A stretch of DNA of 64,000 nt from Dromaius novaehollandiae. Its lineage: Eukaryota; Chordata; Aves; Casuariiformes; Dromaiidae. Shown piece by piece: positions 1 to 64,000 of this stretch (positions are counted from its first letter, which is position 1; the number at the start of each line of letters is the position of its first letter). The stretch is taken from contig NC_088101.1 in the NCBI RefSeq assembly GCF_036370855.1, positions 5,215,501-5,279,500 on the forward strand, given 5' to 3'. Position numbers and translations under genes: made by a program. The notes beneath the pieces were generated by a model, which was given only the letters and a program-made list of their open reading frames with translations, was not told where the DNA came from and did not search any database.

Positions 1-344
1 CTAAGCAAATAGCTTCTAACATTGTAACAGAAAGGCTGAGATTAAAATAAAAAAGAGTGAAATAAGCAGTAACATATTAATTTGTCTCATCAAAACAAAG
101 ATTCTTTAGCACCTGAGCTATAAATGTATCCACAGTGCTCCACAATGTTACCGAGTGAGCTTTCCTCTGCTTCACAAAAGAGTATAATGCATATTGATGT
201 GTAATATGACATTTCTTTATGCAGCTAAGGAAAAAGTGCTTGGTATTATCACAGAGTACTGTGGCTGAGGCTTTAGTTAGAGTCACAAAGCAAATACTCA
301 GGTGGGTCTTGCGGGTTTATCATGTCTGTAATTATGAAGACCAG

Positions 345-790
345 GATGGGAAAAATCCATCCTAGGTTTGCATGTAAAGTGATGGCCTCTGAGCTGATCA
401 TTGTCACTCAGGAACAAGACCTTAGCATTACCATAGACAGTTCTATAAAAAGGTCACTTCAGCACTCAACAGTGGTCAAAACTACAAAGCAAGTGTTAGG
501 AATTATTGGCAAAGGAACAGAGAATAAGACAGAAAAAAAGATCTTTAGGCCACAGTAAAAGCCCATGTTCCACCTACATCTTGAATACGGCATGCCATTC
601 TGACCCCTTCATCTCAAAAAAGAGGACAGTAGACCTGAAAGAAATTCAGAGCAGGGCAACAAGGTGGCAAGGAACAGCTCCTTCAAAGAATGACTGAGCA
701 GGCCAGGACTGAAAAGAAAGGAGCTTATGGAGTATGGGAGAGAAAAGGGATATGATGGGAGTGTCCAATACGATTAACTGTTGGGAGAGG
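345..790 (+). mobile_element. Old CR1-like LINE fragment, 3' part
   Basis: The forward strand keeps the remains of the CR1 C-terminal reading frame: EQDLSITIDSS, then VVKTTKQVLGIIGKG, then a diverged block with LNTACHSDPFISKKRTVDLKEIQSRATR-like wording, and finally the CR1 3' region (GAGAAAAGGGATATGATGGG). It is more diverged than the two copies inside UBA6. The edges are approximate and no target-site duplication was identified. Confidence 0.6.
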
Positions 791-1618
791 AGCGATAAAG
801 ATCTTCAGTGCCTCTTCCCAGTGCCAGAACTAGGGGCCATCAAATGAAGTAATGAGCTGAAGGAGCTCACACATGCCTAGGTAACTGCTTCCTACAGGAT
901 GGAGGTGTCAGCAGTTCCCATGGATCCTAGGAGAGACTGGACAAGTCCTTGGGAGGGCACTCCCACAAACACACCACAGCCGCTTGAAGAAATCCCCTGA
1001 GCTGCAAGTAGCAGGAGACTGGAAAAGTACCAGGGCACAGGTATCATGTGCCTATTTTGTTCCTGTTCTTCTCAAGTGACCACCCCTGACTGCTGTTAGA
1101 GGCAGAGCACTAAGCGACATGGACCACTGGTCTGAACCGATGCAGCCATTTTGTTCTCTCATGCCCCAGACAGGCTCATAGGTGCTCATACTCTTGTATG
1201 AGAAGCAAGGAGTCACTGGGGCTCATAGGGAGAGCTAGTAAAACGGTGACATTGAAATGAGTCCAGCTTCTAGGCCATAAGAAGCATGTCCCTTGTGCCA
1301 GCTTTGATGACAGGCACCAAAGAGATCATGCCTTTCTTTTGTTAATGAGGTAAAGCCTTCCTGCTGACAGGAGAGCTTTGGTATGTGCTCAAAGTGGAGA
1401 TGGGTGGCCTGTGTACCCAGAAGGTACATTCTTGCTGAAAAGAGCTTTTGTAAGCAGAAATAAAGGGCTGAGCTTTGGCATGATGTCAGTGAAACTTAAC
1501 CCAAACTCCAGAAAAGAAAAAGTCTCAACATGTTTTCTGCTAAACAAATTTCTTTGGAGAACAACTAGATTTTTGGTGAATATTACAACTTGTGCTATTT
1601 CTCTTTTTTCCTCTTTAG

Positions 1619-1732
1619 TATTCACAGAAATTAGATATATCGGCTTTGATCTCAGTAACTAATATTTATCTGGATGAAAATGGCTTTGTGCAGTTCATCC
1701 TGATGCTGTCAAATGAGGAACTAGAACTGAAG
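1619..1732 (+). other. STAP1: STAP1 exon, end of PH domain (1)
   Basis: A 114-base exon of 38 complete codons between an AG acceptor with a T-rich tract and a GTAAAA donor. It encodes YSQKLDIS at the start and SNEELELK at the end, which corresponds to the PH-domain stretch YVDKLDI...EEVQLK of human STAP1. No lesion is visible. The next exon, 2403-2459 (19 codons, ending WKDFILTVTK), continues the PH domain in phase 0. Confidence 0.85.
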
Positions 1733-2402
1733 GTAAAAAAGGGAAAGCTACGATTTGTAAACCACCCGGTGCTTTACTATATTTCTCACAGAGCTCCATT
1801 TCAATGTGGGGGTACTAGCTGCCTTTGTGGCCTCTAGGCGTGCAGCCTGCAGACAGACAGCACCCAAAGGCAGTCAAAGAGAGAGGTGGAGCAGAGGGAA
1901 CTAACATCAGGGAAATTCCCCCTGTAGGCATTAGAAACTTTTCTTGGGAGTATTTGGGAATATAGAATGAGCAAAGAATTGAACAAGAAAATATGAGAGA
2001 GAAACCAGGAAGTTCCACACTGGCATGCCTATAGCCCAGGTTACCTATAAAACAAAGGGGAGCAATAAAATACCTAACCATACCCCTGTTCAGAAGGCAT
2101 AGAGGTTAGAGTGCTCACGGACTACCTAGAAAGTTTTATCCTGAGCCCCATCTGTCTCCTTAGCTTTTCCTCCTATTTGGATCCATATAACCTACTCCTT
2201 TTACTCCAACAGAGCCCACTCTTTCTTACCTTCCCACCTCTGAAATTGAAAATGGGGTATTGAGGAAGTGCTGGGTTTCAGGGTGTGAAGTAGCTTGGCA
2301 TGGTAATTCTAAAGGGATGAGGGTTATGTGAGTCTCCCAGATGAAAACATAGTACATTTTTTGCTGCATTCATTCTTATACTGTCATTTTCTGTTCTCTC
2401 AG

Positions 2403-2459
2403 GCAGAGGACCGTGAACCTGGGAAAGAATGGAAGGATTTTATTCTCACTGTAACAAAG
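2403..2459 (+). other. STAP1: STAP1 exon, end of PH domain (2)
   Basis: A 57-base exon of 19 codons with acceptor TCTCAG and donor GTAAGG. It contains the PH C-terminal helix signature EWKDFILTVT, where human STAP1 has EWRGFILTVT. Intact and in phase with both neighbours. Confidence 0.87.
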
Positions 2460-3715
2460 GTAAGGAAGAGCTTTATATCTCGCTTTATGTCAAAAGTGTC
2501 CATGAGGGGCTTTTGTCTTCGTGCATGCCACAAGTTGGCTTCCCAAGCCATGAAGCCTTGCTGCCAAGATGTTTGCACACACTGAACTGTTGGGTTGGTT
2601 ATAAACCACACCTAGGTTTTTTCTGAGAACAAAATTCAGGGTGATTTTACCCCAGCTCATCTGCCATGGTATCTAATAGACACAGATCCCAATCCATTCT
2701 TTGCTGTCCAGGAAGAAAAGACTGTTAGCAAGTGTCTATCCCCTACAGCTGTGGACAAAGGAAGCATGCTGTGAGAGAGACAAATTCTGTTATTCCTTAC
2801 CTCATAAACATAGAAATGGCCAAACTGCATCCCTGAGAGAACCCATCAGTCCAGTAGTTTATTTTACTGAGAAAAAAAAGTTTGTATTTCCCAGAAGTCT
2901 TCACATGGCACTTTTGAAGCAACTAAACTTATCTGCTGTTTCGCTATTATTCTGAACAGCTAGCACTCTCCCTCAGGGCTCCTTTTATTGGTCCAACAGG
3001 CAAGACTCACAGCATTTTGCCAGCTGTAAGTGTTTTAAAATGAAAGAAACTAACTTAGGTCATGCTAGCGCTGGATTTGCTTATTTGCCTCAGTCTCTTT
3101 AAATAACTAAACTTTTTCTCCCCTTTCCTAATGCATGGAGAGTCTAAAGTCTCATCTACATGTTAAAATAATACAGTCACCAATAATTACTGTGGAATAA
3201 CCATTCCATAATAGTTTCATATAAACTCGCTCTTATGCAACGCCTTCTTAGCTAAATGCACTTCAAAACCAGCAAAACTCTCATTGATAACCACCAGTGG
3301 GGAACTAAATGAGGTTTGTTTACAAGTGACTTTACACTGGCCTGGCTGAATCACTTAAAAGCTCAGGTTAGCTGAAATAGGTTAAATCATGTTTACATGG
3401 CCTTTTGCAGTAGAGCAACCCCAAAACATTATTGTGGATTCCCACTCCTGTCAATGCACATCTCTGCACCTTGGTAAGCCAGGCCACAGATATACTTATC
3501 TCACTATTCTGATACAGACAGAGGTGCAGCATCTTACTCAAAGCAGTAGAAGACCCAAACCTTCCAGATTATCACACCTGCTTAAACCAACCATGTAAGA
3601 AAGTCTTCTGCATGGCAGCTGCACTTAGAAATTAGTTGTGATAGCCACAGAAACAATTGCTCACAATGTTTGTCCACTCTTTCACTTCCTTTTTAACTTT
3701 GGCATTCGTTTTCAG

Positions 3716-3888
3716 ATGTCAGTTCCACTGGATGACTCATTATCACCTGGTCAAGTTATGAAAAAACATGAAGTGCTAGAGAAAGACAAGAAAAGAAGGA
3801 TGGCGCTTAATGACTGTCCAAGTGCACCCTTGAATGAAGAAAGCCCCCCCAGCAGGGGCTACAGCAGTACGCTGACCGCTATGCCAGC
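3716..3888 (+). other. STAP1: STAP1 linker exon with lost splice donor
   Basis: A 173-base exon (57 codons plus 2 bases) that starts MSVPLDD, carries PGQVMKKHEVLEKDKKRR, and ends at MP plus GC. The phase of the next exon fixes the end at 3888. The bases after it are ATAAGC, where GTAAGC is expected, so the +1 donor G is A. This is a G-to-A change in a former CpG. If the intron is retained, translation ends at once (GCA TAA; stop at 3890-3892), which would leave a product without an SH2 domain. Confidence 0.85.
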
Positions 3889-4456
3889 ATAAGCTCTGAC
3901 TGAACTATACCAACCCCAACCTGACTAGAAAGCCTTGCCTTCTTCTTTCAAAGTATTATTTTCCTATAGAAGTTTAACATTCAACTGTTGTACAAGAGTT
4001 GCTTGATAGTTGATGAGCAAAATCTACCTTTAAATCTGCCTTTATGGAGATTTCCTAAGGGGAAGATTATTGCTGCAGGTTTTCTATAATGCATTTTTGT
4101 TTTGAAAACAATGAGAGTGTAGCAAATTGCTCATTTAGAAGAAAATACTGATTCTTTTTGAGTAATTCAACTTAATTTCTGGTTACTCATCTCACATTCT
4201 TTGCAAGGCTCCAGAAACCGTATCTGAACCAAAGTGCCATTTTCTCTTTGAGAAGGCCAGAGCACTGCTGTCCTGAATTATATTTCTATAATAGCATTGT
4301 TCAATAAGAGTCTTTCAGATGTCCTGCCTACCCTGGACAAGCCTAGCATTGTTAGGATGCATTAGCCTGGTAGACCACATCACTCTTTGTACAGCTCAGA
4401 ATGACAGGGCCTTGCTAGCATGTATTTGTGCTGTTTCTCTCCTCTCTTCTACATAG

Positions 4457-4585
4457 GTGTTTCCACGCAGTATCTCAGCAAGAAGCAACAGAGATGTTAT
4501 AAAAGAACTCTTCATGTGGGAATTTGATCCTGTGGCCTGGCAGCAACAGTAAGAACTAGACAATCACAGTTCGACAAGTGCTAGA
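4457..4585 (+). other. STAP1: STAP1 first SH2 exon with two stops
   Basis: A 129-base exon (1 + 42 codons + 2) with acceptor CATAG and donor GTAGGT. Its frame reads CFHAVSQQEATEML, stop, KNSSCGNLILWPGSNSKN, stop, TITVRQVL. Human STAP1 has the same 42-residue layout with Gln at the first stop, Tyr at the second, and LRPGS where this copy has LWPGS. That Arg is the SH2 betaB5 residue that binds phosphotyrosine. The exon is therefore both untranslatable and stripped of its ligand-binding residue. Its length is a multiple of three and its ends are phase-compatible. Confidence 0.87.
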
Positions 4586-5277
4586 GTAGGTTGATTCCAC
4601 AGTATATTATCCCAGTCTTAACTAGCATGCACTGTATTAAAAGCTGAATTGGTAATATCCAGAGATGATAGGTGAAGCATATCCCCTACCTTCTGGCTGT
4701 TTTGAGAAAGGCAATGTGAAGCAGCAGGGATGGGCCTGAGACTCATTTGTTTGTCCTTTCCACCTCTAAAGCCAATTAAACTAAACCAAAAAGCAATAAA
4801 GAAACCAAAAGGAAAAAATCAAAAGCTGATTTCCTTGGGTGAAAAGCCTTTCCCTATCTGCTGTCCAGCCATGGAAGCTTACTGAGTTTAAGAATTAATC
4901 ATAAAGAACAGGTGTAAGAATGGAACAAACCATATCCCTTGGTAAAACGAACAAATAAAATGAAAAAAAAATGTTTTCAAAGAGTAACTTAATCTAAAAC
5001 ACACCATGTTTCCACTGAATTAGCACATTTTAGCTTTTGCAGAGCTTCAAAACAAGAGGCATCTGAGAGCCAGGGAATGACATCTGCAGTTCTCAACATT
5101 CCTAAACTAGAGCAAGAACAGGAAAAAGCAAACCTTGCCCCGCACCTTCAACAGGCCCTGGGGATATTACAAAGCACATCCACTGCTCCTGTGAAAGCGT
5201 TTATAATGACAGCAATCATGCATCAAAAGGTATTTAATTTCTGGCAGCATACCAACTTTCTTTTTATTTCCTTTCAG

Positions 5278-6318
5278 TGCCCCATTCATAAAGCACTACA
5301 GAGTAATAACCAAAGAAGCAAGTTTTGTCATTGAATTGGAAAGACAGGTAAGTGAGCATTTCCCTTGCTGCAGATTCTTAAGCAGGTGTAAGGAAAATTA
5401 CTTTATGAAAAACTAGAAAAAACATAGTAAATTTCTACCTATAAGTTGTGATAGTCAAAGTAAAGTATGTAGAGAAATTTTGCTTCTTACTAGTCCAACT
5501 AACCTGATCATAAAGAATAAATATCCTTCTGAGAAGAGAGGACCTAGACAAGTAGAAAAAAAACACATTGACCTCTTCTATCTCCCTTTCTACCAACAAT
5601 AAAATCAAACCTCCACCCCCATCCCCAAGACTGTTTGAAAACGGCTTCAATTCTTTCAGTTCCAACCTCAGTAATAAGCCTGAAAACTGAGGTCCCATCT
5701 CAGAAGGACAAAGTTCAAAGTGCACATAATGTAATTTTGAGTAATAAAATTAGCTTGGTTGAAGCACTACAAAGGCTGTAAAGACCTCTTACTTTAGTTT
5801 AAAACAGTTTTCTTCCACTTTTCATAAGGCTTATTATGTAATGAATGGCCTGAGAAATATCCTATTAGTTAGAAAAAACATGTGCTTTCTTCTCTGCTGT
5901 TGCACCAGCTGCTGGAACAGCAAGAGCAGCCAGGTGCATACAGGTCCAAACCTCTTGATTAATTTACTGATTTGATGGAAGGGAAGGAGTTGTATATTTA
6001 AGGGTCAAAACATTGCCATAGGTAGCATCCTAGACCTCACTGCATTTAAATGCTGGATGTAAATCCAGTATAGGCTGTTTGAGAAACATTGTTAGGAATC
6101 CCAGCCTGCCAGCAAGTTTTTGAAAATGTATTCTCACCATAACCCACACAGTATGTTTTGTCTTGAGTGCGGGGTGGGTGTTTTTTTCATGAAACAGGTG
6201 ACATTGCCAAGCCTTCCTGATGTCATCAATTACTTTGTGACCGAGACCCAAGGGAACTTGAAACTATTTGTCATGCCTACATATGGCAACATGCTGCAGA
6301 GGGCACAGCATTTCCAAG
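5278..6318 (+). other. STAP1: STAP1 SH2 exons 2 and 3, intact
   Basis: Two exons, 5278-5347 (acceptor TTTCAG, donor GTAAGT) and 6198-6318 (acceptor AAACAG, donor GTGAGC). The first encodes APFIKHYRV...FVIELERQ, the second VTLPSLPDVINYFVTETQGNLK. Both match the C-terminal half of the STAP1 SH2 domain without stops. The intron between them shows no other exon. Confidence 0.85.
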
Positions 6319-8099
6319 GTGAGCCAGCTGCTGGAGGCACACATGGGAACCATCTCACTGCAACACAGAGAGAGAAGCAGCATGCAGGGACCCTGCACTA
6401 AAGCTGAACATGAGGTTTTTCCAAGGCTTTTCTTGCATGATTGCTTGAACAGCTCTGTTAGCCTTAAACCAAGAAGGCAATGCTGCATCTCCCAGAGATA
6501 CTTCTGAGATTTGGAGAGGGCACCACAGAAGTAGTTCTCAAAATGGGGAAATAGCCTAATAACCCCAATTCTTACAGAAGACTAATTCCTATAGAAGGCT
6601 AAAAGAACTAAGGAAAATAGTGGGGGAGAGAGAGGATGCACTGCTCCTGTGAAATGGGATGGAAAATAGTGTATTGAAATGAGGAAGACAGCACTTGCAG
6701 GTCTCAGAGCAATGAACTCTTCACGTGACATCCCCATACCTTGTCCTCTTACTTGTAACAGGATCAGCACTGTTGATGATATCCCACAGGGACAGCAGGG
6801 ATGCCTCACATTTGCTAGGGCTTTAAGCACTATCCGAGAAGCAGAAAAAAATCAGGTCTGGCTATATTAAACTAGGGGCTCCTAGTTCTCTGCCAGGTCA
6901 CACATCTGTTGCAATATCTGAAACACAGTGAGTGGGGCATTCCCAAGCTATGAAACTGATGAAGGGTATAAATCCAAGCAAACTGAAAGCTCTCCTGCCA
7001 CAGCTGTACGTTCCCACCCCTTCCGCATGCCAGCAGGTGTGTTCATCTCACCCTGCCAGGACCTAGTTCAGGGAACTAAACCAACATTTAACCCAGCAAA
7101 AATAAGTAAGCGTCCCTGTTGGTTTAGCTCTCTGAAGCACCTTTCCATGGGCTGAGGCAGGCCACAGACACTGCAGAGGGAGGGCAAGACTGCACAGCTG
7201 GTCACGAGGGAAGGTAGCAGGAATGTGACAGCCCTGCCCCAGATCATATTGGACAGTTGCGGAACCGTGCCAAGCCTCAGGCACAGCATCCAACTTCTCA
7301 GAAATGGGGGATCAAGCCCTTAAAACAAGTGACTTAAGTGATCAGCGGTAGGATCCAACTTCAGTATTTTTAGCCTCTAAGTTCTGCCAGGCAGCTGGAC
7401 TGAATACAGTACTTAAGGATGGGGTACCTACTACTGTGCTACACTTCACTGTAGCTATGGAGATGATTACTTCCAGAGCCTGGCTCTTTTTTAGACATCT
7501 CCTGTAGCACAGGATGAATTGTCCCTTCCTCTCCTCTGACAGCAGTGGGGCAGCAAGCATGTGGCTCAGCTGAAGGCAGCTATGCTCTAGGTGCTGAAGG
7601 AGCTGGCAGCTCCACTGCACGCACAGGATATGTTCTAGGTAGATGTACTCTTATTTGCCGACCAAAAGTAATCATGATGTGCCTTTGATATCCGCTGGGA
7701 AATACAAATGAATTAATAGTTGTTTCAAGGATTCTGGAAGTCACTCGAGGCTTGGGAAAGTTGGTTTAGAAGAATCTCTATGCTTTTCTAAAGAATAAAT
7801 AATGTGTGACTTGACTAAAGTGTACCCACTGTATTTTTAAGAGTACAGTATAACATGAGGTATACAGTACCATTGCCAGCATAAAAGTATTTTCATTTAG
7901 AGTTTCTTATACATTTAATGTTTTTTTGTTGTGGTTGTTTTGGGTTTTTTTTAAAGCTTTAATCAAACTCCTACTGTTTTATCTCATCAATAAATTCACT
8001 GGAACAAAAACCTTTATCCCTACCCAGCCCCTAGATTCTTCAGGGAACAGTTTTATATAAAGCAAAAAATTAAGACTTGGTTCTTCTTCCTTCATGCAG

Positions 8100-8257
8100 G
8101 TGTGCCTACCTCAGGGCAGGCGCCAATAAAGACCAAACAGGAAACTATCTGCGGTCCAGGAGAAAGACCACTTGTGGCCCCTGTTCCTAACCAAATAGTA
8201 CCACTGAGTCAGGAATGTACTGCCCCTGCATCAAGAGCATCCAGAGCAACAGAGTAA
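8100..8257 (+). other. STAP1: Candidate STAP1 terminal exon
   Basis: The acceptor TTCATGCAG has a good pyrimidine tract. The preceding exon ends in phase 1 (CAA G), and joining it here gives Gly followed by 51 open codons and a TAA at 8255-8257. The tail contains PTSGQAPIKTKQE and ERPLVAPVPNQIVPL: polar and proline-rich, and not obviously similar to the short human tail. Identity rests on splice phase and position only. The alternative is read-through of the previous exon to the stop at 6399-6401. Confidence 0.55.
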
Positions 8258-9475
8258 GGAAAAAGCAGCTTTTGTTCCTTTTTTACTGAAAGTTATTTTT
8301 AGGAGACAAAGCAAGTTTATTACAATTTTTGAAGGTTAAGGGCCACATGCACCAAGTCTCTCCACTCATTTTAGGCTCCTATAGATATCAATATCATAAA
8401 TGTCATCAGGTCCTGTTTCCAACAGCCTCCTTCATTGCAACCTGAAGGACTGGTGTAAAATTCAGGCTTCTATTTAAGATCAAGCTAACAACGTGCTGTG
8501 AGTCTTCCCACTTTCACACACACACACACACCCCCCCCCCCGCTTTTCCTCTCTACTCCCAAATTAAGATAGTTCTGCACTGTGTTGTTATACTGAGTCC
8601 ACATTCTCTTGTGAACAGAGAGACAGAAATTGGAGAAGGGCAAGTTCTCTAAGGCAGGGTGTAACTTTCTGAGCAGGGCCTGACACTTTGTAGCCTTAAT
8701 CCTAATTGGGGCCTTCTGACACTACTTTGCAGTGGCAGACACTATTCCACAGCTGGATGCAAGCCATATTGGTCTTTTTCCTCTAAAAACCTAATATTCT
8801 AAGGTTTTCTAAACAGCATAGGAAACATTTACAGTCCAAGACCTGACACTTACCCCAATGTGTTAGAGCAGAAAACTGCAGACCTTTGATGCTGCTGGCA
8901 CAGCACTGGGCAAGGACTCAGGGCTGCAGCTTATTGCTAGCTAGCTGCACAGCCTAGCAGCTCAGATATTTTAACCCTCTTCTCCTGCTGATGGAAGTCA
9001 ACCTTGCATTAGGCAAGCCCAGAACAGAAATGAAAACACAGCAAAACAAGCATGGCAAACACAGAAGAAACGTGGTTTTAACATCCAACTCAGTAGGGCC
9101 TTACTGGAAGTGGTCTGTTGGTGCTGTTTCTGTGCACACTGCAGTGGAAAACGAAGTACAAGCTCTGGCTAGGAAGTTATGGTGGCTGCAACACATCTAG
9201 AGGGCATCTTCTCGTTCTCTGGTTTTGAGATTTTTCCCTCCTTTTTCTCCAGAGTTTTCTCCAGAGAAGAGAAATGAAGAAAAAAATAAGACAGAGGCAA
9301 GAGGGGCTGGAAAAGGCATGAGTCAACCACTAGTACTGCAATCGGGGACTCTCAGCAAGCCCTTGAGAAACAGAAAGCTACTTGGGGAGGTGGAAAAGAA
9401 GAATTACCTGGCCTTGTTTTAGCCTTTGAAATCCCTTTGGTCCAATCCAAAAAAACCCAAGACTTTTCAACTGGT
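8258..9475. other. Intergenic space between convergent STAP1 and UBA6
   Basis: No exon is recognisable. The stretch holds a (CA)n-C(n) microsatellite at 8515-8541 and ordinary unique sequence. STAP1 transcription would run into it from the left, and the UBA6 3' UTR probably ends at its right edge. Confidence 0.4.
8515..8541. repeat. (CA)8 followed by C11 microsatellite
   Basis: Eight CA units run directly into eleven C residues. This is a simple repeat downstream of the candidate STAP1 terminal exon and probably length-polymorphic. Confidence 0.9.
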
Positions 9476-12400
9476 GGAATGAACTGAAAGCACTTTTATT
9501 CAAATCATTTTAGATCTGTACAATGAAATTTATAGCCAGGATTCCAGGGCTATTTTGAACCTTGGCAGCTTTTTTGAAAGTAGGAAGGGGGTGAAGGGTA
9601 GGGGGAAAAGAAAGAAAAATTTTACTTTCAGCTCCTACTGAAATCTGCAGAAAAGGATTTCTAGAACACCTCCCAAAATCTGTAAGCAGTGTGGGTGGTT
9701 GTAAACTGGGGAGATGTGACTAGATACAAAAGCCTTCATGAAGCATTTACGCATCAGTATTGCCTCCATGCTACTTGCAAACAAAAGGGACCCCAACAGA
9801 GCAGTCTATTGAGAAACAGTGTGTCAAAGGGGGAAAAGCAGCACCTCAGTCAGTTTGCAGGCTACTAATTGCTTAAAATCAAAATGCCACCTAGAAAACA
9901 GGCACACAGTCTTCTTCATGTAAACTACTACATTATGATGAATGTTCACGTTTCCAACTGATTTAAGCAATCACAAGCCCCCAGGTCTTGGTAACAGTCA
10001 CCTGGGAGCAACAAAGTCCACACTGGCAACATGACATCCTACCCTGCTGGCCAGCTGCAACTGTGTAAAGCACCAATGATTTCTGCGGCTTTTCATCAAA
10101 GAGCAGCTCTGTCATTTCCAGCTTGCATATTCATCCATCTTCTTCAATGAAGAAATAAAGGATATCACTTTATATTCAGAATTTTCATATATTTTTGTGT
10201 TGAACAATGATTTTTTTCCACAGCATTAGAACTTTTTTTTCATGAAAATATTTAAGATTACTTTGTGAGGATGGCACTGCTCTGCATGTACTAGGTTAGA
10301 GTCATAGCTTTTTCTTAGTATGAAACTGAAACTTGTATGTTGCTGTCAGAAGTGGAAACACTATTTCTTTACTATACCTTGCCTTCACAATGCAAAGCGA
10401 TTCATTTGCTAACAGGATAATTTTACTAGTGTGATCACCAATGCTGTAGTTCATGACAACTTTAACCCTGAGCCTTAATAAGTATTCTGCAGAACAGACA
10501 GACACCCACACTAGCTGTTTCATCAACCACACAGAATATACCAAAAGACACTTTTACTAAAATAATCTCTCAAAAGCTATCTGGTCAGAATGTATAATCC
10601 TCTAGATAAAAGTTTAGATTGCTGCGCTATTCTGCAGCAGACTCCAATTTCCGGCATTACTAAATGGTAGATAATTCACATAGATTGATCAACCTTCCAG
10701 CTTATAGAAGTGACATTAAGCCAGTTGCATTTGCCTAAAATCCATTTCCTTTTTCATCAACTGGCCTACAGCTGCACTGTTTCCAAAGATACGAGGAAAT
10801 ATTAAGAACATAAACTTGTTTAAAGCCTTGACTTATGTTTGATATCAGTCATATATATCAAACTGTCTACCTAGCTCAAACCTGCTAAGAGAGCCCCAGC
10901 ATTCCTTCAGGATGTGAGATGCCATGATGAGGTGACAGGGAAATTTTCTGCCTTTGCAGATGCTCAGCTAGTTCCAGAAATTTTCTATGTATTCATTATT
11001 CTTGAATAACACTATTTTTTTTTCCAAATAGATGCACAAACATTCGGAAAAGGGGCAAAGAGATAAAAACTTGTACTTTTTACTCACTAGATATGTAAAG
11101 TCTTAAATCCACCTGAACTACTAGGCTTTATCTGCCAGCAAAGTCTTGTTGACAGCAGCATAATCTTCACACAGAATCCCTGCTACTCTAAGCATTAAGG
11201 AGACATGGAGACTAACCATGCAAAATGGTTGAGATGGCAGCAAAGCGCCTGGTGTTTTATATGCACAAGCATTCCTATAACTATTAAGAGGCGTGAGAAA
11301 TTAAGAAAAATGGAAAGCTAGCGTGAGCAGATGCTGTAAGAAAGCAGTAGAGTGAAAGAGAAAGATCTTGACTGCTGGTATTAAACTTGATCTCTGCAAA
11401 TCAACTGCTCTTGCAAAGAATAACATTTTGAAGGAAAGATATTTGAAGCATTCTAGCAGAAGGCAGTTCTTCACTGCTGCAGGGAGATGGCTAGCTCTAG
11501 TTGCGACCCAGGGGATACAGCATCAAACAGTCCTCGACACATGCAAGCTTTCCTTACGAGGCTCAAGAGCAGTTCTCATGTTCTGGGTATTGCAAGAAGC
11601 TTCTGCGCTGCTAACACTGGTAGTGACAGTGCTGGAGATCGGACAGATCAGCACCTCCTACCCAAAATTCACTTGCCCAGTTTGAGCAGGTCCTTTTACT
11701 GTGATCCTGCCGAACACCTGCTCGTACTTCTGGTAAGAAGCAGCAGTAGACTGAGAAAGTGGCTGTATCAAACATGAATTCACGCTGAATCAGCTCACTC
11801 CACCCTGCACAACCTCTAACATGAATACATTCACCCTCTATATCAGCAGTTCGAAAAATTCTGAAACATGAAAAATAATTTTAATCAGCTATTTGACAGA
11901 CAGTTCTTTCATATAAAGTCCTCTTTAGGTAACTTGTAAAGTTTTACCTAGGTTAACCTACATTCAGAAAATTTTAAAGGTCTGTTAATGAATATGGAGA
12001 GCCATTGTGAATTTTCAGGTTGTCCATCATTTCCTTAACTGAGCAGAAGCCATCCACAGAACAGATATCCATTCAACACACAGGCACAATACGGGCAATA
12101 TAGACATACAGCCATATTTGTTAATTCTGGCCCTGGTACCTGCTGCCAAGCATCATCTGGAATTTTTGGCAAGGTCTCACAAAGCTGAATGTGTTGGCAT
12201 TAATAACACCATTCCAGTAATTAGATCTGAAAACTTACTTTAAACCCTGAGGGCCATCAGATGGCATTCCAGTAAAGTACTGAGGCTAATACTATTTTTA
12301 TATGCTACTTACTTTGAAAGTATAAGGGTGATGTTAACACCACACGAACGTACCAGAGTGTCCTTGCTCAAAATTTCATTTGTTTGCCAGCCTCTAATTT

Positions 12401-14308
12401 TGACAGATAAGAGTGCTTTTGATTTGCCCTAAATATTTAATAAGTGATCCTTATCACTAATTAGTGATTTCAGTTAGATTCTATACTCTAATACTGCCAC
12501 AGGGAAATATTCTTCAGTTGTTATTTAGAAGCAGAAACTTACTGTCTGCTTGTGCCCTCTCTAAAGGTAGCCTACTCTAAAGGTAGCCATCTTTTCTCCT
12601 GTTTCAAAAAGTTTTTCTAAAATAAGTTCTTAAAAAAAATTAAATAAGTTAGGTAGTTTACAAAGCAGTATTATTATTCTATAAAATTATATCTATAAAC
12701 TATACTGACTGTAAAACTATATACACCTTCCAAAAGATATACTGCACATAAGACTAACTCCCAAATATTGGAATAATTGTGTTGATTCCAGTTTTTCAGT
12801 TCCGTATGTCTTAGTGTCCAAGTGCCCAGCCTAATGGCTGTTGTTCCTGACTACAACTCACTGAGAATAAAAAAAGGAATGGGGTGTGGAAATACTGACC
12901 AATAATGTTAATTAAATGTAAAGACATTCCTAAATGTTAATAAATTATAATCAAGGATAAATGATTCTAAGTAGCCAATCGCTTTCGCAACAGCTGTATG
13001 AAAAAACTGTGCATTCACTACTTCCAAAGCTTAAGAAAATTAAAAGCTTTTCCAGTTCAGTAAGTTTTTTATTCTAATCTCATTTCACTCTACCATCATC
13101 AGGAAAAAAAGAAAAGAACTCAAAAGAGCTCAACTATCCAGTGTTTAAATGATAGAGAAAAATCAGGTGTTGTCACAGATGCTTCTGTGCTGCACCTCTT
13201 CCTCACCGCAGCAGCAAAGCTAGTCCTTAATTATTTCTAACTAAATAGATTCTTCATACTTAGATAGCCAAGCAACTGATTGAAGATGACCGAAAAAAAA
13301 AACCCCAAACATTCAGTGTTGCGCTGTGGACAGGGGTACAGCAGAAGCATTCACTACAGGAAAGTGGTACCAGGAGGAGCAGCTGAGGAAACAGTGTTTG
13401 CCATGACAAACCTTCATGGCCATTTGCCCTTCCTTCTTTCAAAGTCATCGCTCAGTACAGTGCTTTTCATTTGGCGAGGGCATAAAGGCTCAAACACGCC
13501 AAACATTTTCTTGTTCTTGGAGACAAAAGTTTTATTGTGAAAGTGTTGGCTCAGCTCTCTGCTAGGGTTCCACTTTCCCCTATTGCAGTATTCCCCAAAG
13601 AACAGTCTTACTGTCAGTAACGAACAACTCTAGCTTCAGGCTGGAGCTATGGCTTCAGGGGAGCTATGCCAATTTACACCTGTTGGAGACTTGCCCCTTA
13701 CGTTTCCATGTTAAGACTGACGTAAGATAACTGCTCTAAGATACAGCATTACTAAGAGTGCAGAAGAAAGTGCCAGCATAATGAAGCACTTCATCTGCTT
13801 TCAGGTGGGATTTTAGACATTTGGATAGATTATTCCTCATGTGTAGATGGCAAGGCTGAAATTCTAGTTTTAGAAGGAAATTACATAGGAAATGGATTTG
13901 AGATGTTCTCAGAACACCAGGAATATCATAAAATGGCAGTCTCCCCAGTTTTTGCACTCTTCTCTAAGCAATGCTTAATTTGCGCACAGGGATAGTTAGG
14001 TTCACCGTTCTTCTTACTTTCTTCAGCTCCCCATAAATTAATACAAATCTCATCTTTATCGTAAGGACCGTACTGGACATTGCATTTCACGGAGTGACCG
14101 ATCCTCCTTTTGAGAAAACAGGTATGAAGAAAACAGGAGCAGATGAAACATAAATCCAGTTTGTCTTCAGTGCAAGCCACTGATTTTCACTGTTTGTTTT
14201 AATTAAGGCTTCACCAAAAAGAACTATATAGTACCATCTTTAATAGCCGAAAATTAGCACACTCCCTTCAAAACAAATGGTCCTGGAGTGACTTTTGCAT
14301 CTCTACCA
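9476..14308 (-). other. UBA6: Probable UBA6 3' UTR
   Basis: On the minus strand about 4.8 kb follow the UBA6 stop codon without another recognisable exon. An AATAAA (plus-strand TTTATT at 9495-9500) lies at the far end, with T/G-rich sequence beyond it, as expected for a cleavage site near 9475. Human UBA6 also has a long 3' UTR, from memory. Nearer alternative signals exist, for example around 13068 and 13530, so shorter isoforms are possible. The open frames in this stretch resemble nothing I know. Confidence 0.45.
9495..9500 (-). terminator. UBA6: Candidate UBA6 poly(A) signal
   Basis: AATAAA on the minus strand, followed about 20-40 bases on by a T/G-rich stretch. It is the candidate that best fits a long 3' UTR ending before the STAP1 terminal exon. 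No transcript evidence is available here. Confidence 0.4.
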
Positions 14309-17300
14309 TCAATTGTCTTCCTGAACAAAGTAGTATCTCACTGGCGGCCCTGGCAAGTCTTCGTCTCCATCAGTCTCTGGAGCAAACGATACTGTCAAAT
14401 CCACATACTTTTTATCAGCAGATGGTTTCACAAGCTTTTGCATCCTATAAGGAAATAAAGAACATTTTGTTAAGATACCAGAAGCCTGTTACAGAGCTAT
14501 TACGTTGCTGACTAACAAGTGCTCAATACAAAAGAGAAGATAAAATGGCTACGTTAGGATGGGATTCTTCACCTGCATGCTTTTTCTTTGATTTCCTAGT
14601 AAGGAACAAAGCAAAATCAGCTTCTGCAGCAGGATTTTGGTCAGCAGGTATGACCAAATTCCCAGTCTACCAACAACAGCTGTTTTTAATACCTCTTCTC
14701 CACAGAGTATGATTAGGAAGATCCACTCCAGTGCAGACATTAGATATGAAGTTCTCATGGAGAGTAATTCTACTGAAGTTAAGACTTTCCGTATCCCTGA
14801 ATTTTGACAGTGAACAGTGGGAGGGGGGACAGCCAGGATCTGGAACTTGTTCTTCGGTGACCACAACATGAGCTTAAACAATGTAAAGTGTCATGTGTTA
14901 GTGCTGCTTCCCCCCCATCACTCCCTGCAGTCTCACTGTTGTAGCATAAGCCTCAAAAGCTACAGCTATTGCTTTGAGGTTGCACAATAAAATACTGTAG
15001 TGAAGGACCAATCCACATTACTTTCATTATAGCTCTGGGTGTCTCAGAACTATTTTCCTGCTAATTTGATCTTGCAGCACCATTTCATGAGGCTAGTGCA
15101 AATGCTAGGAGGTTTGCGGAACATAGTCATTCAATTCTAGTCCTCAGAAGACACCTTAGAGAAGGATTCCCTTTCTAGGCATGCCTTAGTGCCCAAGACA
15201 AACAGGTGCTTTCCCAAAAGTAACTCACTCCCTTGCAAACGCAAAGCATTGTCCTATTCTCAGAAGAGATACTGAGGTCATATCCATTTGTACGAGGAAG
15301 CCCGCAGTTACAGAACATGGCAGAAAACTATGTATCTAAAACTTGCTCTTAAGACTCTGCTATAAGTCAATCCTGTAGTTCTGAAAGGAAGACAGTCCTG
15401 CAACACTTCTTGTCATACTACAGTGAGAGTAAAGATTTTAAACACCTTAAAAAAAGTAAAAACCACACCACACAAGCAAGACTAGAATTTGCTGTGTAAA
15501 TATTCTTATAATGGTTCCAGTACTACTTGTAACAGAAACCCCAAGTTGCTGCAGCTACATACAAAGCTTGTTGTGAACTGAGTCTCAGGATAACAGAAAA
15601 TCCTGATAGTCACAAGAAGGCAGCTTCACACCATGCCTTCAACCTTATTACAGACAGCACTCACTCAACATCATTTATACAGCTGTCCTTGACATCCCTA
15701 GCTGAGGCAGGCTATAAATTTACATCTTAGCATTACTATCAGGCACTCTATGGGAAGCACCAACTTAAAGGCTCTTCTCCCACCAAAGCAGCTTGCCCAT
15801 AAGGCATACTACTTTCCCTGATACTATTCACCAGCAGACTTTTGAAATAGGCTTCACCTGGGGACTGATCAATGCATCTATCTGCTCTAGCAAAGACTCC
15901 CTGTGAGCAATGACCAACATACACTTCATAGAATCTGTTATGAACAGAATTTGAACTAAAGAAGTTCAATCATCATATAAGGAAAACTAAAACCAGGTCA
16001 GATGCAGCTGTCAATTTGCAAAGGCCTACCAATTAGAAAATATCCCCCTGCCCTCACACCCTACCAGCCCTGCAGTTTGTTATACTCTGATTTCCTCTCA
16101 GTGAGCAGTACTGGAAAGCGTTGCAGGCTTCTTCATTTTTGCAAGGGCTCAAGGAATCACTATGTGCTGGACAGACTACTGCAAATCTCAGTCTACAACC
16201 AGATACATTAACTCATTCCTGAGTAAGTGTTCTCATGCTTTCACAGTTAAGCCGCTAAATATTACCATTAGTTCTAGGTCTGTTTCAAAAAATTTCAAGG
16301 AGACTTCTGCTTGAACCAGGGTGCAAAACAAGTCCTATTCTTTCCCCAAAACTTTCTGCCAAACTTCTCTGGGTATCTCATTCTGGCATTCATCATTGTA
16401 CAAGTCTCCTGTCCTCACCATAAGAGTTAATTCACTTTTTAAGAAAAAATTATTTTTTTCTTCCTCTCACCCCGTTTTTTTTTTAAAAATAAAAACCACT
16501 TTAGGAGAAAACAGTGCTATCAGACTCACAGATTTATGATAGAGCCAATCAACATAACTCGTAGGTGCAGTCACATCCCTGGATCCACTTTTCATTTATA
16601 CTTACGTCAGCTTTAATCTTTTAATATGACCTGGCATCACAGGAACATACAGCATTTTGACTCCCTGTACAACCATAGTTGGTTCAATTCCATATTTCTC
16701 CTGGAATTCACAAATTAAAACTTATTAAAAGAGTATGCCATCTGCATAAGCCAGCAGATCCAATGAGCACTCCTACTACAGCTAGCTACCCAAAAACCAC
16801 AGGATCCCAACCAGAAAATATGCTAATGCATGGAAGATGACAGTCTATTAAGATACATTTAAATAAATGGAATTACCAAAGAATTTCAAAATTGGCTTGG
16901 ACATGTTTCCTGAGAGACTTATGCTACCATTCATATTAATTCTTTCTAGAATTATTCTGGTTTCAACAATAACTTTACAAAGGCCTAAACAAAAAAATCC
17001 TTCCCTTCGTCTTGTATTAAACAAGTATAATAGATGATATCTTACTCTGACAGCATTTATGAAGTCCAAGAGAGTAAAATCCTCTTTCCCATAAATCGTC
17101 CACCTGTCCCAGATCGTAAATGATATCCCATTTCTGTTTTAAAAAGAGAAACAGTGTTACTCTACAGTGTGAACTCAGGCATTTCCTTTAAACATATATT
17201 GAAGAATTGCTATCTCTTCTGGTGACTTGCTGTTTTACCTTTAGCAAAAAATCTCCTCCCTCTGCTGCCATTTCTCCTGCCCTTTGATCTGGCTAAGCAT

Positions 17301-19839
17301 AAAACACTTGAAGTTCAAACTCTCAGTAAACACAACCCCAACTGGCAGTGAACTTACTGAGCTTTCAGACCTACTGAAAAATAGGCTTTACATTAAGCAA
17401 GATAAAGAACTGTATCCAGTCTGAGCATACAGGATGTTCATTAATAACAGTGTTGCACATCTACCTTGCCTAGACTTTTAGAGCCTAGTAATAAATAGCT
17501 TCCACTGAAAACAAAATCAAACCCTTAAAACCACCAGTTTTAAAATCAGGACAGAAGAACGTATGTACGTGCCGCATTTTCCAAACGAGAAGTTCTTGAG
17601 CTATGCAGTGCAGGACAACCTTGCTAGTACTAGGAGTATCAGATACACCTTCATATAATAGTATATAGTAAATGTATAATCGAGTTTGATAGCAAGCATT
17701 AAGTGATTCATGATCTTGTAGGCTAAAAAAAAAGAAAAAAGAAAATCCAAAATTTGAATATCTATGTATCTATAATGTTTAATTGGAACATGACCATGAA
17801 CTTGTAGTTGCATCCTATTTCCTCTATATGAGCAAATAAGGCCTAAATATGATTATCTGAAGGCCTTAATACGATTATCTGGGTTTAATACTATACCAAC
17901 CTTGCACCTGGTATAATGTCACACTAAGGGCCAAACATTGGGTTTCTAGAATACCACCATTGTCCTTCCTACCTTATTTCAGTTCTTCTTACTTCAGCAG
18001 TCTCTGTGAAGACTATTATCGGAATGGCTAAGTTCAGAAAACAGTTCTTGTACGCATCAGCTGCATAGCCACCCACAACTTTGATGAGTTCCAGTGCAAC
18101 CTGCAATAAACACAAATCGGATGCTCCCATGAGACCAAACATGTGACCTAAAGCCTGCGTTATCAATAACACTAATTTAGTTAAGAAGTCACACAACTGC
18201 AGGATAAGATGTACGTGACATTGGCCTTTGTCCAGTCAGAGTAAGTAACGTCCACAGATGCTACCCAAATGAGCTACAGAAACCAATAATGTTATTGCAA
18301 AATCAAAATATTTCAGTGTGCAAGAAAGCTTCTAATGGAAGACTCTTCCAGATTCTTTCATCAGTGACTAATTCAAGATACCTCCACAAAGTATGTAGTC
18401 CTGTTAATGGATGTGAATGTATATGGATATGAACTACCACAGAGTAGATCCTTACCAAACGTGACACAGGCACTCATGAAAATTAATATGAATTGCAGAA
18501 AACAAACCAAAATGCCAAGCTCCAACTCCTCTTTCTGGTCAGTGAGTCAGGAATAAACGTATTGTGGGCTTACCACAGCTAGAACCAGTAGCAACACTTT
18601 GGACTGGTATATGGGGTGGGGGGAGGAAGGACTGAAGTTTTAGTTTCCATATGGCATGATAACTACTCCTATCACTGAGATACCTCTCGCCTACTACTGA
18701 TTCTTTGGGGGAAAAAAATCTCCGCTGGCAAACACCACTACATGAATGAAAACTGCGAGACACAAGGGTATTTCAGATTGTCGAGTTCTACACATATATA
18801 ATGCATATCTTCATATTTGCCCCTTGACTGGAAAGGTACGTGCTGCCTTACACGAAGGGTGCATATATTTTTAAGTAGCAGAATAAAGAACAGTTCCAAG
18901 TCTTATGATACTACTTTAATGTGGTTCTGCTATACTCTTAATTCCAGGCTGCTCTCTCATCTTGCAAAGATGGAAACTGGTGGGAAGCATACGCAACACC
19001 TGCTAGCGAACAGCTAAGACTGATTAAATACAGCTCTCTTGCCTGTACTACCAAATAAAAGTCTGTGCACAGAATGAGCATAATAAAAACGCAGCTCTTT
19101 TTTTCAGGAAGAGCCCTACTCTCCCCTGTTAAAATTCAGAAGTCTTTTCCTAGATCTTTTCCTAGATCAATTCCATTGACCAGGAAGAATTTCCCCGTCG
19201 TTCCCTGGCTAAAATTGAAGAGCCTCTTCAGAGGAGAAACATCTGCATTAAAATACTCACTTGCAGGGAATTTTCAGGACACAGAGTTAGCTACAGCTGC
19301 ATATAGCTTTAAGTGCAGAAGCTACTTATCTCATGTATTCGGTCTCAGAACTCACAGCCATACTAGGCCACAAAAACACTTCTGTTCACCTTTGGCAGCA
19401 TTCCATATGATTTAGGTGAAAATAACACGTTGTACTGGTAATTATCATCATGGAGTAAATATATCATTGTGATCTTCAATTATTTAAAAAAAACATTTCT
19501 TTAATGGGGCTCTGTCAGGATAGCATTAATCCATACACAGACAATTGCTGGTTATAAGCATGGAAAAGTAACAGGAATAAACGTTAATTTCAACATTTTC
19601 CCAAAGCTCTTGTAAGACAGCTTCTCAGTACAAAACTGTACTCACCAGCCCTGACACTGCAGCAGTAGCTGTTGCAATTGCAGGAATGATCTTCCCAGCA
19701 ATACGCTTTGTTTTGAACCGATCTGCCGGTTCAATGTTGTACATCTTGGCTCGCAAGTTTGATGCGGCTGTTATGAAATCTATATGCCCATTACTATCAT
19801 CATCTTTTTCAAAGGAGATGGGCTTCATCTGCAAGTCAC
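14309..19839 (-). CDS. UBA6: UBA6 exons, end of adenylation domain and ubiquitin-fold domain
   Basis: Exons 19646-19839 ([40 protein letters not shown]), 17973-18100 ([31 protein letters not shown]), 17046-17133 ([20 protein letters not shown]), 16606-16700 ([20 protein letters not shown]) and 14309-14444 ([20 protein letters not shown] ... [13 protein letters not shown] stop). The first two close the active adenylation domain. The last three form the ubiquitin-fold domain that recruits the E2. The intron 19840-22978 holds the longer CR1 element. All frames are open. Confidence 0.96.
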
Positions 19840-22800
19840 CTACCCATGGAAAAAAGCAAAACTAGTCATCAGAAAACTGAAGGTGTCTTGAACATAAGCC
19901 ATAGAAAAATAGAATCTTAACAAACTAAAAATTTTAAGTATTGGAACCCGGTACAGGACTTCTAATTTGCTTTTCCATGCTAGAAGGGAAAACACCCCTC
20001 CCAATGCCAACGACAACAGTTGTTAGACATGAGTAACAAAAGAGAAATATCAGTGAGGATGTAAGAATTTATTTTCCTTGCAACACCAGGAATAGATTTT
20101 GGACTATCCAGTGGATGATTCTTACTCCCTCTACCTCCTTTAGTTCTCTCCTTTGATAATTCCCTCTGTAAGCCTTGTTATTCTGTAACCATTTCATTAT
20201 GGGCTGAGGCACGTGAACAGAATATTCTCACTGCTGGTTCTTCAGTGGCAAGTTGACCCATGGTAACTAAAAGCCCATGTGCTTTTAGTGTTGGAGAGAT
20301 GGTTAAGGGTTGGCTCTCTGTGGCTTAAAGTCAAGCTAATCTTTCTCCCCTGTAGTCATGGGCTATGAATGCACCCATGCAGTAGTTGCTCAGGACCTTT
20401 TCATGTGGCCAAGTGTTAAGATTGGATTTAAACACCCACATTTTAATATATCTAGAAGATGCTGAAAAAGACCATACTAGCCTTCACAATTAGGACAACT
20501 TCAGATTGATTCCTGTAAGAAATAATTCTTAACCTTCTCATATCAGAATTTCTTTCAGTCTGTCTGGGATCTAGTCGGGAATCCCATGGAATAGGGCCCT
20601 AGAAGAAAGAGGGGTCCCAGAGAGCTGGTTATATTCAAGGATGGCCTCCTCCAAACTCAAGAGCAGTGCACCCCAGTGAGCAAGAAGTCAAGTAAAGGCA
20701 GCAGGAAACCTGCATGGATGAACAAGGAGCTCCTGGCTAAATTCAAACAGAAGAAGGAATACACAGAGGGTGGAAGCCAGGACAGGGCACTTGGGAGGAA
20801 TATAAGGATGCCATCTGAGTATGCAGGGATGCGACTAGGAAGGGCAAGGCCCATTTGGAGTTGAATCTGGCAAGGGATGTCAAGGACAGCAAGAAGGGCT
20901 TCTTCAGATACATCAGTAGCAAAAGGAAGACTAGGGAAAATGTGGGCCTGCTGCTGAATGGGGCAGGGGCCCTGGATACAGAGAAGACAGTTACTGAATG
21001 CTGCCTTTGCTTCAGTCTTTACTGCTAAGACCAGCCCTCAGGAATCCCTGACTTTGGAGACCAGGGAGAAAGTCTGGAGAAAGGTACATTTTCCCTTGGT
21101 CGAGGAGGATTGGGTTAGAGATCATTTAGGCAAACTGGACATCCACAAGTCCATGGGCCCCAACGGGATGCACCCATGAGTGCTGAAAGAGCTGGCGGAT
21201 GTCATTGGTAGGCCACTCTCAATCATCTTGGAAAGGACATGGAGAACAGCAGAGGTGCCTGAGGACTGGAAGAAAGCTAATGTCACTCCAGTCTTCAAAA
21301 AGGGCAAGGAGGAGGACCCAGGGAACTACAGGCCAATCAGCCTCACCTCAATCCCTGGAAAAGTGATGGAACAGCTCATCCTGGATGCCATTTCTAAGCA
21401 TGTGAAGGATAAGAAGGTGATCAGAAGGAGTCAGCATGTATTTACCAAGGGGAAATCATGCTTAACCAATCTGATAGCCTTCTACGATGGAATGACTGGC
21501 TGGGTAGACGAGGGGAGAGCAGTGGATGTTGTCTACCTTGACTTCAGAAAGGCTTTTGACACTGTATCCCATAACATCCTCATAGGCAAGCTCAGGAAGT
21601 GCAGACTAGATGAGTGGACAGTGAGGTGGACTGAGAACCAGCTGAACAGCACAGCTCAGAGGGTTGTGGTCAGTGGTGCAAAGTCTAGCTGGAGGCTTGT
21701 AGCTGGCGGTGTCTCCCAGGGGTCAATACTGCGTCCAGTCTTGTTCAACTTATTCATCAATGACCTGGATGAAGGGACAGAGTGCCTCCTCAGCAAGTTT
21801 GCTGATGATACAAAACTGAGAGGAGTGGCTGATGCACCAGAGGGCTGTGCTGCCATTCAGAGGGAACTGGAAAGGCTGGAGAGTCGGATGGAGAGAAAAC
21901 TCCTGAAGTTCAACAAAGGGAAGTGCAGAGTCCTTCACCTAGGGAGGAATAACCTCATGTACCAGTACAGGCTGGGGGGGCTGACCTGCTGCAAAGCAGC
22001 TCTGCGGAGAAGGACTTGGGGGTCCCTGGGACTGCAGGTTGACCATAAGCCAGCAAGGCGCCCTTGTGGCTAAGAAGGCCAACAATGTCCTGGGTTGCAT
22101 TAGGAAGAGCATTGCCAGCAGGTCAAGGGAGGTGATCCTCCCACTCTACTCAGCCCTGGTGAGGCCACACCTGGAGTACTGTGTCTAGTGCTGGGCTCCC
22201 CAATACAAGAGAGACATGGAGCTGCTGGAGGGAATCCAGTAGAGGGCTACTAAGATGATTAAGGGACTGCAGCATCTCTCCTCTGAGGAAAGGCTGAGGG
22301 AGCTGGGCCTGTTTAGCCTGCAGAAGAGAAAGCTAAGGGGGGGATCTCATCAATGTGTGTAAGTATCTGAAGGGAGGGTGTAAAGAGGATGGGGCCAGAC
22401 TCCTTTCAGTGGTGCCCGGTGACAGGATGAGAGACAATGGGCACAAAATAAAACACAGAAAGTTCCATCTGAACATAAGTAAAAACTTCTTTACTGTGAG
22501 GGTGACTGAGCATTGCAACAGGTTGCCCAGAGAGGTTGTGGAGTCTCCATCCTTGGAGATATTCAAAACCCAACTGGACACAGTCATGGGAAACATGCTC
22601 TAGGTGACCCTGCTTGAACAGGGCGATTGGACTAGATGGTCTTCAGAGGTCCCTTCCAACCTCAATCATTCTGTGATTCTGCAAGATCATTCCTCTCCTT
22701 AGAGTTCTGTGCCCTGCTGTCTGCTCACAGTCATCATGACTATACCTATGCATAACAGAGAATCCTAAAATTTGCAGGAATCTCAGAAATAAAGCAGCAT

Positions 22801-25800
22801 AGGACAATGTCAAACAATAAGGACAGTTACCTGCATGGTACTCAAGAAAGTTTTAGTAATCAGTTACCTGCTTTTTGCAGAACTACCGAATGACTTTATT
22901 CAAAGACTTGAGCTTCCTCCTACTGGCAGTGCAATTGCAAGCCGTTACTAAGCTATAAAGCTAGTTTTCACTACTCACTTTCCAGAGCTTCATTGGATAG
23001 TATAGATTTCTCCAGCTGGAAAATAGCATTTCTTTCATCTTCACTGCTGACTGGAATATGATCTGGTTTCCTTGCAGTTTCATCTGTCTGTACAACCTGC
23101 AAGTGTACACACTGCTTGAGTAATTAAATATATTATCCTTGTGCAACGCAAAGAGTGAAGCATACTAGACTTGCTGTCTTCCCTGCATTACTATCAACCC
23201 TTTCCCTCTAAATATATTCCGCAGTAAAATGCAATAAAATGACAACTGCACAGTTGCTTCAGGTTTAAGACTTTCTTTCCTGATTACAATGCTGTTTAAA
23301 AACATCCTCTGGAAGCATGCAATGCAAAACAACTGCATGCAAACAAATTCACAGTCCCCAGGAGTTAGACAAAGAAATACAAGTTAATCTTTGCTGCCAA
23401 ATATTTTAACCAATTGCAGTTGGATGGGCCAATTGCAATGCCAGGTAAAGAGTCAGAATACTGGTTTTGTTTCATGAGGCAAGCACTCATGAGACAAGCA
23501 TTAATATTGGGCAAGAAAGTATGAAACTACCCTAGAACAACTTATTTGCTATTTTTAAGTGATGACAAATGCTAGCCACTACACAATAACGTTTGGGGTA
23601 TTTTGAACTGAATGCTTCAAATACAAACATAAAAGTAATAACACTTCTAATATTTCCTAGAAAGAAATAACGAACTGGCACTGAACAAGGATTATTTTAG
23701 AAGTTGCTTTTGAGTTATTTTACTTTCATTAACAACACAACTGTTGTACAGGCCTAGAAAAGCTTTTAGATTTAAAATCACACTTGTACATGGAAAAAGC
23801 TAATACAAGAAGTCATTTGCAAGAGACCCCCCAAAAATTCACCTTGTATTTAGCGTCTGGTATATAGATACCTTAGCTGTATAAAGTTAAAGCGATCTTG
23901 CATGTCAGATTCCTGTTTCCCCAAGTAACATTTTCATTCATATTTATTTCTGATCAGCATCAATGCAAGAAGTAGTAGGAAGTCTGGGACACTGCATGTG
24001 GGCTTTTTTTTTCCTTTAAACTAAATAATTAACTTACTTTATTTGAAGGTCTGAACTCTGGTACCTTTACAGCCAAAGTTATCTTCAAAATAACTTCTTC
24101 TGACAAATCCTGTTTTCAAAGAAAAAGAATTTAAATTCTTATCAACTCAGTCCTCCCCACAAAGAGATTCTATGCACAGTAGTATTTCAAATATCCAAAC
24201 CAAAAAACCCCACAAGTAGTCAAAGGAGGAAAACTTGCATAAAGACTCCTATAGCCATTTTGCTATGAAAAGTAAAAACAGGCAAAACGCAAACGTATCT
24301 TTGTATAGAAGGTAAGATTTGTATTTTTATGATTTTGATAGGCATGCATGTAGAAATGGATACTGTAGTTAAAATCAAAAACTTAAGAAAATAGTATCAT
24401 TCAGCATTTAAATGCAGTTTAAAATGTCTGTATTGCCTTTTGTCCAAGCACCAATACACTGGAATTGAAGGCAACTGGGAAGCTTAAGACAGCTTAACTA
24501 CTTGTTACCATAGATCTGATTTCTGCAGATATGCCATGAGGGGAGAGGTCACGTTTCTTTTATCTGGTGTTTGTAGCACAGGTGGCAGGGTAGTTGTGCA
24601 TTCATAGTAATTTTGCTCTGCAACACACAGTAAGTCTGACCAGTCTAGAACCTGTCAGCCTCACTGAACTGCACCTGGATCCATCTCCAACTTGCAACTC
24701 CTAAGCACAAATAGGAGAGCGTTCCTCATGACATTATAAGTGGTTCAAGAGATCAGGAGCAAAATCTAAACGTGACTTGCAAGAAGATCCAATTAGAAAA
24801 AAAAAAAAAAAAGGTTAACAAGGAAAACAAAGGATAAGCAATGCAGAGACTGTGAGAGTAGTAAAAAATGAAACAAAAAATAATAAAAAGAACTTCAGGA
24901 TATTTTCTTTCAGTTCAGTTCTTATATTATGCAGCGAATAGATCCATCAAAATAAGAATTTTTGCTTGCTGAATTTATTTAATGTGCTAGTCATTTATTT
25001 TCCTCATTAGGAATTCAAGTAAAGACAACTAAGTGCAACAATTGCAGCAGAGCCAGTGCTGAAAGACAGAATACTTTAAGAATCATTTTAATCAGTACTT
25101 GGAAAGGACTGTGAACAGGACACTGGACCAAAACTGAAAGTGAACATCCAAGTTATGAGATGGGAACGTTGTTACGATACGGATTACCTTTTCTGTGAAA
25201 GGAACGCAGTACACTGTTGCAAAGAGTTTTGCTGCACTCACAATGAAAGCATAGTGCCTGAAGAAAAGAGATGTTTTTTTTTTTTTTTTACTTCGATTGT
25301 CCAGATGAAGGTTTGGGATCACATTCAAGCAGGTCTTGAGAAAACACACCAAGAAACACAATTTCTGCCCTTCTGAGCTCAGAGTCCAAAATGGATGACA
25401 GTTGTGGAAGGATTCAGAAATCCTCCCCAAAACTAAGCAACCTTTGATGAGTGAAGAGGGATTTAATGCTAGAGAAAACCCTATTTCCTTAACCTCTGCA
25501 GTCAAGAAAAGGACTGCAAGCCCTCTCAAGAGATTAGTATGGTCAATATGAAGCTTCACCCCAGAAAGACTTTGGTACTTCCAACAATCTCAGATTTTAT
25601 ACAAACTAAGAATGGGGATGAGTACAGTTTCTCAAGGCAGGCATAGGCATGCAACAGATCAGTGCTTTCAGATGTGTCGATCACATCAAGCTTTTAAATC
25701 ATCTGTAACACCCAAGCCATCTAGATTAGCCCAAACCATGATGAAGGAGAAATGGCTTCCCACCACTCACTAGGTCATTTTAGGTAGTCAATTTAATTTG

Positions 25801-28800
25801 GCGTATCCTTTGTTTTATGATGCAGTGGTGGGAGGGGGAGAGAGGAGTGTACAAGGACGACAGCTCAGTAGTTGTGTAGTTGCACTGTAAATTAACAAAT
25901 TGGCCATTAGCCAATTTCATGTTAGCTACCGGCCAGAACTTCCTGTAACACCCTCCTATCCAATGTTAGTGAAAGTTAAATTACTTGCAGCCAAAGCAAG
26001 GCAGTTTACCCAGTCTTCCACAGCATAAGACCGTATGCTAGTCACTACCACCGCGTAGCCAGTCAGCTATCGGTCCAACTTCTAGCGCTACGAAGCCATA
26101 GTCTTGCACTCTCTGCTGCCGTGGGATGAGTTTTACAGGATACTCTGAAATGCACCAGTGGCAGTACCGTACTTACAAAGGATCGCTAAATTCAAACTTC
26201 ACTGGAAAAGGCGGCCTCTTCGGTGACTGCCAGAACAAACCTGGTAAGAAGACAGACTTGAGATGAAATCCTAAGCTATCAGAAACAGTAACACACAGCA
26301 TACTCCATGAATTCTCAAGAAGCACAAACAGATGCTTGTACTTACTTCCATCTTTTAATCGTGTATCGAGGGGAAATGAATGAAGGAGCTGAAGAGCCTA
26401 GAGGAAAAGCAGAGTAGATTTAGTAAATTGTCATACACAGACTGACCTTAAACACTCTAAATTAAGCCTTCTTCTTGGTAACAGTGTGAAATCTTGTTAC
26501 AGCTTTTAGGACATTCCAATTGCAGAGCTGAAGTCACTTAGAGGGAGGAAAACACAAGACACCTATGTCGAGGTGGAGAGCTCAAAAACGCAAGTACTAA
26601 TAGACAACAAAGAGTGACTTGTCCCTTCATTCACAGCATGAGGATGACAATGTCACCTCATCTTTCCCATGTTCAAAAAGGTATTTAATCCAACAAGCAA
26701 AGTGCTCCCCCACCTCAGCATCAGTTTAGGACAGCTGCATACGAGTTCGCAACTAGAAACACAACGTTTCGTTAATGTGAGAACTACCATCATCAGCAGG
26801 GCTTCCATACACATGGATGTGGTACGTTTATTAATACAGAATGTCATGAATGTGTCTTTCCTACACAGCTCCTCCCCTCCCACACAGGCCAGACTTTCAG
26901 AACAACTGACAAGTAGACATATTTCAGCCATCCCTTCTGTGATACCTTTGAGAAAAATCAAGGATATCAATATGAGGAGTTAGGTAACAGGAAGTTCCGT
27001 GGAAAAAAAGCTATTGTCCTAGGCCAATGAACTCCTTCAGTAAAGACATCTGGAAAAATATAACACCTAGTCAGCCGGAAAAAAAGGCAAAACACCTGCA
27101 CCAAGACTGCTGAATAGAGCCACTAGGCCCGAGTTAATACACCAGGCTATAAAACTCGACAGTAGAAAGGGGAACAGATGCAGTCTTTCTAAGCCATTAT
27201 AAAGTGCATTATTTATGTAGACGAGATGAAGCGTGTGCAAAAGACCTGACACCTAATTATCAGTGGTACTAAGTTTTCTAAAAATCCTCATCAACCAAGC
27301 GTCATTTCACTTTCAAGTCTTACCTACATACCTTATGGCTAAAATATTTCTCAAATTTTACTCTTGCTAGTTCCACGCACTGAGTCCAGTTCCGGGGTCT
27401 CCTACCAAGTGTTTTAATAACATGAAAACAGCCTTCTAAACTTTCTCCTGATTTTATTCTCTAGACACAAACGGAAATAAGAAAATATTAAAACAAACAA
27501 GATTCCACACAATCCGTCACACAGTAAACAAGATTTTGCTAAGTTACAGGCAAAATGAAACAAAAACTTATCTGGTAAAATATTAACCTTTATGTGATCC
27601 TTTCCACCAGGATTCTCCCAAGTGCTGTGGTCTACTTGTTTCACATTTCCAGTCCTAGTGATGACGAGCCATTAGAGACTCCCAAGGAAAATATAAAGCA
27701 ATAAAACCTAACATGTCACCTGAAAGTGATTCTTCCCTTGAGTTTTTCCAGTTGGCTGTACATCAGTGTTCAGTGTGATATCCTAGTCCTAGATACTATG
27801 TCCTAGTATGCTTGCTGGCAGTGCCTCAGTTTTTCTGGTATTTCTATATGCATGTACAGAAGGCACATAAGCTAGAGAAGCAGTCCACACACAAGACTTT
27901 GTCTCTTACTTATTAGACGTGACAGAAATACTGTTACTATGACAGATCAACTAATTACTTTGCCAAATAAGCCTGCAGATTTACTAAGAAAGTCATAAAA
28001 TAACCCAAATCTCACTGAGCTTAAATTGAAACACATTCCACATAGCTTTAGTTAAAACTCTGTATTTTATCACAGCAACTTACTCCTACCTGTAAAACTT
28101 CTTCTGCAGACAAATAGGTTTGCCAAAATTTGTTAAACAAGGAAGGCTTGTGAGAAAATGCACTTTCAAACTAAAAAATAAGAAAAAGAACAAATATGGC
28201 ATTTTGCAAGAAGCACAACAGAACCCCCACCTTTCCAAATACACAGTAAGTTATGTCAACAGCCAGTATGCTTATTCTCATACCTTATCCCTTGCCCACT
28301 GTATCGTATGCTCAATGGCAGCTGGGAAAGACTTCAAGGTGCAAAAAGGTATTTCTTCCTCTGGTGGATCCCGCTATATTTAAGGAAAGTTACATGTAAA
28401 TACAGGTTTATTAAAGTTTACTGCTAATAAGAGCACCGAGAATTTGTAGATTGTTTAGGTCCGAAATTCCACTGATGTTAAATACAACATGGCATATTTA
28501 TGAGGTTAATGGACTGCCTTAAAACAAAATTTGGTTTACAAATACTAACATGTCACTTTCTGTTTTTGAAGAACAACCTAAACTCAACATCATTCACTAA
28601 AAACCTCAGGGACAGGTAACTGGACGAGTAAAAAGCAAAACTGAACCCTATAACACACACAGTAGAAGTTAGCAGCTAGAGTTTTTCCGAGACGTGCAGC
28701 TCATGTTCACATACACTCACAAGGTGAAATACACCCTTTCATTCAAGGCCAGAAACACTTTTTTCTTCGTGGAACCTAACAAGACCATATGGATGCTCAA

Positions 28801-31800
28801 CACCAATGCTCTGTGTCCACATGGCCCCATTTCATGGTGCATTCCTACCTGGAAAAAGTCATCTCACAAGGGCTTAAACAGAGAAATTATACTGCAAGTG
28901 TTTGAGGGTTAATTACTTGTTTCCCCATTCTAATAGAACTGGTATGCAGCCTTGGAGAAAAAGGCAGACTAATGCTACCACAGAGTCTTCTGCTTCTCCC
29001 ACTTCCCCGTGGAGGTGATAACACCCAAGAAAGGAATGAACTGGCAGAAAGTGGGTCTAAGACAGAAACCCATGAGTACAAAACCAGATTTCAATCCCCT
29101 AGTAGTGGCTTCTTATTTAGAAGGGAGCTTTTAAGGAAAATAAAAAGTCAATCGCCTGAAAACGCACCAGAACTAGGGCTTTTTCCACCCAAATTCTATT
29201 TAATAGCCATTTTCTAACTACGGGATAGGATAGGCTCCTCTAACTCACGATAACAGCCCAAACTTGTTACAGTCAAGCACATGGGTACTGTGAAAAGAGC
29301 ACTCTTATTTAGCCTTAAGTGGTATTCAAGCAAATAAATAAATAAATGGTGTCATTTCAAGAGTGAGAGTTTTGTTACAAACTTGTTATCTCCCCAACAC
29401 ACACACATTCAAAAGAGAAGTTACCAAGGTTTGTGCTTCATGATTTATATTGCAGTTGGTCTTAATTACTGGCCTAGGTGAAGTCATCAGCTAGGTAGCA
29501 GGTATGTTATCTCAAGTCTGCTCATATTTTCCTTCCTCTGAGATTTTCCTCATAAACCAAGGAAATAATTATTTCTAAATGAGGCTGCAACACAGATGGG
29601 CCACTTATTTTAGATAGATACATAAAAGATTAAAGAATCAGAGGGTACTGTGGGATTAGCTGCAGAAGGTAACTGATGGTCATAAGATACTTACATGACT
29701 GTTATAGGACTCTGTCAGATGAGGCACAATAACTTCCGTGTGTCCTTTAGTTCCCATAGTTCCAGAGTCTATAAGGGGACGCAGGTTTGCTACACAACGA
29801 CTGACATGGATAGACAAAGACAATCAGGACACAGAGCAATCACTACATTCTTGACTAGTACATCGTACTGTACCAGAATGTAACCAAAAATTAACCTAAG
29901 TGCTTTCAGAGGAGTGAAGAGCTTACACCAGAAACAGAAGATGTGAAATAAGGAGAGTTATCTCTAGTTAGATCAAGACACCACTTGGGTCAATCCTATT
30001 TTGCATTAGGAGCATTAATAATTCTCTTTAAATTTAAACTTGCCTACTTGTAAAGTCTAAGTATATACTCTTCTGTATAAATGATTCAACCTTAAGACTA
30101 TCACAATATTTGCCCTCTCAAACAGACTTAGATAGCCCTTCATCTCTAAGAACTCACTCTGAGGCTCTCTGACATGTGAACAGTAGCAGCAGCACAACAG
30201 CAGAGTTTGTCTCCACCATGAATACAAACCCCCTCCTTCCCCCAAACTGCTGCCAGCATCCCTGTCAAGGAACAAGATAAATCCAAGAAAATGGCTATCA
30301 GATCTCATAAGCACTTGTAATTCAGGAAGATTAAGAATATGAGAGCAGAGTTCAAATAAGAAAGTCAAAAGCAACTCACACTTCCTTTCCAAAACCTACC
30401 TATCAATGTATCTTCTTGCTTCAACATTGTCCAAAGCTGTCACAATCACATCTTGCTTGGTATAGAATTCATCACTGTAAGTGTTCTCAGTGGCTGGACA
30501 AACTTTATTAATATATGAGTCAATCTTTAAGTAAGGATTGATGTTCAGAGTTGCTTCTGCTGCAGTGTAGCTTTTAGGTTTCTAAAAATATAAACACATA
30601 TAAAAATATATATGTATGTATGTATAAAAACAATATTCAGGTAGTTAACATCTGGGTCACAGAAGTAGTGCCTTCATTTGCCAATTAGGCAACAATTCAC
30701 TATCATGAAAATGATGGCATACAAAACAAACAATAAAGGAAATTTTTTAAGTATATACCTCCCTCACAAATAATTCTCTTATTAACCTACTTTAATTTTA
30801 ATTTAAAAATAGTAGGTCAGATTCCACAAGGAGAAAGTGCTTCACTGGTGCAGCAGAAACCTATCAAGTAACTGAAACAGGTGCTACATGCTGCCTCTCA
30901 TGCTTTCAAAATGCCACAGGAAGCAGTTCAGGACTGTCAAAGGATAAACCAATTAGTTACTGTGACTATGTCTACACAGCATAGACATCACAAACCTATG
31001 AACAACTGCACTGCTGCAATGTATTCCACGCAAAGCCAATTTCTAAAGCTAGACTGGAATAGAGTTCTTAACCTACCTGGTATTTCTAGGCATTTTAAAA
31101 GACTATGTTCAAGTATCTAGAGATCAGCACTTAGAACACTGGAACTCAAGACCTTGTGGCTTTCGAAAGCTTGCAGAGTTCACTTTCCATTTATCTACCC
31201 ATCCAAAATGTAATCTGTTCACAGATTTGCTAGACATAAACAGTAGGCAGAGAATTCAGGTGATGGGTTTTGGGCTGGGGAACCCCATTTCCTGTTGCTG
31301 TCCAGATGGATGCTGTCCCAAGTATTGGGATCCTCTTTCTGCTTTTAAAGAATTAACAATTTCTGCATCATCCATTTACTGAATGTACATATTTTTTCCC
31401 AAGCTATTTACCTGCTTAATGAAGACTGAACTGAGACAGGATATATTTCTTATCAAGAGCCCATATAAACATGGGATTTAAACTGCAGCTCACCATAATA
31501 GACATCCTGGCCCTGGAGGAATCAAAGCTGCAGAACAGTATTTCAGAAAATCTAGGCTTCAGTATCCAGCTAACACTTCGGTAAAGTTCCATTAGTAGTC
31601 CTTCTATTGAGGAAATCATTGCCACTGCCATCTTTCCCTCCCCTTGAATTTCAGTGGTCTAATAAAGCATTTCTGGCATATTAATTCATGGCAGCTTCTT
31701 ATGCAACACAGCATTTTTTATCTGATTCTCTATTTGCAGATGGAAAAGATTTCACTAGTCAAAGACACCAGTACAAACAAAAGTCAGACCAGCCAAGTTT

Positions 31801-34800
31801 ATGCAACCAACACCAGTTGGAAGTGGGATGCCAACATAGTCTAGGTATTGTCTAAAATGATATTGGATTAGAGGCATGAAGCCTTCTCCACACAGAAGTA
31901 CATATGAGTTGAACTCTCAGTGGAAGCACAGGACAGGGAACAACAGCCCAGAAAAATTATTGGGCATGAAAACCTACCTGTATATGATGAGGTCGAAAAA
32001 GAAACTGCCTGTTGAGGTTGGATTTCTCTATCAAGTCTGGATCTGTAATTGTAACCTAAGTCAGAAAGGGCAAAAGCAACAGCTGAAGTTATAACTTAAG
32101 CATAGTGTTGAGCAATACTCCTCATGAAATCTATACAGAAACTTGTCAAAATAAAACACTTCTGTTGCCATCCACCGTGGCTAAAACCGCTGCCTACACC
32201 AGTGCTGGCTGATTAAAACCTAAGGATAGCAAGGCTGCTACAAGCATATTCTGCTTCTAGTTACACACTTACTCTACTTAATGCTAAAACCATTTTCCCT
32301 CTACCAGAACTCAACCTGAAATGAAACTCTAACTTTTAACAACACTTTTTTGTAGTCTCTAAGCATTTAATTATTCTTTGTCACATGACTGTTTCTTGGG
32401 CAAAGTGAAGTCAATGGGTGCATGTGACTTACCAATCCTTTGTCTTGCCCAGTACCAACACCAAGAAGTGCAAAGTTTTTTAACATTTCACAGCCTATTG
32501 CTCCACAGCCAACCTAGAGAGAGTAACATTTTCAGAGTCAGAAACGTAAGTGAAAACCACTAAGTGAAAGTGACAGAAGCAATCCAGGAGTTTTTGTAAG
32601 GTGTTAGGCATAGCTTAACATAGGTCCGGGATGAACTGACCAGAGGTGACACTTCCAGATCTGCTGCTTACAAATGAAGGAGAGCTGGTTAGGAACTAGA
32701 TGCAGGGTCAAGGAGAGAACTACCAGTAGCTGAGAAGAATCAAACAAGGGACCCCTGGAGAAATCAACACACACAAAAACACAAGACCTGACAGGATGCA
32801 TCCAAGGGTGCTGAGAGCTGGCCAATGTCATGCAGGCTGCTCTCCATCATCTTTGAAAAGTTGTGGAGGTCAAGGACACCCCCCAGTGACTGGAGAAAGG
32901 CAAATGTTACAGCCATCTTCAAGAAGGACAATTTGGGGAACTACAGCCTCATCAGCCTCACATTGGTCCCTTCGACAATCACGGAGCGAGCCCTCTTGGA
33001 AGTCGTGTCTGAACACATGATTGAGGAGACGGTGACTGGGAACAGCCAGCATGGATTCACAAATGGTGAACCATACTTGTCAAGCTGATTGCCCTCTATG
33101 ATAAAATTACTAGATGTTTGGACGAGGGGAAAGAGTGCTACATTATGCACCTTGATTTTGGCAAGGCTTTCAACACAGACCCCCCCCCAGTACCCTTGCA
33201 TCCAAGCTGGGATGTTATGGTTGAGATTGGTGGGCTAAAAGATGGGTGAAAAACCGGCTGACTCAAAGGGTAGTGGTTTATGATTCATACTCTGCCTGCA
33301 AGCTGGTTAGAAGTGAAGTTTCTCAGCAGTTTGTATTGGGATCTATCCTGTTTAATAATTTTATCCTATGTCCTAGAGGAGACTGAATGTGCCCTCATCA
33401 AGTTCAGTAATGAAAAAGTTCCCTATCCGGGGAGAGCAGCTGCTTGAGAGCAGGGCTGCCGTTCAGAGGGACCTAAGCAGGCAATGGGAACCCCCTGAAA
33501 TTCAGGAAGGACCAATGCAGATTCCTGCAGCAGGGATGGAATAAGCCTTTGCTATGGCACAGCCTGGGCAGGCAGTGGTGCTGCTGAGATGGTTTCCTGG
33601 CAGACAGCAAACTAAACATCAGACAATGCCCTGGCAGCAACGAAGATGAAGGGCACACTGGGCCGTACTATCAGAGGCATAGACAGTAGATCGAGGGAAG
33701 TGATTATTCGCTTTTACTCAGCACTTGTTAGACCATATCTAGAATTCAGCATCCAGTTTTGGGCCCTCCAAATACAAAAAAAGCTGTTGAGAAGTTTGGG
33801 CAAACTCAGCGGAAGACCACTAAGACGGTCAGGGGACTGGAGTACTTGCCCTACGAAGAGAGGCTGGGGGAGCTGGGCTTCTTTAACCTGGAAAAGAGAA
33901 GGTTTGGGAAGGGACCTAACAGCAGCTTCCCAAAACCCGAGAAGGTTATTGCAAAGACAAAGCCAGGTTCTTTAGAGGTGCACAACAGAAGGACAAGAGA
34001 CAATGGTCAAAAATTGAAATAGGGAAGGTTCTGACTTAACATACTGAAACATTTTTTCCGCCATGCAAGTAAACAGGCACTGAAACAGGTTGTCCAGAGA
34101 TGTCATGCAAGCTCTGTCCTTGGATGTTTTCAAGGCCCAACTGGATTCCCAACTATGAAGCTACCTCCAGAATCTAAGCAGGAGAGACTGTGCTCCAGGC
34201 AACTTAGACAAGTCCTATGCCAATTCTGGACCATTAACTCTGCAATGACACAGGTAATCAGGGCTAATCTCACTAATTTGAAGACAGTTGGCATTAGCTG
34301 TGTTAGCAAAGAGTACTTGCAAGAAGCCTAACAATGTCAGTCATACTCACCAAGAAAACATTCAAATCATGCAGCTTCTGGCACAGAGAGTCTCCAATAC
34401 AAGCCCTCAAGGCATCATACCTATCTCCCCTTTGCAAGCATAGGGGACAAAAACAGAAGAGTAGCAAGTTGTCATTTATCCTGTTAGTACCACTGATGCC
34501 AAACTGGACTTGGATGTGAACTGAGAGAATCTGACTGAGTCCCCTATAACTACTACTCCTCCCATGATCAAAAATAAGACACACATTCTCACCTCAGAAA
34601 CCTGTCCTTTCAGCAGCTTACACTGAACTAATTTAAAAAAAACAAGCGAGCCTGTCTGAGAATCATATGTGAGCAGTACATAAAACAGCACATTGCATTT
34701 ATATTTACCGTGGGAGAAATTCTTCATAGCTTGTCTTTTCTAGCGGTGTAACAATGTCTAACATATCTATATATAGCTGTAAGAGGGAAAAAAAAAACTC

Positions 34801-37800
34801 AGAAAAACATTCATGCTACTTAAGCTTAAAAAAACAAAACAAGTATTTTCTGTATAAAACCAAATCTAGAAATTTAAAGAACTAAGTCTGTACTGCCAAT
34901 GGAAGACTATACAGCATTCAGTTATTTAGAGTTCATTAAACATTTTCAGAAAACAGGAAAAAGTGTCTGGACCACAGAGGAAAAAGCTCACCGAGATCTG
35001 AGCCGCAAGCTCAGTATATTGTGACCAGCATATTATTACTCCAAACCCCCTCAATAGGACTGCAGTTTTTAATATAACTTTACTCTTGCCACTAGTTCTG
35101 GGGTGCTGAAAGCACTGCTTTTGTGTGCCGTGGCCTCAGCTGGGATTTGGAACACATCACACCTTTGCAGCCATGCACAGACAGGCCGATGCTTGCCTTA
35201 CTTATAGCAAACCGAATGCAATGCCTGAATCCCACATATGAACACTTTATCTAAACTGGATGCACTTTCACTGCATGCACAAAACTGCAATATTTTTTCC
35301 CACATTCAGTCTCAAATTTTCTTCTTTTTGTTAAAGAAGTTGCTCAGGCTGTTTTGCTCATACAGCATTCACACACAGCCTCTGCCATCCATTCATAACA
35401 TCACCGTCAAAATAGAGATGCAGAAACAAAAACAGCTTTACCCATTGTTGCAATGGAGAAAATTTTCCTGTAACTGCCTTCAAGACTTCCTGGCTAGCAA
35501 CGCCACCCACTGCTGCAGCCAGAGGAGCTAGAAATCCCTGAGCCGTCCTAGAGAGCCATTTCACTACATCTCCATTCACCTGAGGCTGAAAAATAAGAAA
35601 CGGTAACAACAGATTTCTCTCTCCAATCAAGCAAGTCAGTGCTTTTATTACATCAATCTGTGTGGCATTTAGAAAACCAGCTAACCCATCGAAAGATGGA
35701 TACAAAGGCCAGAGCAAGGGCCAACAACTAAAGCATGGTCTTTAGACAGGTAAATGAGCACATCATAATGTTGCTTATTCACTACTTACCCTGTTTTCCA
35801 GTGTTTCACTTACAGACATGGCTATTTTCAGCATTTCCTCAGCATCCTGAAGGCATCTAGACACCAGAGTGGCAACAATAATGATCATTTAAACATTCCA
35901 GATTCCTTCTGGAAACATGATCAACCAAGAACAAAGCGCTTGGATATAAACAGTAGGGAGAGTTTAGAAATGTATATTGGCATTAAAGACATGCTTCTAA
36001 ATATTAGGGTTAGGTCAAGAACAAGAGCCTCATTGTCTTTTTCTGTCTACCAAGGCTCAGAAGGTGTCACTGCTATATTGGGAAAGCCCTGTTTCAAACC
36101 CAGACTGGCATCAGATGACATTTTCCATCTAGATTTTAGGTTTTCAGTTCTATGTCATTTATTATTAGATGGACCAGGCACCATGTCACACATCTATTCA
36201 GTAACTACAATAAAAAGAAAGATCTGCCTGATGAAAGGCTATCACAGCTAGTAAACACAAGACTGCTGCATTACCCAATATTCGGGATGCGACCAAAGCT
36301 CTCTTGGAAGTGGTTCAAGGCAAGCATGGCAATGTGGATCTGCAGAGGGGCCTGTTAAGACAATAGAGAACAAAAGCAATTGTTTATTTGAACTGTTGCT
36401 ACCATTTGGGGTCCTTGTTCCTTAACTGCACAGCTCCAATAAAGTTTGTATCTAAGTAGCATTAAAAATTGAATTTGAAACACCTTCCACTAGTGATTTT
36501 ACAAACTGAGATTATAAAATATTACACAGTAGCAATGTAACACCTTTCGCACACACTCAGCATCCACTCTAAGTCTAGCTAAAGTGTCCCTAAAAGAATT
36601 TTGTGCTGAAATTGGAAAACACTGTAACCTTTTTTAATTAGATATTAGAATGCATTGCATTTTGACAAACCTCAATACCAAAGCCAAGCATTAAGAATCA
36701 GAAAAACCAAAGAGACAAATCAGAGCATATATTATCCCCCAAAAGTTACACCCCCCCCCCCAAAAAAAAAAATCACTAAATCAACATAATTTAGTTTAAT
36801 ACTTGAATGGGCCGGAGACTTACATGCCTTGCATGCCCATAATACATTACTAAAACTGCACTAAGGGCAAATACTACAAAATTCCCGTTGAATTTTAAAA
36901 ATATCTCTTAATATCTTTCAATGAAAAAAAAGTTAACCTCACATTGCTAACTCCAGTTTCCAACCAACCTATGAATGACTTTTTCCCTTCATCCCTGCTT
37001 TGATTCCAGTGTGATTTTTATCAACCAAATATCGTTAAACACAGGAAAAGGCATTGTGTCACTTGCAAAATTTGTATCCCTATGAATTAAGGAGTTATCG
37101 AAACCTGATGTTTTAAACAGCACATTTACAGAGAGGTGGCCGAGCTTAGCACCTGCAATATTCTCAATGCAATTCATGGATAACAAGCTTCCACTTGGAC
37201 TGCAACTCCGATGCATGTTCTGTGTGACCACACATAAACTGATACCCCACTCTTACTTTGTACTTTAAACTCACATGTAGCTATTACAGAAGAGTTACAG
37301 ATGCATATTTTTATACATATAAAACAGCAGATTACATTCTATGCAGTTATAACATTAAAACACTCACACCCAAGTCCCCACACACTGATTACCTCAGGCT
37401 TGCTAAAATCTGCAACAAGGCATACTGGATTTGTTAGCTGCTTCTCTAACCGTTCCTGAAAAAAAAAAGAGTTCAGAATAATAGCACATTCACTTAAGAA
37501 CACGACAGTTACTGCTATGTGACAAAACAACACTCATCCTGAAGAGACTGAGAATCAAACATCCTTTCTTGCTAGCTTTTCATTCCTATTACTCTCTCCA
37601 TTAGTAATGTCATAAAACATGCTTAAAATAGTAAGCTACTGCAAATTTTGTAGGTAAAATTTCCTATTAGAGTTAACTAGTACAGCTGGAAAAAGTAGAC
37701 CAACTTTCAGGCATATCAGTATAAAATATCAGGTCTCAGATCTAAAATAAGTGAAGTTCTCAACTTCAGCTCAGAACAACTGCTCATGGCTTAATATATG

Positions 37801-40800
37801 TCAACGAGACCACCCCTGAAAGAGGCGGCCAGTACCTGCAAAGCAGAGGGAAAAGTAGTAATAGGCTGTTTACCACCTGGTGAAAGAGCTGAAGGCACAC
37901 CTTACTGCCCCCAAAACCACTTTCTCCATACCACAAGAGGAGGTTGCTGAAGACAAAAGTTGCCGTGAGCATGCCTGCAATGGAGGAGGGTGGTAGTCTC
38001 CCTGGTCTTGCTCTAAAACAGGATAGCACTGCTACCCTGTATAATATATAGGCTAGTGACAGTAGCAGTGGATGTAACACTGTTCATTGGGAAATGGTTT
38101 ATGCAGAGGATCTGAGTTTCAAAGTACAAATGCTCTTTGCTGAGGAGGGCTTTACTGTGAGACTTCTTTCATTTATGAGCACAGGGACTTTTTCCATGCT
38201 CTCCAAAGTGAGGGGCTGTGTAGTTTCTTGGAGGCAAAGATGATTCCAGAAATATCTTGGAATGACAAGGGATCTAAAGTCTTTAAGTCTTGTTTACACA
38301 GGCAGCATCAGAGAGCTGCATCTTACTTCCTTCTTTGCCTCCTTGTTTAATTGCTTTAACTTCTCTCTTCAATAAGGAAAACTCTCCCCAGAACAAGTGT
38401 CACATGTGTCATATCCTAATGGCAAGACCTATGTCAAGGTAACTGCCTTGAGGTCAGCTACCAGAGATTTTACATGCACTTGCTTGTGTGCTTGCAAAAC
38501 TTCCCAACTGCGCAAGAACAGGAAGCCTCTGCTTTGCAGACACAAGGTACAGCCCATGAGCTGGGCAGCATGTTCTCATAGTAGAAGGGGCTGATCCTCG
38601 CTCCCAGGTCTTTAGCAGGACTTCCTAGAGCAGCCAGGATCTACTTTACATGGGCAAAAAAGGGCATGCTACACAATGTAGTTTGCAATTCCTCTCATAC
38701 AAACTCATCCAACTGACTCTTCTTCACAGAGGCTGCCAAGAAATCACCAACTCTTGGGCCTTTATGGAACTCCCCAGCAGTACAGGCACAGGTTGCCCAT
38801 AAAATATTGATCTCTACACTACTGAGTAACTTTGATATTGAAGTATTCCATATTCTAAGCCATTTATTAATCAGCATCACTATTCTTTTCCTATACAGTC
38901 AGTATAAACTCAAACCATGGATACCCAAATCACAGCTGAACTCTGCTTCCATTCCTTAGCCAAGTTTCACCCTAAGAACCTGGTTCTGCCCAACACACAC
39001 TTACAAAGTAAAACATCTTCGGTGTCTTCACTTGGACAGCTATGCCTCCATGCAAGTAAGGCTCCATATCTGTAGTATCACCAATGCTGAAGGAATAAGG
39101 TGACACCACTAAAGAGAGAAGAGAATGAACGCTGTGACAGATAATTAAAAGTTTCAGTGCGTACTACAATTCCATATATGAAAAAGTGAGCTTTTTGCCA
39201 ATGCTTTTTATATTGTAACTTTCTAGTGTGCAGCCTTTCTTTGAAATCACATGTACAGTTGATCCTCCTAACTTTAACAGGATTGTCCCTCCCTGCCAAG
39301 TTCTGGGCTACAGCATTAGTTTCACATGATCTGTTATGAAATAAGCTTTTTAAAGGGGAAGCAGATTTAACAAGAATTCTGATGACCACAGCTCTGTAAC
39401 AAAAATGAAACCACCACTGGTTTTCTTCAAACTGCGCACAGCAGCACCCAGCGTATTGCTCAGAATAAGGCTTTAGCCCAGTGACTAGAAATACAAAGGA
39501 TAAAGCAGCTCTGCAGGGCAACTAGACCATTTAAGTCAAATCCTTCCTCCCATATCACCTGGAGCACCATTCAGTTAAAGGAACAGACACAAAAAGAAAT
39601 GTTTTGTTTGTTAAATCCCAGGACCTGAAAACTGAAACCAAATGCTGGGCTTTGATTAAGAGAAATGAATGGAACACGGCATCAACGCTAGTAAAACAAA
39701 ACAAAATAGTTCAGAAAAAGCAGACTCAGCCACATATTTCAAGTGTCCTGTATTTATTATCTTAGACCACATAGTAATTAAAAAAAAAAAAAAAGAGGGA
39801 GGGGAGTCTGAAAAGCAGACCCCAAACAACAAAATAGGGGCCTCCAAATAATAAAATAATTTGGTCAGCAAATTGAGGCTAGTAACCATGGAGGTTGCCA
39901 TCTAGTTTCCATCCCTTCACACTTGCCTGCTAAGCAGCAAATGAAGTTGAAGAAGCTTTACTAGATGGAAATGGAATTAAGATAACACTAGGATGACCTC
40001 CACACCAGAAGGAAATTTTTTGTGTGCAAATTCACTGTGGATCTGCACAACCCAGTACTTTTCTGTCTGCAATAACTACCACTGCAGTGAATTTAAAAAG
40101 CTAAAAATAAATACATATACAAAAAAGCAACGGTTTACCTGTTATTTGGTGTGTGGATCCATTTAAACATGACATTCCATTAACTTCCCGGAAGGTTAAA
40201 AACTGCCCTGTTTCAAGCCTGTGTGGATGATTTTCAAGGCAAGTGACAATACCAGGATTTGACTGAAAGCAAAAATGGGAAAGTTAGCAAGGAGAAAGAG
40301 AGTCTTGTGTGAAGGAGCTGTGCTTCATCCTAGACACACACCTGTATCTGCTGAAACTACAGCCACTAACACTTTTACTACCTAGGTTCTGCCCTAACTA
40401 GGGAGCAACCTATGATAACATTTTTTCACTCCAAATATTTTCAGTTGTACAGTGCTTTCCTAACACAAGCTTACTCATTTTTACCTTTCACAGTTCCCAG
40501 CAAGTAAACTGGATTGCTATTGGTTCTAACTAGTCAGATTGTTCTGTTCCATAGTAGCAGCAAATTGGCCTCCTTTTTCTAACCCCAAAATAGACTATAC
40601 ATATGAAGTAATTTTCATAGACATTAACAAAAGTCTTGTGAATGGTCCTTATTATTGCATGCCTCCTTCTAATCTGATCTTTATAAAGAGGACACCAAAA
40701 ACTTATGAAGATAATGAAGTTGGACATCCTTAAATATAGGAAAGCCACAACCTCAAGGGGATCAAAGGCAAACAAGCTTATGTTTGCAGGAGTCTCAGAC

Positions 40801-43800
40801 AACATCACATCATGTTACAGGATGCCATGCCCAACCTCCCAAGCACACAGAGACCCCTCTGCAGTATGACGACAGCTTCTTTAGGAAGACCTTGTGGTGC
40901 AACTCATGCCATAAGATAGTGGATCTGCAAGCAAGCGTGGCCTGTAGAGACACCTCTTCCTGCCCTCCCAGTACTAGAAAGACTTCTATCAAGTAGTGTA
41001 AAACTTAGCTAAAGATTTAAAAGCAAATTTGAATTAGAAATACAGATCTTCCTATACATTGTTGTTAGTCCATTAAAACCAATGTATCAGCAAGTTTATC
41101 TTTAACGGGTGCAAGTGCCATAAAGAATCAGAGAACTATCCATCTTTAGTATCAATACAAGCTTCAGGAAGACAACAGGCTCACATGTTTTTTGCTGCAC
41201 AGTTATATACATCATTCTTACTTGTTTGACAGCAATGACTGTCAGGGTTTTTTTTCAGAGAATTTAATTATTTTTCATTTCAATTTTGCAGGTAGGGCTA
41301 AAAGTTGTTACTTTAGTCCTGTTCCAGGACTAAAAGTTGTAACTTTGATTGACGTCACCCCTCTAAATGCTACGCTATCATAAACCTAAGAGATGCTTAA
41401 TTCAGAGGGCTCACAGAACATTCACTGCTCTCCAGAGAGAAATATACTAGAAGAGAACAAGGAAAACAAGGACATCACCCGGATCCTAGATTCTCAAAAA
41501 CTAAACCCAAATACCAAGTTATGAACAGAAGGAAAAAAAATGGCAGGCAATCAGCACAAACCATGAAACACAGCTATGTATGGTTTATGCAGTTAATGGG
41601 AACAATCAAGTCTTCCATCCTCTTTTGGACAGACCAAAGAACAGGTCATGCAAATCATGCCACAAGCTTTAATTCAGATCAAATCCAGCTTGTTATACAA
41701 TCTCTTCTAGTTTGATTATTATTATGTCTAGACTGGAGATAAGATAAACAATTTGCTTTTAGATGAGTAAGCCTCTAGTATGAACTTCCAGAGTTGAGAG
41801 ACAGAGCTGAAGTTGCTTCCATTTTATAAAACACTAATACAAGACTGAATAGATATCCTCTCTAACATTTTACAGCAGCAGTATTAGCAATAATATGCTT
41901 TTTGCAGTCTTTGCTTTCATAGGTTAAAATAATCAAGCTCTCTTAAATTTCTTCTCAAAATAGGTTCTCCATCCCCTTTATCATTCTAATAGTCCTTCTC
42001 TATACCTGCAGTAGTCTGTGTTCATAAAAAAGGCTATTCTCCTGCCTACTTCAGGGTTTCCCTAGAAGCCTTAACCCAGACCCATACTAAGGCTATGCCC
42101 TTTTCTCTCCAAATCTCCTTATTTCTTTCTCTCTCAAAAGAAGAGAACCTCAACGTTATGATGTTACATTTTAAGCAATGAGCAGGAGCCATCACTCTGC
42201 TCTATGGTGTTAGCACTTACCATAGACTGCTTTTTGGTGGAGGCACTAAAGGAATTTTATTTCAGATGCTTAGCAGGCTGCTAAAGTGAAACACTCTACT
42301 TAGTTATGTAGCCAATAATAAGTGATAACAATGCAAATTTATAGCAGCTCGACAACTTCTATCTCTTACTTGTGTGATGTTTGAAATGAAGATTTCCTTT
42401 GGCTCCTCTCCTGTTGTATCCAGCACTTCAAATTCATCACCAAAGTCACAAAACAAACGTGAACATATTCCATAGACATCTGCACTGATGAACTATAAGA
42501 GAAGGTAAAAAGCATCAGTATTTCTGACACAGCAAAAGCCAAAGGAGTGACCTCTCACATTCAACTTTGTCCAGTGCTACAAGGTACAAGTTCCACTCTG
42601 GTGCCAACTTGTCACATGCACCCAGGCCACTGACTAAATGGCCAAGCACTAATGAGACACTTTGAACCAGCATGAGTGTTTCATTCAGGACCACTCAAAA
42701 CATGAGCCGCAGCAATATGCAGTCCTGTGATTTTTACTGCTGTTAAATTTGGTCTCAGCGTGTTCTCTCAGAACAAAACAAGTAGCCATGGGTTAATTGT
42801 GGGAAAAAATATGGCAGGTACCCAGACAGCATCAGACACATGCACAGAATTCAGAAACAGGGCAGAAAACAGCGTCACTGAAAGCCGTATGCTCCCAAAA
42901 CCCACACTGCTCCACCAAAAGGATATCTGTAAAAGACTATATACCCCACAAACTGCTTTCTCCACTTCTGTACAGAACATGAGGGAGGTCCAAAATGCTC
43001 ACTTTGTGGATTAATCATGTGTTTCATTTTTGTATTACCTTAATAGGTGGCTGCTGAGCATGACAAAAGTCATTAATCTTCTTCTGAAGCAACAGGCTTA
43101 CTTCAGTCAAAATGACACACTGTCAACAAGAACACAGATAAGGTTAAGACAATGAAAGCAATCAACATCTTCAGGCCATGGAAAAAGTAGCAGCAACAGC
43201 CAGTTACTCGGGTGCCCTGAATCCCTAAGTTTCCTTTCCTTACAAGTAACAGAAAAAGCAGTCCTGAGCCAGTTTTACCATTACAGATTAGAACACACAG
43301 GTTACTGCTCCACTAATTCTGTAAGCAAGATGATCAAGAGCAGGAACAGCAAATTCTCACTTATTTTTTTAACTGGAGCTATGAATTTCAAAACCTAAAT
43401 AGAATACTTACAAAATCAGTTATGAGTAATCTCTGAGCAACTGTAGTTCTTTAACTGTAAGGATAATGTCAGCAAGATATGCCCACCTGATACTGATCTA
43501 GCATGTACCAAGAAGTCTGCACAAACTTCAAGCATTGCTGTTTGTCAAGTTGCAGACAAATTACTCTTTTTTGCAAGCATTCCTTTAAAGCTGGGGATAG
43601 TTTTTGGTTTCAAAGCAGAAGCTCTGTGTCTTATTTTGTTACACATGGCTTATTACAGCTGGGACATTCAGAAACTTGGTTAGCTTAGCTAAAATAACTA
43701 ACAGCTATGCAGTAAATGTTCCCAGCTTGTGCTAAGCCATGTGCACACACCAGAGACAGCTGATTGAACAACGGAATAGCTCCTCATTCCACCACAGAGT

Positions 43801-45880
43801 TGCTTACGTTTCATTAGACTCATACATACAGAAATACATGACACTTCTAATTATATAGCCTGCATTCCTACTCTCTGGAATACAAAGCACAAAATACACA
43901 CCAAACATCCATGCAGTGGGACTGTAAAAAAAAGTTAGTGTTATCTTGGAAATAAAAACAACAATCATAAAAACTGCATGGCAATCTCATTCAGTTATTT
44001 ATTGTCATAACAAATGTCAGTGCCAGAAACATAGAATCATAGTTTCAGCCTTAAAAAAGAAAAAACAAACAAAAACCAAAAAAGACAATTTCACTTGTCC
44101 AAGGACAAGAACTATCTGCTTTCTTGCTATCATCTCAAAGTATTTAGATTTATTTTCATTTTCTTGGCTTAAATTATTTAAAAAAAAAATCAAAGATTTT
44201 TGTTGTTGTTGTTCTGAGGAAAGTATCCTGCACAGCTCCTTTAAGTAGAGTTCCATACCTGGTATTGCTTTAGGAAAGACAGATCTGTGGTTTCATCTAG
44301 TGGCATAGTTGATGCTGCGACATGGACGTATGGATTGAGTTCTGCAATATGATGAAGTGTGGCCTCAGCCCTGAAAGAAAGGTAACTTTCAAATTTTTAT
44401 CCATTTATAATTTATATTTTCAAGACAATTCCATGCCACACATGACCTACAAAAGTCCCTTAGGAAGTCTCTTGGTGATGATGACTTCAACTCATTTAGT
44501 CACATTTTCTTTCCAAGTGGGTCTGAGGAAGACAGCTCCGTCCAACACACAGCTGGACTCACCAATATCCTGGTGTCACAGCTGTTTTCTAGTCTTGTGC
44601 AGCTGGCTGAGGAAGTCAAAGGAAGAAATACACCCCCTTCCCTCCTTACTACATTTACATGAGAGCATTTGCTGTTTATAATCTGCTAGCTACAAGACAC
44701 AAGATGCATGACTTGGACAGGGCTCCAGTCCCAACCTAGACTTCCCATGATACCCCTACCTGGGCACCGTACTCAAAGCCAGTACCTCCAAAGGCAGGGT
44801 TTAACGAGCATCTGATGTCTGTTAACAGTTTGTGGACAGTGAACTGTTTTTTTTGCCACTGATCAAACTGTTACTCCTAGTCAAGTTCTGCCCTCCTTCC
44901 CCCCAGAGACTTCACCAACCTGTTCTTTTGACTGGTAATATCATCTTCACGGATGAAGAAGTTGATCCCTAAATCCCATTTCGTACACTGCTTGGTGTCA
45001 TGAACTGTAAGAGCCTAAGAAAGTTAGGCAAAAGCATTTACTGGAAGAAGCATACACGGTCACAGTACCCAAAAGAATGCATTAAGCCCCACATAAAATG
45101 CTGGAGGACTAGAACTGCAGCAGACCTAGTTGTACCATGGATAAGCACTAACTTCACCAATTTCTTTGCCAAGAAAGCTCTTAGTGTTTGAGAGGTAAGG
45201 ACATATCTAGAAGATGCATTTCATTAAGCATTTCCTTCCAGGCTGCAGTGATATGAGCATTTAAAAACTTAGGATGACTTTTGTTACACTGTAATTATAG
45301 TGCAACTTCAAGCTATAACTGAAAGGATTCCTAAAAATTCAAACAAGTTTTTAAATTGAAAAAAAAGGTTTAAAAGGGTATGTCTAATAAAATTAATCTC
45401 AAAAGGACAAAAGCAGTTATTGCATTAAAATATCCAGCCATAAGGAGAGTCTGCAGGGTGAAATAATAGGATATACGTTTTGCATAGTTTGGCTTTTAAA
45501 TTTATACTACTCAGTTTACTAGAATTTGAACATAAACATTCAATGTCTGATGAGCAGTTGGCTAAAATATTACATGACGTATCTCAGAATGCTTCTACTC
45601 ATCATCTCAAAAGATATGAAAATTCAGATTCACACTAGCTTGAGAATCAAACTGGACCTCTGGATGATCTAGATTATTAACATTTTCATTATCAAGTCCT
45701 CAAATCTTTTGCAATTCCTCTACAGGAAGACATTTACAGAACATATTAAGTTCAGCTAGCTAAAAATGCTCTAACTTTCTATCCCCCCACCCCCCAAGAA
45801 TTCCCATAAAACAAAACTGTTTTACATACCTTTACCCCAGCTAGTATTATATTTTTGGCTGGAAGAAAGAAAAAAGGAAA

Positions 45881-45911
<31 letters not shown>

Positions 45912-48481
45912 CTGTTGCAGAATTCTGGCAAAGCTATGTAACTTATCATTTATAGGTGGACAATAACAACATGCCATTCCTAAGAACTTCACAGCTGAAG
46001 GGTTTGTTTTCTTCTAAATGTGGTTCAGGCATTCTATAGCACCACCGAAAGCAGAAGAATATGAGCAAGGTTCAAAAGGCTGTCTACAGTCATCATTCGT
46101 CAGCTGCTCATCCTACGAGTGTGATTACAGAAACACTAAGGACAGGAAACTGCAGTATCTCACAGCTCCGTTCTGGCATCTGGCACCCAGTCACATTAAG
46201 CCAACAGAAGAGGTGATACCCCAGGTAAGAACTGGCCAAGACAAGTCTTGTTTTCAAAGAGCAGAGAAAACAGTTAAGGGGTCCCCAATACCAGAACAAT
46301 TCTGCATCTTGGGCCAAACCAAATCTATTCACCCTACCCGCCCCCATTTCCTACATGGTAATAATTCAGCCTGTAAGTGTCTCTTTATTAGGTTCATCGA
46401 TACTGAAGCCTATAGGAATCATTTGGATTATCCAGCCTTGACTTTTACCCAAGATTCAAGATTTTGAGTAAAGTGATTTGGTCTATGGCAGCACATTTGC
46501 AAGTAATATTTAAAACATTTTTCCATTAAAAAGCTTATTAGAGAAAGTTCAGGATCTTACTGTGTTCTCCTGCATCTGCTATGTTACACATAGGCAACAA
46601 ATACATATATTCATTCAGGTACTGAAGACATGTTTATTACATCTAAAGGAAGCTTCAGAAGTACGTTGGGGCAGTATGTTTATATACACTTGCATCTGTT
46701 TAAGTAAATGTTACCTGAACTTACCAATCTCCACACCAAGACCACCTACACCACTCAGGAACACGTGGGACTGAGCCATCTTCTGCATTGCTGTGTCTCC
46801 AAGAACGTATCTCTGGCGACTACATCCAAGATAAAGTCCAGTCAGAACAAGATACAAATAAAGTCAAGGACGTAAGAATGTAAGCCAAGAATTCACAGCG
46901 ATTTCAAGAACGTTAACATATTCTCAATTATAAGTTGCTATTGCTTTCCTTCCCCCATCCCAGTCAGTTTCTAATCAGCAATACCAAGTTCTGATGATGA
47001 ATTTGTGTCACTAATGACACATGCACATTTATATTTAGCAGCCCTCCATTCAACAAATAACTGAGGATATAACATGCATACAGTCACACTATATAGCACT
47101 TTAGGAAACACACTTACATCAAACAATATTTATTATTACCATCAAATACTAAGATAGTAAATGGATTAAGCTATTGAAACTAATCATTACATTTATTTGC
47201 CACAGGCTATATAAGCATAAAGGGAGAGGATTAGCTTCTGTGGGTAAAGTGACAGGTCTGCTCCCCTCTTATAGCCTGCACATCTCAATTATCATTATGG
47301 AGAAGTAATTAAAGAAATTCCCAGGAAAATGAAGCAAAACAGCCAGATTTCTGGGGACATTAGCATTCAAAGGGCACAGACATCTTGTAAGAATCACACC
47401 CTTAAGAGGGCCACATAGATCCACAGAATTTAAGCTTTCCAACCATCCTAAAGGGGACATTTACAACCCTCTTGGAAGAATCAGGACAAAATTCAGGGAC
47501 TTGCACAGCTTGCATGAATCTGGTCCCTTCAAGTTTATCTACCACCAACCAGCCCAGTGCAATTTCTTAGAGTCTCAAGAGAGCTCTCCACAATCCTGGC
47601 TAAAATAGATGCAACTCATCTGCAGGTTGCTCTCTTATCCAGAGCTTTCACACTAGTCTGAAGCTACTGCAATTATTTATCTGATTATCAACTGTCTCAG
47701 AGGATAACAGAGATGATGATGATGTTCATGAGGACAGAGAACCATGGCAAAGATTGAGGAATAAATGAAAGACATGACAGAGGAGATAAATTACACACGG
47801 TAAAAAGGAGGTGGAAGAAAGAAGAAGGGACATGGCAAAGATTGAGGAATAAATGAAAGACATGACAGAGGAGATAAATTACACACGGTAAAAAGGAGGT
47901 GGAAGAAAGAAGAAGGGAGCGAGAAAACATTAAGAACAAGTGAAGAGAAGAATATCTACTCTCTCTGCTTTGACAAAATCGTCAAAGCAAAAACAGGCTG
48001 AAGTCAGAAAGAAAGCAGAAACATCAGTCCTGCTTTTCAAAAAAGCATGCATTATTGATACTTTACAAACTTTATTCAACTTTGTAGTATTTAATTGGAC
48101 TTTTTACTGCACAGTGCTAATTGTCAAAAAACATCTGTCAAAATACCAATAAAGGAATAGTTTTACGGGAAGATTGCTTACATCTGCAACTCAGACAGTT
48201 CTCACAGTTTCAGAAACTTTGGTGGAAATGGATTCAGCTTCACATGCTGGACATTTTAGTTTTACCCCTTTCAAAAGTAGGGACACAGCAGCACAAGCGC
48301 TCGCACCTTTACCTAACAGGCAGCAGATACTGTGTTCAAGTTTTGGCTTTAACACTACTGCATGTAAATATATACATCGCTGAAAAGTCAAGAACACACG
48401 TAAATCAGATATTCTTACCTATATAAAGCATCATCAATTTCCATAGAATCTGTCGCCATGATGCAATGTAATTTGTTTGCA
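14309..48481 (-). CDS. UBA6: Ubiquitin-like modifier-activating enzyme 6 (E1), complete except first exon
   Basis: UBA6 is the second vertebrate ubiquitin E1. It adenylates ubiquitin (and FAT10 in mammals), forms a Cys thioester and charges the E2 USE1/UBE2Z in the cytosol. I joined 32 minus-strand coding exons (listed in the domain-block entries). All phases agree and there is no stop or frameshift. From the ATG at 48459-48457 to the TGA at 14311-14309 the sum is 3060 bases, or 1019 residues; human UBA6 has 1052, and the 33-residue difference is all N-terminal. Signatures: [48 protein letters not shown] with the catalytic Cys at residue 592, and the end [10 protein letters not shown]. Two CR1 LINEs lie antisense in its introns. 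The neighbouring TMPRSS11-like gene is on the same strand and STAP1 is convergent, as in mammals. Identification is essentially certain. Confidence 0.97.
20560..22680 (+). mobile_element. CR1 LINE, 5'-truncated, reverse transcriptase largely intact
   Basis: A plus-strand CR1 copy inside a UBA6 intron, antisense to the gene. It begins within ORF2 downstream of the endonuclease and ends at the CR1 3' terminus ATTCTGTGATTCT, near 22680. The reverse transcriptase shows [29 protein letters not shown] and the catalytic FADDTKL. The 5' truncation is typical of target-primed reverse transcription. The 5' edge is approximate. Confidence 0.93.
21180..22073 (+). pseudogene. CR1 reverse transcriptase reading frame
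   Basis: A 297-codon open frame from [13 protein letters not shown] through [41 protein letters not shown] and FADDTKL to KPARRPCG. It is part of the CR1 ORF2 polyprotein. The frame upstream (20958-21179) is the same frame and is separated only by the TGA at 21177-21179, where the family consensus MHPRVL has Arg (CGA to TGA). After 22073 the C-terminal part continues in shifted frames with stops. It is non-functional, as it is 5'-truncated with at least one nonsense change. Confidence 0.85.
22979..28373 (-). CDS. UBA6: UBA6 exons, catalytic cysteine (SCCH) domain
   Basis: Exons 28284-28373, 28090-28170, 27332-27460, 26346-26397, 26177-26240, 25188-25257, 24038-24109 and 22979-23096. The first contains [13 protein letters not shown]; its Cys (codon 28343-28341, residue 592) corresponds to the thioester Cys625 of human UBA6 at a constant offset of 33. 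Later exons read [95 protein letters not shown] and [18 protein letters not shown]. For 25188-25257 the acceptor is the TTCAG at 25258-25262; an apparent AG 21 bases further in would lose the phase. Confidence 0.95.
29695..34429 (-). CDS. UBA6: UBA6 exons, active adenylation domain
   Basis: Exons 34351-34429 ([19 protein letters not shown]), 32433-32513 ([20 protein letters not shown]), 31978-32055 ([20 protein letters not shown]), 30400-30581 ([16 protein letters not shown] ... [19 protein letters not shown]) and 29695-29800 ([20 protein letters not shown] ... LTESYNSH). These form the ATP-binding half that adenylates the modifier C-terminus. The glycine loop GCGAIG, the acidic DPD, and the Asn/Arg/Gln of SNLNRQF are all present, as is the [10 protein letters not shown] motif. 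A decayed CR1 lies in the intron between the first two exons. Confidence 0.95.
32780..34230 (+). mobile_element. Older CR1 LINE fragment in a UBA6 intron
   Basis: Plus-strand CR1 ORF2 remnants: [40 protein letters not shown], then [13 protein letters not shown] and [25 protein letters not shown], and the 3' region [22 protein letters not shown]. Frameshifts and stops are frequent and no ATTCTGTG terminus is seen, so it is older than the copy at 20560-22680. It lies antisense between UBA6 exons 32433-32513 and 34351-34429. Edges are approximate. Confidence 0.85.
34709..37455 (-). CDS. UBA6: UBA6 exons, four-helix bundle and end of inactive adenylation half
   Basis: Exons 37393-37455 ([21 protein letters not shown]), 36275-36351 ([17 protein letters not shown]), 35790-35856 ([19 protein letters not shown]), 35442-35579 ([34 protein letters not shown]) and 34709-34776 (LYIDMLDIV ... 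EEFLPR). The acceptor of the 67-base exon is the TCTAG at 35857-35860, not the CAG ten bases further in. Only this choice keeps phase and gives the Cys-x-Gln-Asp that matches human [26 protein letters not shown] is a hallmark of E1 enzymes. Confidence 0.95.
39005..42492 (-). CDS. UBA6: UBA6 exons, first catalytic-cysteine half-domain region
   Basis: Exons 42370-42492 (41 codons, [18 protein letters not shown] ... [12 protein letters not shown]), 40139-40262 ([20 protein letters not shown] ... HQIT) and 39005-39108 ([20 protein letters not shown] ... KTPKMFYF) encode residues 152-268. This is the FCCH insertion of the inactive adenylation half and, in the family, helps position the modifier. 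The sequence is nearly collinear with the human protein, without gaps. Splice sites are canonical: donors GTAAG, GTAAAC, GTAAGT. Confidence 0.95.
43039..48481 (-). CDS. UBA6: UBA6 exons, inactive adenylation domain N-terminal part
   Basis: Exons in transcript order: 48419-48481, 46725-46819, 45830-45858, 44920-45014, 44259-44370, 43039-43119 (residues 1-151 from ATG 48459). The first reads [20 protein letters not shown]. Its internal ATG has A at -3 and G at +4 and is my preferred start; human UBA6 has a Met at the same column (LPIMSTASVEIDD). The second carries [14 protein letters not shown] and the nucleotide-fold loop SGVGGLGVE. The third is only 29 bases (KNIILAGVK). The fourth encodes [16 protein letters not shown], with acceptor TTCTTAG at 45015-45016 and a weak donor GTTGGT. 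The fifth holds [11 protein letters not shown] and the sixth [18 protein letters not shown]. Introns contain no other recognised exon; that between the first two (46820-48418) holds an 88-bp tandem duplication. Confidence 0.95.
45830..45858 (-). CDS. UBA6: UBA6 29-nt microexon
   Basis: A 29-base exon encoding the end of an Ala codon plus KNIILAGVK, equivalent to human AKNLVLAGIK. Acceptor CTTCCAG and donor GTATGT are canonical. It needs both neighbours' phases and cannot be skipped without a frameshift. Upstream on the minus strand the pyrimidine run is 51 bases long (45861-45911). Confidence 0.93.
45861..45911 (-). repeat. 51-nt pyrimidine (CT) tract in front of microexon
   Basis: On the plus strand it is an uninterrupted purine run of GGAAGAAAGA followed by (GA)n. 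On the transcribed minus strand it is CT-repeat plus T-rich sequence ending directly in the acceptor CAG of the 29-nt exon. It doubles as microsatellite and polypyrimidine tract. Confidence 0.9.
47743..47918. repeat. Perfect 88-bp tandem duplication
   Basis: The unit at 47743-47830, beginning CATGGCAAAGATTGAGG and ending GAAGAAGGGA, is repeated without a mismatch at 47831-47918. It lies in the UBA6 intron between exons 46725-46819 and 48419-48481. Identity of the copies means a recent event or an assembly artefact. Confidence 0.93.
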
Positions 48482-50089
48482 CTAGAAGAATTACAAAAAG
48501 AAAGAATATGGTTATCCTGGAAGCCATTTCACAGACCGTATCCCCTTACCCCCAATTCTTCAACGGAAGAATCACAAAATGCAAAAAGCAATGTTACATA
48601 ATAGTCATTTTGACCATTAAGAAACCTACAGATCAACACAGCACTGAGGCAATTAAAATGCACAGAAGCCAAAAGACAAGAACCCCCAAACCTTCAACTG
48701 ATGATTTCAGAATACAGAGAGGTATATTAATTACCCCACTGAGGAGTCCCAAGATTTAATTCTTGTATTTCCACAGTTGGATTTAGTAAACCTAAAATTT
48801 CATTTTTTGTTAGCAACTGCAAGCTATTGAACTTGTATCTGCTTGATTGCTTCTTATCTGAAAGAGAAGACGGGGATCTCAGAACAGCTAGGCATAGTTA
48901 TTTGTGCTGCATTATTTCTATGTTAACTGAAAATACTTAAGAAATCGGCTACTGTTATACCTAACTCAAGAGTCACTACCCAGAAGCACTTTTGAAAAAA
49001 CTGTGATGTATAAGTTAGTGGACAATACCCAAAAGGTAATACAATTTATTTCTTTTAAAAGTCATACTGTAAGCTCTGAATTAATGCAACATTTAATCAA
49101 GACATCAAGTTGAAGAGTTAAACAGGACTTTAAGAGTATAGTATTTGCGCTATTAAGGCCTTCAGTCAGCAAAGATCTTTTTATTGCTAAATTACCTTAG
49201 TGATAACTAAGCACGGGGATTAGGAAGAAACTCTGCCTCTGGGCAGGCTGTTCCTTAGTTATGTAGCCTGGGAACTGGCCCTTCCCAGATCTGGTAGTGA
49301 CCATCACCACGTACTGGGCAAGCACAACCGACCTCACATCTGATCCAGCACATCCTCTTACAACTCCCTACCAACAGTCTTGGAAACTAGGATTTGGAAA
49401 CAAGGGTGACAACCTTTTCTCTAAAGAGCTTGAAAGTAAAGGCCCAGAAATACTATGTAGTTTTTCCTGCTGAGATCATGGATGCGCAGACATACCCAGT
49501 GACAGCTTTCAAATTGGATAATGCTGCCTGAGGGTCAACTCTTTTCAGTTTTTTTCAGTATCTTTTTTTTTTTGCTGTTGTTCGTATGGCTCTGGAACGC
49601 ACTGTAGCATTTCTAAAGTGCACCTCCTGCGGCCCATAACCACTTGGATCAAATTAGGCCCAAAAGTCCTAGCCCCCTCCAGGTTTTCTGGTGGCCAGTT
49701 GGATAGTGCCACAGCAGGGCGACAGGAGACGGAGCTAGACGGGAAAGCAAGCCACAAACATCGCCAGTTGAGTTATTTCACAGGTTGGACACCACCCGTC
49801 ACATGCCAGTGAGCATGCAGTGCACAACGTGTGCCTGAAAGCCCCTTCCGGGCCATGACAGCCCAACGCAAGCACCCCTGGGGCAGCTCCCCACAACAAC
49901 ATGGGCGCTCTGGGGCTCCCCAGCATAGGGGCAAAACACATCTCGCCAAGAGGGCTTCGTGGCACCGCCAGTCAAGCGGCTCGCCCGCTGACAAGACTGC
50001 GCTAAGCTACTCCTGTAAACCTGGTGCTACTTCTCACTGGAGTGCAGCCCCTATTGAACCCACTGCAGACAAAGGAGTGTGATGCAGGC

Positions 50090-50128
50090 AAAAAAAAAAA
50101 AAAAAAAAAAAAAAGAGGAAAAAAAAAA
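50090..50128. repeat. A-rich tract
   Basis: A run of 25 A residues, then GAGG, then nine more A's, just left of the CpG island. On the minus strand it is a T tract in the first UBA6 intron. Confidence 0.9.
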
Positions 50129-50209
50129 GATTTCATTCTGATGTTTTCTCCTTCCGGTTCTTCACCACGGGCTTATCCTTCCTTGCGACGAAAGATTTCA
50201 ACCCGGGCA

Positions 50210-50640
50210 GCACTGAGCCGGGCTCACGAAGCCGGGGCCTGGTGAGAAGGACCGGGCACCTTCTCCTCCACGGGCGGCCGGGGCCGGGGACGCGGCTGCC
50301 GCTGCCGAAGCCCCCCCACCCCGGGCCGCCAACCGCCGCTCAATCGTCGCCAACCGTCCTCCCGCGCAACGCCCCGCCCCGCCCGGCCCGGCCCGCCGCC
50401 CGCCCTCACCGCGCCGCGACGAGGCCTGGGCGCTGCCGGCGGCGCCGGGGAAGAGGCAGGAAGGGGCCAGGAAGCGGCAGCCGGTGCCGCGGCACCTCCC
50501 CGCCTGCGCCGACCTGGGGGGCCGGGCTGAGCCCGCCCGCTCGCCATGACGCGACGCGGGGCCGCCCGCCTCCCTCCCCGCCCTCTTAGCGTCATGGCGG
50601 CGGCGGCGGGTGGAGTAGGCGGCCGGGTGAAGCGGTTTAG
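50210..50640 (-). promoter_or_regulatory. UBA6: CpG island, UBA6 promoter and first exon
   Basis: An abruptly GC- and CpG-rich block, the only one in the window, located upstream of the first certain UBA6 coding exon. On the minus strand it offers a donor GCG|GTGAGG (exon end 50410) and a weaker CAG|GTCGGC (exon end 50514). ATGs at 50595 and 50547 open frames that reach the first donor in phase 0. The next exon needs phase 2 for the UBA6 frame, so these ATGs do not read into UBA6. I see no TATA box. The exact start site is not resolved. Confidence 0.8.
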
Positions 50641-53600
50641 CAGGGAAAAGAGGGTTTAGTTTTGGGGGCTCAAAGCAGCGGACTCTCTGGGAGATTTTTG
50701 TTTGGTTTGGTCCAGAGCCTTCCATCACGGGGCCGGGGGCTTTTGCTGGGGCTGTGGGGCAAGCGCCATACCTTGAATAAAAATTGGGAACAGTCGCTAA
50801 TACCTGAGAAGAGGTTTTCTCAAAAGGCGTTTGGGGACCTTCTCAAAGGACTCTTTCCCCCAAAGAGGCACTTTTCTTATTACGTAAGCACCGTGGTTTA
50901 AAAAATCCCTCCCTGTGCTCAAGGGTAACCGATTTACACAAGTAAATTTTTATTTTTGAGCCCTACTCGTGATACTGTTCCTGTCCTGCAGGACAGAGCC
51001 AGATTTAATGCTTCCACTTGGCTTCTCAAAAAATAGCCAGAATCTTATCCAATGGGGGTAAAAAGGGAAATTTTGGTGCCCCAAACATACGGTAGAGAGC
51101 AGCTAAGCCCATTCAGGAACAGAAATTTGGTAATTTCTCAGTGCTACCTGGAAGCAAATACAGCCTAAGGAGATCATCGATTGCTCCTGAAAAAGTGTCA
51201 TGTTTCAGGAATAGTTTGGGCTGAGCCTTTCCTTGCTTGAGAAGAGTTCAAGTCTTTCTTGATCGTGTTAACATAATTCACGTGGAATATGAGAGATGCT
51301 TTCTGCTATGCAAGCAATGATGATTGAAAAATGTCATTGTGAAATAGTAACTTTTTATTTGAAAAAATTATATTTGTAACAGAAAAAAATCTCTAATGGC
51401 ATTCTATAGTACATGAGAAAAAAAAAAAAAAGTAAGCCTTCTCTCTATCTTGATTGGATTTTTGGGAACTTCTTGGGAAAACAACATCTGATTTTTGTCC
51501 TCTTTGTTGCATGCCTGTTATAGCATCTGATATGTTATTCCAGCATTTATTTCTTATGTGACTAAAACTAAGAATTCTAGGAGCATTCCAAGTGTTCCTC
51601 AGGATTCACTCCTCAATCCAAAAACACAACAAAGACTAAGAGTGGCTGGACTGCACTGTGTTCATTCAAACACGGGGTATGCTTTGGCAGGATCAGGGCC
51701 AAAATACTGGTCTAAACGTTTTTCTCTCACGTCAAATTAAAGACAAGATGGGAGAAAGTTTCACAGAACCACTAGAGGCCACTAGAAGTCTAAAATGCTG
51801 GGCTGGGTGATGGGATAAAATGAGAAAGCAATACAGTTCTTCAGGATGAAGAATGTAGTTCTTCACTGATAACGCAACTGATATTAAGCCCGATATTTGC
51901 GTTGTTTGTTGGTTTTTCACGTAATACATAAAATCAGAATATACAAGAATAAAATTACATGTGTAATTTCAATGACTCTTGCAGAGCAGCGCATCTACCT
52001 GATAAACAGTATTAGAGTCCCAGTTGTAAAGCGATACAAAATGAAGGATACTTTAAAGGCAGCAAAAAAAAATTCAACTTCAGTTTTGCCACTTGGCTAA
52101 TTATTAGTTCTTTTAGTGATTTTACCTTTAATTTTGTATTTTCTTTCTGCAAAAATGAGCCTGCCTTTAACCTTCTTGAGGCTAAACTAACAAATCTTAT
52201 TTTTAAGAAGTAACCAGTCAAATGTGGTATGTAAAAGGCAATCTTATCTGCTACATACCATCTTTCTGTCCTGGTTATTGCATTTTTAAGATACCAGTCA
52301 CTCTGTTATGCAATCGTCTCACAGGAAACAGATTTTGCATAATAACAGTGAATACTGAAAACCCCTTTGCTTAAATGGAGAAATAGCAACATCGAATTAG
52401 TTCATGCCTAGCAGTTTAGCCGTAATTACGCAAAGGCAGACCATCAGTGAAACTGTAAACATAGACATTCTAAGGCAGGTTGCCAAATCAAAATGGACAG
52501 ATTTTGTTTACCCCAGAAGCCACAGAAACTGGCTACCAAATGCATCGGTAATAGTAGGTACATTCAAGAGCCTTCTGCCAAATTGTGAAACATACAGGTT
52601 TCCATCTTGTTTTCGCAGACAGCAAAATATGAAACATCTGGAGTCATTTGGCTTCTTTCTTTTTCCTGTTACCTCCTCTTTTACAAATATATATATAACC
52701 CTAAAATATTAGTATATTTAGCATTAAAAAAATCACAAACCCATATTTGCACCATGCAAAAATGATCTATAACTTTCAAGATCTGCAAAAGGTACCAAGC
52801 AAGCCAGTCAGTGGCATCAGGCATACACCTGTATTCAGCACTATTGCAACAGCTCTGCATTCAAGTCTGTTCATGGCCAAAGTCCCTTAATGACTACTGC
52901 TTATGAACACTATTGTGGATTCATTCTGCATGCAGATTTTGAACACATCTTTGAAGCCAACATTTTCAAAAAGAGCTGAAGTTGTTAGCTGCACGTGTCC
53001 TTTAAAATCTCCTTGATTTAAAATTTCCATGATAGATCTCCTTGAAAATGCCAGACATTAACACTTTTTTAGTCTGTCTTCCCCCCCCCCCCCCCCCCCC
53101 CATTTCAAGGCATGATTTCACATTCTTAATAGGGGGATTCAAAAGTGGGGATTTGGCGGGGAGGATGCATTTGTTTCTCTGATTCATTTAGCTAATGACT
53201 AAATAGCTGACAAACCTCCATGTAATTTTCTCCCTAAAGATGTGTTACTTCACACCAGGTGACTAGCCTGGTCAGGCTTTGTTTCCTTTTTGGCGGGGTG
53301 TGCAGTGTATGAGTGCTTTGCTGGCATGCTTAAAGGACTCTAGCTTCCCAACAAGGTGGGCCAAAGAATCTTGGCCCTTAGCGCTTCACTAGCCAGTGAC
53401 ATCTTCCTAGAAACCATGTTGATAATGTTCTTAAAATCCTGATCCAGATAACCAAAGGCAGCAATTACCTAAGCTGAATCCACTCTGACATGCACGAGTG
53501 CCTTTCTGAGAGCAAGAGCCAACTTTCCCACGCACGTGCATCTCTAACAGACTGCAAGTTGCCAGGTAAATATTCATTGGGTTAAATAATCACTTTTGGC

Positions 53601-56600
53601 TCTCAGCTCTTCTAATTTGTTAAGAGGAGCAGTAGATTTGGAACTGCAGTTTCCACAAGCTTTACTTACATAAGGAACCCCAGTGACTGCTTGATGTAAT
53701 TCAACCAGAGCTCCTTATGGAAATTGTGCAGCTGGGCTCTTATTTCTTTCCTATTTATGCTCTGGCCTGAAAATTAGCATCAGGCAAGCCTCAAACAACT
53801 TTATCTGAATAACCAGAAGTTTGGAACTTCTGTCTTGAAGCTGTAAATCTGCCTGGGAAATCTCAGGAGAACTGCTGCGTCAGCTGTATCAAACTCCCCA
53901 CAGCGAGTGCCAGGAATGTCATGTTGTAAGGACAGGTTTTTGCAAGGTCAGAGGCAAAATAGTTGATTCATGAAAAAAGGTTCAGATTCATTCTCAAATC
54001 TGTGTAGCACTAGCTTTACTGAAATTCACCTTAGAGCATTTTAGATAAGTAGATGACTCACTTTGTAGAAACATCTTTAAAGCTCAAGCCACTGTGAAAG
54101 ACAAACAATTCTTAGGACGGGGATGGACAGAAAAAGCTGCAGTTTTAGAACAGCTTTATAGCAAAAGAAACAAGATTAGTCTATTTTGAATCAAATAAAA
54201 ATCTTAGCTTGGTTATTATTAAGCAAAAAAGGAGAAAAAAGAAGAAACAATTGCTTTTAAATACATTTAATGTTATGAAATATATTACCTTTATATCATT
54301 TAAATCCTTGCTAAATCTTAACATGAATAATAAAAGGTTTTTAAAAACTTTTCTTTTATCACACAATATTCTCTTTGCTTCATTCTAGCACAGAAAACAG
54401 AGTCTTCATAAATAAAACACTGACACGGAGTAAAGACAAAACCAGACCAGACAGTTTGCTAAAAGTTTGTGAAGAAAAGTGCATCTGGCTGGCTCAGGAC
54501 TCCCTGAGTAAGGTAGACATTCTCCCACACGCCTCATGGCTGTTTGGCCTCTCACAAGAAAATCTGCAATAAAGGCTGCCTTTCTCATTTTAAAAAGGGT
54601 ATTATATATATATGTCACTTTCAGGGTGAGGTAGGAACCAGTTTATAGGGATTACATTATCTGGGCCTGGCCCCCTTATTGCTGCCCCTCCATTTCATAA
54701 GCAGAAGACAGGTTTTAAGTGCAAAAGAAAGCCTTTGCTATTTGTGAAAGTGAACTTTCAGTTGCAATTCACTTTCAGTTGATTATAAGTGCATTTGTCA
54801 TGATTTTCACCTTTAAAGCATAAGAGGCACAAAAAACCTACATGTAATTTTTTTCAAAGGATGCCTTCAAATAATGTGGGGCCTGAACACTGGAAGAAAA
54901 GAGTGTTTCCAATATAACTGAACCTGGCCCACAGTAAATTCTTAGTTGAAAAATAGCAGCAACTCAAAAGTGCATAAATCAAAAACTTCATCAATAAATT
55001 GAGGAAACAGATTTGCTGCATCTGCCTATTCTCCTAACTATCCCAAGATCCTTTCCTTTTTTTAAACGAATGTGGAAAAATCAGAATAAAAATACAACTA
55101 TTTTGAAAGCAAAACTAAACACATCCTTCAATAATTTCTTTGAGACAAGGCATCTTATTTTTCTGAAATTCAAAATATAAGAAACGCTTTTCACTATGAA
55201 AAAAGTCTGGAAAGGCCTGAAAATAAGACAGTCCCCTCCTCCACCAGAGTCTTAAACTTAGGCTTTTCCATCCATAGGTAGACTTGTAATTCAAAGTTTG
55301 AGGTTACAAAAAAATACTGAGCATCTCATTCCAGTGGATTCTGATTCCTGCAGAGCTTGCACTGTAGAAAGGATGAAGAGGGACCCAGTTCTGAGAAGAA
55401 GGGGAGGCAGGGTGCTTTGGAGAGACTTTCAGTTCTAGTAGATTCAGTAGTGGGGGGCTTGCAGCTTTGCTCATGTCTCATGAGGATTCCTGTGAGTCCT
55501 GCGTTCACAGCCTAAGCAGTCTGGTGCCCAAAGTCAGCAGAAGCTGCTGCTCCTGGAATTGACATTTTGGTTCATGTTGAAGGCCTAGGTTCTTGGGGAC
55601 AGTAATATTCATGTCAATGGAACCCCCTCCCAGCAGCAGCCTACTAGATGTCATGCACAGAGGTAGGAAGAAAAGTTCTTAATCCACATATAAGGACAGA
55701 TTTTACTCTGAAGTTCTCATCTGGATTATTCTTTAACAGGAAATTACTCTTCAGCTTCATAAGATGGAATCATATTCATTCATGGCAGAGATGAGTCCCT
55801 CAGTGAAGCATAAATGTTTATCACTATTTACTTTCTTTGCAGTGAAATGGTTTCTGCTGGCTGGCATGCCTTCAAAAATGCACGTTATTTCTTGACTTGA
55901 AGAAAAAGGTAGTTCCCAGTTTATTTGTCGTGATTATTTATTTTTCCTTTAGCACAAATTTAAATGCTGGCTTGAGGGTTTTCTTTTGTTACGGTTTCCT
56001 TCCAGTGAGGTTATTTGCGGGGACACACTCTTATTACAATCAACCTTAGGTAAATCTTGTGTTTCTGCATCTTAAACACATTGTAAGCTGGACAAAATCA
56101 GTCTAGAAGGGCATTGGTATAGAGGTAGCAGTATAGTGTTGCACTTCTGCAGTAGGATTTTCACATAATTTGAACTTCATAAAATACACCAAGTTCTGTT
56201 AAAAGCATGCTTCATAACTAGAGTATCAAGCCTTTCTCTCTTCCCTTCCAACTTACAGAAAGCATGGCAATCATCCTTTTCCTTAGCCAGGATCTAGCCT
56301 CAGTCCTGGCTGACTGGCTCTTAGCCATCAAGACATCTGAGCAGGGTAGGTGTCAAGGCTCCCAGTGGCTGGTGGAACATGCCTAGGGTCTTGGCTGCAG
56401 TCTGTGCAGATGGTGGCCTCTAACAAGAAGAATAGTCAAGGGTTCGCTGGCCTAGAAACAAGATCATGACAACAATTGCTTCACTGGAGGAAGAAGGTTT
56501 GGCTTCCACTAGGCCTAAGGAGTCTGGGCATCTTCAGACCTCGGCCATGCCTAAAGACAATTATTTTTTCCTGGGTAGTGGTTGTACTTATAAAGCAGGT

Positions 56601-56884
56601 AGATTACTAGCTTTTAAATATTTGATGTCCGATGGCACCCGTTCATCATTTCCGATAACTGAGAATGTTTCAAAGCTCAGAGATGAGGCAGGTAATCTGA
56701 TGCTTAGTATAAATTCACAAGGAATTGGGATGTCTGACAGCGAAGTTAGCACTTGCTGTGGACAAATCTGCTTTGACCAAAACTACATAGGAACTTATTT
56801 ATTTTAAAAAATAGCTTTTCAGAATTATGGACGAGTATGAGTTACATATAGCCTATGTAGTTAAATCCATTTTTGACTTTGGAA
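50641..56884. other. Intergenic region between UBA6 and the TMPRSS11-like gene
   Basis: Six kilobases without an exon I recognise on either strand. It holds a 21-C tract at 53081-53101 and ordinary AT-rich unique sequence. The longest open frame (56466-56807, plus, 113 codons) resembles no family I know. In mammals GNRHR lies at this point; I saw no seven-helix receptor exon. Confidence 0.5.
53081..53101. repeat. Poly(C) tract, 21 bases
   Basis: An uninterrupted run of 21 C residues preceded by a T-rich stretch. Such a length is prone to sequencing error. Confidence 0.9.
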
Positions 56885-63513
<6,629 letters not shown>

Positions 63514-64000
63514 CTGAAACAAAGAAAGAAGGAGGTGAGGCCAGGACACAAGGGCAAGGCTTCTCACTGCACGGTCATCCCCCCTTTCAGCTTTTGAGCA
63601 GGAGCACAGCAATAGGCAGGGCAGAGGCTGCCACAGATGCTCCTGTAGCTCCTATGCAGTCATGCTCTCACGTTTGCTATCATGCTCCTCTCTGTGGTGT
63701 GATCTGCTGTTTTCCAGCTGGCCAGCATCCTCCGACAACCGGCACCCAGGGAGCACAGCCAGAACAAGCCCTCTACTCCTTAAGATCTGCAATTTTTCTA
63801 GGGAAAAAATTTTTGTGGTGGAAAATTTTAAAGCTTTTTATTGCACACAAGCGACCAGCCATGTTTTACAATAGGCCCAGAGAAGACCTGGTGCCCACTG
63901 GTGCAGCCTTCCAGGTCAGAAGTCACTGACTTCACTGGAACATATGCCCATTTACAACAGCAGTAGCTGTCTCTCCTTCTCCTCCCTTATTGAGGAGCAG

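Follow-up and report, generated by a model that had tools for sequence, protein, structure and literature searches.

A probable unitary pseudogene of the signalling adaptor STAP1 in the emu

Introduction

STAP1 is a signalling adaptor of B cells and myeloid cells and is encoded by a single-copy gene in mammals. A 64,000-nucleotide stretch of the emu genome (C4:5215501–5279500; hereafter the window, in which short coordinates are counted from its first base) carries a STAP1-like gene with an interrupted reading frame, which raises the question of whether the gene has been lost in this bird. If so, the emu would be a natural STAP1 knockout among living birds, evidence that B cells and myeloid cells can do without the adaptor on an evolutionary timescale and a caution against any presumption of STAP1 signalling in the emu lineage. 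The question was addressed in a single assembly of 1.468 Gb in 271 contigs. The alpha-A globin encoded on C14 of this assembly has PDB 3wtg, an emu haemoglobin, as its top match among single globin chains (305.7 bits, against 272.6 for the second), surpassed by six human fused double-chain globins that align twice (391–401 bits). Over the last globin exon 3wtg agrees at 42 of 42 residues, and it is also the top single chain over the first 40 residues, so that the sequence is likely to come from the emu or a close relative such as a cassowary.

Results

Gene structure and orthology

The start of the window falls inside the gene, with exons 1 and 2 lying upstream of it. These two exons were sought by tblastn with a human STAP1 query in the 20 kb that precede the window, and both were among the best matches. 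Exon 1 (C4:5212156–5212278), located ∼3.2 kb before the window, has an initiation codon with A at position −3 and G at +4, as well as a TAG at codon 13, whereas exon 2 (C4:5215306–5215380) is open. The donor of the latter exon, GTTAGT (C4:5215381, 120 bases before the window), retains the GT and is weaker than the consensus, which may or may not be decay.

All exons within the window are on the forward strand. The PH domain is encoded by exon 3 (1619–1732), which is open, in phase, flanked by AG and GT and matched by the PH structure of human STAP1 (1x1f), and by exon 4 (2403–2459), which completes the domain and is likewise open and supported by phase and by the match to 1x1f. The open linker exon 5 (3716–3888) ends in phase 2. 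It is followed by the first SH2 exon (exon 6; 4457–4585), in which three of the changes described below are located, and by two further open SH2 exons (exon 7, 5278–5347; exon 8, 6198–6318, which completes the SH2 domain). The likely last exon (8100–8257), ending with TAA at 8255–8257, was placed by frame and acceptor. When joined, the seven exons of the window maintain one phase across all junctions, broken only at 4500 (TAA) and 4557 (TAG). The frame of the complete nine-exon chain is 1,020 bases long and in phase, with three internal stops, and its introns are all bounded by GT and AG, save that the intron at 3889 starts with AT.

Human STAP1 was the best match for both domains. The SH2 part aligned to human STAP1 (3maz) without gaps over 95 residues (110.6 bits, E = 2.9e-31), compared with 49.7 bits for STAP2 (2el8), while 1x1f was the sole match to the PH part at E-values up to 0.001 (E = 3.7e-21). 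Pfam searches were uninformative, with no match for the PH part and three weak ones, all below the cut-offs, for the SH2 part (a kinetoplastid PH-like family, E = 0.0099; SH2_2, E = 0.012; SH2, E = 0.091), so that the identity of the gene rests on the 3maz and 1x1f matches. The adjoining gene is UBA6, aligned in pieces from 48489 to 14327 on the minus strand; STAP1 and UBA6 are also neighbours in mammals. Judged by its preference for STAP1 over STAP2 and its position beside UBA6, the gene is the STAP1 orthologue. Inspection of repeats between 1600 and 8400 returned nothing relevant to the STAP1 question.

Lesions in the reading frame

The linker exon ends with GCCAGC at 3888 and is followed by ATAAGC (3889–3894) in place of the expected GT donor. 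In the first SH2 exon, TAA (4500–4502), TGG (4533–4535) and TAG (4557–4559) are all in the phase continuing from the linker exon and occupy positions of Gln, Arg and Tyr, respectively, in human STAP1; the Arg is shared by human STAP1 (3maz) and STAP2 (2el8), and we take it to be the phosphotyrosine-binding residue common to SH2 domains. These are the four lesions listed in the initial annotation, and each of them was found where it had been reported. The Arg-to-Trp change is of uncertain weight, since a stop precedes it and it may have arisen as a passenger.

A further lesion lies outside the window. Translation from the exon 1 ATG terminates after 12 residues at an in-frame TAG (codon 13; C4:5212192), 7.8 kb away from the SH2 stops. 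The description of all the other exons as open and in phase is thus correct for the window and incorrect for the gene. Codon 13 of human STAP1 specifies Arg. As no Arg codon can become TAG by a single substitution, a change by way of another codon in birds is implied. The disabling changes therefore amount to three stops and one donor, plus the missense change to Trp; there are no frameshifting insertions or deletions in the frame. Two of the three stops lie within a single 129-base exon; we draw no inference from this mild clustering.

Two ways of splicing the intron at 3889 by other signals were considered and rejected by eye. For AT–AC splicing, the nearest AC upstream of the acceptor (4451–4452) would join GC to ATAG, creating a stop (GCA TAG). 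The GC lying two bases upstream makes a donor (CCA|GCATAA) far from the consensus, and its use would shift the frame of the SH2 exon, which then runs into a stop after 31 codons.

The gene thus appears to be null in three respects: a product of 12 residues when read from the ATG, a linker exon with no donor and an immediate stop, and an SH2 domain with two stops and without its Arg. Where the initial annotation had confined the loss to SH2 function, the damage to that domain is evident, and the exon 1 stop extends the loss to the whole protein. It might be argued that a remnant product persists, either as a PH-only protein or as a form skipping exons 5–7. Read-through of the linker exon does meet an in-frame TAA (3890–3892) directly after Met-Pro-Ala, exons 2–5 are open, and the lengths of exons 5–7 (173, 129 and 70 bases) add up to a multiple of three. 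Nevertheless, the TAG at codon 13 would halt both forms. They could be made only from a different first exon, or from a later ATG that lies within the PH domain and whose use would disrupt its fold. We consider such a product the least credible of the alternatives discussed here.

Search for a second copy

When the SH2 exon was searched as DNA against the whole assembly, the only match was the exon itself. A protein search (E-values up to 10; 10 candidates scored), with the translation of the broken gene as the query, produced seven matches, of which six were at the STAP1 locus and the seventh, at 35% identity, was at C25:3481448. The SH2 part of the latter locus aligns to human STAP2 SH2 in three pieces (44–58% identity) whose exon parts are open and retain the Arg; the second piece extends back into an intron, and a stop lies in that intron stretch. 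By these alignments the C25 locus is STAP2, the paralogue with an SH2 domain, which, unlike emu STAP1, has open SH2 pieces and the conserved Arg. The intron between two of its SH2 exons (excerpt L010, ∼1650–2350) is apparently filled by a degenerate tandem repeat, giving readings of the type 'GWHQD.GP'.

An intact second STAP1, which would have contradicted the idea of a unitary pseudogene, was thus not found in the assembly by either the DNA search or the protein search with its 10 scored candidates, the only other match being STAP2. The nine exons with introns in place rule out a processed pseudogene, and a duplicated pseudogene was rejected, no other copy having been found in the assembly. 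The single match in one assembly is uninformative about other alleles, and a null allele segregating in the species might by chance be the one assembled. Five changes on one haplotype would, however, be many for a young polymorphism, and we regard this explanation as very improbable.

UBA6 as a control for sequence quality

Errors of assembly or base calling, with STAP1 intact in the animal, would be another explanation for the lesions, and the neighbouring UBA6 offers a comparison. Using a human UBA6 sequence as the query, ∼1,000 human residues were aligned in ∼31 pieces, and no stop was found inside the exons; two alignments extend into introns, one of them across a stop. GT and AG were found by eye within a few bases of the piece ends, and no splice site was broken among those that could be judged. 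The alignment covered the human protein apart from residues 1–21, 79–86 and the last five, and the inspection of splice sites covered the acceptors apart from two or more, including those of the pieces at 48489 and 34449.

In favour of such errors, the data come from one assembly and three of the five changes fall within 60 bases. Against them, the 1,020 coding bases of STAP1 hold four disabling substitutions and none was seen in ∼3,000 coding bases of UBA6, a comparison made post hoc. If four disabling errors were scattered randomly across the combined coding sequence of the two genes, the probability of all of them falling in STAP1 would be ∼0.004 (a quarter to the fourth power); this figure is too favourable, since STAP1 was selected on account of its lesions. 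Furthermore, insertions and deletions, the usual errors of long reads, are absent, and the exon 1 stop is remote from those in the SH2 exon. Assembly or base-calling error is, in our judgement, about as improbable as the segregating allele.

Age of the probable loss

The age of the loss was estimated with a model that counts the paths to a stop codon, a broken GT or AG and a lost ATG in the present sequence, the Trp change being omitted. Eight settings were used, combining an indel ratio of 0.05 or 0.1 with four mutation models, all of them assumed. Four lesions and no frameshift are best fitted by 0.023–0.034 neutral substitutions per site; the approximate intervals span 0.007–0.08 over the eight settings, and without the indel term the estimate rises to 0.047–0.055. 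At a rate of 1–2e-9 substitutions per site per year, the best values correspond to ∼10–35 million years and the intervals to ∼3–80 million years. The loss had been called recent in the initial annotation; given an interval of roughly 0.007–0.08, this can be maintained only in a relative sense.

Identity to human STAP1, exon by exon, is 15/38, 11/19, 19/30 (part), 27/43, 10/23 and 17/29 (part). The damaged exon (27/43, with the lesions counted as differences) has diverged from human no further than the exons around it, a pattern compatible with all of the estimated ages.

Discussion

Where the SH2 part of the emu gene has two stops and a Trp, human STAP1 has sense codons, and the emu gene in addition lacks the linker donor and carries a stop in exon 1. 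With these lesions present in the assembly, an apparently clean UBA6 beside them and no second STAP1 found, the proposal made in the initial annotation appears sound: as far as sequence comparison can tell, emu STAP1 is very probably a unitary pseudogene, a null copy of the orthologue beside UBA6 with no second copy found in the assembly. Three observations do not sit easily with this conclusion. By the time four substitutional lesions had accumulated, ∼2–5 frameshifts would be expected and none is observed (probability of none 0.009–0.13 under the assumed indel ratios); the damaged exon shows no extra divergence; and the exon 1 TAG is not reached from any Arg codon in one step.

The likeliest course is a relaxed need for STAP1 in the emu lineage. 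The gene would have been released from selective constraint in an ancestor of the emu. This would most likely have happened between a few million and some tens of millions of years ago, and the changes would have built up singly, as ordinary substitutions. It is conceivable, although we would not favour it at present, that the loss took place in an ancestor shared by emu and cassowary, or still earlier in palaeognath history, leaving STAP2 as the sole family member. A whole clade of birds would then run its B-cell and myeloid signalling without STAP1. Lineage-specific loss of an immune gene is an ordinary kind of event in birds, and the interest of the present case is modest unless the loss marks a whole clade of palaeognaths.

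At least one other bird has probably kept the gene, since chicken STAP1 is named among the mRNAs up-regulated in infected trachea (PMC11053446). Comparable losses are described for other bird genes. STK33 is a unitary pseudogene in neognaths and is kept by palaeognaths (PMC4509753); as proposed here for STAP1, one lineage of birds turned a vertebrate gene into a unitary pseudogene, but the gene is a different one and the probable loss described here is in a palaeognath. The loss of CNR2 in parrots (PMC9727682) and of MDA5 in several birds (PMC8619217) resembles the probable loss of STAP1 in being a lineage-specific loss of an immune-related gene, and differs in the genes and lineages concerned. 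Among the matches listed for the open-licence PMC literature, as far as their displayed text goes, no report of STAP1 loss in the emu or any other bird was found, and none of those on the STAP1 SH2 domain in the context of the B cell receptor concerns birds by its title.

Other features near the locus

Several unrelated features lie in or near the window. An open stretch of 297 aa on the forward strand (21180–22073) matches reverse transcriptase (Pfam RVT_1, E = 5.3e-26) and presumably belongs to an element of the CR1 type; another forward-strand open stretch (33616–33975) resembles, by eye, the end of a CR1-type element. On the minus strand, a trypsin-like exon (59499–59843; Pfam, E = 4.2e-14) is perhaps part of the TMPRSS11 cluster, which lies near UBA6 in mammals. 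Outside the window, an open stretch on the minus strand (excerpt L002, 7208–7534) resembles CENPC, by eye only; CENPC is the other neighbour of STAP1 in mammals.
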